Part shown: one piece after another, positions 1 to 64,000 of the stretch | Position numbering within the stretch: position 1 is the first letter of the stretch | Layout of the letters: each line of letters starts with the position of its first letter | Source: Microcaldota archaeon | GTDB taxonomy: Archaea > Micrarchaeota > Micrarchaeia > Anstonellales > Bilamarchaeaceae | Direction of reading: 5' to 3' | Assembly (NCBI GenBank): GCA_018812715.1 | Contig: JAHJCT010000028.1 | Location: 1-64,000, forward strand | Length of the DNA: 64,000 nucleotides | Notes under the pieces: generated by a model | What the model was told of the DNA's origin: nothing | The model's input: the letters and a program-made list of their open reading frames with translations, nothing else | The model's database searches: none | Made by a program: the position numbers and the translations under genes

Positions 1-1
1 G

Positions 2-286
2 CCAAACAATGCAGCATCAGTTAATGTTGCAACATACAGCAACTTTGGCAGCCTTGTTATCCTTGATACAGATGCAGTAGGTGTAGGAACACTTGTATCT
101 GTTGGTGGTGACCAAGTCAACTCAGTAACTGCAGATCTTCTCTCAGGTGCACCAGTTGACTGGGCTACTGAAACAAAGATTGTAAGAGAAGTCGTCCAGG
201 GATCCAAGATTGTGGTTGCAGGAGCAGAAAAAGAGGACACTCTTCAAGCAGCCAAAGACTTTGTCTCACAACTACAAAAAGCCTAA
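2..286 (+). CDS. S-layer protein, C-terminal fragment (truncated at window edge)
   Basis: Frame 2 is open from the window edge to TAA at 284-286; translation ends ...WATETKIVREVVQGSKIVVAGAEKEDTLQAAKDFVSQLQKA, resembling the C-terminus of methanogen-type S-layer proteins. Confidence 0.75.
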   Translation, partial: PNNAASVNVATYSNFGSLVILDTDAVGVGTLVSVGGDQVNSVTADLLSGAPVDWATETKIVREVVQGSKIVVAGAEKEDTLQAAKDFVSQLQKA

Positions 287-1581
287 TTTTTTTCTTTTAT
301 TTTTCTTATTAATTCTCCCAAAACATCTTTTACAAAACCAATCTTTACTCTTATTGCACCTGCTTTAACATGTCCACCACCGCCTTCTGTGAAATCTGGC
401 ATAGTTTGCAATATTTCTTTTGCCAATTCGTTAACGCTTAGTTTAACAGCGGCCAGATCATTAAGCCTCATTATCAGAGATCTTTCAGTATAACCAATAC
501 AAACAATGCCCTCATCTTTTGATAATCTTTCAAATACACATGTGGTTATTTTGCTTGCCGGTGGCCATTCACCTTTCTTTACAATATTATCAAGTTGAAA
601 TGTTACAATCTTCACTCCATTTTCAATAATTTTCATTTGTTGCATTGCACGATCTGCAGCCTCTGCAATGCTTTCTTTTGCCTGCATTACAATTGATGAA
701 AACAGTTTTTCATTTGCCATTACTTTACGATAAAAATCAAGGTTATTGCCAAATGATATGTGTGCAGCAAGATAATCCAACACCATTGCTTTTTCTACAT
801 CCCCACTATCACTTCCTAACAAATCGCTTTTATCCCCAGCACATGCTATTTTTGCAAGTTTTTCTCCCTCATCTCTGTCAACACCACAACATATTGCTAT
901 TTCACATGCTAAATATCCTGCGGTATACTTAGAGGCGTCTGGCGATATTGTGCAAGAATTAAGTATATCTTTATTTTTTCCTGGCGGATGATGATCAATT
1001 ATAATAACCTCTGTTCCAGCAGCTTTAAGCAACTCAAGTCCTTCTAAAGATGCATCATTAGATCCAAAATCTAACAATACAACTAATGGTCTTCCTTCCT
1101 GTTCTGCTAATCCAATGTCCCTAAAAGCGTCCCTTACACTATAAACAGCAGAGTTCTGTTGATGTGCTTTGCATCTAAATACATTTGTTAATGCCAATGC
1201 ACCTGCTATTCCATCAGCATCTCCATGAAAATGAAGTATAAAATTACGGCCCAATTTCTTTGCACATAATAATTCAGTTGCGACCTTCTTAATACCGGGC
1301 CATAATCTAATGCTAATCTCATCATTTTTCAATACTGGTTTTTCTGGTATTTTTAGCGTTTCAGCCATATTTCTTTTTACTTCTTGATGAACCTCATCTG
1401 CTTCTTTTCCAGAAAGTACAATGACACAAGTTGGCTCTTCTTTTTCCTCTCCTTCAACAACTACTGCACTACCCTGTGGCAAAGATTCTTTGCTATAAAA
1501 TGAATATTCTTTTTTCCCATCAATTACTTTACATGAACAACGCCCTCTTTCATACCTTACCTTGCTTACTATCCCTCTCAT
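283..1581 (-). CDS. DHH-family phosphoesterase / archaeal RecJ-like nuclease
   Basis: HFHGDADGIAGALAL, VVLLDFGSND, VIIIDHHPPG and C-terminal GGGGHVKAGAIRV (DHH/DHHA1 motifs). Confidence 0.85.
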   Translation of the reverse strand: MRGIVSKVRYERGRCSCKVIDGKKEYSFYSKESLPQGSAVVVEGEEKEEPTCVIVLSGKEADEVHQEVKRNMAETLKIPEKPVLKNDEISIRLWPGIKKVATELLCAKKLGRNFILHFHGDADGIAGALALTNVFRCKAHQQNSAVYSVRDAFRDIGLAEQEGRPLVVLLDFGSNDASLEGLELLKAAGTEVIIIDHHPPGKNKDILNSCTISPDASKYTAGYLACEIAICCGVDRDEGEKLAKIACAGDKSDLLGSDSGDVEKAMVLDYLAAHISFGNNLDFYRKVMANEKLFSSIVMQAKESIAEAADRAMQQMKIIENGVKIVTFQLDNIVKKGEWPPASKITTCVFERLSKDEGIVCIGYTERSLIMRLNDLAAVKLSVNELAKEILQTMPDFTEGGGGHVKAGAIRVKIGFVKDVLGELIRKIKEKN

Positions 1582-2201
1582 CAGATAACCACCATTATGC
1601 TATCGCCATCTTTTTTCCCAAGTTTTTTTCTAATGTTAAAAGGCCCTATCACTTCAAGTATCTCAGTACCATGGTGAGTTCTAAGAGGAACAATAACCGC
1701 ACATTCCAGGCCCTCTATTTTACACCTATATGCAAAAAGATCGCCATATGTTCTTTCTTTATCTTTGAATCCCATTATTACAATTGATTCAAATTGAAGT
1801 AGTTGTTTTCTTTTCCACATTTCATCGATTCTTATGTTTAGTGTTCCGGGGAAGGGGTCAAAACCAAGTTTCTCTCTTATCTGTTTTCTATATCCACCCA
1901 TAGCAAGATAATATTTTCCCTCACCAAGTCCTTTAGTTACAATTCCCGTAATTGTCATTTCTTTATCTTCAAACGTATTTTTTAGAATTCCATAAACACT
2001 TGCAATTTCATCATATGCTTTTTTTGTTAACAAAATTCCCCCTTTACTACGTTTTGCATATCCGTCTTTTTCAAGAACCCTCAATCTTCTAGAAGCATTT
2101 TGCTGTGACATTTCTAATTCTGAACCCAATTCTGCAGTAGACAGCCTTACTGGTTGTCTATGTCCATTTTTTTTGAATAAGAAAAGTAGGACTTCGTCCA
2201 T
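1581..2201 (-). CDS. CTP-dependent riboflavin kinase with N-terminal winged HTH (RbkR-like)
   Basis: N-terminal wHTH (LSTAELGSELEMSQQNASRRLRVLEKDGY) plus archaeal riboflavin kinase domain (GEGKYYLAMGGYRKQIREKLGFDPFPGTLNIRI). Confidence 0.88.
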   Translation of the reverse strand: MDEVLLFLFKKNGHRQPVRLSTAELGSELEMSQQNASRRLRVLEKDGYAKRSKGGILLTKKAYDEIASVYGILKNTFEDKEMTITGIVTKGLGEGKYYLAMGGYRKQIREKLGFDPFPGTLNIRIDEMWKRKQLLQFESIVIMGFKDKERTYGDLFAYRCKIEGLECAVIVPLRTHHGTEILEVIGPFNIRKKLGKKDGDSIMVVI

Positions 2202-2234
2202 ATTTTATTAATGACACTAACCATATTAAATATC

Positions 2235-2822
2235 ATGGAACTGGCTTACAAAGGACGTTTTCTAGTTGTTCCTGCTACAGTTTATCCACCAGCCGAAGAT
2301 TCATTTATGCTTGCAGAAGCAGCAGAATCATTGCAAGGAAATATATTGGAGATAGGTTGTGGTTGTGGCATCGTTTCACTATCTTGTCAGAATGCAGATT
2401 CTATTCTTGGTGTTGATATCAATTCGGATGCAGTGGAGTGTGCAAAGAAAAATGCGGAGCATAACCACATCACAAATGCCAAATTTATACAAAGCAATCT
2501 TTTTTCAGGTGTAAAAGGAACATTTGATGCAATTCTATTCAATCCGCCCTATCTCCCTACTGAAAAAAACGAACGTTTGTCAGATTCTCTAAATTATGCC
2601 TTTGATGGTGGGTTAGATGGCAGAAAAACTCTTGACGTTTTTCTCACCAAGTTTGATAATTACCTTAAACCACATGGACAACTTCTTCTTGTCCAGAGTA
2701 GTTTAAACAATCTAGAAAAAACAGTTTCTACCCTTAAACAACAGAACTATACCGTTACTATCAAGGAACAACAAAACTTTTTTTTCGAAAAACTCTATTT
2801 GCTAAAGGCCTCAAAAACTTGA
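2235..2822 (+). CDS. HemK/PrmC-family class I SAM methyltransferase
   Basis: ILEIGCGCGIVSL and FNPPYLP motifs; ORF opens at 2211 but the ATG at 2235 (MELAYKGRFL) looks like the better start. Confidence 0.82.
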   Translation: MELAYKGRFLVVPATVYPPAEDSFMLAEAAESLQGNILEIGCGCGIVSLSCQNADSILGVDINSDAVECAKKNAEHNHITNAKFIQSNLFSGVKGTFDAILFNPPYLPTEKNERLSDSLNYAFDGGLDGRKTLDVFLTKFDNYLKPHGQLLLVQSSLNNLEKTVSTLKQQNYTVTIKEQQNFFFEKLYLLKASKT

Positions 2823-2890
2823 TTTTATCTTAAGAAGTTTTGATGAAATTGTTATGAGACTCTGTTTTATCTTAAGAAGTTTTGATAAAA
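2823..2890. repeat. Two 26-nt direct repeats, each an 8-bp stem hairpin
   Basis: ttttatcttaagaagttttgatgaaa (2823-2848) and ttttatcttaagaagttttgataaaa (2865-2890); one mismatch, which keeps pairing as G:U. Confidence 0.85.
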
Positions 2891-3097
2891 CTTTTACCAT
2901 TAGACTGGCCTGCGGAAAAGTTTTGGTCAGACGCTGTTGACTTCATCACAGTCCTTAGGGGGCTCAGAGGTTGTTCACGTCATCATCCCAATTGTCTTTT
3001 CGTACTTCTAGGATATAAAAGTTGGCTTTTTTCTTAAAAACCCACAAAAAATAACGAATCTAAACATTTTTATGCTTTTTTAACCATATTCAATAAC

Positions 3098-3544
3098 ATG
3101 GAAGCTGCAAAACATCTGACTCTCAATAGACTTTCAAAAGAAACAAAACTCAGATTAGCCGCAACTGTGCGGTATGGATTAACCGCAGGAGTTCCAGTGA
3201 TGGAAGAGGGGCTGCGCCTTTTAACCTCTCCGTACAGACCTACAGCTCAGGAGGTGTCAAGCGATGGATCTGATGTAATATCTGTCTATTGCACCCATGG
3301 AAAGAGCCATAAGCCAAAAATGACACTTTCTCATAACGAGGCACGGTTTCTTCTTGATATCCTCACAGAACTTCGTACTAGTATTTCAGTAGAAGAAAAT
3401 TTAGTCGAGGCAATGACAAGAACCGTTTCTGTTCTTCTTGAAGGACGACCCCTACCAGATCCTCTACCAGATCAATCATGGCAGCCTGTTTTGGAAGTTG
3501 TAAAGAAGTTTGATTCTGGAGCAGCTCAGGTTCGATTATTCTGA
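3098..3544 (+). CDS. Hypothetical protein
   Basis: 148-aa ORF; TATA-like ggatataaaag about 80 nt upstream. Confidence 0.65.
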   Translation: MEAAKHLTLNRLSKETKLRLAATVRYGLTAGVPVMEEGLRLLTSPYRPTAQEVSSDGSDVISVYCTHGKSHKPKMTLSHNEARFLLDILTELRTSISVEENLVEAMTRTVSVLLEGRPLPDPLPDQSWQPVLEVVKKFDSGAAQVRLF

Positions 3545-3579
3545 CAGCAATATAAACCTTTTTCTCGAAAGAACTCTAC

Positions 3580-3825
3580 ATGTCTAAACTAGATGAAGTA
3601 GCAGCAGAGCTTGAAGGTGTCGGTATTTCAGAGCATGACGCCCTTGTTATAGCTGATTGCATCGTCACCAGAAAATCATGTTCTTGGGTAAATATAGACC
3701 TTGTAAATGACAAAATCCTCAAAGATCTTCATAATCTTATAGAAAAACAAAATTATAGAATAAAAGTAAATGTTCAACCAGTACCTACACGAGGAAAATT
3801 CATTTGGGAAGTAAAAGTTGAGTAG
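3580..3825 (+). CDS. Hypothetical protein
   Basis: 81-aa ORF overlapping the start of the Nudix gene by 8 nt. Confidence 0.6.
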   Translation: MSKLDEVAAELEGVGISEHDALVIADCIVTRKSCSWVNIDLVNDKILKDLHNLIEKQNYRIKVNVQPVPTRGKFIWEVKVE

Positions 3826-4228
3826 TATGCGGCCATTTGCCTGCGATGGAATATTGATACAAAATAACAAGCTTCTTCTTATCAGACGTGGAAAAGAGCC
3901 ATTTAAGGGTGAATGGGCACTACCAGGTGGCCGAATTAATGACCATGAAACTGCAGAAGAATGCCTAAAGCGTGAAATGAAAGAAGAAACTGGTCTTGAA
4001 ATAGAACCAATTACATTAGTGGGCATTTATTCTGACCCGGGCAGAGATCCACGAAGGATAATCACTGCTGCCTATCTTGTGAGGCTTATTAGTGGAAATG
4101 CTAAGGGCGGTGATGATGCTGCAGAAGCAAAATGGTTCGATCTAGATGCTCTCCCACCTCTATGTGCTGATCATCCAAAAATAGTTAAGGATTCAATTGT
4201 CATTTTCAATAAATGCAAGATCTCCTAA
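3818..4228 (+). CDS. Nudix hydrolase
   Basis: Nudix box GGRINDHETAEECLKREMKEETGLEI. Confidence 0.9.
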   Translation: MSSMRPFACDGILIQNNKLLLIRRGKEPFKGEWALPGGRINDHETAEECLKREMKEETGLEIEPITLVGIYSDPGRDPRRIITAAYLVRLISGNAKGGDDAAEAKWFDLDALPPLCADHPKIVKDSIVIFNKCKIS

Positions 4229-4717
4229 TGCAACCATGTCTTCTTCGGCTCGTGCCTGGGCCGCTGCTTGTTTTCTTGCTACTGTCCTCAAAACTTTGTT
4301 TTCATCATACAATTTTTTGAGCTCTTCTCGTATGGTTTTTAATTCAACTTCTATTTTTCCTATCTCGTCTTCGCCTTCCTTTATGTCTTGTTCAACATAT
4401 CTTATCTTGCGCCTTGCTCTTTCTATTTCTTTGACTTCGTCAAGTTGGTCATCTACTTTTTTCAGCTGCCGTATGAGTTCCTTTTCCATTCTCGGCGTAT
4501 AAGCTGCCATAGAGATTTTGAATTCCAAGGCTCGTTTTTTCTTTCGGTGTGGAGCGATTTGGACCTCTTTAGTTTGTTCTAAAAATGGTTGAAGCGCCTT
4601 TTGTTCATATTTTTTATATCTAATTCTGCGGTTTAACCTCTTTATGCGTTCAATGAGCTCTGCCTTCTTCTTTTCTAGCTCATCTATCCTTCCTTTGAGT
4701 TCCTCTTCTGATTCCAT
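4193..4717 (-). CDS. Coiled-coil hypothetical protein
   Basis: 174-aa charged heptad-rich ORF; tail overlaps the Nudix gene. Confidence 0.65.
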   Translation of the reverse strand: MESEEELKGRIDELEKKKAELIERIKRLNRRIRYKKYEQKALQPFLEQTKEVQIAPHRKKKRALEFKISMAAYTPRMEKELIRQLKKVDDQLDEVKEIERARRKIRYVEQDIKEGEDEIGKIEVELKTIREELKKLYDENKVLRTVARKQAAAQARAEEDMVALGDLAFIENDN

Positions 4718-4787
4718 AAAACCACAGAAATAAAAATAAGTCTGTTACTTCTTTCTTTATTCAAGACAAATGATTTAAAAATATTCT

Positions 4788-5861
4788 TTATCTCCTTTCG
4801 ATATCAAATTCCATCAATACGTCGTAACCTACAATTGTTGTCTTTCTATTTTTGAGTTTCAATGCCTTTTCCATTGTTTTTATACCATCCCCACCGACAA
4901 CTCCTTTTGCTGTCCTTCCCCCTATAATTTTAGGTGCAATGAAGAGATAGAGCTTATCCACTATGCCTGCTTTCAATGCCCCTGCATTCAACTCACTTCC
5001 CCCCTCTATTAATATTTTTCTTATACCCATTGCCTGCAATCCCAATATGGCTTTTTTCAAATCCACTTCTTTTTTTCCACAAACAAAAATCTGCGCTTTT
5101 TTGCCCATTCTTTCTCTTTTTTTTCTAGATGCCTTTTCTGTTGTTATCACTATCGTCTTTTCACCATTTCCAAATACATTAGAATTTATTAGTATGCAAA
5201 GATCGCTATCAATTATTATCCTATACGGATTTCTACCATCTTTAATTCGTGCTGTTAGTCTTGGGTTATCTTTTTTTACTGTGCCAGCACCAACCATTAC
5301 AGCATCAAACTCACTTCTCAACTTATGTACAAATTTCCTAGCATTTTCTCCTGTGATCCATTTCGAATCTCCTGTTTTTGTTGCAGTTTTTCCATCTGCA
5401 CTCATGGCCATTTTTATTGCAACAAATGTTTTTCTGGCAATATTTTTCAAGTATTTTTTATTGAGTGTTCTTGCTTTCTTCTCGTTGATAGGACCAACTA
5501 CTATTACTCCCGCTTCTTTCAATTTTTTCCTTCCATCTACTAATGGGTTAGGGTCTTTCATTGCAAAAACTACTTTCTTAATTTTATTAGCAATTATTGC
5601 CCCTGTACATGGTGGCGTACGTTTGTTAGTATGCGAACATGGTTCCAGAGTAACATAAAACGTGCTTCCTTCTACTTTTTTTCCTTTTTGCTTTGCATCA
5701 TTAATTGCATTTATTTCAGCATGTTCCTCTCCCGCTTTTTTGTGATATCCAGTTCCTATTACCTCCCCATCTTTTACTAAAACGGCCCCTACTCTAGGAT
5801 TTGGAAATGGGTCTGCTTTTTTCGCTAGCCTAAAAGCAAGCTGCATAAAATTTGCCATCAT
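4788..5861 (-). CDS. ribD: Bifunctional diaminohydroxyphosphoribosylaminopyrimidine deaminase / reductase
   Basis: Deaminase motif HAEINAIN...YVTLEPCSHTNKRTPPCTGAI plus reductase domain (KWITGENARKFVHKLRSEFDAVMVGAGTVKKDNPRLTAR). Confidence 0.93.
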   Translation of the reverse strand: MMANFMQLAFRLAKKADPFPNPRVGAVLVKDGEVIGTGYHKKAGEEHAEINAINDAKQKGKKVEGSTFYVTLEPCSHTNKRTPPCTGAIIANKIKKVVFAMKDPNPLVDGRKKLKEAGVIVVGPINEKKARTLNKKYLKNIARKTFVAIKMAMSADGKTATKTGDSKWITGENARKFVHKLRSEFDAVMVGAGTVKKDNPRLTARIKDGRNPYRIIIDSDLCILINSNVFGNGEKTIVITTEKASRKKRERMGKKAQIFVCGKKEVDLKKAILGLQAMGIRKILIEGGSELNAGALKAGIVDKLYLFIAPKIIGGRTAKGVVGGDGIKTMEKALKLKNRKTTIVGYDVLMEFDIERR

Positions 5862-5893
5862 ATAAGACTCAGCTTATTAAGTTTTAATTACAT

Positions 5894-6748
5894 TTGAATC
5901 CCATGCAAAAAAGATATTTCCCGCTCTTCATCATGTTCATTCTTACTTTTGGTTGTCTCGAAAGTTTATTCCCGCCAGAAATTAAGCCTTTCAGTGCAGA
6001 TGCACAAAAATATTATGAACTCAAAAATCTCTCTTGTGATACACTCTCAGGTGACTTCCTAATAGTGACGCATGACATTTCCGCCCCCAGCATTTCTGGC
6101 CTAATAGAAACAATACCTGGAGAGCTTGAAATTGCACAAAATATTGCAGAAGATTATTCATTCAATCAAACAACAAAGACCTATCTTCTTAATGATGAAA
6201 TGAAACGCGTTGTGATAACTGAAGATCAAGAATTAACTACGATATGGAAAGATGGCCGGATCTACAATTGTACTCCTAATTGTACAATGCGTGTTATGAC
6301 ACAACAAGAATCTGATGAATATTATACTACTTTAAATGCTATAAAAACGACATGCGCTCATTTTGGAAAAACAGAACTTTCACCTTCAATTACTCTAGAA
6401 AAACTACTCCATATCGAATATACTGGCAAAATTGATACAATTTATTCTCATTGTGATAATTTCCTTATTAGTGGAAATAAAACATATGCTGAAGAACTAC
6501 TTGCAATAGGAGAATTTGATGAAGAAACATTCCTGTGGATTATTGCACATTTAGATGGTCCAATAAATGAATGTCTTGATGAAAGCACTGGCATAATCAC
6601 TTTCAGAAATCTCAGCCTTGATCTGACCAATGTTTACCTGTTTAATTATACTGACGGTGGGTATATGAAAGTTAATCAACAAACAGAACTTCTTTATTTC
6701 ACCAATGATGTGCCACAATCTTTTCTGGCATTACCAAGTCAAAGTTGA
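5894..6748 (+). CDS. Hypothetical lipoprotein
   Basis: Signal peptide plus lipobox-like FILTFGC. Confidence 0.6.
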   Translation: MNPMQKRYFPLFIMFILTFGCLESLFPPEIKPFSADAQKYYELKNLSCDTLSGDFLIVTHDISAPSISGLIETIPGELEIAQNIAEDYSFNQTTKTYLLNDEMKRVVITEDQELTTIWKDGRIYNCTPNCTMRVMTQQESDEYYTTLNAIKTTCAHFGKTELSPSITLEKLLHIEYTGKIDTIYSHCDNFLISGNKTYAEELLAIGEFDEETFLWIIAHLDGPINECLDESTGIITFRNLSLDLTNVYLFNYTDGGYMKVNQQTELLYFTNDVPQSFLALPSQS

Positions 6749-7311
6749 TGATTCATTTTCTCTTTTTTGGTTTTCAAATATTTTTCATTATGTTCATTAG
6801 GATCAGAAATAAGTGGAACTCTTTCAGCAACCTTTATTCCATGTTCTTCTAATTCTTTGATTTTATCTGGATTATTTGTAAGCAATGTGACACTCTCTAT
6901 CTTGAAATATTTCAATATCTCTGCTGCTGCAGCATAATCTCTTAAATCATCACAAAATCCTAATTCCAAATTAGCCTCCACAGTATCAAGACCACCATCT
7001 TGCAAAGCATATGCCTTTATCTTATTTGCAAGGCCGATTCCCCTACCTTCTTGATCTAAGTATATGAAAATCCCATCTTCTTCTTTTCCTAAATATTCTA
7101 ATGCTGCTTCAAGTTGATTTCTACAATCACATCTCAATGAACTAAACGTATCTCCTGTCAAGCATTTGGAGTGTATTCTTACCGGCACATTCTCACATTT
7201 TTCATTCGTGCATCTAACAAGTGCAAGGTGTTCTCTCCCCTCATCCACAAATGCATGTACTGTAAACGTTCCAAATTTAGTTGGAAATGCGGCTTCATCT
7301 ATATGTTCCAT
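6739..7311 (-). CDS. ribA: GTP cyclohydrolase II
   Basis: SKCLTGDTFSSLRCDCRNQLEAAL, YLDQEGRGIGL, LLTNNPDKI. Confidence 0.93.
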   Translation of the reverse strand: MEHIDEAAFPTKFGTFTVHAFVDEGREHLALVRCTNEKCENVPVRIHSKCLTGDTFSSLRCDCRNQLEAALEYLGKEEDGIFIYLDQEGRGIGLANKIKAYALQDGGLDTVEANLELGFCDDLRDYAAAAEILKYFKIESVTLLTNNPDKIKELEEHGIKVAERVPLISDPNEHNEKYLKTKKEKMNHQL

Positions 7312-7312
7312 T

Positions 7313-8182
7313 TTATCCCCGTAATGTTTTTACAAGATCTAATGCAGCATTTGTGGCCCGTTCTGCATATCCCTCAGCCCTTTCTTCAGCTGCGCTCCAA
7401 CCAACATCATGACCAATTATACCTAAGGTTACAGGTTTATTAAACTCTAACGAAAGTTCACCGAGTCTTTTTGCTACATCTTTCGTTATAATCTCATCAT
7501 GAGCAGTTTTCCCATGCACCACTGCTCCCAAAGCCACGACTGCGTGTACCTTTTTCTCCATAAGCATTTTTTTCACAACTAAGGGCATATCATAAACACC
7601 AGGAACTTTTACAATTTTTATTACGGCGCCTTTAGCAGTTTCAACAGCCTTTTTCTCCATCCTTTCAGTTATTTCATTGTTAAATTGGGCAACAACAATC
7701 GCGATTCTTATTTCATCTTTTTCTATTGGTCCTTCATCTTCCTTACCCTGCCTTACTCCCATTCCGGCGTTCTTTACAAGTTCCTCTGGGTTTTTTACAA
7801 TCAACACAGCATTGTGCACATGCTTTCTAATGCGATTTTCACAAATCTCAACAAATTCTTTTGCACTCCATGCTTCATTTTCATGTACAAAAACCTCTAT
7901 GATATGTTTATTTGTAAGAAGCTTTGTTTGTTGAATGCCAAGGGATGCTTCGTGTGCACACTGTGTATCTATAGGTGCTCCACCCACCATACCAAGTGCA
8001 AGACATACATCACAATTTTCTAATAATTTTTTACATTCCACTGGAAGATCCTTTACACCTGGAACCGTCCTCCTTATTACTTCAATATCCGAATATTTTC
8101 TTATCTCATCAATTGCAATTTCTCCCATATTCACGCGTGAAAACATTGTATCAACAATTCCTAGTTTAATCATAAAATTCAC
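7313..8182 (-). CDS. Fusion: archaeal-type riboflavin synthase + 6,7-dimethyl-8-ribityllumazine synthase
   Basis: N-terminal MIKLGIVDTMFSRVNMGEIAIDEI...PGVKDLPVECKKLLE...LGMVGGAPIDTQCAHEAS (archaeal riboflavin synthase); C-terminal IRIAIVVAQFNNEITERM...VPGVYDMPLVVKKML...VVALGAVVHGKTAHDEII...ERATNAALDLVKTLRG (RibH). Confidence 0.9.
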   Translation of the reverse strand: MNFMIKLGIVDTMFSRVNMGEIAIDEIRKYSDIEVIRRTVPGVKDLPVECKKLLENCDVCLALGMVGGAPIDTQCAHEASLGIQQTKLLTNKHIIEVFVHENEAWSAKEFVEICENRIRKHVHNAVLIVKNPEELVKNAGMGVRQGKEDEGPIEKDEIRIAIVVAQFNNEITERMEKKAVETAKGAVIKIVKVPGVYDMPLVVKKMLMEKKVHAVVALGAVVHGKTAHDEIITKDVAKRLGELSLEFNKPVTLGIIGHDVGWSAAEERAEGYAERATNAALDLVKTLRG

Positions 8183-8807
8183 TTCCTTCTAAAAATACAA
8201 ATCCGTTTTCTTCTGCATATTTTTGTGCATTTTCTTTTGACAATGCCTTTCCTTTGCCAAGCATTTCACATAGTACCATTACGCCTTTCAAACCAGCTTT
8301 TTTTGCTAATTCTAATGCAAGCTCTGTATGCCCCTTTCTATTTTCTATTCCCCTCCCAATGAGAAGAAAAACATGCCCTGGTGAGTAAAAATCTGCAATT
8401 AATTCTTTCTTTAAATCCCCTTCATTTTCTGCGAGTTCACTCATTTTCTTTATGGTAAGCGCCCGATCATTATCAGTAATTCCTGTATACACGCCCTTGT
8501 AATTTACTGGAATAGAAAAAGCTGGCTTATCCTTGTAGGCAGTTTTTGTGCATTCCATTTCTTTGATCTCAGCATCAGAACTAGCTAGAATATCTGTATA
8601 AAATACGAGTCCCATTCTCTTTGCTATCATTGGTTCTATTGCTAGACAAATCAATCCCCCTGCCTCTTTCCTTAGTTTCTCTATTTTATCAGGTGTTACA
8701 AATTTTGCATGAAAAATTATATCTGCTTCTCCTTCGCGTTCATCCCCATCATAGATTAGTACCATACTTCCTTTTCTAAGCTGGGCTACTGCATCATTAA
8801 TAATCAT
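8166..8807 (-). CDS. ribB: 3,4-dihydroxy-2-butanone 4-phosphate synthase
   Basis: LIYDGDEREGEADIIFHA, GHTELALELAKKAGLKGVMVLCEML. Confidence 0.93.
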   Translation of the reverse strand: MIINDAVAQLRKGSMVLIYDGDEREGEADIIFHAKFVTPDKIEKLRKEAGGLICLAIEPMIAKRMGLVFYTDILASSDAEIKEMECTKTAYKDKPAFSIPVNYKGVYTGITDNDRALTIKKMSELAENEGDLKKELIADFYSPGHVFLLIGRGIENRKGHTELALELAKKAGLKGVMVLCEMLGKGKALSKENAQKYAEENGFVFLEGSEFYD

Positions 8808-8837
8808 ATATAGATTATCCTACTTTACTTATTTATA

Positions 8838-8859
8838 GGTAGCTACCAATTTTTTGGTA
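8838..8859. promoter_or_regulatory. Nested palindromes upstream of ribB, candidate operator
   Basis: GGTAGCTACC (8838-8847) perfect palindrome overlapping TACCAA-TTTT-TTGGTA (8844-8859). Confidence 0.4.
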
Positions 8860-8881
8860 ACGTAACTTTCTAAAAGAGCAA

Positions 8882-9262
8882 GTGAATTATACTTTTATGG
8901 ATTACAATTATATCGTTATTCCACTCCTTTTGCTACTCTTTAGCGGTCTTTGTGATGATACCACAATTACATTATCTACTCCTGATGAACAATGGCAAAA
9001 AATCAACATTTCAAGTGCTGAAAACTACTGTTTACAACAAGCAAAAGAACAAGTCCTTGGAGGCGCATTCTTAGTCTACAACTGTAAATGCGCCCCTAAC
9101 GAGAATTATCTACAAAAATCTTATGATTGTACAGTCAATGCGGCTGATGGAGAACACGGGGTAAATATTTCATGTATAAAAAAGAGTCGTTATTGTATTG
9201 TGACGAGTGAGATTGGCGTTCAACAATATAGTTTTGATGAACTTGAACAATCTCTAGACTAA
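8882..9262 (+). CDS. Hypothetical secreted/lipoprotein
   Basis: 126-aa ORF with hydrophobic N-terminus (IVIPLLLLLFSGLC). Confidence 0.5.
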   Translation: MNYTFMDYNYIVIPLLLLLFSGLCDDTTITLSTPDEQWQKINISSAENYCLQQAKEQVLGGAFLVYNCKCAPNENYLQKSYDCTVNAADGEHGVNISCIKKSRYCIVTSEIGVQQYSFDELEQSLD

Positions 9263-9327
9263 TCATTTCGTCATTTGCAGTTTCGTTTTGCAGTTAATTT
9301 ATAAATTCATGTAGAGACCAAAGAATC

Positions 9328-10896
9328 ATGCACTTATTAGCACGAGCCCTAGACCAGAGACCAACTACTGGAAGTTTTTCAACCAACAAACCCCTAGTTG
9401 ATAATCCAACTATGCTTGTGAATCCAAATAAAGTAGCAGCAAGAGAACAAGGATTGAAGAGTACAATCACTGTTGCTATCTTACTGGAATATTGTGTTTC
9501 TAATGGACAACTTCCCAATAGTGTGCCATTGCGTAATAGAAGTTCTGGTAATTTTCCAGAGTGTTTCCCTGGCATCTGTATAAATCGTTTGAGACGGGCA
9601 ATGGGGAAATCATTATCAAAGCGCGAAAGTGGGGCTTATGGTGCTGGCGTTCAAGAAGCACGTAAATTTGTATCGCAATATTATGGTAGAGTACCTCCGC
9701 ATCAAATCTTTTTCACAGCAGGAATTAGTGGGGGGATTGAATACCTGTATGACACATTTCTTGGGAGTACGGGCGGTAAAGTACTCATTCCAAATGCCAG
9801 CTACCCAACACACTTTGCCAGTGCAATCTCTTATGGTGGCATTCACAGTGTCGTAACTGTTGATCGAACTTCAGCAGGCCTACCTGATTTTTCCTCGTGC
9901 ACTAATGGCGATAATCCATTTGCACAGGTCAATCTTTCCAGTTTTATACCATTTGATAATCCAATTCCAATCCGTTATCCAAGATCATTTTTCCGTAATG
10001 GAGGAACGGGCATTTTTGATCTTAATGAAGCTGCACAAACAGATGGTGTAATACGACCAATAATACTTGATTGGATCTACTCTTCATTTTCTTGGGGAAA
10101 TAATCCAGTATCTATTGATGAAGTCATAAAATTGGCGAATGAAAATCACGTACTCATATTTCTCAACAGCATTTCCAAAGTCTTTTTGGAACCGGGCCAA
10201 AGGGCTGGAGTACTTGCAGTATATGTTCCAGAACATTGGACGACTGGAAATATCGGAAAGGTCGTTGAAGGCGCACTTATACGAAATCTGAATGCACTTA
10301 ACAGCATTTATCTGGTTCAGGGTTCAAGAACATCCATAGCTGCATTGGTTGAAGCCCACAGAATACTTATGGAAGAAGAATCAATGCCAAATGCTGAGCT
10401 TGATGGGTTGCGCATGGAGGCAAAACGAAGATTTGTAGGAGAAGATGGCAGCAATGGAAATCGTGCTATCATGTGTGCCATACCACATATTGCTCCGCTT
10501 TATCCAGATGTGATGGTAGAATCAAGTGGTTATGAAGTTTTCAAAATAACTGGATCAAATCTTCCATGGAAAAATAATTTATATAAACAAGGAGTTCTGC
10601 ACAAATTCGAAAAATTGATCGGCCAAATAGATGATGAACGAATTCGTGCTGGTGCTTTTAATGCACTCAACTATTTCAAACAACATGTACCTCTAGAAAA
10701 AATGTCACCATCTGATATATTTTGTTTAGAACTTGCTATGGAAACTGGGGTTGCCACTGCTCCTGGCGACAGATTCTTCATGCTTGGAACAGCACCAGAT
10801 GAAGTGATGTTCAGAACTGTGATGATATTCCCAGAACATGAAACAAGAAGAGATGCTGAATTAATTTCAGAATTTCTTAGAACCAAGCTGGGTTAA
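9328..10896 (+). CDS. PLP-dependent aminotransferase, fold type I (class I/II)
   Basis: SGAYGAGVQEARKFVSQYYGRVPPHQIFFTAGISGGIEYL and NSISKVFLEPGQRAGVLAVYVP (PLP lysine region). Confidence 0.8.
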   Translation: MHLLARALDQRPTTGSFSTNKPLVDNPTMLVNPNKVAAREQGLKSTITVAILLEYCVSNGQLPNSVPLRNRSSGNFPECFPGICINRLRRAMGKSLSKRESGAYGAGVQEARKFVSQYYGRVPPHQIFFTAGISGGIEYLYDTFLGSTGGKVLIPNASYPTHFASAISYGGIHSVVTVDRTSAGLPDFSSCTNGDNPFAQVNLSSFIPFDNPIPIRYPRSFFRNGGTGIFDLNEAAQTDGVIRPIILDWIYSSFSWGNNPVSIDEVIKLANENHVLIFLNSISKVFLEPGQRAGVLAVYVPEHWTTGNIGKVVEGALIRNLNALNSIYLVQGSRTSIAALVEAHRILMEEESMPNAELDGLRMEAKRRFVGEDGSNGNRAIMCAIPHIAPLYPDVMVESSGYEVFKITGSNLPWKNNLYKQGVLHKFEKLIGQIDDERIRAGAFNALNYFKQHVPLEKMSPSDIFCLELAMETGVATAPGDRFFMLGTAPDEVMFRTVMIFPEHETRRDAELISEFLRTKLG

Positions 10897-10897
10897 T

Positions 10898-11710
10898 TCA
10901 AATATCTTCTAATCTACCAGTAGCATCTCGCTTTCTTTTTCCAAAATCAGATATTGATAATGCTTCTTCTCCAGTAAATACTGGGCCATCTTGGCAACAA
11001 AGTTTTCCGTCTACAGCACATGAACCACAGACCCCTACTCCACACTTCATGTATCTCTCTAAACTTACTTCACATGCCACATCGTATTCTTTGCACAATT
11101 TTGCTACTGCTTCCATCATTTTCTCTGGACCACAGGTATAAACATGATCTATTTTTTTCTCTTTAATCAACCACTCTGCTTCCACCAATACTGTTCCTTT
11201 TTTACCTCTTGAACCGTCATCAGTTGTTATGAATGTTTCTGTACTCACCATAAAAAGTTGCTTTTCCCAAACAATGTCCCTTTCTGTTCTTCCACCGATA
11301 ACAGAATAAACACCAGCCCCATTTTCTTTTGCTACCTTTGCAAGAAAATATATCGGCACAACTCCATATCCTCCACCAATTACAAGAATACGTTTTCCGT
11401 TTTGTGGTAGTGTAAATGGATTTCCAAAAGGTCCGCGATATGATATCAACTCTCCTTCTTTCAATTCATGCATCTTCCCAGAAACCTTACCGACGTTAGC
11501 AACAGAAATAGTGAGCGGATCATTATTCCCTATGCTCATTGGCCTTTCACCAACTCCAGGAATCCAGACCATCAAAAACTGCCCTGGCAAAGCCTCTATA
11601 CTGTGATCTATCTCAATTGTTTTTATACGATAATTCTCTTCAATTATCTTCTTTATCTTATTACTGTGAATAATTCTTGTACTTTCGAATTTCTTCATGC
11701 ACAACACCAA
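10898..11710 (-). CDS. pyrK: Dihydroorotate dehydrogenase electron transfer subunit
   Basis: FAD/NAD-binding reductase with CGVGVCGSCAVDGKLCCQDGPVF 2Fe-2S motif; overlaps pyrD. Confidence 0.88.
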   Translation of the reverse strand: MVLCMKKFESTRIIHSNKIKKIIEENYRIKTIEIDHSIEALPGQFLMVWIPGVGERPMSIGNNDPLTISVANVGKVSGKMHELKEGELISYRGPFGNPFTLPQNGKRILVIGGGYGVVPIYFLAKVAKENGAGVYSVIGGRTERDIVWEKQLFMVSTETFITTDDGSRGKKGTVLVEAEWLIKEKKIDHVYTCGPEKMMEAVAKLCKEYDVACEVSLERYMKCGVGVCGSCAVDGKLCCQDGPVFTGEEALSISDFGKRKRDATGRLEDI

Positions 11711-12620
11711 CTATTTCATTTACATTTTTGTATCCATACATGTCCATCCAAGCATCCATCTCTCGTGCTATGTAATCAAACGCTTCAGGTCCTCTATAAT
11801 ACACTGCAGTACCAACACTGATCCAGTTGGCTCCGGCCATCATCATTTCTATTGCATCCGTGCCGCAGTTAACCCCACCAGTTCCAATAATCGGGATATC
11901 AACTGTTTGTTTAATTGCGTATATGCATCTAATAGCTATCGGTTTAATGGCTGGCCCACTAAGGCCGCCCATTCCAAATCCTAGTACTGGCATTTTTCTA
12001 TGAATATCTATTTTCATTGCAGGTCCAAGTGAATTCCCCATATTAATTGCATCTGCACCAGCATTCTTTGCAGCTTCGGCCGCCTTTACTTCACCAGGCA
12101 CAGATGGCGAAAGTTTTACTATTAATGGTATTTTTGTTTTTTCTTTTACTGTTTTACATATTTCTGTAACCGATTCCGGACTTCCTTGACCAACCATCGT
12201 TCCATATCCGGGCGTATGTGGGCATGACAACACTACTTCAATCGCTGCAGCGTTCAATTTTGCTTCCTCTACTTTTTCTGCAAGTGTTCCAAATTCCGTT
12301 GCGTCTTTGCCAACAATGCTTATGATAAGCGCCTCATCTCTTTTCCAGCCGTCAAATTCTTTCAATCCAGCATCAATACCTGGATTTGGATATCCCATAG
12401 CATTCATGAATCCACATTCTGTTTCAGCAACATTTGGTCCCTCATGCCCTTTCCTAGGCTCTATTGAAAGTGATTTTGTTGTAACTCCTCCGCATCCATT
12501 TTCACATGCCATCTCCAAACTTGCTTTTGTCATTCCAAGTACGCCTGAGGCAAGTATTATTGGATTCTTGAGTTTTTTCCCAAAAAATTCGCATTTTAAT
12601 TTTGCCATAAGAATTACCAT
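11661..12620 (-). CDS. pyrD: Dihydroorotate dehydrogenase (class 1B)
   Basis: FFGKKLKNPIILASGVLGM, VLSCPHTPGYG, IIGTGGVNCGTDAIEMMMAGANWISVGTAV. Confidence 0.93.
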   Translation of the reverse strand: MVILMAKLKCEFFGKKLKNPIILASGVLGMTKASLEMACENGCGGVTTKSLSIEPRKGHEGPNVAETECGFMNAMGYPNPGIDAGLKEFDGWKRDEALIISIVGKDATEFGTLAEKVEEAKLNAAAIEVVLSCPHTPGYGTMVGQGSPESVTEICKTVKEKTKIPLIVKLSPSVPGEVKAAEAAKNAGADAINMGNSLGPAMKIDIHRKMPVLGFGMGGLSGPAIKPIAIRCIYAIKQTVDIPIIGTGGVNCGTDAIEMMMAGANWISVGTAVYYRGPEAFDYIAREMDAWMDMYGYKNVNEIVGVVHEEIRKYKNYSQ

Positions 12621-12706
12621 TCAAATTAAGCTTACAAAAAATAAAAAGGGATCGCAACGCGCGACAGCTTTTTAAACTTTAATTTTGATTGCTGTGAGTG
12701 GTAAAT

Positions 12707-13335
12707 ATGCGACGAAATATTATTATCATAACATTAGTTCTTGCCTTTCTTATCTTTGGCTGCACTATGCCTGGGCAAGGAACAGAAGAGACACAACAAG
12801 TAACCCAACCCGGAACCCCTCCAAACCAAACCCCTCCGACTCAACCTGGAACGCCGCCTCAGCAAGAACCTGAAGAACCACTTGATCTTTCTGGTCTTGA
12901 ATATGCGGCAATTATGGCTTTGGGCATTCCAGTTGAATGTACTGTAACAATTGATGATGATGGAACTTCAGTAACCGGTACATTATATGTGGTCAGTGAA
13001 GACGAATTTAGCTGGGAATTTTACATGGAAGAAATGGAAGAGTATAATTGTACTAACTTGCTTTTCATCTCCAAAGAAGATATGGTTTACTTTGGATGCG
13101 AAGGTGGCAAATACCCCCCGGCTCAACATGTGACTGGCTTGTGTTTGAATTTACAGAAGAAAATGCAACCGAATCAGAAACAGTTACTATGAGTGAACCT
13201 GATTTCGAGGATGTACCATCAGAGGATATAAGTTGTGTTCCATGGATCTATGATGCCTCTAAATTCCAGACATCTGGAAAGGCATGCACTATGGACGACT
13301 ATATCGACGAAATGATGGCAGCATATGAATACTAG
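12707..13335 (+). CDS. Lipoprotein with Pro/Thr-rich linker, apparently frameshifted near 13118
   Basis: Frame 2 ORF (lipobox FLIFGC, TPPNQTPPTQPGTPPQQEPEEP) continues plausibly in frame 1 (GSTCDWLVFEFTEENATESETVTMSEPDFEDVPSEDISCVPW...) across a C6 tract. Confidence 0.6.
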
Positions 13336-13345
13336 ACACTAACGC

Positions 13346-13396
13346 GGGGAACCACCATCCCACCCACCCATCCCTCCTTATATGGTGGTGTCCCCC
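13346..13396. other. Hairpin with G-quadruplex motif (minus strand) in its loop
   Basis: GGGG-a-ACCACCAT ... ATGGTGGT-gt-CCCC stem; loop minus strand GGGATGGGTGGGTGGG (13359-13374). Confidence 0.8.
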
Positions 13397-13457
13397 ATTC
13401 TTTTCCTCTGCTTTTATATTCTTTTTCTTTGTATAATACGTCTACAGGTGGGTTTTG

Positions 13458-14495
13458 ATGTTCGACGACATTATTAAAGCAGCAAAAGAAGAGCCTCCTA
13501 AAGACATAGAAAGCTCTTCTATTAGGATTTCTGTTCTTGGCGTTGGTGGTGCTGGTTGCAACTGCGTGAATCGTATCTATACTAGCGGCATTAAAAGTGC
13601 ACGAACAGTTGCTATCAACACAGATGGGAAACATCTCAACATGATTGGTGCCCATAAAAAAATACTTATAGGGAAGACCATAACGCGTGGTCTTGGTGCT
13701 GGTGGAGACACTACTATTGCAAAAAAATGTGCCGAAGTTGATAAAGACTTACTCAAACGTGAGATTGGTGAGAATGAACTCGTATTTATCTGCGCAGGTA
13801 TGGGTGGTGGAACAGGTGGTGGTGCAGCACCCTACGTAGCTAAACTTGCAAAAGAACAAGGTGCAATTGTAGTGGCAATGGTTACCTACCCATTTGCACT
13901 AGAACGTGTGAGATTGAAAAAAGCCCAGGCATCTTTAACTGAACTTGTAGATGTTTGCGATACTGTTGTTGTGATAGATAATAACAGACTTGCATCCTAT
14001 GCTCCAAATCTTCCAATAAACAAGGCGTTTGAGCTTGCAGATTCAATAACAACCAGGGCAGTCACTGGTATCTCAGATACCATCATGTTCCCAAGCCTCA
14101 TAAACGTTGATTATGCAGATGTTCAGAGCATTATGCAGGGTGGTGGACTTTCAATGATTTCTTTAGGTAGTGGCAATGGCCATGACAAAGTTACTAATGC
14201 AGTAAAAGATACGCTTGAACATCCATTGTTAGATGTAAATTACGAAGGCGCTCGCGGCTGTCTAATTCATCTCGAAGGCGGCCCTGATCTTACTCTTGGT
14301 GATGCTATAAAAACCGGTGAATTACTAACAGAAAGCTTTGATGATACTGCCAATATAAAGATGGGGGCACGAGTAAATCCAGCAGTTCAAAGTGGCATTA
14401 GGGTGACAGCTATAATAACTGGTGTGAAATCTTCATATATCCTTGGAAAAGAAGAATCTAATGATTCTGACAACGGGGATCTACAATACCTTTAA
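13458..14495 (+). CDS. ftsZ: Cell division protein FtsZ
   Basis: VLGVGGAGCNCVNR, GAGMGGGTGGGAAP-type tubulin signature (CAGMGGGTGGGAAPYVA), NVDYADVQSIM. Confidence 0.97.
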   Translation: MFDDIIKAAKEEPPKDIESSSIRISVLGVGGAGCNCVNRIYTSGIKSARTVAINTDGKHLNMIGAHKKILIGKTITRGLGAGGDTTIAKKCAEVDKDLLKREIGENELVFICAGMGGGTGGGAAPYVAKLAKEQGAIVVAMVTYPFALERVRLKKAQASLTELVDVCDTVVVIDNNRLASYAPNLPINKAFELADSITTRAVTGISDTIMFPSLINVDYADVQSIMQGGGLSMISLGSGNGHDKVTNAVKDTLEHPLLDVNYEGARGCLIHLEGGPDLTLGDAIKTGELLTESFDDTANIKMGARVNPAVQSGIRVTAIITGVKSSYILGKEESNDSDNGDLQYL

Positions 14496-14507
14496 TCTGG
14501 TGAACAT

Positions 14508-17500
14508 GTGTTTGTATCGTTTGAACCACTAATATTCCTATTTTGGGTTTTTCTATCCAGCTTTATTCCCGGAGCATTGCTTTCCCTTTCAATTTTTAGG
14601 AAAGACGACTTCTTATTCATTGAAAAAGCTCTCATAGGATGCGCTCTTGGATTAATCATACTGCCATTAATTCCATTCCTATTCTACTTTATTCTCGGAA
14701 TTACCTATAGCTATAATATTGCATTATTGTCCATAGTCCTTCTATACATAATTGCTGCAGCATTCTTTGTCAAAAACAAAGTTTATGAAGACCTGTCAAT
14801 CCCCAAATTACCTTCAATCAATTTGGAGAAATTTGAAATTTCAAATACTGCTATAATTTCTATTATTCTTTTAGTTCTTGTAATTCTCTCCTTTATGGTT
14901 AGAATGGGGTCTTATAGTCCAATCTTCCAAGAGCTCGATCCTTATTACTATACATACACTGCTCAACAGCTTCTTATATTTGGTGAAAACCCGGAAGATG
15001 ACCAAACTGCCTGGTATCCAGAGGTTGAAGTCAACCACAGAACTATTCCTGCTCTTTCCTATCTCGAATCAATTTGGTATTCTCTCTACACAAGCGGAGG
15101 AGAATATAGCCATATGCTTTTGGCACTCATAGCATCAATGTACCCTCCGATTATGGCTGCATTTGCAGTATTCTTTATCTATTTGTTTGTGTCTGTTGCT
15201 AGCAAGAGAGAATGGGGCCTAATTTCAGCAGGCCTTGTCACCTTCATTCCTATTTTCATACTCAAACTTTCTGCTGGAGAACAAGAAGTCCAGCCATATG
15301 CATTCTTTTCTTTGACATTTTTCTATGCAATGTATGTACTTTCTATTATGAAAAAAGATTTGCGATTTTCAGCTCTTGCTGGTCTTGGCTTTGCAGCAGT
15401 AGCTCTTGGCAGTTCATCTCAAATACTTGCCATGATTTCTGTATTGTTATTCCTGATTCTTCATTCTATAATTCTTTTCTTAAGAGATAAAGACGAATCA
15501 GAACTTCGTTATCTTACAATTTCAAATGCTATAATATTTGTTATAGGCCCATTGCTCGGAAGTGCCATACTGAAAGATATTTTCGAGCATGGGTACCCGG
15601 CACTTTCCATGGTAATACCATTCTTTGTTGCTGTAGCATTCTGCGGTCTTTTATATTTCCTGAAACAAAAGATTCCTGATCGCCAACGTGCTTCTCTTAT
15701 CTTGGCAGTGATTATAGTTTTTGGACTTATTGTTATTGCTGTAACCCCAATTGGTACTTACATAACCTCCTCAGCAAAAAGTGCTTTTGGAATAGCAGAG
15801 TTCAAAGTACCATTACAAAGAACAATTGCAGAGCAGAACCTTGCTGCATCATCTCTTGCTGGGCACATGGGTTTTATTGCAGAGGAATACACTGATATAA
15901 TTTCAATCTTACTAACTCCAATCACGGCTGTTCTTAAATTAGGATCGCAAGATGTTGCTACTAATCTTGAGCAATCACTTGGATGGCTATTCTCATCCAT
16001 CTTCTTGCTTGTTTCTGTTCCTGTTAATATACTTTTAGCACTTTTTGTTGGTGCAGTCAATCTTGTTCTTGGCACTGATGTTGCATTTACAGAAAAATCA
16101 AACAGCCTTCTGCTCTTTTGGATGTTAACCTTCTGGATCACAGCACTATATTCTGTCTTTAAATTTATCAAAAAAGAAGAAATCAACCTTTCCATTCTTA
16201 TGCTTACTTTCATTATGCCTGCTTTCGTAGTTGGTATAATCAAAGCTAAGTATACTATCTATTCTGCAGTTTTACTTACAATTGCGATTGGGTTTTCATT
16301 AGGAGAAATTGATCGTTTCTTCAAAGGAAAATTCTACAAAATTCTTCTTGCAATTGGTATTTTCCTCGTATTATTACAATTCACATACAATGGCTTTGCA
16401 CCTTCTTTGATATGGGGATCGATACAACCTCTATATCAAAACAATCCTGAAGCACTGGTTCCAAAGTTTGAGCAATTCTGTACACAAACTGGTGATCCAG
16501 ATGTTTGTGCCGCTGCATTGGATCCGCTTGCATATGCTGATCTTGGAACCAATTACCAATACAACCAAAAACTATGCATGCTTTCTTTATTCTCAAATTA
16601 TTCTTCTCTTAGCACTTCTACATCTACTCCAACATGGGAATCTCAAGCTGCTATGTTCCGTTGTCAGCGTCTTTCCACATATTGGATTGATTCAATGGAA
16701 TGGATAAGAGAGAACACACCAAATGATTCAAGAACCACCTCGTGGTGGGATTATGGTCATTGGATTAATTTCTTTGGTCAGAGAAATACCGTTTTGAGAA
16801 ATGAACACAAATCACATGAAATGATAGGGGCAGTTGCAGATGGTTATCTAAGTGCAACACCAGAAGAACTCAAGCAATGGATGCAAGAGCATGATAGTGA
16901 ATATGCGTTGTTTGATATGGAACTTATTCATAGTGGCAGTACATTGGGTGGCAAGTACGGCGCTTTGAATTATCTTTCTTGCGCCTGGAATAATGAAACT
17001 ACTGTGGCAAACCAACCAGGCACATCTCAATGCGAAGCAGATCATCTTTGGGAAACGGCCTATGTTTCAAATCATCAGTGCACTATTTCCGAGCTCAGCA
17101 ACAAAACTGGCACTATTGCATACAAAGTATATGTTGGTGATACCTATATCCCATATTATCCATCAAACTGCATGGAGCCAAAAACTGCAAATGACATTGT
17201 CTATTGTCGTGATTATGTAACATTAGTGCCAACCTATTGTGTAGGTGAAGTAACACTTGCCACCGGTGATGTATATCCCGGTACCTACTATCTTAATGAA
17301 ACCAATCCAAATGGGGACCTTAAACTCAACAAAGCATTCTTACAATTACCCTTCCAACTTCCGACGACTTCGCATATTGGCCCAGCAATAGGAACAACAC
17401 TATTCTATACCAATGATGCACTTTGGTTAGAAAATGGGGTAGTAACCTCAGGTTATGAAGACCGTAAAGGCAAATTCTATGATTCTAATATTTATAACGC

Positions 17501-17585
17501 ACTTTTCCTGAATACTCTCCCAGGCTTTGAGCTTGTCTATACTGCCCCCGGCGGAGCGGTTAAGATCTACAAAATAACTGATTGA
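14508..17585 (+). CDS. aglB: Archaeal oligosaccharyltransferase, Stt3/AglB family
   Basis: Multi-TM N-terminus, QELDPYYYTYTAQQL and TSWWDYGHWINFFGQR (WWDYG); GTG start. Confidence 0.92.
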   Translation: MFVSFEPLIFLFWVFLSSFIPGALLSLSIFRKDDFLFIEKALIGCALGLIILPLIPFLFYFILGITYSYNIALLSIVLLYIIAAAFFVKNKVYEDLSIPKLPSINLEKFEISNTAIISIILLVLVILSFMVRMGSYSPIFQELDPYYYTYTAQQLLIFGENPEDDQTAWYPEVEVNHRTIPALSYLESIWYSLYTSGGEYSHMLLALIASMYPPIMAAFAVFFIYLFVSVASKREWGLISAGLVTFIPIFILKLSAGEQEVQPYAFFSLTFFYAMYVLSIMKKDLRFSALAGLGFAAVALGSSSQILAMISVLLFLILHSIILFLRDKDESELRYLTISNAIIFVIGPLLGSAILKDIFEHGYPALSMVIPFFVAVAFCGLLYFLKQKIPDRQRASLILAVIIVFGLIVIAVTPIGTYITSSAKSAFGIAEFKVPLQRTIAEQNLAASSLAGHMGFIAEEYTDIISILLTPITAVLKLGSQDVATNLEQSLGWLFSSIFLLVSVPVNILLALFVGAVNLVLGTDVAFTEKSNSLLLFWMLTFWITALYSVFKFIKKEEINLSILMLTFIMPAFVVGIIKAKYTIYSAVLLTIAIGFSLGEIDRFFKGKFYKILLAIGIFLVLLQFTYNGFAPSLIWGSIQPLYQNNPEALVPKFEQFCTQTGDPDVCAAALDPLAYADLGTNYQYNQKLCMLSLFSNYSSLSTSTSTPTWESQAAMFRCQRLSTYWIDSMEWIRENTPNDSRTTSWWDYGHWINFFGQRNTVLRNEHKSHEMIGAVADGYLSATPEELKQWMQEHDSEYALFDMELIHSGSTLGGKYGALNYLSCAWNNETTVANQPGTSQCEADHLWETAYVSNHQCTISELSNKTGTIAYKVYVGDTYIPYYPSNCMEPKTANDIVYCRDYVTLVPTYCVGEVTLATGDVYPGTYYLNETNPNGDLKLNKAFLQLPFQLPTTSHIGPAIGTTLFYTNDALWLENGVVTSGYEDRKGKFYDSNIYNALFLNTLPGFELVYTAPGGAVKIYKITD

Positions 17586-17586
17586 T

Positions 17587-18888
17587 ATGTACTCTAAGAA
17601 AGTCATGGAGAAGCTGAAGAATATAGGTATTGGCGACATTGTCAGAATCATCTCCCATGATCGGGAATTTACTGGTCTTCTTATGCCCAGACCTTTTTCT
17701 GGAGATCCGGATATCATTGTAATAAAACTTGAAAGCGGCTATAATGTTGGTTTGAAGTTTGATTCTATTGAACTTATAGAAAGCAGCGAAGCAAAAGAGC
17801 TTCCCAAACACAAACATGAAAAATCAAAAAAAGGAGACATCAGTATTCTTGGCTGTGGCGGCACTATTGCCTCGCGTATAGAATATAAAACTGGAGCAGT
17901 ATATCCTTCAATTACACCGCAGGAGCTTCGTACTGTATTTCCAGCATTAGAAAAATGGCCCATACATTCCAGACAAATCTTTTCACTTTTCTCTGAGGAT
18001 ATGAATGCTACTCACTGGCGCATGCTTGCAGATGAAATCGAAAAAGAAGTGAAAAATGGAGCTAGGGGCGTTGTGGTGATGCATGGCACTGATACTATGG
18101 CATATACCTCAGCTGCCGTTAGTTTTATGCTACAGGACCTACCAGTTCCAGTAGTGTTTGTTGGCTCACAAAGAAGTTCTGACAGGCCCTCAAGTGAAAA
18201 TGAAACCAATCTTCTCAATTCTGTTTTTTCTGCTACTAAAAACGTAGGTGAAGTAATGGTTTGTATGCATTCTAGTACCAATGATGATTATTGCCATCTT
18301 CATCGAGGAACAAGAGTTAGAAAAATGCATACTTCAAGAAGAGATGCATTCCGTTCAATAGGCACTTCCCCACTTTTTGCAGTTGACTACCGCACAGAAA
18401 GATTTGATCCACTCTCAGAATATAAACCACGAAGTAAAAAACTCATATCAAAAAAAACCATGAATGATAATGTTGCCCTTATCTATACTCACCCAAACAT
18501 AAAACCAGAATTAATCTCCAAACTTGATTCATATGATGGAATTGTTCTTGTTGGTACTGGCCTAGGTCATGTTCCGGCCAATCCTTTTGATGATAAAACT
18601 GTTAGTAGCATCTACAAACCAGTCCAAGAACTTATCCAATCTGGCATTCCCGTTGTGATGACATCTCAATGTATCTCAGGTAGAATCTGTATGCGTGTTT
18701 ATGCTACTGGCAGAATGCTAATGCAGGCTGGGGTAATTGGTGATGGCGCTGATTGGACACCAGAATCTGCATATGTAAAGCTTTGTTGGGCAGTGGGACA
18801 AACAAAAGATATGAAAAAGATCGAAGAGCTGATGATGACTAACATAGCCGGCGAAATAACTGATCGATCTACACTGGAGGAATCTTGA
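17587..18888 (+). CDS. gatD: Glutamyl-tRNA(Gln) amidotransferase subunit D
   Basis: ISILGCGGTIASRIEYKTGAVYPSITPQEL and MHGTDTMAYTSAAVSFML asparaginase-like motifs with GatD N-terminal extension; followed by gatE. Confidence 0.95.
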   Translation: MYSKKVMEKLKNIGIGDIVRIISHDREFTGLLMPRPFSGDPDIIVIKLESGYNVGLKFDSIELIESSEAKELPKHKHEKSKKGDISILGCGGTIASRIEYKTGAVYPSITPQELRTVFPALEKWPIHSRQIFSLFSEDMNATHWRMLADEIEKEVKNGARGVVVMHGTDTMAYTSAAVSFMLQDLPVPVVFVGSQRSSDRPSSENETNLLNSVFSATKNVGEVMVCMHSSTNDDYCHLHRGTRVRKMHTSRRDAFRSIGTSPLFAVDYRTERFDPLSEYKPRSKKLISKKTMNDNVALIYTHPNIKPELISKLDSYDGIVLVGTGLGHVPANPFDDKTVSSIYKPVQELIQSGIPVVMTSQCISGRICMRVYATGRMLMQAGVIGDGADWTPESAYVKLCWAVGQTKDMKKIEELMMTNIAGEITDRSTLEES

Positions 18889-20675
18889 TGAAAATTGGAC
18901 TTGAACTCCATCAGCGTCTTGATACGAATAAACTATTTTGTAATTGCAGTTCAAAACTTGATGATGAAGAGCCAAACCTTACACTTGTTCGTCGTTTACA
19001 CCCAGTTTTTAGTGAATTAGGTGAGATAGATGAAGCCTCACGAATAGAATATACCAAGCGCAAAGTCTTTGAATATCAAGTTTTTCGCAACAATAATTGC
19101 CTTGTAGAAACTGATGAAGAACCACCACACCCACTTAATCTTGAAGCCCTAAAAACAGTACTTAATATTGCTCTTCAACTTCATGCTTCTCCAGTTGATG
19201 AAGTTCATATAATGAGAAAAATGGTTATAGACGGAAGTAACACATCTGGTTTTCAGCGAACTGCCATTATTGCTCTTGACGGCCACCTTGATACCCCTAA
19301 AGGCCTTGTTCGTATCTCCACTATGGCTCTTGAAGAAGAAAGTGCCGGAATTGTGTCAGCGTCATCCTCAAAAACAACCTATCGGCTAGATCGCTTAGGT
19401 ATACCATTGATTGAAATTACAACTGCCCCAGATATAAAAGATGCCGACCATCTGAAAGAAGTTGCAGAAAAATTAGGGATGATTCTTCGTGCAACTGGAA
19501 AGGTTGCGAGGGGGCTTGGAACAGTGAGGCAGGATGTGAACATCTCTACAGGTGGCGGAGCACGAGTTGAAATCAAAGGAGCACAAGATCTGAAAACCCT
19601 TCCGTTGTTGGTAGAAACAGAACAAAAAAGACAACTTGAATTAGTTAAAATACTTGCTGAGCTTAGACAGCGCAAAGCCATTCCAATCAAGAAACACGCT
19701 AAAGATGTAACAGATATTTTCAAAAAAACTGAGGCCAAGTTGATTAAAAATAGTCTCGATTCTGGTGCCTTTGTTCTTGCTCAGAAACTTCAAAATCATG
19801 CTGGCATCTTAGGAAAACAAATCCAAAAAGGAAAGCGTTATGGTACAGAGCTTAGTGATTATGCAAAGCTTGCAGGCGTAAAAGGCATAATCCACAGTGA
19901 TGAATCTCTTTCCAAGTATGGCATCTCAGAATCAGAAGAAAAAGCCCTTAGAGAAGGGCTTCATGCCAAAGAAGAAGATGCATTTGTACTTATTGTTGCT
20001 CCAAAAGAACAGGCAAACAAGGCAATGGATCATGTGATCTTCCGCGCCAATATGGACTTTGTTCCAGAGGAAACAAGACGAGCAAATCCTGATGGCACTA
20101 CTAATTTCATGAGGCCCTTACCTGGAAGAGCTAGGCTTTACCCAGAAACTGATATCCCCCCAGTTCCAGTAACCAAAGAGTTTCTCTCATCAATAGAAAA
20201 GACAGAATCACTTGATGAAAAGCAACATAAACTTGAAAAAATGCTAAACAAAGAAATGGCCAACAAAATCATTCGCTCTAGGCACCTACATCTTTTTGAA
20301 AGAATTGTTGAAACTGGGGCAGATCCAATGCTTGTTGCTACAACAATTGAGAATACTATAATTTCTCTCAGACGTGAAGGTGTAGAGTTCAAGGATCTCG
20401 AAGAGCCCCTTCTTGAACTTTTTGAAGAATATGCAAAAGGCACGTTTGTCAAAGCTGCAATTCCAGATGTCCTCAAATTCATGGCTAAAGGAGCGCGGGT
20501 GGAAGCTATACTTAAGGTTTATCGTCTACAAAAGATAACAAGTAAAGATCTGGAAAAGCTTGTTATACAGAATAGCTATGATATGAAAACAGTTATGCAA
20601 AAATATCGGTTACAAGTAGATCCACAAGAAGTAGCAGAGATAATAAAGAAGAAGCGCCACTCTGAATATGTGTAA
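18885..20675 (+). CDS. gatE: Glutamyl-tRNA(Gln) amidotransferase subunit E
   Basis: MKIGLELHQRLDTNKLFCNCSS, GARVEIKGAQDLKTLPLLVETEQKRQLEL. Confidence 0.96.
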   Translation: MMKIGLELHQRLDTNKLFCNCSSKLDDEEPNLTLVRRLHPVFSELGEIDEASRIEYTKRKVFEYQVFRNNNCLVETDEEPPHPLNLEALKTVLNIALQLHASPVDEVHIMRKMVIDGSNTSGFQRTAIIALDGHLDTPKGLVRISTMALEEESAGIVSASSSKTTYRLDRLGIPLIEITTAPDIKDADHLKEVAEKLGMILRATGKVARGLGTVRQDVNISTGGGARVEIKGAQDLKTLPLLVETEQKRQLELVKILAELRQRKAIPIKKHAKDVTDIFKKTEAKLIKNSLDSGAFVLAQKLQNHAGILGKQIQKGKRYGTELSDYAKLAGVKGIIHSDESLSKYGISESEEKALREGLHAKEEDAFVLIVAPKEQANKAMDHVIFRANMDFVPEETRRANPDGTTNFMRPLPGRARLYPETDIPPVPVTKEFLSSIEKTESLDEKQHKLEKMLNKEMANKIIRSRHLHLFERIVETGADPMLVATTIENTIISLRREGVEFKDLEEPLLELFEEYAKGTFVKAAIPDVLKFMAKGARVEAILKVYRLQKITSKDLEKLVIQNSYDMKTVMQKYRLQVDPQEVAEIIKKKRHSEYV

Positions 20676-20762
20676 ACCAGTGGTTGGGAGTGTCTTTTTA
20701 AATCTATTGCTTTAGTGGTTATTAGTGGTAAAGTATTTAAATATTAAGTGTGGTAATAAACT

Positions 20763-22148
20763 ATGCAAAACGCCAGAATGAGTGCTAAACCTATCCATCT
20801 TCACTTTAATAGCAGGTTTCCATTTCCAGTCAATCCAATATTCTTTGGCCAAACATTCGTTATAGGCAATCTTACCGCTGCAACCCGCTTCAATGGCAGA
20901 GGAAAAAACATTGTTTTTATAAGAGATCTTGCACCTCTTGAAGAGGGCCTTACAAGTAAACAAGTTCACAAATTATCAGAAAAACGCTTTAATGCAGAAT
21001 TAAAATTTGGCTATGGAATAGAGGCCATTGATGATAATATTCGTTTTATCAGAAGCCTGATTGACAAGGGTCTCTATCCCGTTTTATCCTTCCACTATGC
21101 AATGAGTTCTGATACTATCTTTGCCTGTGCATTGAAAGATCGTCTTAAGCAGCTTGGATTGGATGATCACGTTGCAATGATCTTCTATTTACATACTCGT
21201 GCAGATGGCATAGTTCATAAAGCAGCTAGTGAAAGTTTCAGACGATACTATGATCACATGGTTCAGGCAGCTGACGGCACCATCTCAGTGAGTGATTCTG
21301 TACTTGATAGCTTTATGCAAACAGGCAATGGTCAATTTGATCGGTCTAGCGCATTTGTTGTTCGTAATGGTATTGATCCTTATATATACGTAATTGATGC
21401 TGAAAGTGAGGTTACTAAAGCACGTGCAGAAATTGGACTTGCACCTGATTTGGAAAAAGTAGTTTCATATGCTGGCCGTTTAGATAAAATAAAAGGCAGC
21501 AGTTTTCTAGCACGTGTTTTGGAACATTTTGATAGAAGTAAAGATCCAAAAGATAGCAAAGTTGGTTTTGTTATTGCTACTCCTCACGTACTCAATATCG
21601 ATTCTGCTTCAAGGCACTTCAAATGGGTTATGAGGATGGAAAGACTCATTCGCGAAAACAGACTAAAAATAGTCCTCGATATCTCTAAATTCACCCGTAG
21701 TGATCCACGATTTAGGGGGCACGTACACGATATTCTTGTTGATTATGCTAGATTACGTGGTTATTCTGAGATAGAACATCATCAAGCTTATGGTGGTATG
21801 ACGAACAAACCAGTTCAGACATTTTCAGACATTTATCTTCACCCTTCAAGGAGCGAAGGCCTTCCACTTGCCGTAGTAGAGGCAGTACTCTCAGGTGCTT
21901 ACGTCATAGCAACCCCTGTAGGTGGCATTCCAGAGGTTGTAATAGACAAGACGCTAGGGACTTTAGTCGAAATCGGCACTGATATAAATGCTTTTGTAAA
22001 TAAGTTAATTATGGAAATTTGTGGAAGAGACGTGCAAAGAACCTATGATCGAGCTCATTTAGCTGATCATCTCGCTTCATACACTGAAGGACACATGTTT
22101 ACGGAATTTAGTAAAGCAGTTTCACAGATTATAGAAAGAAAGAGGTAA
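20763..22148 (+). CDS. GT4-type glycosyltransferase
   Basis: VSYAGRLDKIKGSSFL and SDIYLHPSRSEGLPLAVVEAVLSGAYVIATPVGGIPEVV. Confidence 0.88.
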   Translation: MQNARMSAKPIHLHFNSRFPFPVNPIFFGQTFVIGNLTAATRFNGRGKNIVFIRDLAPLEEGLTSKQVHKLSEKRFNAELKFGYGIEAIDDNIRFIRSLIDKGLYPVLSFHYAMSSDTIFACALKDRLKQLGLDDHVAMIFYLHTRADGIVHKAASESFRRYYDHMVQAADGTISVSDSVLDSFMQTGNGQFDRSSAFVVRNGIDPYIYVIDAESEVTKARAEIGLAPDLEKVVSYAGRLDKIKGSSFLARVLEHFDRSKDPKDSKVGFVIATPHVLNIDSASRHFKWVMRMERLIRENRLKIVLDISKFTRSDPRFRGHVHDILVDYARLRGYSEIEHHQAYGGMTNKPVQTFSDIYLHPSRSEGLPLAVVEAVLSGAYVIATPVGGIPEVVIDKTLGTLVEIGTDINAFVNKLIMEICGRDVQRTYDRAHLADHLASYTEGHMFTEFSKAVSQIIERKR

Positions 22149-22151
22149 AAT

Positions 22152-22490
22152 ATGGTTGCAGTAGCATTAAGAACTCGAGATTACAATGATATTTCACGTG
22201 CCATTCTCTCAATAGCGAGCAGGAGGACTAAATCCACAAGGTCTATGCCAATATGGGGCAGCGTAGACAAAACAATAGATGATGTTCTAAATATTATGAA
22301 TGCTAAAAGGGGCAGGGATGGAAGGCCACCCGTAGCACTTTCAGATCTTCATAGAGCAATTACGTCCTATCTTAGAGATGAGCGAAATCCATTGGTAGAA
22401 GAATATACTGATGCTCTCGCAAATGTAAGAGAAATGAGATTGGGCGGAAAGTTTCAACAACTTCCTTTGTTTGATTTTACCAAGGAATAA
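22152..22490 (+). CDS. Hypothetical protein
   Basis: 112-aa ORF 3 nt after the glycosyltransferase. Confidence 0.6.
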   Translation: MVAVALRTRDYNDISRAILSIASRRTKSTRSMPIWGSVDKTIDDVLNIMNAKRGRDGRPPVALSDLHRAITSYLRDERNPLVEEYTDALANVREMRLGGKFQQLPLFDFTKE

Positions 22491-22492
22491 TC

Positions 22493-22981
22493 ATGTTTAA
22501 TCCATGTTCATTATGTCCTGCTTCTTGTTGCAAGACATACATCATAACCACTACATCTTTTGATGTTCAACGTGTCTGTCAAGCAACAGGAAAAAAACAC
22601 GAAGAATTTGCTGTTTTACACGAACTCCGACTTCTTAATTATGATCCAGACATGGTTCTCAATACAACCGATCGTTATGGTCATTATATTTTAGGTTTCA
22701 AATCCCACCCCTGCACTTTTCTTGAGAATAACCGTTGTTCTATCTATGAAAGCGCTCCTCTTTCATGTCGACATTTTCCATACACAGTAGGCAATATGAA
22801 TACACGTTTTTGTCCATTACCCTCTCAACTTTTCTTTCGTTTAAAAGGCCCTGAGACAGACAAAACTATTCTTTTAACTGAACTCAAACTCTACAAAGAA
22901 ATAGTAAAAGAATGGAATGAAAAATCTGGAACAAAGGATGACTGCATCAACTTCTTACTTGGATCAAGTATCTCCCATTAG
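22493..22981 (+). CDS. YkgJ-family cysteine-cluster protein
   Basis: CSLCPASCCK, HPCTFLENNRCSIYESAPLSCRHFPY. Confidence 0.85.
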   Translation: MFNPCSLCPASCCKTYIITTTSFDVQRVCQATGKKHEEFAVLHELRLLNYDPDMVLNTTDRYGHYILGFKSHPCTFLENNRCSIYESAPLSCRHFPYTVGNMNTRFCPLPSQLFFRLKGPETDKTILLTELKLYKEIVKEWNEKSGTKDDCINFLLGSSISH

Positions 22982-23014
22982 AATTTTAAACAGATCTATA
23001 CATTATCCAACACA

Positions 23015-24067
23015 ATGAAACGTTTTGAAGGGTTCAGACTTAACACTGAGACTGCAGACCTCATAAGAGCAAATCACACATATAACAATCCAAAATTTCA
23101 ACTTATGTGCGGTTTTCCAGCAAAACCTCTCAAAATGCGCACCCCACTTGTTGAAGAAGTCTATGAAAGAGCCATGGCTGGTGAATCACTGAGAATCACT
23201 GGTTATCCTGGGGCTGGAAAAACAGAACTTATAATACACATGCTTACCAAAACTTATGAGGATGATCTACTTGGTTTAGGCATTATTTTATATCCCAACC
23301 TTGGTGGTTTTCATATTCATTCTGATCAATTGCTAACCGCATGGAAGCTTATTGATGAAGGATTTAAGCCTCGTTTTCTTGTTATTGATGAAGCATCAGA
23401 AGCAGTTCCAAAATTACGTAAATTGTTGAATGGAAAGTTTATTCCAGATCCTACTCTAAACCTCGGTATATTACTCGACATATTAGCAAAACTACCTGAT
23501 TCTACCTCATTGGTTGTTTCATTCCCCTCAATCAAAAAACATCTTGCTGGCTCAGACAAAACACGTGAACAAGAGGCTGATTTTTTTGGTCCTGGGGCAA
23601 CTATCACCATCCCATCTTATCTCACATTAGAGGATTTTGCCAATCTATTCTACTTCAAAATCACATCGTACTTTGGTTCTGAGCAAAAAGCAGGAGTTAA
23701 CAAACTTGCAGATAAACTAGCTGAGCATATTGGCCTCTATGATGGTGCCATTTCTACACTCCTACTTAGACAAATGTTTGATCATAGGCGTGCCCTCAAA
23801 CAATTAATTGATGATGGTGATGTGGAACACTTCTGCCAAGCATTACATGAAGCGGGTCTGCTAACTCGCTTTGCTTCTGATGTAATTGCTGGAGTATCCC
23901 TTCCTTTAGAATATATCCAGTTTGCGCTTTCCGCTTTTGATAATAAAACTTTATCGGAAGATTCAGATCTACAACATTTAGTAGAGTATGGTATCCTACT
24001 AAATGGGGCTAATATAAACAGAACAAGCCTTACTTTCAATGCATTTCAATGTGCTTTATCTTCTTAA
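23015..24067 (+). CDS. P-loop ATPase, hypothetical
   Basis: Walker A GYPGAGKTEL, Walker B FLVIDEASEA. Confidence 0.75.
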   Translation: MKRFEGFRLNTETADLIRANHTYNNPKFQLMCGFPAKPLKMRTPLVEEVYERAMAGESLRITGYPGAGKTELIIHMLTKTYEDDLLGLGIILYPNLGGFHIHSDQLLTAWKLIDEGFKPRFLVIDEASEAVPKLRKLLNGKFIPDPTLNLGILLDILAKLPDSTSLVVSFPSIKKHLAGSDKTREQEADFFGPGATITIPSYLTLEDFANLFYFKITSYFGSEQKAGVNKLADKLAEHIGLYDGAISTLLLRQMFDHRRALKQLIDDGDVEHFCQALHEAGLLTRFASDVIAGVSLPLEYIQFALSAFDNKTLSEDSDLQHLVEYGILLNGANINRTSLTFNAFQCALSS

Positions 24068-24068
24068 C

Positions 24069-26471
24069 TTATTCTTGCTCTGATTTTGGCACAACAGTAA
24101 AAGTCGCTACTTTCTCCCCATCACCAAGACGTATTATTCTAACTCCCTGCGTGTTTCTTCCGATAACTGAAATATCTTTAACATACGTACGTATTGCTTG
24201 CCCTCTAGAACTCATCAATATTATTCCATCCCCATCATCTACTGCTCTTATGCCAACTACATCTCCGTTTCTGCCTTCTGTTTTTATGTTTATTACGCCA
24301 GATCCGCCTCTGGATTGAAGTCTATATTCATCTATTGAAGTTCTTTTTCCAAAACCATTTTCTGTTATTGTAAGCAATGCAGGTTTTCTGCACACCGCGC
24401 TTCCGACGACTGCATCATCTTTAGATTTTAATCTTATGCCTATAACTCCCTGCCCAGTACGTCCGATCTCACGCACATCATCTTCCTTGAATCGTATTGC
24501 CTGTCCTTTTTTGGTTGCAATTATTACTTCTTGCTTGCCATCTGTTTTTCTTACTTCAACTAGTTCGTCATCTTCTTTAAGTGTTATTGCAATAATGCCG
24601 CCACGTCTTATATTCTTGAAATTTTCAAGTGCTGTTTTCTTTACGACTCCTTTCTTTGTAAACATCATCAAATGCTCTTCAGTATCGAATTTATCAACAC
24701 TTATCCATGATGTCACTTTCTCATCTTTCAATTCAAGAAGACTTACGAGTGTTTTTCCAGTGGCATATCTGCTTCCTTCAGGGGCACGATAGACCTTCAT
24801 CCAGAACATTCTTCCTTTATCAGTAAACAACAACAAGTAATTGTGATTTTGAGTTATGATGACATCCTGGACAAAATCTTCATCTTTAGTACTTCCTTTA
24901 ACTCCCTTTCCCCCACGATGTTGAGCCCGGTACTCATCCAAACCAACTCTTTTCACATAACCTCTATTGGTAATTACTACAACAACCTCATCATTAGGTA
25001 TCAGTGCTTCAATATCAATGTCTTCTTCACCATCTATAAGTTCTGTACGCCTCTCATCACCATATTTTTCTTTTATTTCAACAAGTTCTTCCTTTATTAT
25101 TGTCAAAATCTTGTTAATATCAGCAAGAACATCCTTGAGCCATGCAATTTTCTTTGTTAATTCTAGATACTCATTTTCTATTTTTTCACGTTCAAGTGTT
25201 ATTAATTTAGATAATTTCATTTCCAGTATTGCATTTGCTTGTTTTTCAGTTAAAGAATAATTATTCATCAATCCCTGCCTTGCTTCATTTATGTCCTTGG
25301 ATTTTCTTAAGAAGTCAACAATCGGTTCAATATTTTCAAGCGCCACCTTCAGGCCTTCTAATATGTGCGCCTTTTCTTCAGCCTGCCTAAGTTCGAATTC
25401 ACTTCTTTTCCTTATTATCTCTTTTCTAAATTCTATGAATTCAGTTATTATCTTGTAAAGAGGAAGCACTTGCGGCTGTTTGTTTGAAATTGCAAGATTT
25501 ATGATTCCAAAAGTTGATTGTAGTGGGGTATGGGCATAAAGCTGATTTTCCACAACGTCCAGATCATATCCTTTTTTTACGTCTATTCTCACTTCCATTC
25601 CTTCTTTATCTGAACGATCATGGATCCCAGAAATTCCTTCTACTTTCTTGGTTTTCACTGCCTTTACAATTGATTCTATCAAAGATGTTTTTGCAAGTTG
25701 GTATGGTATTTCATTTATAACCAGCTCATGTTTTTCCTCATCTTTTTCTATTCTCCCCCTTACTTTTATTATTCCCTTTCCAGTTGCATATGCTTGTGCT
25801 ATCCCAGCTTTTCCAACTATCAATCCCCCTGTTGGAAAGTCCGGCCCTTGAATAATAGTTAGTAATTCTGTTTCGTCTGCACCATCTATCACAGCTATTG
25901 TACCATCTATAACTTCATTGAGATTATGTGGTGGCATGTTCGTTGCCATTCCAACAGCTATCCCGGAAGAGCCATTGATAAGAAGATTAGGGAGTTTTGA
26001 GGGAAGCACATCTGGCTCTTTTAATGTCCCATCAAAATTATCTGACCAGGACACAGTTTCCTTTTCTAGATCTGTCAAAAGTTCCGCAGCAGCCTTGGAC
26101 ATCCGTACCTCAGTATATCTCATAGCAGCCGGATTATCACCATCAATCGATCCCATGTTTCCTTGGCCATCAATAAGCATGTAACGTAGCGAAAACGGCT
26201 GTGCCATACGCACAAGAGCGTCATATATCGCCATATCACCGTGAGGATGGTACTTACCAAGCGTTTCACCAACCACCCTTGCACTTTTCTTATGTGGTTT
26301 AGTGTAAACATTACCGAGCTCATGCATGGCATAAAGAATTCTTCTATGAACTGGTTTGAGCCCATCTCTTATATCTGGTATGGCCCGCCCTATTATCACT
26401 GACATTGCATAATCGAGATAACTCTCTTTCATGTCCTTTTCTATCGTTCTTTCAGTTATCTTCTCGGTCAT
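24069..26471 (-). CDS. gyrA: DNA gyrase subunit A
   Basis: [47 protein letters not shown]-terminal QRGGKG-type beta-pinwheel repeats. Confidence 0.97.
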
Positions 26472-26477
26472 AAGGCA

Positions 26478-29400
26478 TCATATATCCAGATTCTTTACTT
26501 CGACTGCATTATCTTCTATGAATTGTCTTCTGGGCTCTACATTGTCTCCCATAAGTACTGTGAATAGCTCATCAGCTACTATTGCATCCTCTATTGTTAC
26601 CTTCTTGAGTGTTCTCGTTTCAGGATCCATAGTGGTTTCCCATAACTGTCCTGGATTCATTTCACCAAGACCCTTGTAACGTTGTATTCCTGCCTCTCCA
26701 ATTTCAATTAACTTTTGCTTGAGTTCATCATCACTATATGCGTAATCTATTCGTTTTCCCTTCTGAACCCTGTAAAGAGGCGGTTGTGCAATGTATAAGT
26801 ATCCTTTTTCTATTACTTCTTTGAAATAGCGATAGAACAATGTAAGCAAAAGCGTTCTGATATGCGAACCATCTACATCAGCATCAGTCATTATCACTAC
26901 CTTATGATATCTAATTTTTGAAATATCAAAGTCATCCTTGAATCCTGCACCCATAGAAAGAACGACATTCTTTATCTCTTCACTATTCAATACCTTGTGC
27001 ATCGGTGCCTTCTCAACATTAAGTATTTTTCCTCTAAGTGGAAGTATTGCTTGATATCTCCTATCTCTTGCTTGTTTTGAACTGTTGTGAACAAATACAC
27101 CACTTGCGAGAGCGAAATTATGTGTTCCTTCTACTTCAAAATCGTAAACATCTATTTTTTTATTAATCTTCTCTAATCTTTTGATTTTATGATTGTAGTG
27201 TTGTATTTGTTCCATTAACAATTTTTCATCATTTCCAAAAAATCGCTGGCATATAGTATCATATTTAAGAAGATTCTTATCATTTCTTTTTAGTCTTTCT
27301 TTATTATAGTTCTCTTTACTAAGTTCCCCTTCTCTTTCAAAAATCTCTCTCATTACTGTTAATGCTTTTTCCTTATACGTTCTGTTATAACTCTCTTTTC
27401 TTTTTGCTCTGAAGTCTGTCGTCCATTGCTCTTTTGTTTTTTGTCTTCTCCATACACGTAATTTATCATCCATCCATTGCATTTTTGCTTTCCTTTCCAA
27501 TTCTTTTTTCTTTTCGGGGTGTTTTTTGAAATATGCCTTTACTCTCTCAGATTGTTTTTTCCTATTTTCCGGATTGCTCCAATGTTCTTGTTGTTTTTGA
27601 TTAAGTAATTCATTATTTCTCTTTCTGTATTCTGTATTATTATAGTAAAAATTAAGGAAAGATTCAACCATATATCTCTTGTAGCTTTCATTTTTCCATT
27701 GTTTTTTTGCTCTTTTACTTAACATCCTCCGTATTTTTGGCTTGCACATTACTACACTGATTTTATTACGGTATTCTTCAGTTTGATGTGCTCTGCGGAT
27801 TTTTTCCAATACCTCTGGCTTTGCCATAGTCTCTTTTACCACTCGTGCATGTAAATCGAGATGCTCTTGTTTACCCATACGACGCAGATTCGTTGGATTA
27901 TTGTTACGTTTATTGAAATCGACATGATGCACACATGAGTTTTTCTTCTTTGAGTATTTTTTTGTTGCTAAATTGTATTCATCAGCCAGTAAATGAGTAA
28001 ATATCCATCTACTATCTTTAGGATCGAAAACTAGTTCATAACCCGCGATTGTTATTCTTTTACCTAGTTTTGAATATTGTCTATATAACGGCATCAAAGA
28101 TACTTTTTCAGTTAATTCTTCTGCTTTTTGATAAGAACCGTCACGTACCATAAAAAGATGGTCTGGTGTGCATATAATCTCTTCTTGATCGTCTGTAATA
28201 ACTCTTATTACTTCTGCATTTTTTCTGGTAATTCTAGGATCTTTTATCGGCGCAATTCCAATATGACCATCCTCATTTATAGTGTAACAAAAGTTCTGTT
28301 TCCCTTGCCTATGCTCTTTTACAAGTTCTCTAAAACTGAGATTCCTGCCATCCGCTAAAGCAACTTTTGTATCTCCTGAAAAACATCCACCTGCACTATC
28401 ACCTTCCACAATGAAAATCTCAGCTTTTTGTGGATCTTGTTCACTGCAATCTGCCAGTTTTCCGGGCAAAAGACTGCTTTCAAATACTGTTTTTCTTCTT
28501 ATCAGATCCTTTGCTTTTTGTGCTGCTTCTCTTGCTTCCATTGAACTTACTATTTTTTGAGCTATAATTCTTGCTTCATTTGGGTGCTCTTCGAGGTATG
28601 TTTTGAGATTATCATAAACAACACTGTCAACGATTCCCCGAACCTCACTATTCCCAAGCTTTGTTTTTGTCTGTCCTTCAAATTGTGGTTCAGGAATCCT
28701 AAGGCTAACTACTGCTGTAAGTCCTTCACTTGCATCATTACCAGTAATTTTTCTCTCTTCTTTAATGATCTTATTTGATTTTACATAATCGTTAATTGTT
28801 CTTGTCAAAGCTGTTCTGAAACCAGTCAGATGGGTTCCGCCCTCTATTGTTTTTATATTATTAACAAAACTGTAAATCATCTCATTATAGCTATCTGTAT
28901 ATTGGAGTGCCAATTCCATTTCGATTCCATCAGCTTTTTTCTCAAAACAAAACGGTTCGTGAAGCATGTTCCTAGCTTTGTTAAGGTATTTTACGAACTG
29001 TGTTATTCCACCCTCATAGCAAAAACTCTCTTCTTTATCGGTTCGTTCATCTCCAAGTGAAATTCTGAGACCTTTATTCAAAAATGCAAGTTCCATTAAG
29101 CGTTCTTTCAAATATTCATAATCAAATTCAAGCACAGTGAAAATTTCATGATCTGGTTTGAATATCACTACTGTTCCCCTGTGCTCAGTGTCACCTACAA
29201 TTTTTGCTGGCTGTATTAATTTACCTCTACTGTATCCAATTGTGTGTAATTTTTTCTCCCTATGTACCTCAATTGTCATCCATTCAGAAAGTGCATTAAC
29301 AACACTCATACCTACACCATGCAACCCTCCTGAAACTTGGTACGCCTTTTTTGCAAATTTGCCACCTGCATGCAAAGAACTAGATACTACTTCTAAGGCT

Positions 29401-29666
29401 GATTTTCCTGATTTATGTATATCTATCGGTATGCCTCGCCCATCATCATTTATACTTACTGAGCCATCCTTGCGTAATACGATTTTGATATTTTTACAAT
29501 ACCCGGCTAACGCTTCATCTATGCTGTTGTCTACAATTTCATAGACTAAGTGGTGTAGTCCTCTTTTGACAGTGTCTCCTATGTACATTCCTGGCCTTCT
29601 TCGTACTCCTTCGAGACCTTCAAGAATCTGGATTTCTTTAGCTGTATATTCTGAGTCACTTTCCAT
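26478..29666 (-). CDS. gyrB: DNA gyrase subunit B, intein-containing precursor
   Basis: GHKL motifs (DNSIDEALAGYC, DDGRGIPIDIH), TOPRIM EGDSAGG split from SSKQARDRR by the intein. Confidence 0.97.
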   Translation of the reverse strand: MESDSEYTAKEIQILEGLEGVRRRPGMYIGDTVKRGLHHLVYEIVDNSIDEALAGYCKNIKIVLRKDGSVSINDDGRGIPIDIHKSGKSALEVVSSSLHAGGKFAKKAYQVSGGLHGVGMSVVNALSEWMTIEVHREKKLHTIGYSRGKLIQPAKIVGDTEHRGTVVIFKPDHEIFTVLEFDYEYLKERLMELAFLNKGLRISLGDERTDKEESFCYEGGITQFVKYLNKARNMLHEPFCFEKKADGIEMELALQYTDSYNEMIYSFVNNIKTIEGGTHLTGFRTALTRTINDYVKSNKIIKEERKITGNDASEGLTAVVSLRIPEPQFEGQTKTKLGNSEVRGIVDSVVYDNLKTYLEEHPNEARIIAQKIVSSMEAREAAQKAKDLIRRKTVFESSLLPGKLADCSEQDPQKAEIFIVEGDSAGGCFSGDTKVALADGRNLSFRELVKEHRQGKQNFCYTINEDGHIGIAPIKDPRITRKNAEVIRVITDDQEEIICTPDHLFMVRDGSYQKAEELTEKVSLMPLYRQYSKLGKRITIAGYELVFDPKDSRWIFTHLLADEYNLATKKYSKKKNSCVHHVDFNKRNNNPTNLRRMGKQEHLDLHARVVKETMAKPEVLEKIRRAHQTEEYRNKISVVMCKPKIRRMLSKRAKKQWKNESYKRYMVESFLNFYYNNTEYRKRNNELLNQKQQEHWSNPENRKKQSERVKAYFKKHPEKKKELERKAKMQWMDDKLRVWRRQKTKEQWTTDFRAKRKESYNRTYKEKALTVMREIFEREGELSKENYNKERLKRNDKNLLKYDTICQRFFGNDEKLLMEQIQHYNHKIKRLEKINKKIDVYDFEVEGTHNFALASGVFVHNSSKQARDRRYQAILPLRGKILNVEKAPMHKVLNSEEIKNVVLSMGAGFKDDFDISKIRYHKVVIMTDADVDGSHIRTLLLTLFYRYFKEVIEKGYLYIAQPPLYRVQKGKRIDYAYSDDELKQKLIEIGEAGIQRYKGLGEMNPGQLWETTMDPETRTLKKVTIEDAIVADELFTVLMGDNVEPRRQFIEDNAVEVKNLDI
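27084..28385 (-). mobile_element. GyrB intein, 434 aa, with HNH endonuclease domain
   Basis: Starts CFSGDTKVALADGR, block B CTPDHLFMVRDGS, HNH-like CVHHVDFNKRNNNPTNLRRM, ends THNFALASGVFVHN with S at +1; junction codons located on the sequence. Confidence 0.95.
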
Positions 29667-29764
29667 ATTATTACCACTAATTTTTTTCCTAGTTTATCGT
29701 CGATAAAAAGGCTTCTGTCACCAGTGTATCATTATTAATTAAAAGTCTTTAAATTGTTATGTTT

Positions 29765-32041
29765 TTAACTTGATTCGAGCATCTTCATTTTTGTTTTCCA
29801 TTGCTCTATCGCTTCATTAAATTTAGCTTTTTCTAGGATCAAAATTGACTCCATTATCTGGCCCTTCATCAACACTATAACTGTTTTTTCCCCTATTGCT
29901 ACATAGCTTTGTGGTTGATGTTGCCCTAAATTCTTGGCTAAAGAGCGCAAATAGTTTCTCAGCTTCAATGCAAGAGCATTTACAACAGTATTACTTCCAT
30001 CAGAAAATTCGGTCAAAACAACGGCCTCTTTTTTGAGTATTATTATGCCTTTAATAAGATCTTTCTTTATCATTTCTCGCACTACTTTTTCAGGTGTAAT
30101 CTTCACTTTTTTTATGGCATCTCTATCCATAAGTATGCCTTCTTCTTTAGCATAACGGCCAAGCGCCCAAGTACGCAATGATGCTGGAATTGTGACAAGG
30201 GAGGAACTATATACCTCATCTTGTTCTTCAAGTAATTTTGCTATCATTTCTTTCCATTTCAACCAATTTTCATCTGCAAGCTTTTTCTTTTCTTTAAGGC
30301 TACTCCTCGTTCGCTCTGCCCGACCAAGATACTCATCTATAAGTGCTTTGCTTCGTGGGGTCATATTCTTAGCTAATGTGTCTATCTTTTCAGCTTGCAA
30401 ACCTGTTAGTGTGTCATATTCTTGGCTTACATCAAAGTTCTCTTCACTATACTGCTTTACTAATTCCCGCAATTCACTTATTCTATCCTTCAATTTGTCC
30501 GCCTTTGCAACAAATGCTTCCCTTTCACTTTTCATTACACTTCCATAAGCCTTTTCAAGCACAATTATTTTTCCAATATTTTCTATTGTGAAGTATACCA
30601 TCAATGTGCCTATGGCTATTAGCGCAATTCCTGTTGCCCCCATTCCATTTTCAAGTAAAAAATCTATAGATCCCAATAAGGGCGGAGATGTGATTGGTGG
30701 AACTGCCATAAATACGGAGACATATAGCCCCACCACCAAGAACAGTAAGGCGAAGACAATATCACTTTTCCACCTTACTTCCGTTCTTCCAAATGCTTTC
30801 CTAAATCCAGTTGTTGTAGTGGCTCCAGCCATCTTTTCGCTAACTATAGTAAATACCAGTATCACAATATTGTAGATGAATAAAAGGATTGCCAATGTCA
30901 GGCCGATCGTGATTCCCAGTGCAATATAGTAATTGCCGCCAAGGTTATCTAACAACAAGAAGATGAAATTTATTGGTATAAGCCCACTCAAGTTCACAGT
31001 CCTTACTGTTAATGTTGGCGTTTTCAGAGAACTCATCGCAGTTTCTGGTGGCACATCAGAATCAAATTCATAAATAAGTAGATAACCATCTTGAGATAAT
31101 TTTTCAGAATTCCATTCTATCTTAACAGTTCCCCCATTCTCATTAGCTACTAGTTTTTGAATTGATGATAGTTCCTCTGAATCAGCCACAACTGTTTGAG
31201 GGACAGTATCTGTAATCCCAATACCACCAACCTCGACACCAATTTCCCCTTCTTCTTTCTGTTCAGTTGGTTTTACTGAAATCATCATCCTATAATGATA
31301 TCCACTTACCTCAGTTCTATATACTCCTATTTTTTCAGCGGCATCAACAAGATAACTGACGCCAAAATCAGAGGCAGCACATAACTTCAATTCGTCATTT
31401 GCATATAATGGATTTGCATTTATTTGCCCTACTTTGCTTATCATAGTTCTTATCTTGCCAAGAAAAACATCCCTGTTTGCATCGGTTGTATTTCTAAGAT
31501 CAAAAACCATTCTACGTGAATCAAGAAGAAGTGAACGGATCTCATTATTTGCTTGGACATATGATATCATAGCTCCGGCCAATTCATCTTCATATGTCTC
31601 TGCAATGTTTCTACATTTTATTGAGGTACTAGAACACAATTTGCTGCATGTTGTTACATCAGAACAGACTACACTTGCAAGACCGATATTATTGCTACAT
31701 GCAGTATCTGATTGTATTCTTGTTTGTGAGAATTCTTCGAGACTCTGGTCTGCTATGAGAAGATCAACATCTGTTAATTCAGGATTAATTGAAGTATAGG
31801 TACCAGTTGTTTTTGTATTGACGGTGATTTGTCGTTGCACTTTCATATTTGCTTCATTTATTATTACTGGGCTAAAATCATAGATCGCATAATCAGAAAT
31901 ACCATCCCCATCAAGATCCTGTTCTTCAGTACTAATTAGTTGCTCGCTTTTTGTACCGGTAAAGCTCTTTTCCTCTATACATCCAAAACTTAACAACAGC
32001 ACTGCAAACAAGAATAACCAGAACCAACGCATGTGAAACAT
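29765..32041 (-). CDS. Membrane-anchored lipoprotein, hypothetical
   Basis: N-terminal lipobox LLLSFGC, several central TM segments, cytosolic-looking C-terminal coiled coil. Confidence 0.7.
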   Translation of the reverse strand: MFHMRWFWLFLFAVLLLSFGCIEEKSFTGTKSEQLISTEEQDLDGDGISDYAIYDFSPVIINEANMKVQRQITVNTKTTGTYTSINPELTDVDLLIADQSLEEFSQTRIQSDTACSNNIGLASVVCSDVTTCSKLCSSTSIKCRNIAETYEDELAGAMISYVQANNEIRSLLLDSRRMVFDLRNTTDANRDVFLGKIRTMISKVGQINANPLYANDELKLCAASDFGVSYLVDAAEKIGVYRTEVSGYHYRMMISVKPTEQKEEGEIGVEVGGIGITDTVPQTVVADSEELSSIQKLVANENGGTVKIEWNSEKLSQDGYLLIYEFDSDVPPETAMSSLKTPTLTVRTVNLSGLIPINFIFLLLDNLGGNYYIALGITIGLTLAILLFIYNIVILVFTIVSEKMAGATTTTGFRKAFGRTEVRWKSDIVFALLFLVVGLYVSVFMAVPPITSPPLLGSIDFLLENGMGATGIALIAIGTLMVYFTIENIGKIIVLEKAYGSVMKSEREAFVAKADKLKDRISELRELVKQYSEENFDVSQEYDTLTGLQAEKIDTLAKNMTPRSKALIDEYLGRAERTRSSLKEKKKLADENWLKWKEMIAKLLEEQDEVYSSSLVTIPASLRTWALGRYAKEEGILMDRDAIKKVKITPEKVVREMIKKDLIKGIIILKKEAVVLTEFSDGSNTVVNALALKLRNYLRSLAKNLGQHQPQSYVAIGEKTVIVLMKGQIMESILILEKAKFNEAIEQWKTKMKMLESS

Positions 32042-32070
32042 TTATTAGTCTTCTTTTAAAACCTTATTGC

Positions 32071-33324
32071 ATGGCAAAACAATTTCTTAACGACGTTCTT
32101 TCAATTATCAAACCAACCTCAGACGAACTGGCGAAAGAACTTCATTTTGCCAATGGCCTCATTAAACGCATACAAGCCAATGCTCCAAAGAACTCCGAGG
32201 TTGTTCTTACTGGTTCTGTAGCAAAGTGCACTTTCTTAAGGGATCAACGCGATGTTGACATTTTCGTTCTTTTTGATCGTTCTATGCAGAAAGAAAAATT
32301 AGAATCAACCATAAAATATATTCTTGAATCCACATTTCCAAAAATTGGTTATCAGGTAAGTTATGCTGAGCATCCATATGTCCGCTTTCATTTTGAAGGA
32401 AGACGCATAGATCTGGTACCGGCATATAAAATATCAAAAGCAGCAGAAAGAATAAGCGCAGTTGATCGTTCTGTACTTCATACTAAATTTGTAAAAAAAC
32501 ATCTAAAAGCCAAACAAAGAGATGAAGTTCTTCTTCTTAAACAATTCCTGAAAGCAAATTCTGTTTATGGCGCTGAAATAAAAATTGCAGGATTTTCTGG
32601 TTATCTTTGTGAACTACTTATAATCAAATATGGAACCTTCATGAAACTTTTACAGCATGCATCTAACTGGAAAGAGCCCATTTTTATCGATCTACAAAAT
32701 TATTATAAGAAAAAAAGGCCACCTCAATTTGATTTTTTTACTGTAATAGATCCTACCGATAAAAATCGCAATGTTGCTGCCGCAGTTTCAAGAGACAATT
32801 TTAAGAAATTTACAAAACTCTGCAAGACATTTCTAAAAAAACCATCAAAAACAGCATTCTTAAAAAAACCAGAAACGTTCGAACAAAAACTTTCCAAGAC
32901 AAAAGGAAAAACAATATTTACCATTTCTATGCCACGTCCAGATGTTGTTGATGATGTTCTATGGGGCCAATTACACCGAATGATGAAACAATTGAATCTC
33001 CATTTAAAAGATTTCAAACCCAAAAAGATCTTTGCTGATGATACTAGGCACATAATACGAATAGCAGTAGTACTTAGTTTATCGAAGCTTCCTTCTAAGA
33101 TGTTAATCGAGGGTCCGCCTCTGAAAATGAAACCGCATATCAAAGCGTTCAGAAACAAGCATAAGCGAGCCAGATTCATAAAACGAAAAAACAAGATCTA
33201 CGCAGAAGTTAATAATCCAATGACAAAACCAGAATCTGCTATCCAACATTTCTTCAAACACTTCAACAAATCTAAATCACATCTTGCCTATCCAGAAGAG
33301 ATGTTTATATTAGAACGTCAGTGA
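32071..33324 (+). CDS. cca: CCA-adding enzyme (archaeal class I tRNA nucleotidyltransferase)
   Basis: VVLTGSVAKCTFLRDQRDVDIFVLF, RIDLVPAY, GFSGYLCELLIIKYG. Confidence 0.92.
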   Translation: MAKQFLNDVLSIIKPTSDELAKELHFANGLIKRIQANAPKNSEVVLTGSVAKCTFLRDQRDVDIFVLFDRSMQKEKLESTIKYILESTFPKIGYQVSYAEHPYVRFHFEGRRIDLVPAYKISKAAERISAVDRSVLHTKFVKKHLKAKQRDEVLLLKQFLKANSVYGAEIKIAGFSGYLCELLIIKYGTFMKLLQHASNWKEPIFIDLQNYYKKKRPPQFDFFTVIDPTDKNRNVAAAVSRDNFKKFTKLCKTFLKKPSKTAFLKKPETFEQKLSKTKGKTIFTISMPRPDVVDDVLWGQLHRMMKQLNLHLKDFKPKKIFADDTRHIIRIAVVLSLSKLPSKMLIEGPPLKMKPHIKAFRNKHKRARFIKRKNKIYAEVNNPMTKPESAIQHFFKHFNKSKSHLAYPEEMFILERQ

Positions 33325-34565
33325 ATTTCTATCCGTTCTCCTATTAATGGAGCAATTGCGTCGTAACCATGTTCTTCCTTAAGCTCTTGGGCAAATTTTT
33401 CTGGTTTATCACCATGCACCAAAATTATCTTTTCTGGATTAGCTTTTTCGATAAAACTCATTATATCTGATCTTCCTGCATGTGCTGAGAGATCAAAATA
33501 TTCCACTGGCAAGTCTACTTGTAATTCCTGCTCATCTTTCATAATATATCCTTTGTTAAGAAGCAGCCAGCCATTAGTGTCTTCAACACAGTAACCTGTG
33601 AATATTAATTTTGAATTTTTATTAGCATGATATAGATAATTCAATATCGCACCGCCATTCAGCATTCCTGCCCCTGCAATTATTACAGACGGTGTTCTAG
33701 ACGCCTTCTTTTTATCTGATATGTTCTCGACAATATTTACACTTCTTACTGCCTTTCTAAAGCTTTGGGCCTCTCTAATGTATCGAGGATGTTTCATGTA
33801 AATTTTTGTAATATCTCTGCCCATCCCATCCACAAAAATTGGAATTTCTTTGTCATGATGCCTTAGAAGGGAGATCAGTTCCTGTGTTCTGCCAACTGCA
33901 AATGCAGGTAATAATGCATTTCCACCATCATCCAATGTTTCATATACCTCATGCATTAAATTTGCTTCAAGTTTTTTTCTTGGGGGGTGTTCTCTTTGTG
34001 CATAAGTTGTTTCCATTATCAGCACATCAACATCCTCTATTGATTCTGCTCCCTTGTGCATGTACGTGTTTTCGCCCTTAAAATCACCACTATAAACTAT
34101 TTTTTTCCCTTCATATCCTATATTTACAATTGCAGATCCACTAATATGCCCTGCATCAAGGAACTCTACTGTCGTTCCACCAGTTTCTATAGGATGATCA
34201 TATAATAGTGGTGTCCAGTACTTTAACGCTTTTTTGAAATGTTGCTTTCTATAAGGCAATCCATCCCCCATTATCTTCATCGAGTCCTGCCATAAGATCT
34301 CGCAGATATCCCGTGTTGGTGGCGTAGCATACCATCTTACTTTACTGTTTCGGTAAAATGAAGGCAAACAGCCACTATGATCAAGATGGGCATGAGAAAG
34401 AACAATAAAATCTGGATTCACACTTTCAAGGGGAAATTTAGGAAATCCACTCTTGTCAAAGATTTTTATTCCATAATCTAACATTATTTTTTTGTCAGTA
34501 CGGACCAAAAATGCACTTCTTCCCACTTCTCGTGAAGCTCCTAGACAATCAATAAAAAATCCCAT
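33318..34565 (-). CDS. Beta-CASP metallo-beta-lactamase ribonuclease (aCPSF-like)
   Basis: LSHAHLDHSGCLP, YSGDFKGENTYM, METTYAQREHP, IILVHGDKPEKFAQEL. Confidence 0.88.
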   Translation of the reverse strand: MGFFIDCLGASREVGRSAFLVRTDKKIMLDYGIKIFDKSGFPKFPLESVNPDFIVLSHAHLDHSGCLPSFYRNSKVRWYATPPTRDICEILWQDSMKIMGDGLPYRKQHFKKALKYWTPLLYDHPIETGGTTVEFLDAGHISGSAIVNIGYEGKKIVYSGDFKGENTYMHKGAESIEDVDVLIMETTYAQREHPPRKKLEANLMHEVYETLDDGGNALLPAFAVGRTQELISLLRHHDKEIPIFVDGMGRDITKIYMKHPRYIREAQSFRKAVRSVNIVENISDKKKASRTPSVIIAGAGMLNGGAILNYLYHANKNSKLIFTGYCVEDTNGWLLLNKGYIMKDEQELQVDLPVEYFDLSAHAGRSDIMSFIEKANPEKIILVHGDKPEKFAQELKEEHGYDAIAPLIGERIEIH

Positions 34566-34616
34566 AATGCCACATTACATAGAATGTTTTAATATTTTAC
34601 AGGTTTATGATACTTA

Positions 34617-35012
34617 ATGGCCTCCGGAAAACTCAACACCCTCTTCATACCACTTATCCTACTAACCATACTTTACATCTTTGCAATTATCTTCTTTCAT
34701 TTTGTTGAAGGGTGGAGTTTTTTGGACGCTACTTATTTCACAACTATGACTATCTCCACAGTTGGTTATGGTGATATTATCCCCACTACTGAACTTGGCA
34801 AAGTTGGCACAATACTGCTTGTATTTGCAGGCGTCTCACTTGCATTTTATCTAATCACAACTTTTGGTGTAATTCGTGAGAAAAAATTCGATCCACACAT
34901 TCAAAAGAGACTTGATGTGTTGCGTAGCATAACGACATTACAGACTAAGAAACTAGGGAAACACCAATTAAAGCATATAAAAAACAAGATGCGCGGAGCC
35001 AGAAGACCATGA
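34617..35012 (+). CDS. Two-TM potassium channel
   Basis: TMTISTVGYGDIIPTTELGK selectivity filter flanked by TM helices. Confidence 0.88.
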   Translation: MASGKLNTLFIPLILLTILYIFAIIFFHFVEGWSFLDATYFTTMTISTVGYGDIIPTTELGKVGTILLVFAGVSLAFYLITTFGVIREKKFDPHIQKRLDVLRSITTLQTKKLGKHQLKHIKNKMRGARRP

Positions 35013-35293
35013 GCGAATATTTTGTAGTTGAACCCTGCGCAACAGCTAATGGATTTGAAATTAAATTTAAAAAAGCTATAAATCTTGTAAAAGCCGAAGA
35101 AGCCATCTCTTCTCTTGGTAAAACCATTGCCAGCAGTCCGATTGTTTTGCTTGCAAAAATCAAGAATTATTCAGTAAGTGTTTATGCGAGTGGTAGAATA
35201 ATGATAAAATCCAATACAAAAATGAGTGAAAAATCCGCTGAACAACTTGCCAAAAAACTTTCCCATGCATTTGAAAAAGAGGGGGCTATATGA
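35009..35293 (+). CDS. Hypothetical protein, possibly TBP-like half-repeat
   Basis: SVSVYASGRIMIKSNTKMSEKSAEQLAKKLSHAF resembles the end of a TBP repeat (FSSGKIV...). Confidence 0.45.
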   Translation: MSEYFVVEPCATANGFEIKFKKAINLVKAEEAISSLGKTIASSPIVLLAKIKNYSVSVYASGRIMIKSNTKMSEKSAEQLAKKLSHAFEKEGAI

Positions 35294-35922
35294 AAATAGA
35301 TTTCCATGTCCATACTAATTCTTCCATTGATTCCATAATCAAACCAAAAGATCTTGCACAAAAAGCCCACCGATTAAAGATCATTCCAGCAATTACTGAT
35401 CATAACAACATGTGCAGTCATAAGGACATGACTTCTGAATTTATCCCAAGCGAAGAAGTAAGAACTGATCTGGGTGATCTTATTGGCCTATATTTAAATG
35501 AAGAAATTCCAAGAGGCATTTCTTTTATGGATGCATTAGATAAAATCCATGAACAAGGTGCTCTTTCTTATCTTCCACATATGTACGAAGTAACAAGAAG
35601 CGGCGTAATCCCATCTAAGGAAGAAATTTCCAAAATAGACATTATCGAAATTTTTAATGCACGCTGCCTTAATGATTATTTTAATGAAAAGGCCAAACAA
35701 TTTGCTAAACAACACAATCTTCTTGCAGCTGTTGGAAGTGATGCTCATTTTCTTTTTGAATTTGGCAGCACTTATGCTGAAGTTTCAGATTTTGATCTGA
35801 ATAATCCCAAAGCACTTCTTAAGGTTCTCCCAAAGGCAAAATTTGTGACAAAGAAAGCCCCATTCTTTGTTCGAGGCCCAACAAAAATCCTTAGCTTAGG
35901 AAAAAAGATATTCAAAATTTAA
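35290..35922 (+). CDS. PHP-domain phosphoesterase
   Basis: MKIDFHVHTNSSIDS, AITDHNNM, AVGSDAHF. Confidence 0.88.
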   Translation: MKIDFHVHTNSSIDSIIKPKDLAQKAHRLKIIPAITDHNNMCSHKDMTSEFIPSEEVRTDLGDLIGLYLNEEIPRGISFMDALDKIHEQGALSYLPHMYEVTRSGVIPSKEEISKIDIIEIFNARCLNDYFNEKAKQFAKQHNLLAAVGSDAHFLFEFGSTYAEVSDFDLNNPKALLKVLPKAKFVTKKAPFFVRGPTKILSLGKKIFKI

Positions 35923-36858
35923 TTATTTCTTATAAGCAACGTAAATATCCGCTTCAATCATAGTGTCATTATCATAATAGTGATGGGTAAAATAAACATT
36001 CCCCTCTGCATCTATTGTTGCTTCTCCTGCAAGGGTTGATATAATCTCTTCAGGAACCTGCCATTCCCCATTCACCTTTTTTGATCTCCAAAGCCCGTAA
36101 TTTTTTGAAATCCATAATTCATCTTCAGCAGGATTTAATGCAGGCCAACCTTCATCATATTCACTATTGACATTTTCCAGATTTTCAGGAACCTGCCATT
36201 CCCCATTCACCTTTTTTGACATCCATATATCCAATCCTCCTTTCCCGCCTTCTCTTGAGGAATGAAAATATAGCTCACTACCATCATTTGATATGTGTAA
36301 CTCTCCAACTTCATATTCTGGATTAAAATCTGCAATTTCTGCAATCGCCCATTTTCCATTTTTGAATTCAGAAGTAAACCAATGAAGTCCTGTATATCCC
36401 TCTCTCACTCCACAAATCCACACCTCATTATCCTGAAAAAATCCACAGCCATCTAAATGAGGTTTTCCGGGCTCAACAAACCAGATGCGCTCAGCATCGC
36501 TCCAACCACTTCCCTGTTTTTCAAACTTATAGATTCCAGTTACAGTATCATAAGCTTGTTCGATAACATCCATTTTGTTGTTTGGAGTAAACCAAACATA
36601 AAGCGTATTACCATCGGGCATGATAAATGCAGAATCTTCTGCTCCTCTTGTATTTACAGGATATGGTAAAGGAGCAGGTTCCTCATATTCATCAGAAAGC
36701 AATTGAGGTGGATTTTTGTCATTTTCAGGAGTCATCTTAATTGCGTCTTCAGGAATTTTTGATTCTCGGTCAATTTGTTCCATTTGTTCAGTACATCCAC
36801 TGATAAGAAGCAATCCCATTATGAGCAATACCGTTCTCATGATTCTACATGCACGCAC
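35923..36858 (-). CDS. Lipoprotein with PD40/TolB-like beta-propeller repeats
   Basis: Lipobox LLLISGC; repeated SKKVNGEWQVPE; SNDGSELYFHSSREGGKGGLDIWMS. Confidence 0.75.
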   Translation of the reverse strand: MRACRIMRTVLLIMGLLLISGCTEQMEQIDRESKIPEDAIKMTPENDKNPPQLLSDEYEEPAPLPYPVNTRGAEDSAFIMPDGNTLYVWFTPNNKMDVIEQAYDTVTGIYKFEKQGSGWSDAERIWFVEPGKPHLDGCGFFQDNEVWICGVREGYTGLHWFTSEFKNGKWAIAEIADFNPEYEVGELHISNDGSELYFHSSREGGKGGLDIWMSKKVNGEWQVPENLENVNSEYDEGWPALNPAEDELWISKNYGLWRSKKVNGEWQVPEEIISTLAGEATIDAEGNVYFTHHYYDNDTMIEADIYVAYKK

Positions 36859-36880
36859 GAAACATATTTAATCATAAGAT

Positions 36881-37972
36881 ATGTATCCATTCTTGATGGC
36901 AGGCGAATTTGTAGGAATAGAGATAGCTGTAATTGTTGTTACTGCTTCAATTATTCTTGCAGGCATTTTCATAGGTCTTGGCCGTGCTTTTGGTTATAAA
37001 CGCATAGAATATTTTGGGATAGAAGAACTAATCCAATCTGTAATTAATGCTGCAATAATAGGTTCATTCGCCGCAGTAGTTGAGTTAATAGCAGCTGTTA
37101 GTGCTAGCGTAGTTACTGAAACATGCGCAGAAGGAAATGTAGTCAACCAACTTGTCTGTACTCTTGAAACTGTCAATACAAATCTTTTCAGTTTTTTCCA
37201 AGAACTTGCTGCCATGATTATGAGCATTGGCTATTATCAAACACTTGAGCTTGATTTTGGCGCCTTTGCTATTTCTCCATTTGTCAATCTTAGTGCATTG
37301 TCAAATTCCTTCTCTGCCCAACTTCTATCTACTAATATTGTATTGTTACTTGTCGAACTCAATATCCATATAACAAACTTTATTGGTCAAAATGCGCTTG
37401 CACTTCTTTTCCCTGTTGGCCTTGTATTACGTACTTTGTTCGCAACTCGTAAGGTTGGCGGTTTTCTTATAGCTTTAGCTGTTGGCCTTTACTTATTTTA
37501 CCCAACATTTGTTTTGATATTTCCAGATCCTTCTACAAATCTGTATAATGCCACCATCACAATGGAGTCATTTAACAACAATAGTTTCTATGCAACTCTT
37601 CCAGTTGTAGATCTAAATGATAATTATGCTATCGCAGGGAAATTGGATATACTCAGTGGCCGATGTTTCGAAGAAAATCTATCAAATACATCAAACTGTA
37701 ATCAAACCCTTATAGATCAAGGATTACTAGTTAATATCTCAACTCTTCCAAACGTTACTATCTGGGGGCCAGCATTACCTGAAAATACTTCTCTGGATTT
37801 CACTGGTGATCTGACCTACGTTGTTCAACAAAACAACAATGCATTATCTATGTCGCTTTTATACTCAGTACTTGCCCCACTTTTTTCACTTCTAGTGACT
37901 GTTGTTTTTGTTAAAGAACTTGCAAATATTCTCGGCAGTGAGATAGGCCTTAAGACTATCACAGCTATATAA
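36881..37972 (+). CDS. Polytopic membrane protein, VirB6/TrbL-like by inference
   Basis: Multiple TM helices, FPVGLVLRTLFATRKVGGFLIALAVGLYLFYPTFVLIFP; upstream of VirB4-like genes. Confidence 0.6.
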   Translation: MYPFLMAGEFVGIEIAVIVVTASIILAGIFIGLGRAFGYKRIEYFGIEELIQSVINAAIIGSFAAVVELIAAVSASVVTETCAEGNVVNQLVCTLETVNTNLFSFFQELAAMIMSIGYYQTLELDFGAFAISPFVNLSALSNSFSAQLLSTNIVLLLVELNIHITNFIGQNALALLFPVGLVLRTLFATRKVGGFLIALAVGLYLFYPTFVLIFPDPSTNLYNATITMESFNNNSFYATLPVVDLNDNYAIAGKLDILSGRCFEENLSNTSNCNQTLIDQGLLVNISTLPNVTIWGPALPENTSLDFTGDLTYVVQQNNNALSMSLLYSVLAPLFSLLVTVVFVKELANILGSEIGLKTITAI

Positions 37973-38003
37973 TCTTTAAATATACCAATGGAGTGATAAT
38001 GTT

Positions 38004-38786
38004 ATGTTCCTTAATAGAGCAATAACAGCATTGGCTGTTGTCGGCGGTGTACTCGCCATTATTATTTCGCTTTTATCAGGAAATCCATTGTTTCCAATAA
38101 TCGCAGCTGTTTTCTTTACACTAACCCTGCTTCTCTGGAAATATGGATATTTGATTATTCCTGTTTTTACCAGGGCAACAAATATTGTAGAAATACGCGG
38201 CGGTTATGAAGTTCCATCTTCAAGAGATTACATCATAAAAAAGAATGAGAATGGCTATTATGCCTCTAAATTTCTAGAGGTTCGTTTCTATGAGAGTTCT
38301 ATGGACAAATCCAAAGATGAAAAACAGAATATGTTTGAGTCTTTTGAACGTGCAATAAGTTCCTTGAAATATATTGTAAAAATTTCCCTTATGGTAAGTA
38401 CTCTTGATTTATCAAAACATATTGATGAAATTAAAACCAAGAGAGGGGCTGCTGAAGCACGAAAATCCAAAGAAGCCAAATTAGCACGGGATGAATCTCT
38501 CAGACTTGATAGGGAACTTGCTTATTGGAACCGTCTACTAGATCGCATAACTCAAGGTGAAAGACCCGTTGAGGTGATCGCATTTGCATCTACTACTGCA
38601 TTCGGGCTTACAAGAGATGAAGCATTGAGTCGTGTTTCTCGCCAATCAAAAGAGCTAAGAACGATATTATCAAGTTCTTTGGGTTGTGATATAAGAGAAC
38701 TTAAAGATCTTGAAATGCTCAAATGCTTTGAATGGGAGTATTTCTTCCCGACTACACAGGAGGAGATCAAAGACCTCATGTTCTAG
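38004..38786 (+). CDS. TM-anchored VirB4 N-terminal-domain-like protein
   Basis: PrgI/VirB3-like N-terminal TM pair followed by VirB4-N-like ELAYWNRLLDRITQGERPVEVIAFASTTAFG...RTILSSSLGCDIRELKDLEMLKCFEWEYFFP. Confidence 0.6.
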   Translation: MFLNRAITALAVVGGVLAIIISLLSGNPLFPIIAAVFFTLTLLLWKYGYLIIPVFTRATNIVEIRGGYEVPSSRDYIIKKNENGYYASKFLEVRFYESSMDKSKDEKQNMFESFERAISSLKYIVKISLMVSTLDLSKHIDEIKTKRGAAEARKSKEAKLARDESLRLDRELAYWNRLLDRITQGERPVEVIAFASTTAFGLTRDEALSRVSRQSKELRTILSSSLGCDIRELKDLEMLKCFEWEYFFPTTQEEIKDLMF

Positions 38787-38820
38787 CCTTCTTTATAATT
38801 ATAACGAGGGAACAACAAGT

Positions 38821-40278
38821 ATGACTCTAAAACCTTCATATATGCTTTCAAAAGAACTTGCACAGAGGATGATTCTTGTTCATCCTCCAGAACCACGTAA
38901 AGAACTTCTTCTTTCGAGACCATCTAATGGCGTATATGTAGGGAAAACTAGATTTTTACGCACCCCTGTTTTCTGGAATCCAGTCAAGCTTATCAATCCC
39001 CATATTGCTGTTCTTGGTATAACCGGATCTGGAAAAAGTTACACAGTAAAGACTTTTCTCACGAGGGCGTCTCTTATTTGGAATACTAATGCTGTTATCA
39101 TCGACTGGGTCGGTGAATATGGTGATTGGGTAAGGCAGGCTGGCGGTACGGTAATTAATCTTGCAAAAGAACGTCTTAATATCCTGGATCTTGTTGGACT
39201 CCCAAAAAGAAGTAGAATAAAACAGCTAGTTTCTGCTCTTGATATTCTTCTTGATCTGAAGAGCTATCCTAATGAGCGTGATGAAATAGAAGATGCTCTT
39301 GAACATGTTTATATGCACGAATCAAAAAGAAAACCTGTTTTGATTGATGTCGTAAAACTCTTGGAACAACGTACCAAGAAAAAAGCAGCCAGGTTATTGA
39401 AAAGATTTACAGAAGAAGGCACTGACTTTTTTGCTGGGAATTCAACGCTTGACATAAAAAAACTCACAACAAGTGGTCTTGTATCAATCGATCTTCATGA
39501 ACTCCCCACAGAAGAAATGAGAAGTTTGGCTGGCCTTACTATTCTACAATATATCAAAGAGCTTATGCGAGCTGAAGGAATGAAAGAAGATCACGGGCAT
39601 GTCCGTCTTTTTGTTGTACTTGATGAAGCATGGAAAATTGCACAAGATGAAAGGAGCGATGTTATCTCAATAGTAAGAGAAGGGCGTAAATACAATTTCT
39701 CTCTCATTATTGCAACTCAAAATCCAACCGACATGCATAAAACAATATTCAGCAATATAGGTACAGTTTTCGTACTTCGTATGATTCTTCGTGAGTACAG
39801 GGACTATCTGAGGAAATCAATTGGTTATTCAGACTTTATAGATACTGAAATATCCAAATTTGGTGTGGGTGATGCTGCAGTTAACATGATCTTTGCACAA
39901 CGCCAATCTAAAGTAATGACATTCCTAATGGAAAAAATAGATGGAGAAGAGCCCCTTTTGATATATAAAATTAAGGGTGGGGAAATGATGGTTGAAATAG
40001 AAAGAGAACAATTTGTCCGGATGTTGTATGAACTTGGTCTTAGCGAAAGTCAACTTTCACTGTTAAGGTCTGAGTTTGAAAAAGGAGATGGAATGCTCGA
40101 TGGTGAACAACTTGTTGCAATTCTGGAAAAATTTGGTTATTCCAGGGCGGCTATAATTTCGTTTTTAAGGCAATTGGGCATTACTGAAAAAAATCTTGTT
40201 CGTATCTTCTCTTTGGTAAAGATGCGAAAAGCTACTAAAGGCGTTATAAACGTCGTTTTGGAGGATACAAATGCCTGA
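38821..40278 (+). CDS. HerA/VirB4-family ATPase
   Basis: Walker A GITGSGKSYTVKTF, Walker B LFVVLDEAWKI, REGRKYNFSLIIATQNP; ATG at 38821 preferred over the ORF-track start at 38710. Confidence 0.88.
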   Translation: MTLKPSYMLSKELAQRMILVHPPEPRKELLLSRPSNGVYVGKTRFLRTPVFWNPVKLINPHIAVLGITGSGKSYTVKTFLTRASLIWNTNAVIIDWVGEYGDWVRQAGGTVINLAKERLNILDLVGLPKRSRIKQLVSALDILLDLKSYPNERDEIEDALEHVYMHESKRKPVLIDVVKLLEQRTKKKAARLLKRFTEEGTDFFAGNSTLDIKKLTTSGLVSIDLHELPTEEMRSLAGLTILQYIKELMRAEGMKEDHGHVRLFVVLDEAWKIAQDERSDVISIVREGRKYNFSLIIATQNPTDMHKTIFSNIGTVFVLRMILREYRDYLRKSIGYSDFIDTEISKFGVGDAAVNMIFAQRQSKVMTFLMEKIDGEEPLLIYKIKGGEMMVEIEREQFVRMLYELGLSESQLSLLRSEFEKGDGMLDGEQLVAILEKFGYSRAAIISFLRQLGITEKNLVRIFSLVKMRKATKGVINVVLEDTNA

Positions 40279-40975
40279 GGAAAAAATAGTTACAGCAGCA
40301 AAACAAAAGAAAAATCTCAAGACGCTATCTACATTACTTGGTGATTTAGGTTTTACAAAAATATCTTACTCAACTAAGTTACTCTCAGTAGAAAAAATCA
40401 AAGGGCGCGATCTTAAAGGTCAGCCCTATCTAGAGTACCGGGTCGAATTTAAACCCAATTCGATTGAATTTACGTTTAGCTGCTCTGCTAAGCGGAATAA
40501 ACTCGCCAGGATGCTCACTCTTCTACCTACTTTTCTCAACATTCTCCAGGTTGCAGAAGATTACTATGACGTAAATCCTACAAGTATCTTCCCTCAAATA
40601 AACGATGTTATTTCTGAGGTTTCCAAAGTCCTAAATCGTGATGCTTTAGAATTTTCAACTGAACTAAGTGAACTACAAACTAAACACCAGGAACTCAATG
40701 CAAAATACGAAGATCTGGTGCGCTCCAGTGAAGCAAACACAAGAATTTTGCTGGAATGTGAAAGAAAACGTGATGAAGTTCAAAAACAACTTAATCATCT
40801 TACTGGCATGACCGATGATCTTCTCAAAGAATCTCTTTATAACTGGATAAAGCTTCATAGTGGCACTATTGATGTACGAGAGTTTTCCAAGGCCCATAGT
40901 GTCGCCATTAGCCGCGTTGAAGAGGGATTGAACATGCTCATTAATAATGGCTATATACGGAGGCGGTTCGAATAG
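40271..40975 (+). CDS. Hypothetical protein with coiled coil and C-terminal winged-helix-like segment
   Basis: Coiled coil followed by DVREFSKAHSVAISRVEEGLNMLINNGYIRRRFE; 8-nt overlap with the ATPase gene. Confidence 0.6.
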   Translation: MPEEKIVTAAKQKKNLKTLSTLLGDLGFTKISYSTKLLSVEKIKGRDLKGQPYLEYRVEFKPNSIEFTFSCSAKRNKLARMLTLLPTFLNILQVAEDYYDVNPTSIFPQINDVISEVSKVLNRDALEFSTELSELQTKHQELNAKYEDLVRSSEANTRILLECERKRDEVQKQLNHLTGMTDDLLKESLYNWIKLHSGTIDVREFSKAHSVAISRVEEGLNMLINNGYIRRRFE

Positions 40976-41117
40976 CAAAAAAGCAAGAATCTATTGTATA
41001 TGTATATACATTCGAACTTCTTCGTCATTATCCCAATAGCCGGTCCTTTATATTCAAAGCACCACTCAAACGTTCATTAAAAGATACTGTTTCAGAACTT
41101 GTTTTTGGTTCTAAGGT

Positions 41118-42422
41118 GTGAATATGAAAGTAGTCTTAGTTGGAAATGGGGCAAGAGAGCACATAATCGCTGAAAAACTAGCTGAACATTGTGATCTCTA
41201 TGCCATTATGTCAAAGAAAAATCCAGCTATTGCTCAACTTTCAGTGAAGTACTGGTTATGTGATATAAATAATGTTAATGAAGTTGCCAATATTGTACAT
41301 GACAATGAGTTTGATTTGGCTTTTTCTAGTCCAGATGCTACGCTTGAAGCTGGGATAAGTAATGTTTTTGAAAATGCTGGAATACTTGTTGCATCACCCT
41401 CAAAATCTGCCTCAAGAATAGAATGGGATAAAGGCTTTATGCGAACTATTATGAAAAATCACAAAATAAAAGGATCTCCAAAACATGAAGTGGTGGACAA
41501 TGTTGATGGTGCAGTAAAAGCAATTCGCGATTATGGTCAAGTGGCTATAAAACCATTGGGTCTTTCTGGTGGTAAAGGTGTGAAGGTAAGCGGAGATCAT
41601 TTTGATAGCATTGATGAAAAAATCGGATATGCTCAGGAACTTATACGAAAAGACGGTTGTGTACTTATTGAAGAAAAACTAATTGGTGAAGAATTTACAC
41701 TCCAGGCATTTTCAGATGGGTCAAGAATTGCTGTAATGCCTCCAGTACAGGATCATAAAAGAGCATATGCTGGCGATAGCGGTGCGAATACGGGTGGGAT
41801 GGGCAGTTATTCTACCGGAGCCAATCTTCCTTTTCTTGAGAAATCAGATCTAGATGATGCAACAAAAATTCTCAAAGAAATAATACATGCACTTAAGAAA
41901 GAAGAAGTTCCCTTCAGAGGAATACTCTACGGCCAGTTCATGGCAACTGCTGATGGTCTAAAAGTAATTGAATTCAATGCAAGATTCGGGGATCCTGAGG
42001 CTATGAATGTCCTTTCTTTACTTAAAACATCTTTGGTAGATATCTTCCTTTCTATGGCAGAGGGCAGACTTAGCAAACCAGAGTTTTCTGATGAATGCAC
42101 AGTGCTCAAATATCTTGTACCAGAAGGATATCCTGATTCTCCAAAGAAAGATGCAGAAGTATTAATCGATAGTTTTGGTATAGAAAAATGCGGAGCAAGT
42201 TTGTATTATGCATCTGTTTATGAAAAAGATGGAAAAATACTCACCACAAGTTCGAGGGCTTTTGGTGTTCTTGGTAAAGCAAAAACATTAGAGGAAGCAG
42301 AAAAAATAGCTGAAAATGGTTGTAATTTTGTTAAAGGACCAGTCTGGCATCGTGAGGATATAGGCACACAAGAACTAGTCAATAAACGGATAACAAATAT
42401 GAAATCTCTACGTTCATCATGA
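41118..42422 (+). CDS. purD: Phosphoribosylamine-glycine ligase
   Basis: MKVVLVGNGAREHIIAEKL, LSGGKGVKV, GANTGGMGSYS, EFNARFGDPEAM. Confidence 0.95.
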   Translation: MNMKVVLVGNGAREHIIAEKLAEHCDLYAIMSKKNPAIAQLSVKYWLCDINNVNEVANIVHDNEFDLAFSSPDATLEAGISNVFENAGILVASPSKSASRIEWDKGFMRTIMKNHKIKGSPKHEVVDNVDGAVKAIRDYGQVAIKPLGLSGGKGVKVSGDHFDSIDEKIGYAQELIRKDGCVLIEEKLIGEEFTLQAFSDGSRIAVMPPVQDHKRAYAGDSGANTGGMGSYSTGANLPFLEKSDLDDATKILKEIIHALKKEEVPFRGILYGQFMATADGLKVIEFNARFGDPEAMNVLSLLKTSLVDIFLSMAEGRLSKPEFSDECTVLKYLVPEGYPDSPKKDAEVLIDSFGIEKCGASLYYASVYEKDGKILTTSSRAFGVLGKAKTLEEAEKIAENGCNFVKGPVWHREDIGTQELVNKRITNMKSLRSS

Positions 42423-43627
42423 GACACATACTTATTTTCCTTCTTCTTTTTTCCTGCGCATTCTCAATTTATGGTTACTCAAGAATAACTATAGAAAGAA
42501 CATGGATTGTAGAAGATGCAGAGGGTGCACATATCAATTTTACAGGTAATCTTATTGTGAATAATAGCAATCAACGTGTTGTTAGTCTTACAATCGACCC
42601 AAAGGCATCCCACTCAACAAATGAAGATGGCGTTATCTCAGTGCATTACAATGGAACAATAAATGACAATCATTTTTCGATTAAAGGCATAGCAATAGTT
42701 GATGTAGATTATAATACGAATATCTATTCTGATAGCAACGTTCCTTTGAGCACTCTATCGTCTACCAATTTAACAATGCCAAATAATGAAATAAGAACCG
42801 AGGCGCAATTACTCGCAAATCACAATTCCTCTCTTAAAACAGTAAAAGATCTCGTAAATTGGGTCCATAATTACGTAGAGTATGATCTAAATTATTGGGG
42901 GCGATCAAATTCTGCACAAGATGTTTTTAATGAAAAACGTGGAGTATGTGTAGAATATTCCCATCTTCTTATCTCTATGGCACGCTCTGTTGGTTTTGAT
43001 ACACGTTATGTAAGTGGTTATGTTCTTACAACTTCTTGGCAACCACATGCCTGGGTTGAAATATATATTCCGAACTATGATTGGTTGCCTGTTGATGCCA
43101 CCTTTGATCAGGTTGGGATACTTGACAGCGGCCATGTTGCAATAAGTTACGGTGATGATCAATCGACATCTTACGATCTTTTGCTAGCTAACAGACAAAA
43201 TATAACTATGGAAGTTCAAAATAGTCTTACCGAACAATTCTCAATTGAAGATCCGAAAGGCGCCTCTCTTTCTATTGATTTTGATAATCAGAGCAATATA
43301 GTTACAGTGTCTATAATGAATGAACGTTCCGAATATCTTTTTGGTAACTATATGACCCAACTTCCTGATGAGTATGGGGGAGTACAAAGCACAGTACTAC
43401 TTCTCAATCCAAATGAAAATATTTACCGTTATTATGGTCTTAATCTCTCTCTTTTCAATAGTCATTATGTTTATACTATTCCTGTTTACTCGTCATTCAA
43501 TGATGCAAAAGATGATGAACTTATAAAAATAACTGGCACTGCCCCTAATGGCGCATCTGCTTCTCCAGAACTATGCCCTGCGGCCTTTCTCTTACTTGGT
43601 TTTCTGTGCATAAGAGCCGTCCATTAA
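42419..43627 (+). CDS. Secreted transglutaminase-like protein
   Basis: Signal peptide; KRGVCVEYSHLLISMARSVGFDTRYVSGY...HAWVEIYIPNYDWLPVDATF (Cys/His/Asp triad). Confidence 0.88.
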   Translation: MRHILIFLLLFSCAFSIYGYSRITIERTWIVEDAEGAHINFTGNLIVNNSNQRVVSLTIDPKASHSTNEDGVISVHYNGTINDNHFSIKGIAIVDVDYNTNIYSDSNVPLSTLSSTNLTMPNNEIRTEAQLLANHNSSLKTVKDLVNWVHNYVEYDLNYWGRSNSAQDVFNEKRGVCVEYSHLLISMARSVGFDTRYVSGYVLTTSWQPHAWVEIYIPNYDWLPVDATFDQVGILDSGHVAISYGDDQSTSYDLLLANRQNITMEVQNSLTEQFSIEDPKGASLSIDFDNQSNIVTVSIMNERSEYLFGNYMTQLPDEYGGVQSTVLLLNPNENIYRYYGLNLSLFNSHYVYTIPVYSSFNDAKDDELIKITGTAPNGASASPELCPAAFLLLGFLCIRAVH

Positions 43628-43654
43628 AAAAGTTTTTCGTATACCATCTTCAAC

Positions 43655-44725
43655 ATGCAAGTGCACATCGTGGGAGCTGGGCCAGCAGGATCGATTGCTG
43701 CCATAAGTGCTCTTCAAAATGACTTTGATGTTATCGTTTCAGAAGAACATCCGATAGCTGGCATTCCAGAAAATTGTTCTGGTCTTTTTTCAAAGGATGG
43801 ATTAAATTCATTAAGAGATTTCATAGATTACAAAAAGATTGTTATAAACCCCATCAAAGGTGCGAACATACATCTTTTAGATGAAAAGTTATCCATAGAA
43901 CAAAAGAACCCAGTTGGTTATGTTTGCAATCGAACTGCGATGGATCAATTTCTTATTAACAAAGCCGAAAATGATGGTGCCAAAATAAATTACGGGGAAA
44001 AGATATCTGGCAATTTTCATGCTAATAATATTATTGGTGCTGATGGCCCCTTTTCTTTTGTTGCCAGGCATTTTAATTTCAACAAAATCAATCTCTACGC
44101 ATCAACACTTCAATCAAAAGTAGCTTATAAATCTGAAGATCCTAATAAAGTTGAAGTTTTTCTTTCTAATTTACATTTTCCTGGTTTTTTTGGTTGGATA
44201 ATTCCACATGATGAGTATACTGCTGAGTTTGGGGTCGGCGTATCACCCTTACATAATGTCTTTACATCCTGGAAATATTTGCTAAAAATGAAAAATATCG
44301 AAAGCAGCCTAAAACCTCGAGGCCATACTATTCCTCTTAGAGTAAGATCGCGTACTGGCAAACGCATGGGAAAAGTAAAGGTAATTCTTGTAGGCGATGC
44401 GGCCGGTCAAGTAAAATCTACTACTGGTGGTGGGGTAATTTTTGGTGGTAATTGTGCCAGATTAGCTGGAAAATATGTCCAAGAACCTCTGAGATATGAA
44501 TTTGAGTGGCGCCTTCGTTATGGGCCAGATCTCAAAATGCATGGTCTTTTACATTCTTATCTCTCTTCTCTTTCTGATGATGCCATTTCTAACCTTGGCA
44601 AAAGACTTAAGAAGCTCCAATGTGATGCTTATTTATCTGCTCATGGGCATATGGATAAACCTACAAGGATGATTAAGCCAGAAGGAGTGGCCCATTTTCT
44701 GAAAAATATTACAGGAGTTGCTTAA
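43655..44725 (+). CDS. Geranylgeranyl reductase family flavoprotein
   Basis: VHIVGAGPAGSIAAISAL, VILVGDAAGQVKSTTGGGVIFGG. Confidence 0.9.
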   Translation: MQVHIVGAGPAGSIAAISALQNDFDVIVSEEHPIAGIPENCSGLFSKDGLNSLRDFIDYKKIVINPIKGANIHLLDEKLSIEQKNPVGYVCNRTAMDQFLINKAENDGAKINYGEKISGNFHANNIIGADGPFSFVARHFNFNKINLYASTLQSKVAYKSEDPNKVEVFLSNLHFPGFFGWIIPHDEYTAEFGVGVSPLHNVFTSWKYLLKMKNIESSLKPRGHTIPLRVRSRTGKRMGKVKVILVGDAAGQVKSTTGGGVIFGGNCARLAGKYVQEPLRYEFEWRLRYGPDLKMHGLLHSYLSSLSDDAISNLGKRLKKLQCDAYLSAHGHMDKPTRMIKPEGVAHFLKNITGVA

Positions 44726-45488
44726 CATGTATGGCAAAATCGAAAAATATATTCATGATGAACTTGAGACTAAAAAAGGGCTATTATTTGCCCTTATAGA
44801 CCCTCTTGATTATAAAACCTCTAAAGATGCAGTGAAAACTGCAAAAAATGCTGACGAAGCTGATGCCGACATAATACTAATTGGTGGCAGTACTGGCGTT
44901 CAAGGTACTGTTCTTGATGAGGTGGCAAGAGAGATAAAGGAAGCTGTTTCCAAACCAGTTGTTCTCTTTCCAGGTAATATTGGTACTCTTACAAGATATG
45001 CAGATGCAGTTTATTTCATGTCTATGCTCAATTCGAGAAATACCTATTGGATCAGTGAGGCCCAAATGCTCGCGGCTCCGATGGTCAAACACTATAATAT
45101 CGAACCATTGCCTGTTGCCTATGTAGTTATTGAACCGGGGGGCACTGTAGGTTGGGTTGGTGATGCTAAAGAAATCCCAAGGAACAAACCCAAAATCACA
45201 GCCGCATTTGCAATGGCTGCTGAATATATGGGCTTTCGTTTCTTTATTACTGATACTGGAAGCAACCCAGAACATGGCCATGTGCCTTTAGATATGGTGA
45301 AAGCAGTGAGTTCTGTTATTACCATCCCCTATATTGCTGCAGGAGGAATAAAAACAGCTGCAGAAGCAAAATCTGTTATCAAAGCAGGTGCAGATATTAT
45401 TCAAGTTGGCACTGCATTTGAGAAAGAGGGTTCTATTTCAAAAATAAAAGAAATGGTAAAAGCAGTTCGTGAAGGTGCAAAAAGATGA
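44718..45488 (+). CDS. Geranylgeranylglyceryl phosphate synthase
   Basis: LLFALIDPLDYKTS, LIGGSTGV, VVLFPGNIGTLTRYADAVYFMSMLNS, AAGGIKTAAEAKSVIKAGADIIQVGTAFE. Confidence 0.93.
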   Translation: MLNMYGKIEKYIHDELETKKGLLFALIDPLDYKTSKDAVKTAKNADEADADIILIGGSTGVQGTVLDEVAREIKEAVSKPVVLFPGNIGTLTRYADAVYFMSMLNSRNTYWISEAQMLAAPMVKHYNIEPLPVAYVVIEPGGTVGWVGDAKEIPRNKPKITAAFAMAAEYMGFRFFITDTGSNPEHGHVPLDMVKAVSSVITIPYIAAGGIKTAAEAKSVIKAGADIIQVGTAFEKEGSISKIKEMVKAVREGAKR

Positions 45489-46141
45489 ACACCTCATTTA
45501 TTGAATTTCTTGCAAGGAATGAGGCCATACGATTTGGTGAATTTACATTGAAAAGTGGTAGGGAATCGCCCTACTTTATAGATATGGGTGTACTTACCAC
45601 TGGAACTACTATTTCTGAACTTGGTAAATATTATGCAGCAAAAATCCGTGATCATTTTAACGAAGATTTTGATGTTATTTTTGGACCTGCATACAAAGCC
45701 GTCCCAATCGCCGTTAGCGCAGCCATGCAATTTGGAAACAAACGCTGGCTTTTTGATAGAAAAGAAAAAAAATTACACGGCGCAGATGCCAATAGTACAT
45801 TTGTTGGTAGTCAAAATTTGGACTTGGGTTCTCGAGTTGTAATAGTTGATGATGTCATAACAACCGGTGGCACTAAAATAGAAGCCATAGAGAAACTTTC
45901 AACTATTATAAAAGCCGACATTCTTGGGATTGTTATAGCCGTGGATCGTATGGAAATAGGTAAGAAGAATAGTGCAATTGAAGAATTTTCTGAACTTAGC
46001 GGCATTAATGTTTTTGCGATAGAAAATATTGACAACATCTTCAATTATCTTAAAGACAATAAAGTTGATGGAAAAAGTTATGTAAACAATAAGACTTTTG
46101 AAAGATATCAAAAATATATTAAGACATACGGCTCCTTCTAA
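45485..46141 (+). CDS. pyrE: Orotate phosphoribosyltransferase
   Basis: FTLKSGRESPYFIDMG, VVIVDDVITTGGTKIEAIEKL. Confidence 0.93.
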   Translation: MNTSFIEFLARNEAIRFGEFTLKSGRESPYFIDMGVLTTGTTISELGKYYAAKIRDHFNEDFDVIFGPAYKAVPIAVSAAMQFGNKRWLFDRKEKKLHGADANSTFVGSQNLDLGSRVVIVDDVITTGGTKIEAIEKLSTIIKADILGIVIAVDRMEIGKKNSAIEEFSELSGINVFAIENIDNIFNYLKDNKVDGKSYVNNKTFERYQKYIKTYGSF

Positions 46142-47219
46142 CGAAATTTATATATTCATCGTCTGTCTCTACAACATCTAGTGATTTACATTCGGCACTT
46201 GTTGAAAGTATTCCTGCAATACTTGGATTTGTGCGTCCATTATCTCCTGATATAAATTCTTTTATGTAAGTACCTGCCTCCGCCTTTATCTCTAATACTG
46301 CTTTATTTTTTTGAACCTCAACCACTTTTACTTTTTTCACTTTCCTATGACGCACTAAATCAGCTCTGCGGTGGGCTACACGTGTTGGTGTACGCTGCAA
46401 TAAGGTTTTTCCGCTAAGTGCTTCTATAACTTTCTTATCTACTTCTTTCCCAAACAATGCTTCTGCCCTATATGTTTTATCAAAGTGCGACTCAGTAACA
46501 ATTTCAGTAAAGCCTCTCGTTACAATCTCAAGATCAATTACTGATACCTCTTTACTATCTATCTTTTTTTTCATTTCATTCAAATCAAGGTTTCTTATTT
46601 TTGGTTTTTTTATCTCTAACACAAATGCTCTTCCAGCACTGTTAGTTGCATCAACATCCTCTCTTCCGGATGCATGCATAACATAATCCTCTGCTGTTGT
46701 TGCTCTTTTTACTGGCTCTCCTATCTTTTCTTCTACAGATTCGTAATTCTTTCCTTTTCCATCACATCTTTTGCATCCTTTTCCATTGCATTCTGTACAA
46801 ATCCATCTACTTTGTGAAAGTCCTGTTTTATGTTTTTTATATCGTCCAAATATGAAAAGTTCATTTAACTCTAGTTCTACCTCTCCTTTCTTGTAATCAA
46901 ATCTCAGACGGCAATCTCCATCAGCGAGGTATCTTAATTTTGTTTCTTTCAGGGAATTTACAATATGCCTATTTAAGTAATTCTTTATACTTTCAGTTTC
47001 TTTTGCTATTTTTTTGTCCCAGACATCCTCTTCTTTGATTAACCAATCTTTAGGGATTATAGTGGATATAGAAAAGCTTTTTGCATCTTCCTTTGAAATT
47101 AGTTCAATTGCTTTTTTTATCATTTCATCGGTTTCCATAGCCTTGTCATTGCATATGTAACAGTTGCCCATCTCAAAAGAAGAACAATTGGCCGAATTGC
47201 ATATCCTGCAGAGGAACAT
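46119..47219 (-). CDS. tRNA pseudouridine synthase Pus10
   Basis: N-terminal zinc-binding Cys residues; HASGREDVDATNSAGRAFVLEIKKPK; AEAGTYIKEFISGDNGRTNPSI. Confidence 0.92.
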   Translation of the reverse strand: MFLCRICNSANCSSFEMGNCYICNDKAMETDEMIKKAIELISKEDAKSFSISTIIPKDWLIKEEDVWDKKIAKETESIKNYLNRHIVNSLKETKLRYLADGDCRLRFDYKKGEVELELNELFIFGRYKKHKTGLSQSRWICTECNGKGCKRCDGKGKNYESVEEKIGEPVKRATTAEDYVMHASGREDVDATNSAGRAFVLEIKKPKIRNLDLNEMKKKIDSKEVSVIDLEIVTRGFTEIVTESHFDKTYRAEALFGKEVDKKVIEALSGKTLLQRTPTRVAHRRADLVRHRKVKKVKVVEVQKNKAVLEIKAEAGTYIKEFISGDNGRTNPSIAGILSTSAECKSLDVVETDDEYINFVRRSRMS

Positions 47220-47224
47220 TTAGA

Positions 47225-47581
47225 TCAAACTAGCTCCCGATGTGGTTCTGATGATAAGGCATTTTTTATTCTATAACCTTCAATAATGAGTGCAGCTCTT
47301 TTTACTTTATCAAACATTTCGTCATTTTCACTAATTTCAATCACTTTTTCGATATAAAGACCAAAATCTGCGAGTGTGTTGGTTCCATTACTAGTCATCA
47401 TTCTTAGTATTTCTACTACTAGTTCCTTTCCTTTTTTGTCACTTCCCCATACACTCAGTGCAAGTGCTACTTGGTTTATGAAGTGTGCTTTATCTCCTTC
47501 ACTCATACCCCGCCACATGCCTAGTATTTTTTCTTTGTTTTGGTCACTTATAATATCCTCCATCATTGTCCTTCCACCCAA
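47225..47581 (-). CDS. Hypothetical protein
   Basis: 118-aa ORF in a minus-strand run. Confidence 0.55.
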   Translation of the reverse strand: MGGRTMMEDIISDQNKEKILGMWRGMSEGDKAHFINQVALALSVWGSDKKGKELVVEILRMMTSNGTNTLADFGLYIEKVIEISENDEMFDKVKRAALIIEGYRIKNALSSEPHRELV

Positions 47582-47901
47582 CCTCTAAAATCTACTCTTC
47601 CGTTTTCCAATTGTTCTGCCAAAGCTAATGTTTGACTAAGTGCCATTTGTGTCATGGGTGCCCTTATTGGTTCCTGCGTTTCTCGAGCTTTTCTGAAGAC
47701 AAGTTCGCCTAAGACATCCCTCTCTTCTGTAGGCCTTGGTGTTGCCTCACGGATCTCTCTCTGTTGTCTGGCTTCCAACCCTGTTTCTTCATATCGTCTC
47801 AACGTTTCCATCGAGAATGCGGGGCCAGCTCTAAAAACCTCATCTAAAATCTCATTAAAGCGTTCCCTTATACTCCTTTTTGCCGTGGTTTGAGTAGACA
47901 T
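47563..47901 (-). CDS. Hypothetical protein
   Basis: 112-aa ORF overlapping the next gene by 19 nt. Confidence 0.5.
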   Translation of the reverse strand: MSTQTTAKRSIRERFNEILDEVFRAGPAFSMETLRRYEETGLEARQQREIREATPRPTEERDVLGELVFRKARETQEPIRAPMTQMALSQTLALAEQLENGRVDFRGWVEGQ

Positions 47902-47938
47902 GCTTAAATTATCGTAATTATCTTTTTAATTACTAGTA

Positions 47939-50320
47939 CTAGTCAAAAAATGAGTCCAGGCTTTTTTGTTTTCCACCTACTTTCATACTATGTTCATCAT
48001 ATCCAAGCTCTTTGAGTATCTTCATAACAGAAGGTAATATCTGATTGTTAATGTAATAATCAGTATCATAGTCTTTAGCCAATTCAAGTGGTTCTGCTTT
48101 TTCGGAAATCGTCTTACCTTTCTTTCCAATCACAAAAGAAATTATGCTCCCCTTCTCCACCGGCATTCCTGCCTTTAGCATTTTGTTGGCTGCACTGAGT
48201 TCAGGACTAGCAAGTTCATATCTTCTTGGATCTTTGTTTAATTGTGTATTTATTGCAAGTTTCTTTAATGGTACTTTGCCTTCCTGAAGTTTAGTGATAG
48301 TATCTCTCACTATCTTTACTGCCTTTTCTTTACTACCTTCCTTCAAAATAGCCTCAAGGACTTTCAATTGTGTTTCTTTGGCTATTTCAGACCAATCTCT
48401 TCTTACAAGTTCAAATCCCCTTATCTTTATCCTATCATCTTCACCAATCATTGCATATTTTTTCTTTGCACCTTTTCCTTCCTTGCCTTTTTTACTTACA
48501 AAAACACCGCGTTTGTAAAAACCTTCTAATTCTAACTCCATCTTCTCAGGTAGAGTTGCATTCACATCATCCATAAATTCTAGCACTTCTTTCTTGTTTT
48601 TGTAAATTAGAAATACGGAATCGGTATCAGCGTATAAAACTTGAAACCCTGCTTTTTCAGCCTTTTCTATAGTCTCAGTAATGTGCTTTCTTCCCCATGC
48701 CGTTACACTCTCTGCACATGGTCGCGAATACCATCTTGAGCGGGCGTAGCCCAGGTAACCATAGAACGAATTTGATAGAATTTTAAGTGCATGTGACCGT
48801 GCATTCATCTTTACATACGCAGGACTTGATTTGTCTATTTTTTTCAACTGTTTTTTGATTTTTATTCTCATATCTATTAGGTAATCAAGTACTCTGGGAA
48901 CCAATCCGATCTCTTTTTTCGAAAACCGTGCACCGGTTGGCGAGACGAATGTTTGCTTGCTTTCTTCATCTTTTAGCAAGGTTTCTGGATCGATGTTATA
49001 AGATACTATTATGGATGGATACAGTCCTCTAAAATCCAATACAGCTAAGTTTTCGTATATGCCGGGCTCTGGTAATTTTACAAATGCTCCCTGGATCGGG
49101 GCATTAATCCTTTCATATATTGCTTCACCTACCGGTCTTAATGGTATTATCTCTCCACGCTCAGCAGCATGATACATTAATAAATTCTCTACTAATTGTC
49201 CACTTGTCGAGAGGGTTGTTTGAAACAATGGCATTTTTGCAGTACTGGCCATTTCCATTTCTAATGGCAGGAAATTCTCACCAAGTTCTGATGTAAGTTC
49301 TGCATCAACCATCGAATACTCGCAAAGCTTATCTATATCTCCTTCATCCCACAGTTGCCATATCTGGTCTTTTTTTACATCTATTTTCTTTTTTCCCAAT
49401 ACCTCTTCTGCTACACTATCTAAAGTAAACTTCTGTGCCTTTATCAATCCTATAAATCCAAACAATCTCATCATTGGATATAAATCAAAATGCACTCTCC
49501 CATCTATATCATAACCATTTATCAGCCCCTTTTTCAAGGTCCGCATCGTTCCTCTGAATCGTCCCAGTCTAAAAGTTGCCTTTAACTTTTTTGCCCTGGT
49601 TACAAGATACGGCAGATCAAAATTTGCTGAATTATAACCGAATAAAACATCTGGATTTTCTTCCTTTATTATCTGATTAAATTTTTCTATGATTTCTTTT
49701 TCCCCTTCCAATGTTTCAACGAACTTCTTTTTCGATTTTTTGAAGGTGAGGACCCCTCGTTTCTTTCCACAATAACTAATCATAGTTATTGGATCCTTTT
49801 CTTCTCTTGGGATTCCCATGGGGTTGTATGTTTCTATATCAAATGCCATTGTTTCAAGTTTTGGGGGGTCTTCTGGTTCTTCTACTGATTTTATTTTTTT
49901 TATCAATTTCCCTTCTCGTTCATATGTTATTACATAAAAAGGCGAAAGCTGCATATCAAACATAAATCTTCTGGCAAATGGTATACTGAATTCATAACAC
50001 GGATAAGGTACCTGATGTTTTATTGCCGGTACATCAGACGGTTCTTTGCAATAAACTTTGAGCATTTTCTTTTTCTTCATCTCAACTTTTCTTTCTACTT
50101 CTTCAACACGAATTGGTGAAACGACGTGCCCTCTTTTTGTTGTTGCTTTTATTGCTAGCAATTCTTCTTTTCTATCCTTTGGGGCATCAACAAGGAAATA
50201 TGGGTCATATTGGTAATAAAGCCTTACAACATCCTTTCCTTTGAGAAGAAGAGAGATATACGTGAGATTATTCTTCACAATATAGCTGGCATCAATAAAA
50301 TAAGCTCGTCTTTTTTTCAT
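47939..50320 (-). CDS. polB: Family B DNA polymerase
   Basis: Exo I FDIETYNP, DFRGLYPSIIVSYN, KILSNSFYGYLGY, YADTDSVFL. Confidence 0.96.
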   Translation of the reverse strand: MKKRRAYFIDASYIVKNNLTYISLLLKGKDVVRLYYQYDPYFLVDAPKDRKEELLAIKATTKRGHVVSPIRVEEVERKVEMKKKKMLKVYCKEPSDVPAIKHQVPYPCYEFSIPFARRFMFDMQLSPFYVITYEREGKLIKKIKSVEEPEDPPKLETMAFDIETYNPMGIPREEKDPITMISYCGKKRGVLTFKKSKKKFVETLEGEKEIIEKFNQIIKEENPDVLFGYNSANFDLPYLVTRAKKLKATFRLGRFRGTMRTLKKGLINGYDIDGRVHFDLYPMMRLFGFIGLIKAQKFTLDSVAEEVLGKKKIDVKKDQIWQLWDEGDIDKLCEYSMVDAELTSELGENFLPLEMEMASTAKMPLFQTTLSTSGQLVENLLMYHAAERGEIIPLRPVGEAIYERINAPIQGAFVKLPEPGIYENLAVLDFRGLYPSIIVSYNIDPETLLKDEESKQTFVSPTGARFSKKEIGLVPRVLDYLIDMRIKIKKQLKKIDKSSPAYVKMNARSHALKILSNSFYGYLGYARSRWYSRPCAESVTAWGRKHITETIEKAEKAGFQVLYADTDSVFLIYKNKKEVLEFMDDVNATLPEKMELELEGFYKRGVFVSKKGKEGKGAKKKYAMIGEDDRIKIRGFELVRRDWSEIAKETQLKVLEAILKEGSKEKAVKIVRDTITKLQEGKVPLKKLAINTQLNKDPRRYELASPELSAANKMLKAGMPVEKGSIISFVIGKKGKTISEKAEPLELAKDYDTDYYINNQILPSVMKILKELGYDEHSMKVGGKQKSLDSFFD

Positions 50321-50356
50321 AATTTAAATGAGAAAACAAAGATAATAAAACTGCCT

Positions 50357-50821
50357 CTAAATCACTGCCATTAATCTTTGCATTTCCATGCTCCAACTTC
50401 CTAGGTTTAATTCACTAATATTTCCTTTTGCTTCTTCTGATGTTATCTTTCCTGATTCAAGTAGTTCGCGTGCCTGCCTTCGTACCTGATTATCATATGC
50501 GTGTACTTTTGCATCTAAAAACATAATTCCTATCGGGTCTTTATCCCTTGCCTGAAAACTCAAAAAACATATTCTGTCATAAAACCTCTTCACAAAACCT
50601 CTTGTCAATATACTCTGAACATCTTCTGCACAACCTGCCTTCAAAATTCGATAAATCTCATCAGTTGTGCCCCACCTGATAATTCTTTTGGCGTATTTCG
50701 CTTTCATCTCTTCAGGAAGCTCTCTTCTAAGTCCTTCAGTAGCTACTTCTCTAAACGGCCTTCCATATACTAGGCCTTTGAAAAATGGTCCAATTTTATC
50801 TCTGACTCTATAGCCATGCAT
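50357..50821 (-). CDS. Hypothetical protein
   Basis: 154-aa ORF. Confidence 0.6.
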   Translation of the reverse strand: MHGYRVRDKIGPFFKGLVYGRPFREVATEGLRRELPEEMKAKYAKRIIRWGTTDEIYRILKAGCAEDVQSILTRGFVKRFYDRICFLSFQARDKDPIGIMFLDAKVHAYDNQVRRQARELLESGKITSEEAKGNISELNLGSWSMEMQRLMAVI

Positions 50822-50855
50822 CTACTCCCACCCATATTTTAATAAAAGAAAAAAA

Positions 50856-51587
50856 TTATTTTTTAAGATTGAGTTCTTTTCCAACAAGTTCCTTTAGTAC
50901 TTCGTCGTGGATAAATCTTCTTCCACCTATTTTTACATGTGGGATCCTTCCACGGTCCAAGCGCCTCTCAAAAGCATTTCTCTTTATTCTGATCCCTTCT
51001 TTATGAAGCTCTTTGATTGCTTGACTTACTGAGTAATAATTGGAACTTATATGAGTCATTGCATCTACAGCATCCCTTGGTACTAATCTTCTTGTACCAA
51101 ATTTAACTGATGGTATAGAGCCCTTTTCTATTCTTCCGATAAATGCCCTGAAGTTAATTCTTGGATTAGCTTTTTTGTACTCTTCATAAGCTTCTTTTAC
51201 TGTGAAAAAGTCGCCTTTTGTTTTTGTTATATCCTCAAGAACACTTCTAGGAATGTATCTTTTTCTTCCGACCTTTACAAAGGGGATAGTGCCACGTTCA
51301 ATTCTCCCCCCAAAAGCCCTGAACGATATGTAAACACCATTACCTTTCAGATATTCATATGCTGACCGTACTGAATAAAGATCATGTTTGCCTTCTAGCT
51401 CGTCTTCACTCGCTTTTTGGCGATAGAGATTCTGGGCTACTTTGAAGACATTGGCTACAGAACTAGATAATCCCTTTTCTGTCTTATCTCTCCTTCTTTT
51501 TATATCCTCGATATCGATGGATCTAAACCTATCGACAAGGTCGTCATCAATTTCCGTTTCAATTATAATCTTTTTTCCTCTAGGCAT
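50856..51587 (-). CDS. Protein with three tandem excisionase/MerR-like HTH domains
   Basis: Aligned repeats ending SFRAFGGRIERGTIPFVKVGRKRYIPRSVLEDI / NFRAFIGRIEKGSIPSVKFGTRRLVPRDAVDAM / KRNAFERRLDRGRIPHVKIGGRRFIHDEVLKEL. Confidence 0.75.
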   Translation of the reverse strand: MPRGKKIIIETEIDDDLVDRFRSIDIEDIKRRRDKTEKGLSSSVANVFKVAQNLYRQKASEDELEGKHDLYSVRSAYEYLKGNGVYISFRAFGGRIERGTIPFVKVGRKRYIPRSVLEDITKTKGDFFTVKEAYEEYKKANPRINFRAFIGRIEKGSIPSVKFGTRRLVPRDAVDAMTHISSNYYSVSQAIKELHKEGIRIKRNAFERRLDRGRIPHVKIGGRRFIHDEVLKELVGKELNLKK

Positions 51588-51674
51588 GGCACCACCATTT
51601 TATTATAATTTATGTGAATATGAGTGTTTACATTTATAGATATAAAACACACAGTTTATAAACATTTGTTTGTG
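51588..51674 (-). promoter_or_regulatory. Promoter/operator candidate for the triple-HTH gene
   Basis: GTTTATAAAC palindrome and repeated TGTGTTT/AAACACA motifs. Confidence 0.4.
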
Positions 51675-52943
51675 TCACACACCCCCAGTTGCCTGAGATT
51701 TTATGCGATTTCCCAAATAAATGACCAAAATCACTACAATTATACCACCAAATATGTAAAAAAGTGGTATTTTCTGTGCATCTTCATCAGAATCATGTGT
51801 GTCTGTCTGGTTTTGCGTGTTATTCGTTTGGTTCACTATTGATAAAGTTGAAAATTGGCCGTCTATGGTGGCTCTATTCCCTGCTTTATCTTTTAAATCT
51901 ATGCTGAAGCTAACGATGCTGTTTTCTGGCAATCCTGAGATCTCTGCTGTGAATGTGCTATAACCTACTGGGAAAACCACTGCATTGCTCCAAGGTGTGG
52001 ATGGATCAGCAGGCTCCATTCTATAGCTTACCACTATACTCGAAAGATCGACGCCACTTGCATATTGTCCCTGATCAGAGACTGGTATGGTTAGTTTTGC
52101 TCTATCTGTTGTTATTTGTGAATCTATTTGGCCAAAAAGAGGGGCATGAACATCAAAAACTATCAAAGCATTAGGTTTTACTTCTGGAATGATGCTGCCA
52201 GATTCAATCAGACCTGCATATCTTGCTTCATATCGTATTTCTTGACCAAAAGTTCTATTATTTTCAAAATGACCGTCAATTTGCATTGTTTCATTGTAAA
52301 TCGTGAGCGTAGCGTTTAGCGGTTCTCCATAATCATTAACTACCTCTATCTCAACTTTATAGTAAGGAAATGTTACCTGAAATTCAATATCATCTTCAAC
52401 AGTGAGGTTTCCTGCCTCATTTGCTTCAAGATAACTTGCAAAATACTCATATGTTCCGGTTTTGAGATAATATTTAGCAACCCCATTTTCATTTGTCTTT
52501 TTTTGCCCAGTGCCAATAGTCACAGTTGCATTACTTAAAGGCCCATTGAAATGGTCTCTAACATAAAAATTTACTGGATAGACATTATCGAAAATTACGC
52601 TTACAACTGAACCGTGTTGCTCAGCAATTATTGTTTCTTCTTTTGTATTTCCAGCCACTGAAGCAGTTATCACTATGTCACAATCAATCTTTCTTGTTGT
52701 TGTTCCTTGATTGAGGATATCAAAACTGGTTTTTCCATTTGCATCCGTATAATGAATTGGGGTTGTGAAATATTGTTCGCCAAAGCTCGTACCTCTATCA
52801 TAAGTCACTGTCACTTCCGCATCAGAAAGCGTTCTTAATTTTGCATCCAATACCTGGACTTCAAATATTTCGTGATATCCAGCACAACCTGCGAATGCTG
52901 TACTTACCAACATTAAGAGAAGGAGCATATAGCGATAATTCAT
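51675..52943 (-). CDS. Secreted surface protein with Ig-like/CarboxypepD_reg-like repeats and C-terminal TM
   Basis: Start MNYRYMLLLLMLVSTAFAGC at 52943; beta-rich repeats; C-terminal IFGGIIVVILVIYLGNRIK. Confidence 0.7.
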   Translation of the reverse strand: MNYRYMLLLLMLVSTAFAGCAGYHEIFEVQVLDAKLRTLSDAEVTVTYDRGTSFGEQYFTTPIHYTDANGKTSFDILNQGTTTRKIDCDIVITASVAGNTKEETIIAEQHGSVVSVIFDNVYPVNFYVRDHFNGPLSNATVTIGTGQKKTNENGVAKYYLKTGTYEYFASYLEANEAGNLTVEDDIEFQVTFPYYKVEIEVVNDYGEPLNATLTIYNETMQIDGHFENNRTFGQEIRYEARYAGLIESGSIIPEVKPNALIVFDVHAPLFGQIDSQITTDRAKLTIPVSDQGQYASGVDLSSIVVSYRMEPADPSTPWSNAVVFPVGYSTFTAEISGLPENSIVSFSIDLKDKAGNRATIDGQFSTLSIVNQTNNTQNQTDTHDSDEDAQKIPLFYIFGGIIVVILVIYLGNRIKSQATGGV

Positions 52944-52966
52944 GTGCCTATAACCACTGTTAAGTT

Positions 52967-54268
52967 TTAAAATTTTCCCGATTCGTTGAATTCCTTGCCC
53001 CAGCACACTGTTTCTTTATGCCAAAGTTCTCTGGCCTCTGCCACTGTAAAAATTGAACCAGTAATTAATACCAAATCATTTTCTTCTGCCAAAGTTATTG
53101 CATGTTTTACTGCCTGTTTAACGTCCTTTACAATCACATAGTTTTTTGCATACCTTTCAACTTCTTCGGCTATTATCTTCGGGTCAACAGCCCTTTCCAT
53201 AACTTTATGTGCACTAATCACAATCAAATCTGCTACCTGTGCTATTTCATTAACCATTACTTGAATATTTTTATCTGATGAGATGCTTAGAACTACAATT
53301 AGTTTATTATATTTCAAATCCTCACTTATTGTTTCTTTTAGACGTTCCATTGCTTTAGCATCTTTAGCACAATCCAGAATCACCATCGGTTTGTTTTGTA
53401 TAATCTCAATTCGACCTGGCCATTTTGCTTTCAACAAGCCCTTTGTTATAGCCGAGTCATCCACTTCCAATTTGTATGCGGCTCCAATAGCACATGCTGC
53501 ATTTTCAAGCTGGTGCCTCCCCAAAAAAGGTATCTTTATTTCATATTTTTTATCTGAAATTCTAACTTCAACTTCCTGGCCACTATAATCAGCATTCTTT
53601 CTCATGATTACAATTTCTTTTCCTACTCTGACTATTTTTGAATTTTTTTCTTTGCAGATTTTTTCAAAAACTTCCAATGCCTTGCCAGCTGCTGCTGTTA
53701 TCAACGTTCTGTTTTCCCTAATTATTCCTGCTTTTTCTTTTGCTATTGCAGCTATGCTATTTCCAAGAATTTTCATATGCTCAAGCGAAATATTTGTTAT
53801 AACCGATACTACTGGCTCTGTAATATTTGTAGCATCAAGCCGTCCACCGAGTCCAACCTCCAAGACTGCAAAATCCACTTTCTGTTCTTTAAAATAAAGA
53901 AAAGCCGCAGCAGTTATCACTTCAAAAAAAGTAGGCTGCTCTGACCATTTTGTATTTTCTATTGTTTCCTTTATCTTTTTTACAATTCTCGCCAATTCTT
54001 TTTCTGGTATTTTTTTGCCATTTACTACTATTCTTTCTGTGAGGCTTGAAAGATGTGGACTCGTAAATGTCCCTACTTTGAATCCTGCTTCTTTGAGAAT
54101 AGAAGAAAGCATAATCGCTGTTGATCCCTTTCCACTTGTTCCACCCACTACAATACTCTTGAATTCGTTCTGTGGGTTTCCAAGTACATCTACTAGTTGT
54201 TGCACTCTCTCCAAACCAAGTTTTGCTCCTCTACTCTTTAATGAGTAGAGATAATTTGTTAGATCCAT
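52967..54268 (-). CDS. folC: Mur-ligase-family folylpolyglutamate/dihydrofolate synthase-like
   Basis: VVGGTSGKGSTAIMLSSIL, TFTSPHLSSLTERIVVNG, LEVGLGGRLDATN. Confidence 0.9.
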   Translation of the reverse strand: MDLTNYLYSLKSRGAKLGLERVQQLVDVLGNPQNEFKSIVVGGTSGKGSTAIMLSSILKEAGFKVGTFTSPHLSSLTERIVVNGKKIPEKELARIVKKIKETIENTKWSEQPTFFEVITAAAFLYFKEQKVDFAVLEVGLGGRLDATNITEPVVSVITNISLEHMKILGNSIAAIAKEKAGIIRENRTLITAAAGKALEVFEKICKEKNSKIVRVGKEIVIMRKNADYSGQEVEVRISDKKYEIKIPFLGRHQLENAACAIGAAYKLEVDDSAITKGLLKAKWPGRIEIIQNKPMVILDCAKDAKAMERLKETISEDLKYNKLIVVLSISSDKNIQVMVNEIAQVADLIVISAHKVMERAVDPKIIAEEVERYAKNYVIVKDVKQAVKHAITLAEENDLVLITGSIFTVAEARELWHKETVCWGKEFNESGKF

Positions 54269-54333
54269 CCTCGATCACTACTATCATTTAAATTTACTAT
54301 GCTTTAATTAAAGCTTATCAATTAGGTGGAGAA

Positions 54334-55020
54334 ATGAAAATTCTTGGTTTAGAACTAGATAGCAGAAAAATTGCGTTTCTTTTGATTTTTTCAGTATTGA
54401 GTTTTGCATTCTACCAGTTTAATTTTTCTGAAATTGTCGGCTCAGAATCCAAAGCTTCATTTACCTTCTTCCAATTTATAGGGCCAATTGGCGGAGGAAT
54501 TCTTGGTGGTGTCGCCGGTGCAATATCAGTACTTCTGGTGGAAGTTGTAAACTTTTTCCTCACAGGAAAGGCATTAGACCTCATGACTGTAATTCGCTTC
54601 TTTCCAATGGCCTTTGCTGCCATCTACTTTGCTAGCACGAGAAAAACTCCTGCATTTGTAGCATTGATCTGTATTGCATTATTTTGGCTACATCCTATTG
54701 GACAAGAAGCATGGTTCTATCCACTTTATTGGGTTATTCCATTTGCAGCTACTTTCTACAGACAGAATTTGTTTGTAAGAAGTCTTGGCACAACATTTAC
54801 TGCCCATGCTGTTGGTAGTGTTGCATTCCTTTATGCATTCAATCTGCCTGCAGAAGTTTGGATAGCCCTAATACCAATTGTTGCAATGGAACGACTTGCA
54901 TTTGCAGCAGGTATCAGTGTCATGCACTATGCAGTAACTACAATGCTCAGTGCATTCTCTTCAAGAATAGACTTCTCTTTCTTAAACATAGAAACGAAGT
55001 ATGCTCTTTGGAGAGCCTAA
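54334..55020 (+). CDS. Integral membrane protein, hypothetical
   Basis: Several TM helices with GPIGGGILGGVAGAISVLLVEVV; SD-like ggtgg upstream. Confidence 0.6.
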   Translation: MKILGLELDSRKIAFLLIFSVLSFAFYQFNFSEIVGSESKASFTFFQFIGPIGGGILGGVAGAISVLLVEVVNFFLTGKALDLMTVIRFFPMAFAAIYFASTRKTPAFVALICIALFWLHPIGQEAWFYPLYWVIPFAATFYRQNLFVRSLGTTFTAHAVGSVAFLYAFNLPAEVWIALIPIVAMERLAFAAGISVMHYAVTTMLSAFSSRIDFSFLNIETKYALWRA

Positions 55021-55025
55021 TTTTT

Positions 55026-56192
55026 TTATATTTTTTGTGCTAGCGTAGTTTGTCTCGATTTTAACATTTCTGTGATTAGCACACCTTGATCCATAAATCT
55101 TGAAATTGGAAGCTTTAGTTTTGTAGAAACATAATTCAATGCAGCTCTATATGATTCAAATTCTCTGGGCACTTGCTTCATTGCACTCCGCACATTCTCC
55201 CGCACATTGAATACACCAAGTGGCACATATCCTTCATATGCCTCTCTCAACACAATCGCCCCGGCCTGTTTTTTCATTTTCTCAAGGGCTTCTAACACAG
55301 CAAACTTACAGGTGTAATAACACCCACCAACAGAAGAATATTCAGTTTTTGGTTTCAGCCATTCCTGGTCTGCAAAAATCACCTCCTCCTTTCCAAGCAC
55401 ATGAATAAATGCCTCAATCCATTCATACTGCCATGGTGTTGGTGTAAGAATTACAGCATAATAATTGTTTAAACTAGAAAATTCATACACCTGGTAATTG
55501 TCAATTGCATCGTACCATCTTATTTGATCATAAAGATGATCGGCAAGCATACTATCTACAGCAGTGATTGACCATCTTGTTGGTACTAATCGTCTATTCT
55601 TTCCAACCCCCATCGTACCAGTGGAAAGCGCTTTCTGCATTTGTGAAAACAACACTCCTTCTCCATATAGTTCGCCTATAGCTTCAGCAGCTTTCCAATC
55701 AGTATCATAATATGCTTTTTCCAGATGTGTTTCCCATTTTACATTTCCAATATCAAATCTCTCTAAAGAAGCACTTGGCCCAAATGGCTGGTGCTCTTCA
55801 TTAAAAGTTACTCCGTGCGGTTTGTATCTAAATTCTACTTCACTTTCAACAGATGTTGATGCAAGAGAGATTTCCTGTATTTTCCTCACAACTTTATCAT
55901 CGAGATCTTTTATTCCAACTTCTTTCTTCCCGCGCACTAAACCTAATCTGAATCGGATAATATCGTCTTGATTATATTTTCTTGGTATCCACTCTTCAGG
56001 AGTATCCATTACAAAAGTATCTCCTTCAGAAGGCGTTATCATTGGACCTACTGCTACTTTTGGATAACCATGACTTCCAATAAAAACAGATGGTGGCGAA
56101 CTTCCATCTAATTTCTCACTGACATCAATGCTTCTCCATTTCATTGTTCCGGAAGTCAATTTCTTTAGATAAGCACCCTTCCCTATTCCCAT
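55026..56192 (-). CDS. Nre-family DNA repair protein with C-terminal PIP-like motif
   Basis: [21 protein letters not shown] and C-terminal QTTLAQKI. Confidence 0.8.
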
Positions 56193-56303
56193 GCTTTCTT
56201 TTCTCTGCCTCTATTAAAATGCCTTATGACAGTTCATTTCCCGGGAAAAGGGAATAGTCGATATCCTTTAATTTCTTTTCAAATAGCTATCTTCTCTACT
56301 TTC

Positions 56304-56527
56304 GCGATCGTAGTCTACAGCCTTGAACGGTTTGTTCAAGATTCCCGCTTGAAAGGAAATATCCTTTCATGGGGCACAGAGAACTTCGTTCTCTGTTGTG
56401 CCCGCTCGAGGCGGTCAACGGTTATGATTCGAGATTGCCATCCCGCCTTTTAGTAAAAGGCGGCCCAAAACGGGCTGTAAAACGGAGCGAAAATCTCGCG
56501 GACCGGGTTCGATTCCCGGCGGTCGCA
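56304..56527 (+). tRNA. tRNA-Gly(GCC), apparently interrupted in the D-loop and the anticodon loop
   Basis: Acceptor GCGATCG/CGGTCGC, TAGTCTA, GGTTATGATT, anticodon arm CGAGA-TTGCCA...TCTCG, T-arm CCGGG-TTCGATT-CCCGG, discriminator A. Confidence 0.8.
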
Positions 56528-56550
56528 TTTAAACAAAGTTTAAGGGACAA

Positions 56551-56567
56551 GAGAAACCTCGTTTCTC
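56551..56567. repeat. Hairpin downstream of tRNA-Gly, similar to a hairpin inside the tRNA insert
   Basis: GAGAAAC-CTC-GTTTCTC within gggacaagagaaacctcgtttctctctgtcgc. Confidence 0.5.
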
Positions 56568-56645
56568 TCTGTCGCATATTTTCTTTTCGTCATCCGTCTG
56601 AACCAAGTCCGATAGTTTTTAATTCCCTCTCCATATAGTGAATTT

Positions 56646-57440
56646 ATGAGTCAACTTATAGATGAAATGCTAGCTCAGCTAGAGGTAAGAGAAACCAAAG
56701 TTTTACTTACACATGAACAAACCATGTCACACAACTTAAAGAGACTCAAAGAATCCATGCTAAACCTTGGCCAACTGGTCGATCCTATTGTTGTGGATAA
56801 CAAAACCAACCTTGTTCTTGATGGGAATCACCGCAAAAAAGTCCTTGAAATAATCGAATGTCCCTATGCCGCCTGCCAAATTATTGACTACATGAGTGAA
56901 GACATAACTGTTGGAACCTGGTTTCCTACAGTTTCATTAACTCCAGATGAAATCTTTAATCTAGATTCTATAAAATACGAAAAAGTTGAGTATGAAACTG
57001 GAAAAGAGGCAGTGAACAATCTCAAAGCCCCATTCATGCTCTCAACAAAAGCCGGTTCTTTTCTTCTCAATCCTGGAAGCTACAAACTTATGGAAATGGT
57101 TGAAGAACAAAATTACATCCTTTCTTTGCTTGAGAAAGATACTGTTGATTATATGCCTGATGAGGAAGTGCAAAAACTTATTGAGACTGGCAAATCCGTC
57201 TTTTTCAGACGATCATATACCAAAGAAGAAATAGTTAAGGCAGCCCAGGATCATTCTCCATTCCCTCCTAAATCTACCCGGCATCTCATTCCAGGAAGAA
57301 TAATTAGGCTTAATATGCGTCTTGGTTGGTTGCACCGATCTCCTGAAAATGCACAAGAAGAACTGCAAAGAATGCTTAGCCACAGGGCATACAGCGGCAA
57401 TGTGAGAAAATACTACGAACCTGTCATAGTTATCTATTGA
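56646..57440 (+). CDS. ParB-like nuclease-fold protein, SerK-like by inference
   Basis: MLNLGQLVDPIVVDNKTNLVLDGNHRKKVLEIIECPYAACQIIDY...VGTW. Confidence 0.7.
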   Translation: MSQLIDEMLAQLEVRETKVLLTHEQTMSHNLKRLKESMLNLGQLVDPIVVDNKTNLVLDGNHRKKVLEIIECPYAACQIIDYMSEDITVGTWFPTVSLTPDEIFNLDSIKYEKVEYETGKEAVNNLKAPFMLSTKAGSFLLNPGSYKLMEMVEEQNYILSLLEKDTVDYMPDEEVQKLIETGKSVFFRRSYTKEEIVKAAQDHSPFPPKSTRHLIPGRIIRLNMRLGWLHRSPENAQEELQRMLSHRAYSGNVRKYYEPVIVIY

Positions 57441-57721
57441 TCAAAAGGATCAAAGATTAAATTTCGAATTCCAGAATCCCGGTCTATTCTCAATCCAGTG
57501 AGTGCTTTCTCTATTCTGGGCACATCAAATCCAACGATAATGATTCCGTCTATATCAATCACTGGCACAGCCTTTTGCCTACTTTTCTTTATCATTTCAA
57601 TTGCCTTTTCTCTATCTTTCGAGATATCATAATCAGTAAACTCTATTTTCTTTTGTTTAAGATACGTCTTGAGATTATTGCAATAAGGACAACTAGTTGT
57701 TGAATAAACTATTATTTCCAT
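57434..57721 (-). CDS. Glutaredoxin-like protein
   Basis: VYSTTSCPYCNNLKTYLKQKKIEFTDYDI, AVPVIDIDG. Confidence 0.9.
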   Translation of the reverse strand: MEIIVYSTTSCPYCNNLKTYLKQKKIEFTDYDISKDREKAIEMIKKSRQKAVPVIDIDGIIIVGFDVPRIEKALTGLRIDRDSGIRNLIFDPFDQ

Positions 57722-57772
57722 ATATCTTTGAAGTCCGCTACTATTTTAGTGCTTTACTATCATTAGATATTT

Positions 57773-58843
57773 ATGCTGCTTACACCTGGTCCAGTACCTG
57801 TTTTGGAAGAGATCCTCAAAGCACAATGTAAAGAAATGATAACGCACAGATGCAAAGAGTCATCTGAACTTTACTATGATATTGTTGAGAGACTACTGAA
57901 GTACTTTAATGCTAAAGAGGCTTATGCAATTACTGGTTCAGGTGCACTTGGTATAGAGACACTTGTACTTAATTTATGTGAAAAAGACGACAAAGTACTA
58001 TGTTTTCCTAATGGTGATTTTGGAGAAAAACTTGTTTTAACAGTCAAAGTTTATGCTGATGCAGATCCACACTCTATCGAGGCTGGAAAGGGATGGAATT
58101 TAGAACGCACTAAAGAAATTATTGATAACAGCAATGCCAAAGTTCTTGCGATGGTTTACAATGAAACCAGTTATGGAATTCGCAATCATATCAAGGAGAT
58201 ATGTAAATATGCCAAATCCAAAGATATGTTAACAATCTTGGATGGCATCTCTGCCTGGCCCGGTACAGAAATGGATATGAAAGAATTTGGTGTAGATGGA
58301 TTTGCAGTTGGTAGTCAGAAAGCCATTGCTGCTCCCCCTGGCCTGGTGCTCATTGGCCTTAGCAAAGATGCTGTAGAGCGTTATTCTGGAAGGGCGAGCG
58401 TTCCAAGTTACTATTGTGATCTGCGAAGACATCAAAAAAGGTATAAAAAAGACAATCAAACTCCAAATACGCCTGCAATAACGCTTTTCTGGGCATTACA
58501 AAAGGCCTTTGATATACTTGACCAAAAGGGTGGCCCAAATGCCTCGGTAAAGCGCCATGCAGATGCAGCAGCCTATACGAGAAAGAGATTAGCTGACATG
58601 GGTTTTGGGCTAATAGCTGAAAAAGGTTTCGAGTCAAATACAGTTACGGGCTTTGTTTGTCAAAGTGCTGAACAGGCGAAAACAATCCGATCAAAACTTT
58701 TAGATGAACACAACATTCGCATTGTTGGTTCACGTAGCACTTTCAAAGAAAATGGCCTACGAATTGCTCACATGGGCAATTTTGATATCAAGAATATTGA
58801 AGCTGCTCTTGATACAATTGAAGAAATTCTTCGAGAGAGCTAA
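57773..58843 (+). CDS. Class V aminotransferase (serine/alanine-glyoxylate type)
   Basis: MLLTPGPVPVLEEI, ITGSGALGIE, GFAVGSQKAIAAPPGL. Confidence 0.9.
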   Translation: MLLTPGPVPVLEEILKAQCKEMITHRCKESSELYYDIVERLLKYFNAKEAYAITGSGALGIETLVLNLCEKDDKVLCFPNGDFGEKLVLTVKVYADADPHSIEAGKGWNLERTKEIIDNSNAKVLAMVYNETSYGIRNHIKEICKYAKSKDMLTILDGISAWPGTEMDMKEFGVDGFAVGSQKAIAAPPGLVLIGLSKDAVERYSGRASVPSYYCDLRRHQKRYKKDNQTPNTPAITLFWALQKAFDILDQKGGPNASVKRHADAAAYTRKRLADMGFGLIAEKGFESNTVTGFVCQSAEQAKTIRSKLLDEHNIRIVGSRSTFKENGLRIAHMGNFDIKNIEAALDTIEEILRES

Positions 58844-58898
58844 AGCTGGAGGAGAAAATAATTAAATAGATTCACCAATATACGGTTGGAAGGATAAC

Positions 58899-60008
58899 AT
58901 GACTGCTACTTTGAATATAAATAAGGCTGTTTCATTATCTTTTGACGAAGATCCAGAAATAAGAAAACACGCTGCAGAGATGCTCGGCAAACTTGATGAT
59001 GACCCTGCCGCGGTATTTGCATTAGTCGAATTAAGCTATGACAAAGATACCTCAGTGCGAGAATTGGCCCAGAAACTTTTGGATAAGAAAAAAAGTTCTG
59101 AACCTGAGCTTATGTCTTTTGCTGAGATATTTTCCAGTGGGGCAAAGAAAAGTGAAACAGAAGAAGAACCTTCAACGTCAAAAGATAGAGTACTTCTTCC
59201 AATAACCCGTATTTTTGAAAAGCGGTTGGGTAAAGAAAAAGCCGAACTCGTTAGAAGTAAAATGATGCCTAGCATAGAAAGAATCTATCAAAAGGCGATG
59301 ACTCAAAAAACGGGCAAAAAAACCGAAGGAAAGAAAGCAATGCAGGAATTTCTTACAAGTTATCTTGAGGTTATGTCTGATCTTGATCGGGTTGGTAATG
59401 GTGATCAGATTCAAATCGAAGCAGAACTTTCTACAGACCTTGAAACTGTTGGAAAGCCTGAACAATTTGATAACATTTCAACTGAGATTGCAAGTCTTGA
59501 AGCACAAAACATAGAAGAGGTAAAACAGCAGCAAGGAATTGAGGGCCTTCCAGATACCTACTTCAAAAAGGCCTTTGAGGTTATGATGCTTTCCAATGGC
59601 GACGACAAAATCATGAAAAGAGAAATGAAAAACATGCTCCAAGCTGCAAAAAAAGAAATCGAGCTTGCATTCAAACTTGCCAAAACAAGGTTTAAAGAAG
59701 AAAACATCACTCATCTTACAGAGATTAAAGATAGGATGCGCAACATTAATACTGAGCCCCTTATCGTTGCATCAGTCGAAAATATGGAGTATCAAAAAAC
59801 CAAGAAGCAAAAGGCCGCCCTTACTCGTTTACTTGTTCATGATGAAGACGGAAATGAGGGGGTAGTCTATCTTTTTGATGATCGTGGCTTGGTGGTAAAT
59901 CCAGGAATGAAAATCAAGGTTGTCAAAGGGACAGCAAAGAGTTTTAAGTTCTCGGGAGAGACTGCTTTGACATTAGGCAGAAAAGGCAGTATTTATATTG
60001 TTTTATGA
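58899..60008 (+). CDS. Protein with HEAT-like N-terminus and OB-like C-terminus
   Basis: DEDPEIRKHAAEMLGKLDDDPAAVFALVELSYDKDTSVRELAQKLL; C-terminal beta-rich LTRLLVHDEDGNEGVVYLFDDRGLVVNPGMKIKVVKGTAKSF. Confidence 0.6.
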   Translation: MTATLNINKAVSLSFDEDPEIRKHAAEMLGKLDDDPAAVFALVELSYDKDTSVRELAQKLLDKKKSSEPELMSFAEIFSSGAKKSETEEEPSTSKDRVLLPITRIFEKRLGKEKAELVRSKMMPSIERIYQKAMTQKTGKKTEGKKAMQEFLTSYLEVMSDLDRVGNGDQIQIEAELSTDLETVGKPEQFDNISTEIASLEAQNIEEVKQQQGIEGLPDTYFKKAFEVMMLSNGDDKIMKREMKNMLQAAKKEIELAFKLAKTRFKEENITHLTEIKDRMRNINTEPLIVASVENMEYQKTKKQKAALTRLLVHDEDGNEGVVYLFDDRGLVVNPGMKIKVVKGTAKSFKFSGETALTLGRKGSIYIVL

Positions 60009-60036
60009 GCTAAAACTAGAATATTGTGGTGACTAA

Positions 60037-60210
60037 ATGGATCTTTCTAAATACGAACTTGCTCGCATTATAGGTGCACGGGCCCTTCAACTTTCAATGG
60101 GTGCACCCCCATTAATCAAAGTATCTCGCGCTAAAGCGACGTTTATTGATATTGCTCAGGAAGAGCTAGACAGTGAACTAATACCGTTAGCTGTCTTGAG
60201 AGAAAACTAA
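60037..60210 (+). CDS. rpoK: DNA-directed RNA polymerase subunit K (absent from the ORF track, 57 aa)
   Basis: Translation MDLSKYELARIIGARALQLSMGAPPLIKVSRAKATFIDIAQEELDSELIPLAVLREN; SD-like ggtgactaaATG. Confidence 0.93.
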   Translation: MDLSKYELARIIGARALQLSMGAPPLIKVSRAKATFIDIAQEELDSELIPLAVLREN

Positions 60211-60831
60211 ACCATCTACCATTTCAAGCATATATCCATCATTTATTATCTTGAGCAATACTCTCCTTTCTTTATCTACCCATTGATACTCTGCCGGTGC
60301 ATCATCTGTTTTTATCTCTACTACAAAACTTTCTCTTCCACGGTAATTATCTATTCTCATTACACGATAATGGGCATCAATCATATAGTATTCCGTATTA
60401 TCAACTTGCATATACATAGAGGTATTCCAATGCCAGCCTTCATGAAGTGCAAGCATCCATGGTTTAAAAAGTAAGACTGACCCATCCCCAAAACTCACAT
60501 TAGATCCACTTTTTTCAACTCCCCATTTATCAAGACAAATATCAGATCTGTTTAGATTTTCTACAAATCTAATTATGGTGCAATTATTTCCTTTTGAAAT
60601 TTGATATGTCATATTGATCGGCGTATTATTGAATACATAACTATAGACATATTGCTCACCATCATGAAGTTGCAGTTCTGTATTTTTTTCCAAAGGTTCT
60701 TCTTTGAAGATGATTGTTGCATTATCCAATTGCGGCTGATATGTAAATCCTGAAAACAACATAATGCCTATGAGTATAACCACTGTTGCTATTGCAATTG
60801 TTTTTGTTGATATATTAGTTACGTTCACCAT
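60187..60831 (-). CDS. Hypothetical membrane-anchored protein
   Basis: N-terminal TM IAIATVVILIGIMLFSGF; tail overlaps rpoK by 24 nt. Confidence 0.6.
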   Translation of the reverse strand: MVNVTNISTKTIAIATVVILIGIMLFSGFTYQPQLDNATIIFKEEPLEKNTELQLHDGEQYVYSYVFNNTPINMTYQISKGNNCTIIRFVENLNRSDICLDKWGVEKSGSNVSFGDGSVLLFKPWMLALHEGWHWNTSMYMQVDNTEYYMIDAHYRVMRIDNYRGRESFVVEIKTDDAPAEYQWVDKERRVLLKIINDGYMLEMVDGLVFSQDS

Positions 60832-60836
60832 AACAT

Positions 60837-61352
60837 CTACTGTTTAAGGGCTATTTTTCCGAATTTTTTATATGGTTTAGTGGTCTTACTTTCAAGACGT
60901 TCAAAGACTATTTGTGAAATTCTCATCCCTGCATGCAACTGCACTGAAAATGGGGCTAAATTTACTATCTCAAGTACCTGGCGATTATCGCTACCTGGTT
61001 GTACTAAGGCACTAGTAATATGGATTACAAGTCCCATCCTTGCAAATCGACTTCTTCCTTCTAATTTTCCCATGATGTCGCCTGGAAGTGTTATTCTCTC
61101 TACTGTTTTAGCAAGGCACATCTCTCCTGGTTTCAGTGTTATAGTATTATCTTTTGTTACAAAAAAAGCATCCTGAAAAGCTGTTTTTTTGAGATCAACT
61201 GATTTACCCAACAATTCTTTTTTGAAAAAATGCCATTCATCGCTAAGTGTGAGGTCCACACTTGCTGGCCCTATTTGTTCTTCTTTAAGCGGGACCATCT
61301 TAATTATTCCTTTTTTGAGGCACTCTTTGACGTCCTTATCTGATAATATCAT
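60837..61352 (-). CDS. dcd: dCTP deaminase / dUTPase family
   Basis: IGPASVDLTLSDEWHFF, GRSRFARMGLVIHITSALVQPG. Confidence 0.9.
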   Translation of the reverse strand: MILSDKDVKECLKKGIIKMVPLKEEQIGPASVDLTLSDEWHFFKKELLGKSVDLKKTAFQDAFFVTKDNTITLKPGEMCLAKTVERITLPGDIMGKLEGRSRFARMGLVIHITSALVQPGSDNRQVLEIVNLAPFSVQLHAGMRISQIVFERLESKTTKPYKKFGKIALKQ

Positions 61353-61404
61353 GTTATATATCCTGTATGACGTCCTTTAAAATCATATCCGCAGTTATTC
61401 ATTT

Positions 61405-62343
61405 ATGCAGGAGATCTTAACTTCATTTGCCAAAGACATCAGAGAAACTCACAACCATCTGCGAGAAAAAGCAAAACAAGCCAGAAATCCCCAACTCATA
61501 AAAACTGTCCAAAAATGTTCCATCGACCTTTCAGTATGTGCTGTTGATGGTGGCCTTCTTTCTTACAGAGTCCATGGCACTGATATTATTATGGCACGTG
61601 CAGTTGGTGTTATTTTTACTTATGAAAATTCGCGTTTGAAATCATTTGAATATTATCCAGGAAAAAAACCATCAAGTTCTGTAGAATATAGAGATACATT
61701 AGATGAACACGAAGCCAATGTTTTTCGTTCCCTTGTAAGATTAAAACATGAATTAACATGTGCTGTGAATATTTTTGAAAAATATTCCCCTCAACTTATG
61801 TTGATCGATGGTTCTTTGCTTCCTCTTCCTAATGATCGCCCTTCAGATGTCAGTGTCCTTCTTCCAATGTATGATGAAATTATTTCTCTTTATGAAAAAC
61901 TTTTTTCCCAATGTCAAGATTCAATTCTTTGTGGTGTAATAAAAGACTCACGCTCAAAAAAACTAACTAAAGATTTAGACCTCAATTGTTCAGATACTTT
62001 ATTTTGTAATTATTTTCTTGAAGCTGGCGAGCGTACAAATGAATTACAGTATAGTGATGCAAAACCCAGTAAAGATTTGGCTAAATTGTATGATCAAGTG
62101 AAAGTATTTTATCTCAAAGCTTCAGCAAATGATCTTCCTTTGCGTATAGAAACTATTTCAGATGTAGATAAGGCAGCATCATCCGTTCACTCTCTTTCTT
62201 CTATAAGCGACCGGTTTGCCTATCCGGCGGTTTTAATCGAAGCAGATATGTGCGCTGCTTTTGATCGAAAAGATGCTGAATCATTAGAAACTGCCCTTTC
62301 AAATCTGAATCCATTAAGAAGAAATTCTCGTCCTTTCAGATGA
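61405..62343 (+). CDS. NurA-domain nuclease
   Basis: VCAVDGGLLSYRVHGTDIIMARAVG, LMLIDGSLLPLP, GVIKDSRSKKL. Confidence 0.8.
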   Translation: MQEILTSFAKDIRETHNHLREKAKQARNPQLIKTVQKCSIDLSVCAVDGGLLSYRVHGTDIIMARAVGVIFTYENSRLKSFEYYPGKKPSSSVEYRDTLDEHEANVFRSLVRLKHELTCAVNIFEKYSPQLMLIDGSLLPLPNDRPSDVSVLLPMYDEIISLYEKLFSQCQDSILCGVIKDSRSKKLTKDLDLNCSDTLFCNYFLEAGERTNELQYSDAKPSKDLAKLYDQVKVFYLKASANDLPLRIETISDVDKAASSVHSLSSISDRFAYPAVLIEADMCAAFDRKDAESLETALSNLNPLRRNSRPFR

Positions 62344-62373
62344 ACCTTTGCTCAAATTAGGTTCTTGAGTTTT

Positions 62374-62480
62374 ACCGAATAGGATATTTGATTGAACTTT
62401 GACCCAAGTAAAACTAAGAAAAGTTCACCGAACAGGAACTTTGATTAAACTTTAGCCTCAATATAATCTAAGAAAAGTTT
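62374..62480. repeat. Two tandem 53/54-nt repeats with conserved hairpins
   Basis: accgaa[t/c]agga...ttgatt[g/a]aacttt...ctaagaaaagtt[c/t]; stems TGAACTTT/AAAGTTCA and TAAACTTT/AAAGTTTA. Confidence 0.85.
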
Positions 62481-62482
62481 AA

Positions 62483-62840
62483 GGTGAGGGGCAAACAGCT
62501 ACGGTTTCCTTTGGAAGCTGAGGAAGTTCTGCCCTCCGCGAGAGGCATTTCCTTTAAGGGGAAGAGAGGCGGAACAGAAACGATACCGAGACCTGATAAT
62601 ACCTATAGGTTCCCAGGGGGCTGCCCTTGGATAGGCTGGAGTCAAAAGGCTCGGATGCAACGCATCGTCTCTTGTCTCGATGACGGAGCAAGGTCTTTGG
62701 ACCGCTTCCTGAAATTCGCAAGAGTTTTGGGATCCTTTGTTGCGTAAGCAATAAACGGATAGTCAAAAGTTTTTAATGCAACTTTTAGTTGCAAACTGAC
62801 AGTGCTGTTTAAACACAAAAGGCAGACTATGTCCCCCACC
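62483..62840 (+). ncRNA. rnpB: RNase P RNA
   Basis: P1 GGTGAGGGGC/GTCCCCCACC; P3 CAGCT...AGCTG; CR-I-like GAGGAAGTTCTGCCC with P4 partner GGCAGACTAT; CR-V-like ACACAAAAGGCAGACTATG; ACAGAAACGATACCG; CGGAGCAAGGTC. Confidence 0.9.
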
Positions 62841-62859
62841 AAAAACTTATTCTTGAAAA

Positions 62860-63456
62860 TTAAGGATGCTCGATTTTTTCGTTATGGACTAAATCTGTTA
62901 GTTCTCGTCTTCGTGTTGGTCCGGGTTCTTTTCCTATATACCCAATACACAATATCGCTACTGGTCGTTGATGAGCATGTGCTTGCAATATCCTTGAAAC
63001 TTCAATTTCGTTAAATGCACCAACCCAGACGCTTCCCAATCCTGCATCTGTAGCAGCCAACATTGCATAGGTTGCTGCAATGGTTGCATCCTGAACACAA
63101 TATAATCCTGTTCCACGTTCTCTATATTTGAGTGCGGAACGCATTAAATTTGCAAAGAAAACAAGATCGACCGGTGCCTCTTCAACAAATTTTTGATTTA
63201 ATGATGCTTCTCTAAGCCGTGCTTTGGTATATGCATCTGTTACCACTACAATTTCATATGCTTGAAGATTACCGGCAGATGGAGCTGCATTTGCTGCATC
63301 AAATATACGCATTACTGTTTCTTCTTGTAACCCCATATCTAGGAAGTGTCTAATAGATCTTCTTTCATGGATAACTTCCTGAAAAGTTTTGCCACCAGGT
63401 CTTTCTATCCTTTTTCTATCAAATAGTCTCATAAATATCTTTATTATCATTTGCAA
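62860..63456 (-). CDS. Nitroreductase-family flavoprotein
   Basis: VIHERRSIRHF, NAAPSAGNLQAYEIVVV, AATDAGLGSVWVGAF. Confidence 0.9.
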   Translation of the reverse strand: MQMIIKIFMRLFDRKRIERPGGKTFQEVIHERRSIRHFLDMGLQEETVMRIFDAANAAPSAGNLQAYEIVVVTDAYTKARLREASLNQKFVEEAPVDLVFFANLMRSALKYRERGTGLYCVQDATIAATYAMLAATDAGLGSVWVGAFNEIEVSRILQAHAHQRPVAILCIGYIGKEPGPTRRRELTDLVHNEKIEHP

Positions 63457-63498
63457 GGAAGATATTATAAAGTTTCTTTTTTTGGTAAAAAATGTAAG

Positions 63499-64000
63499 TT
63501 ATACCATTTTCATATCTGGAAGACTGCCGCCTTTCAGCATCTTCTCCAGTTTCTTTCTGAATCCCCGGTCCTTTTTGAACTTATTCATCATTTTTTCCAT
63601 TTTTTCAAATTGAGATAAGAATTCGCGCACTTCTTTTTCTGAGCATCCACTTCCTTTTGCTACTCTAGCTATTCTATTTGCATTTTTTCTGAGTAATGAT
63701 GCATCTTTTTTCTCTGCCTTTGCCATTGAATTTATCATTGCTTCGAATTTTTTTAGTTTCTCTTCACTTTGCTGCACCATTTCTTTTGGTATATCCGCAG
63801 CCCCAAGCATTGAGAACACATTACCTAAAGGCCCCATCTTTTTAGCTGCTTTCAATTGCTCATAAAATGTTTCAATCGTCAACTCGTCTGTTTCAATTTT
63901 CTTGAGATCTGTTCCTTCAGATATCTCCTTTACTTTCTCCATCAATCCCTCAATATCAGGTACACCAAGCAATCTCCCAACAAATCTCTCAGAATTATAT
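63499..64000 (-). CDS. srp54: Signal recognition particle SRP54, M-domain region (truncated at window edge)
   Basis: YNSERFVGRLLGVPDIEGLMEKV...QLKAAKKMGPLGNVFSMLGAADIP; frame open to the window edge. Confidence 0.92.
   Translation of the reverse strand, partial: YNSERFVGRLLGVPDIEGLMEKVKEISEGTDLKKIETDELTIETFYEQLKAAKKMGPLGNVFSMLGAADIPKEMVQQSEEKLKKFEAMINSMAKAEKKDASLLRKNANRIARVAKGSGCSEKEVREFLSQFEKMEKMMNKFKKDRGFRKKLEKMLKGGSLPDMKMV

Follow-up and report, generated by a model that had tools for sequence, protein, structure and literature searches.

The fusion gene and its genomic surroundings

The minus strand of the window (the whole stretch of 64,000 nucleotides that was analyzed) contains at 7313–8182 a single open frame of 289 codons with zero internal stops, which runs from GTG 8182 to the stop at 7315–7313 and encodes an archaeal riboflavin synthase (RibC) followed by a lumazine synthase (RibH). 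The plus strand of this interval is riddled with stops and non-coding. The initial annotation had described one frame carrying both enzymes, uninterrupted between the domains; both points hold, but the reading direction had to be corrected to the minus strand (8182 to 7313) and the start, probably, to ATG 8173. Translation more likely begins at this ATG, yielding 286 aa, than at GTG 8182, because the GTG sits within GGAAGTGA, a stretch resembling an archaeal ribosome site, and because relatives of the fusion protein start close to the position of the ATG. The features of the locus are listed below in the order in which they are read.

8166..8807, minus strand: ribB (TIGR00506, 189 bits, above the cut-off of 177.45); overlaps the fusion ORF; present at 25 of 25 fused loci
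8179..8186, minus strand: ribosome-site-like GGAAGTGA, 5 bases upstream of ATG 8173 and including GTG 8182; read from the sequence
7313..8182, minus strand: RibC–RibH fusion ORF, 289 codons from GTG 8182; probable start ATG 8173 (286 aa)
7724..8167, minus strand: archaeal riboflavin synthase (RibC) domain, residues 6–153 (TIGR01506; match to PDB 2b98)
7709..7729, minus strand: junction, consisting of the end of the RibC tail and a short linker (~residues 152–158); no in-frame start codon
7322..7711, minus strand: RibH (lumazine synthase) domain, residues 158–287 (TIGR00114, PF00885)
6739..7311, minus strand: ribA, GTP cyclohydrolase II (TIGR00505, 240 bits, above the cut-off of 205.85); begins one base past the fusion stop; 25 of 25 fused loci
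4788..5861, minus strand: ribD, bacterial-type bifunctional deaminase/reductase (TIGR00326, 332 bits, above the cut-off of 156.35); 21 of 25 fused loci
1581..2201, minus strand: winged-helix protein with a CTP-dependent riboflavin kinase domain (RbkR-like; NF010762, 184.5 bits, below the cut-off of 279); a further member of the flavin gene set

The minus strand carries, in this sequence, ribB, the fusion, ribA and, farther along, ribD; the neighbor counts refer to 25 fused loci, each examined together with flanking sequence of up to 5 kb. The genome is 90% complete, and absences from it are therefore not absolute. Its only matches to PF00885 were the two halves of the fusion ORF, and neither a match to the bacterial trimeric riboflavin synthase (Lum_binding, PF00677) nor the archaeal GTP cyclohydrolase III was found in this 90%-complete assembly. 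The flavin pathway encoded at 4788–8807 (minus strand) is of mixed origin, with a bacterial-type GTP cyclohydrolase II and bifunctional RibD acting early and the archaeal riboflavin synthase last. No riboswitch or other RNA family was found in the window.

Identity of the two halves

Residues 6–153 matched the NCBIfam model TIGR01506 (ribC_arch) with 208.4 bits over positions 1–151 of 151 (curated cut-off 100.55), and residues 158–287 matched TIGR00114 with 141 bits over positions 1–135 of 138 (cut-off 84.6). Both families are thus found complete in one protein, as had been proposed. At the level of Pfam, one single family, PF00885, covers both halves as two stretches (153.7 bits; cut-off 26.7), and each half alone scores above this cut-off (116.5 and 45.2 bits). 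Aligned to each other by BLASTP in a single comparison, the halves share 27% identity over 110 residues (E 2e-6). This alignment and the PF00885 scores show directly that the RibC and RibH halves are paralogues of each other joined in one polypeptide, which bears out the kinship of the two families assumed at the outset.

The structural comparisons gave the same assignment. The closest solved structures are the riboflavin synthase of M. jannaschii for the RibC half (2b98; residues 6–153, phmmer E 1e-45) and the lumazine synthase of Aquifex for the RibH half (residues ~150–285, E ~1e-17), and the RibC half is 53–54% identical to the pentameric M. jannaschii enzyme (PDB 2b98/2b99) over its full length. 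An AlphaFold2 monomer model of the fusion, computed from a 72-row alignment of the protein and its relatives, reached a mean pLDDT of 96 and a pTM of 0.86; when it was compared with the PDB (Foldseek), TMt was 0.95 for 2b98 and ~0.76–0.84 for lumazine synthases.

Nearly all of the columns that are near-invariant in separate RibC proteins and shared with the M. jannaschii enzyme are retained in the fusions (D11, T12, F14, T39, P41, G42, K44, D45, C50, D72, C75, H93, E103, R117, H121, N124, R144, Q145, and G146), and the motifs DT.F, TVPG.KDL, HEAS, and AG.G.RQG are present in the protein encoded in the window. These riboflavin-synthase residues, together with the TIGR01506 score, rule out that the N-terminal half is a degenerate RibH repeat, which had been named as an observation that would speak against the fusion. 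On the RibH side, N168, G195, P200, T226, H228, D229, K249, P250, and R268 are retained in the fusions. The Phe–Asn, Thr-x-His-Asp, and Arg of RibH correspond to F167, N168, T226, H228, D229, and R268 of the window protein; the N, T, H, D, and R occur in all 31 fused domains of family f1, to which most fusions belong (see below), and the F in 30 of 31. The conserved His and Arg of lumazine synthase are catalytic and phosphate-binding residues in the bacterial enzymes.

For the two closest fused-gene pairs, dN was 0.065–0.12 and dS 0.84–1.5 over both halves, which indicates that purifying selection acts on both halves in the fused clade; in wider fused pairs, dS was saturated or nearly so. At five loci (L036, L037, L038, L041, and L042), the RibC half carries a variable insertion of ~10–30 residues near residue 55, before the CD..ALGM strand.

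Distribution and origin of the fusion

A search of 301 genomes of the phylum, nearly all of them metagenome assemblies, returned a match to the fusion protein in 88, and the relatives in the public collection are, by name, nearly all Candidatus Micrarchaeota. Whether the genes are fused or separate was determined by stop-to-stop reading at one locus per genome. In the Micrarchaeota family f1, 31 of the 32 synthase-bearing genomes carry the same fused ORF and one carries separate genes; in family f27, one genome (G295) is fused and two are separate; in other families, the genes are separate wherever both were seen. Among 34 genomes of the nanohaloarchaeal phylum, no fusion was found, the pairs seen there being separate or having a stop in between. 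Because the same fused ORF recurs in 31 separate f1 genomes, chance or an assembly slip is ruled out, and the RibC–RibH fusion is confirmed as a real, inherited, and lineage-specific enzyme fusion.

Several apparent further cases did not hold. Putative RibB–RibC–RibH triple fusions (L049 and L073, 477 codons; L094, 508 codons) reflect an upstream ribB in another frame that merely overlaps, and long open frames with two separate matches in G059, G065, G038, and G097 were resolved by stop-to-stop analysis into separate ORFs.

The 45 unfused pairs (44 from Micrarchaeota, one from a nanohaloarchaeon) are separate but tandem, ribC preceding ribH, with spacings from an overlap by tens of bases up to ~140 bases apart. 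In seven pairs (G149, G146, G118, G119, G148, G181, and G210), the start of ribH directly follows a single in-frame ribC stop, so that these pairs are one substitution short of fusion. Because the unfused pairs are tandem and seven of them are split by one stop codon, the fusion evidently originated, judging from this gene arrangement, when the stop that ended ribC ahead of ribH was lost. Loci L095–L099, L101, and L102, from seven Micrarchaeota in which ribC and ribH share a frame and are divided by one stop (TGA or TAG) followed by the ribH start (ATG; TTG in L102), are candidates for stop read-through or for intermediates toward fusion.

When the joined halves were placed in one tree of 76 rows, the fused proteins of f1, 30 of which were complete enough to be included, formed one clade (SH-aLRT 99). 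The minimum number of changes between the fused and the separate state was two on the joined tree, two on the RibC tree, and four on the RibH tree, the last of which has few columns. The second fused ORF, that of G295 (L094), belongs to a distant family and has a linker unlike that of f1. An independent origin of this fusion is possible; G295 lies apart from f1 in the best tree, but a single clade of all fused rows was not rejected (p-AU 0.50). The lone f1 genome with separate genes, G028, probably acquired its pair by transfer, or was misbinned, rather than having undergone fission, because its genes are a different version and a clade of all f1 rows was rejected (p-AU 0.026): its RibC and RibH group with those of G038, G045, and G097 and with the nanohaloarchaeal pair (support 99). 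Fission was not supported.

Eleven further members of f1 (G025–G027, G033, G035, G036, and G073–G077) lack both enzymes as far as detectable by search, which suggests that riboflavin synthesis was lost repeatedly in this family. Four loci (L136–L139, from G162, G195, G117, and G157) carry an archaeal-type RibH, and no archaeal RibC was found by search in these genomes.

Proposed function and assembly

Lumazine synthase releases 6,7-dimethyl-8-ribityllumazine and phosphate, and riboflavin synthase converts two lumazines into riboflavin, returning one uracil substrate (PMC13376624). The fusion is predicted to be a bifunctional enzyme for these last two steps of riboflavin synthesis, its halves pentameric and set in matched five-fold rings that ease the exchange of lumazine and uracil; we put the probability of this reading at roughly three in four. 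The RibH half would condense 5-amino-6-ribitylaminouracil with the four-carbon phosphate from the neighboring RibB to 6,7-dimethyl-8-ribityllumazine, two of which the RibC half would dismutate to one riboflavin and one uracil, the latter going back to RibH. Each half would adopt its usual pentamer, such that five chains, with linkers of 5–12 residues, make up two five-fold rings at a 1:1 stoichiometry, and the pairing of the rings would bring both sets of active sites close together, easing two-way traffic of lumazine and uracil. This double-ring assembly, and any channeling within it, is inferred from homology and from the monomer model. In archaea, riboflavin synthase is a homopentamer, and pentamers are also the building blocks of lumazine synthases, whose active sites lie between the subunits (PMC10366380). 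The symmetries of the two halves therefore match; the “mixed symmetry” that the initial annotation had envisaged for the assembly is not what these pentamers predict.

A serious rival, to which we would give slightly less than even odds, is that the fusion is neutral: an ancestral stop between tandem, cotranslated genes was lost, and each half works on its own, held to the other by a flexible tether, without channeling or any special assembly beyond that of the separate proteins. What makes it serious is the lack of conservation in the linker and the fact that separate genes are already adjacent, several pairs being one stop codon short of fusion; a linker of 5–12 unconserved residues fits a loose tether without a special interface, and each half resembles a normal member of its family. 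However, the fused state is kept in 31 of 32 f1 genomes, the exception having a different, acquired-looking gene pair, and G295 possibly marks a second origin. In addition, two positions hint at, but do not prove, change after the fusion: position 105 of RibC is Trp in 30 of 30 fused versus 0 of 45 separate proteins, and position 258 of RibH, which is Pro in 45 of 45 separate proteins, is His in 20 of 31 fused ones.

The matched-ring reading can be drawn more specifically, as a symmetric double pentamer, or a cage thereof, in which the RibC ring faces the RibH ring, lumazine and uracil pass directly between them, and clade-specific residues such as Trp105 lie at the contact. In the BLAST alignment of the halves, Trp105 of RibC is opposite Trp262 of RibH, which we take to be at or beside L121/E122 in Aquifex numbering. 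In the Aquifex cage, L121/E122 are reported at the interface between pentamers (PMC13376624). The location of Trp105 at a ring–ring contact is a testable idea and not a result. Since there is essentially one main fusion event to count, Trp105 and the other clade-specific residues could equally be ordinary family markers unrelated to the fusion. The specific arrangement with direct passage is rather doubtful.

It is very improbable that the ORF yields separate mature proteins, through an internal start or proteolysis. The linker, which leads from the RibC tail (RQG..DEG) to the first strand of RibH, consists, among the fused loci, of 5–12 unconserved residues, and no conserved cleavage motif was found in it. 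The window ORF has a single in-frame start near the junction, ATG 141; although this codon precedes the RibH domain in frame, it falls within the conserved RibC tail and is not preceded by a ribosome site. ATG codons occur at the junction in a few relatives, but no position of an ATG, GTG, or TTG there is common to the fused genes, several of which lack a start codon in this region altogether. An internal start, which had been raised as an objection to a true fusion, is thus not supported. Least credible is that only one half is active and the other is retained as a scaffold: in some fusions, RibH diverges faster than the RibC to which it is joined (dN 0.46 for RibH and 0.14 for RibC between G006 and G011), and the otherwise invariant Pro258 is altered in most fused RibH domains, but none of the 31 fused f1 domains has lost the conserved RibH residues, His228 and Arg268 among them, and no second gene that could supply the activity was found in the 90%-complete genome.

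Comparison with known systems

Bacterial coupling of the lumazine synthase and riboflavin synthase steps is a textbook example of how enzymes are compartmentalized. In the heavy riboflavin synthase of Bacillus and the cage formed by the Aquifex enzymes (PMC13376624), the same two reactions are physically coupled, as is proposed for the fusion. There, however, the partners are separate proteins, and the riboflavin synthase, a trimer of the unrelated bacterial type, is held inside a lumazine synthase 60-mer by a C-terminal peptide, whereas in the fusion the link is covalent and the partners are paralogous. Neither hallmark of the bacterial complex was found: the 90%-complete genome has no match to PF00677, and instead of ending in a cage-localization peptide, the RibC C-terminus leads through the linker of 5–12 residues into RibH. 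In a survey from 2026 that covered 166 organisms, the peptide-mediated complex was predicted in bacteria only (PMC13376624). The fusion would correspond, in archaea and with a covalent link, to the bacterial cage of lumazine synthase around riboflavin synthase.

The N-terminal half is like archaeal pentameric RibC (TIGR01506; M. jannaschii, 2b98/2b99) in length, conserved residues, and fold, but the known enzyme stands alone, whereas the fusion carries a lumazine synthase on the RibC C-terminus. Likewise, the C-terminal half is like RibH (TIGR00114, PF00885), being of full length with the conserved residues present; known RibH proteins form free pentamers, decamers, or 60-mers, whereas the N-terminus of the fused RibH is tied to RibC. 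In the MscL–RibC fusion made for crystallography (PDB 4y7j and 4y7k), a pentameric partner is also joined to RibC, but that protein is engineered, joined at the RibC N-terminus, and without a second enzyme. No report of a RibC–RibH fusion was found among the open-access papers searched.

In the fusion, two paralogous enzymes that catalyze consecutive steps share a chain, which fixes their ratio at 1:1, and their five-fold symmetries match. With the unfused sister genes available for comparison, it makes the benefit to the pathway of coupling without a cage directly testable, and as a natural archaeal fusion, it is a ready-made scaffold for protein design. If the double ring and direct passage are real, archaea would have found a covalent solution to the coupling that bacteria achieve by encapsulation.

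Other genes of the window

On the opposite strand, between pyrDK and the rib genes, lies a gene (9328–10896, plus strand) for a 522-residue protein that is weakly aminotransferase-like, PF00155 matching on part of it only. At 26478–29666 (minus strand), gyrase B is interrupted by an in-frame intein, with splicing motifs at residues ~428–507 and 839–862 and an HNH-like stretch at 578–602; a full gyrase A adjoins, making this a bacterial-type gyrase in a Micrarchaeon.

What the first reader, a model, noticed from the sequence alone, without database searches (positions are those of the whole stretch)
56304..56527. tRNA-Gly(GCC) gene apparently interrupted twice, including a ~98-nt hairpin-rich insert in the D-loop
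Seen: acceptor halves GCGATCG (56304-56310) and CGGTCGC (56520-56526), a perfect T-arm, anticodon stem CGAGA/TCTCG around TTGCCA, and D-arm halves GTCTA (56313-56317) and GGTTATGATT. These are split by an insert of about 98 nt in the D-loop and about 52 nt after the anticodon. The D-loop insert holds three perfect hairpins: CTTGAAC/GTTCAAG, TGAAAGGA/TCCTTTCA and GGGCAC..GTGCCC. The anticodon insert holds CCGCCTTTT/AAAAGGCGG. Established: archaeal introns usually sit at 37/38; D-loop introns and multi-intron tRNAs are known mainly in Thermoproteales. I could not build a canonical bulge-helix-bulge at either junction, so exact splice sites are open.
Basis: partly seen in the sequence, partly recalled or inferred. 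Interest (0 to 1): 0.75.

Follow-up and report, generated by a model that had tools for sequence, protein, structure and literature searches.

The report
Twice-interrupted tRNA gene with a travelling intron
This is a working glycine tRNA gene of a tiny archaeon, cut by two removable introns, and the larger intron belongs to a previously undescribed hairpin-rich intron family that has been copied between different tRNA genes, and into different places within them, in related archaea.

Summary
Window 56304-56527 is the only tRNA-Gly(GCC) gene found in this 1.27-Mb, 90%-complete archaeal genome. It is split by a 100-nt D-loop intron (56319-56418) and a 52-nt anticodon intron at 37/38 (56441-56492). 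Intronless orthologues in sister species give the exact exons, and the spliced sequence is recognised as tRNA-Gly(GCC). The genome encodes an epsilon2-type splicing endonuclease (best solved relative: ARMAN-2 EndA, E=3e-135) and RtcB, so it is probably a micrarchaeon. Interruption is the rule there: 21 of 24 solved tRNA genes have introns. The less ordinary part is the D-loop intron: a short core plus an inserted ~57-nt two-hairpin module. The same intron sits in D-loops of tRNA-Val and tRNA-Gly(CCC) in sister species, and in the T-loop of tRNA-Gly(CCC) of this genome. The module recurs in D-, anticodon- and T-loop introns, in both orientations, with strong covariation; strong matches are confined to one family of the phylum, and Rfam has none. 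I file this as a new variant of known archaeal BHB introns and intron transposition. How the module moves is unknown.

The parts
56304..56318 (+). exon 1: acceptor 5' half, positions 8-9, D-stem 5' strand, first D-loop nucleotides (GCGATCGTAGTCTAC)
   Evidence: pairs with 56520-56526; matches intronless orthologues
56319..56418 (+). intron 1 (100 nt) in the D-loop: short core (helix GCCTTGA/TCGAGGC plus hairpin CTTGAAC/GTTCAAG) with an inserted two-hairpin module
   Evidence: boundaries from comparison with intronless orthologues and from the BHB; homologues in other tRNAs
56313..56320 (+). 5' half of D-loop BHB: central-helix strand GTCT 56313-56316, bulge AC|A 56317-56319, start of intron helix
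   Evidence: 7 bp of intron helix together with at least 3/4 central pairs occurs in 0.035% of shuffles
56406..56419 (+). 3' half of D-loop BHB: intron helix TCGAGGC 56406-56412, central-helix strand GGTC 56413-56416, bulge AA|C 56417-56419
56342..56400 (+). two-hairpin module TTCCC-H1-GGGCAC-H2-GTTGTG, recurrent in tRNA introns of the family
   Evidence: model R2, 76.9 bits on + strand against 34.3 on - strand; covariation
56419..56440 (+). exon 2: rest of D-arm, anticodon stem 5' strand, TTGCCA with anticodon GCC
56441..56492 (+). intron 2 (52 nt) at canonical 37/38, with hairpins CGCCTTTT/AAAAGGCG and GCCC/GGGC
   Evidence: BHB TTGC 56435-56438 / GCGA 56487-56490, bulges CA|T and AA|A; orthologous intron in G008 tRNA-Gly(GCC), locus L044
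56493..56527 (+). exon 3: position 38, anticodon stem 3' strand, variable loop, T-arm, acceptor 3' half, discriminator A
   Evidence: T-arm and acceptor conserved in relatives

Best explanation
The locus is a functional, single-copy tRNA-Gly(GCC) gene whose precursor carries two BHB-type introns. The epsilon2 splicing endonuclease of this (probably micrarchaeal) cell cuts at the two 3-nt bulges of each motif and RtcB joins the exons, giving an ordinary 72-nt tRNA. The D-loop intron is one copy of an intron family that was transferred between tRNA genes and between sites (D-loop and T-loop) during the evolution of this family of archaea. It was enlarged by insertion of a small two-hairpin module into the intron core. 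The module's hairpins are kept by compensatory change and probably hold the bulky insert away from the splice sites; the insert is tolerated because the whole intron is removed. Shown here: gene, exons, motifs, enzymes, homologous introns, core-plus-module structure. Inferred: actual splicing, the direction and mechanism of transfer, and the role of the hairpins.
For: Intronless orthologues in at least ten related genomes fix the exons. Spliced sequence called tRNA-Gly(gcc). No second tRNA-Gly(GCC) found. BHB at both junctions. The 394-aa EndA aligns over its full length with ARMAN-2 EndA, including the GTYK loop that carries Y160/K161 (PMC12397907), and RtcB is present. 21 of 24 solved tRNA genes of the genome have introns. 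Homologous intron in D-loops of tRNA-Val (G008, G009) and tRNA-Gly(CCC) (G015), and in T-loops of tRNA-Gly(CCC) of this genome (L245) and tRNA-Ser (G021). Module-less short forms with the same core are in Val (G006), Glu (G009), Thr and Ser (this genome). Covariation of the module: 31 cells with changes on both sides against 8.6 in shuffles.
Against: No expression or splicing data. The D-loop central helix has a U-U mismatch and the anticodon intron lacks a clean intron-side helix, so both motifs are relaxed. A CTTGAAC/GTTCAAG hairpin competes with the intron helix. The alignment used for covariation was assembled by hand from intronic copies. The phylum is inferred from EndA only.
Confidence: 0.86

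Rival explanations
1. The two-hairpin module is a small palindromic mobile DNA element (MITE/REP-like) that inserts in either direction; tRNA introns are the tolerated landing sites, and the intron family spreads partly because the element does. (This concerns the module and is compatible with the best explanation of the gene.)
For: Module found in both orientations relative to the tRNA (about 12 forward, 18 inverted among 30 intronic copies at 45 bits or more) at D-, anticodon- and T-loop sites. Empty and filled versions of the same core. Identical copies outside introns in G024 with shared flanks.
Against: No target-site duplication seen. Y1 (IS200/IS605) transposases do not track copy number: absent from G004, G008, G009 and G021, which are rich in modules. 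Stems differ much between copies with compensatory changes, unlike young MITE copies.
Confidence: 0.35
2. The gene is a degraded pseudogene and the inserts are random sequence.
For: Unspliced gene is missed by standard finders.
Against: Exons intact and conserved, only tRNA-Gly(GCC) found, introns with splice motifs and homologues.
Confidence: 0.03
3. The D-loop insert is a functional non-coding RNA (for example a guide RNA or circular RNA) hosted in the tRNA precursor, and its structure is kept for that function.
For: Strong covariation and conserved single-strand junctions; some archaeal tRNA introns carry guide RNAs (established knowledge).
Against: No Rfam match. The inverted copies would give a complementary RNA, which does not fit one conserved RNA function. 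Most sister species with this tRNA gene lack the intron.
Confidence: 0.1
4. Assembly or binning artefact joined unrelated pieces.
For: Draft assembly of 36 contigs.
Against: The same intron is found in separate genomes G008, G009 and G015 and elsewhere in this genome.
Confidence: 0.01

Closest known systems
Archaeal BHB tRNA introns of ARMAN/Micrarchaeota spliced by epsilon2 EndA (PMC6379350, PMC12397907)
   Same: Same enzyme type with the specificity loop, relaxed BHB motifs, multi-intron tRNAs
   Different: Long D-loop and T-loop introns with a conserved two-hairpin module; I found no description of such a module
tRNA intron transposition in Thermoproteales (Fujishima 2010, as summarised in PMC4090602 and PMC4033280)
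   Same: Similar intron sequences in non-orthologous tRNAs and at several positions
   Different: Different lineage; here a core-plus-module build, empty sites, and the module in both orientations
Multi-intron tRNAs of Asgard archaea (PMC11291895)
   Same: Nearly all tRNA genes interrupted, many at non-canonical sites
   Different: Repeated intron families and hairpin modules were not described in the passages read there
Cyanidioschyzon merolae tRNA-Ile with introns in D-, anticodon and T-arms (PMC9602550, abstract)
   Same: The same three arms are broken
   Different: Eukaryote, and no repeated hairpin module described in the abstract read
IS200/IS605-derived MITEs and REP palindromes (from own knowledge)
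   Same: Small, hairpin-bearing, both orientations, no target duplication seen
   Different: Y1 transposase distribution does not match; stems covary between copies

Membership tests
Archaeal BHB tRNA intron | Removal restores a standard tRNA | tested here: met
   72-nt product called tRNA-Gly(gcc); matches intronless orthologues
Archaeal BHB tRNA intron | Bulge-helix-bulge at the exon-intron junctions | tested here: met
   Relaxed motif at both introns; strict motif in the related short intron L250, GTCG/TGAC with helix GCCTTG/CAAGGC
Archaeal BHB tRNA intron | Cognate splicing endonuclease and ligase encoded | tested here: met
   epsilon2 EndA and RtcB
Archaeal BHB tRNA intron | Excision in the cell | not testable with these tools
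   needs RNA
Transposed tRNA introns (Thermoproteales type) | Similar introns in non-orthologous tRNAs of one or related genomes | tested here: met
   Gly(GCC), Gly(CCC), Val, Ser hosts
Transposed tRNA introns (Thermoproteales type) | Found in Thermoproteales | tested here: not met
   EndA is of the epsilon2 type known from ARMAN-2; strong module matches confined to one family of its phylum
IS200/IS605-derived MITE | Cognate Y1 transposase in genomes with copies | tested here: not met
   Absent from most module-rich genomes; model R2 finds no convincing match next to the Y1 genes of four loci
IS200/IS605-derived MITE | Fixed target motif and no duplication | tested here: inconclusive
   TT precedes the module in the empty/filled comparisons made by eye; too few cases
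Described RNA family (Rfam 15) | Match above gathering score | tested here: not met
Split (trans-spliced) tRNA | Halves encoded at separate loci | tested here: not met
   All exons contiguous within 224 nt

The most novel reading that the evidence does not exclude
A lineage-specific palindromic DNA element lives mainly inside tRNA introns, inserting in both directions into intron cores. It helps move whole introns between tRNA genes and between D- and T-loops, so it is an intron-dwelling parasite shielded by splicing and a concrete agent for tRNA intron spread.
Probability: 0.3. Interest if true: 0.75.

Novelty: new variant of a known kind. Interest (0 to 1): 0.55.

Why it matters
How archaeal tRNA introns spread between genes is described in the literature as unknown (PMC4090602). 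Here one intron family can be seen with and without its inserted module, in D-loops and T-loops, in several isotypes and in both module orientations within one archaeal family, so models of intron gain (DNA-level insertion, gene conversion, reverse splicing) can be tested by phylogeny. It also shows why standard tools miss tRNAs in such genomes: the Rfam tRNA model found only 14 genes here.

Tried and rejected
ARAGORN and Rfam on the window find no tRNA, which is a detection failure caused by the introns. IS200/IS605 Y1 transposase as mover of the module: weak, because its distribution does not match. Module as intron of other known RNAs: the non-tRNA loci L292, L293, L294 and L295 match no Rfam family, and L024 matches only a nearby tRNA. 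Pseudogene, split tRNA and assembly artefact were considered and rejected (see rivals). Fujishima 2010 itself is not in the library, so it is cited through reviews.

Full report
What is there. The window (contig C22 of a 1.27-Mb assembly, 90% complete) holds at 56304-56527 a tRNA-Gly(GCC) gene in three exons: 56304-56318, 56419-56440 and 56493-56527. Introns are 56319-56418 (100 nt, D-loop) and 56441-56492 (52 nt, at 37/38). The exon boundaries come from sister species: a search for the T-arm and acceptor 3' half in 59 related genomes found the gene in most of the same genus, mostly without introns, for example GCGACCGTAGTCTACCGGTTATGATTCGAGATTGCCAATCTCGCGGACCGGGTTCGATTCCCGGCGGTCGCA in G011. 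Our spliced sequence differs from it at one acceptor position, where pairing is kept (U-G for C-G), and ARAGORN calls it tRNA-Gly(gcc), while the unspliced gene is missed by ARAGORN and is below the Rfam cut-off.

Splice motifs. D-loop intron: D-stem strand GTCT (56313-56316) faces GGTC (56413-56416) with G-C, U-U, C-G and U-G; bulges are AC|A and AA|C, cut after the second nucleotide on each side; the intron side has 7 contiguous pairs, GCCTTGA/TCGAGGC. A composition-preserving shuffle gives at least 3/4 central pairs with at least 7 intron pairs in 0.035% of trials, and no other nearby pair of boundaries gives as good a motif with a normal D-loop. Anticodon intron: TTGC/GCGA 4 of 4, bulges CA|T and AA|A, weak intron-side helix. 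The orthologous anticodon intron of G008 has TTGC/GCAA at the same place (sequence), that is, U-G here against U-A there. The related short D-loop intron of tRNA-Val in G006 (L250) has a complete BHB, GTCG/TGAC with a 6-bp intron helix.

The machinery. The genome has a 394-aa EndA whose best solved relative is the three-unit epsilon2 enzyme of Micrarchaeum ARMAN-2 (4fz2/9w2k, E=3e-135, full length). The GTYK motif of the ARMAN-specific loop is conserved; Y160 and K161 of this loop are needed for cleavage (PMC12397907), and epsilon2 enzymes cleave relaxed motifs (PMC6379350). A second 160-aa EndA-family protein and RtcB are also present.

Genome context. A search for T-arms with pairing acceptor halves and a cloverleaf/BHB solver gave 24 convincing tRNA genes: 12 with a D-loop intron at the same site, 17 with an anticodon-loop intron, 8 with both, and only 3 with none. 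The solver used BHB fit in its score, so the good fit of those motifs is not independent evidence; the two tRNA-Ala genes found by ARAGORN are intronless and not among the 24. T-loop introns, missed by that search, occur in tRNA-Gly(CCC) (L245), tRNA-Pro (L143) and tRNA-Thr(GGT) (L156). Only one tRNA-Gly(GCC) was found, so this gene is presumably needed to read GGC/GGU codons.

The intron family. A covariance model from three long introns (R1) found further members: D-loop of tRNA-Val in G008 and G009, D-loop of tRNA-Gly(CCC) in G015, T-loop of tRNA-Gly(CCC) in this same genome (...GGGTTCAAA|AGCTTTG...GCTGTCAA|TCCCGG...) and T-loop of a tRNA-Ser in G021. Alignment A3 shows the build: a short core, GCCTTGAAC-hairpin-GATT...GCAAGGC-TGNCAA, occurs without the module in tRNA-Val (G006), Glu (G009), Thr(CGT) and Ser(GGA) (this genome). 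The long form is this core with about 57 nt inserted between its two halves.

The module. Thirteen copies align as TTCCC-H1-GGGCRC-H2-GTYGT (A2). 97.3% of cells pair, and 31 cells have changes on both sides against 8.6 expected from shuffles; sliding controls collapse to 41-58% paired. Model R2 finds it in 20 of 43 genomes of the family at E<=0.001. At E<=1e-6 it is in 15 of 303 genomes of the phylum, all 15 in this family. Of 34 matches of 45 bits or more, 30 lie in tRNA introns: 23 by an automatic test whose reversed-sequence control fired once in the 44 matches tested before the script stopped with an error, and 7 by reading the flanks. One is unclear and three lie elsewhere. Leaving out the 14 matches that are the model's own sequences or an identical copy, 16 of 20 are in tRNA introns. 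About 12 intronic copies run with the tRNA and 18 against it, and each of the three loop sites holds both directions. Two identical copies with shared flanks lie outside introns in G024.

Interpretation. That the gene is real, spliced and needed is well supported, short of RNA data. That the D-loop intron has moved between isotypes and between D- and T-loop follows from sequence similarity of introns in non-orthologous tRNAs, as argued before for Thermoproteales (PMC4090602, PMC4033280). The two orientations of the module mean that its conserved junctions are hard to explain by one RNA function; they point to copying at the DNA level. Hairpins kept by compensatory change in both orientations would fit a general need for compact introns, or repair between the arms of DNA palindromes. 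A Y1 transposase is an obvious candidate mover, but its distribution does not match.

Limits. E-values from home-made models are rough. Module copies were first collected by hand from introns. Isotype and site assignments in other genomes rest on reading flanks. No RNA evidence was available, and most subscription papers could not be checked for earlier descriptions.

Noticed in passing
L009:1498-2616 (G000:C25:37209-38327): The 16S rRNA gene runs into the contig end and spans about 1119 nt for 927 model positions, so it probably holds an insert or intron of about 190 nt.
   Followed up: no
L230:1306-1785 (G000:C7): A second EndA-family protein of 160 aa, separate from the epsilon2 enzyme, seemingly without the usual catalytic His region; possibly a structural subunit.
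   Followed up: partly
L292 (G000:C36:24200-25900): Intergenic locus with two module copies and pieces resembling anticodon introns but no tRNA recognised; perhaps a relic or an unrecognised interrupted RNA gene.
   Followed up: partly
L293 (G000:C24:3698-3749) and L294, L295: Weaker module-like hairpin pairs outside tRNA genes in the same genome.
   Followed up: partly
L272 and L290 (G024:C74 and C108): Identical 63-nt module with shared flanks at two non-intronic places, one just downstream of a tRNA gene that looks like tRNA-Ile.
   Followed up: no
L312 (G000:C7:88019-88372): One IS200/IS605-type Y1 transposase gene in the genome.
   Followed up: partly
G000 whole genome: The Rfam tRNA model finds only 14 tRNA genes because most are interrupted; tRNA-based completeness estimates for such genomes will be too low.
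   Followed up: yes
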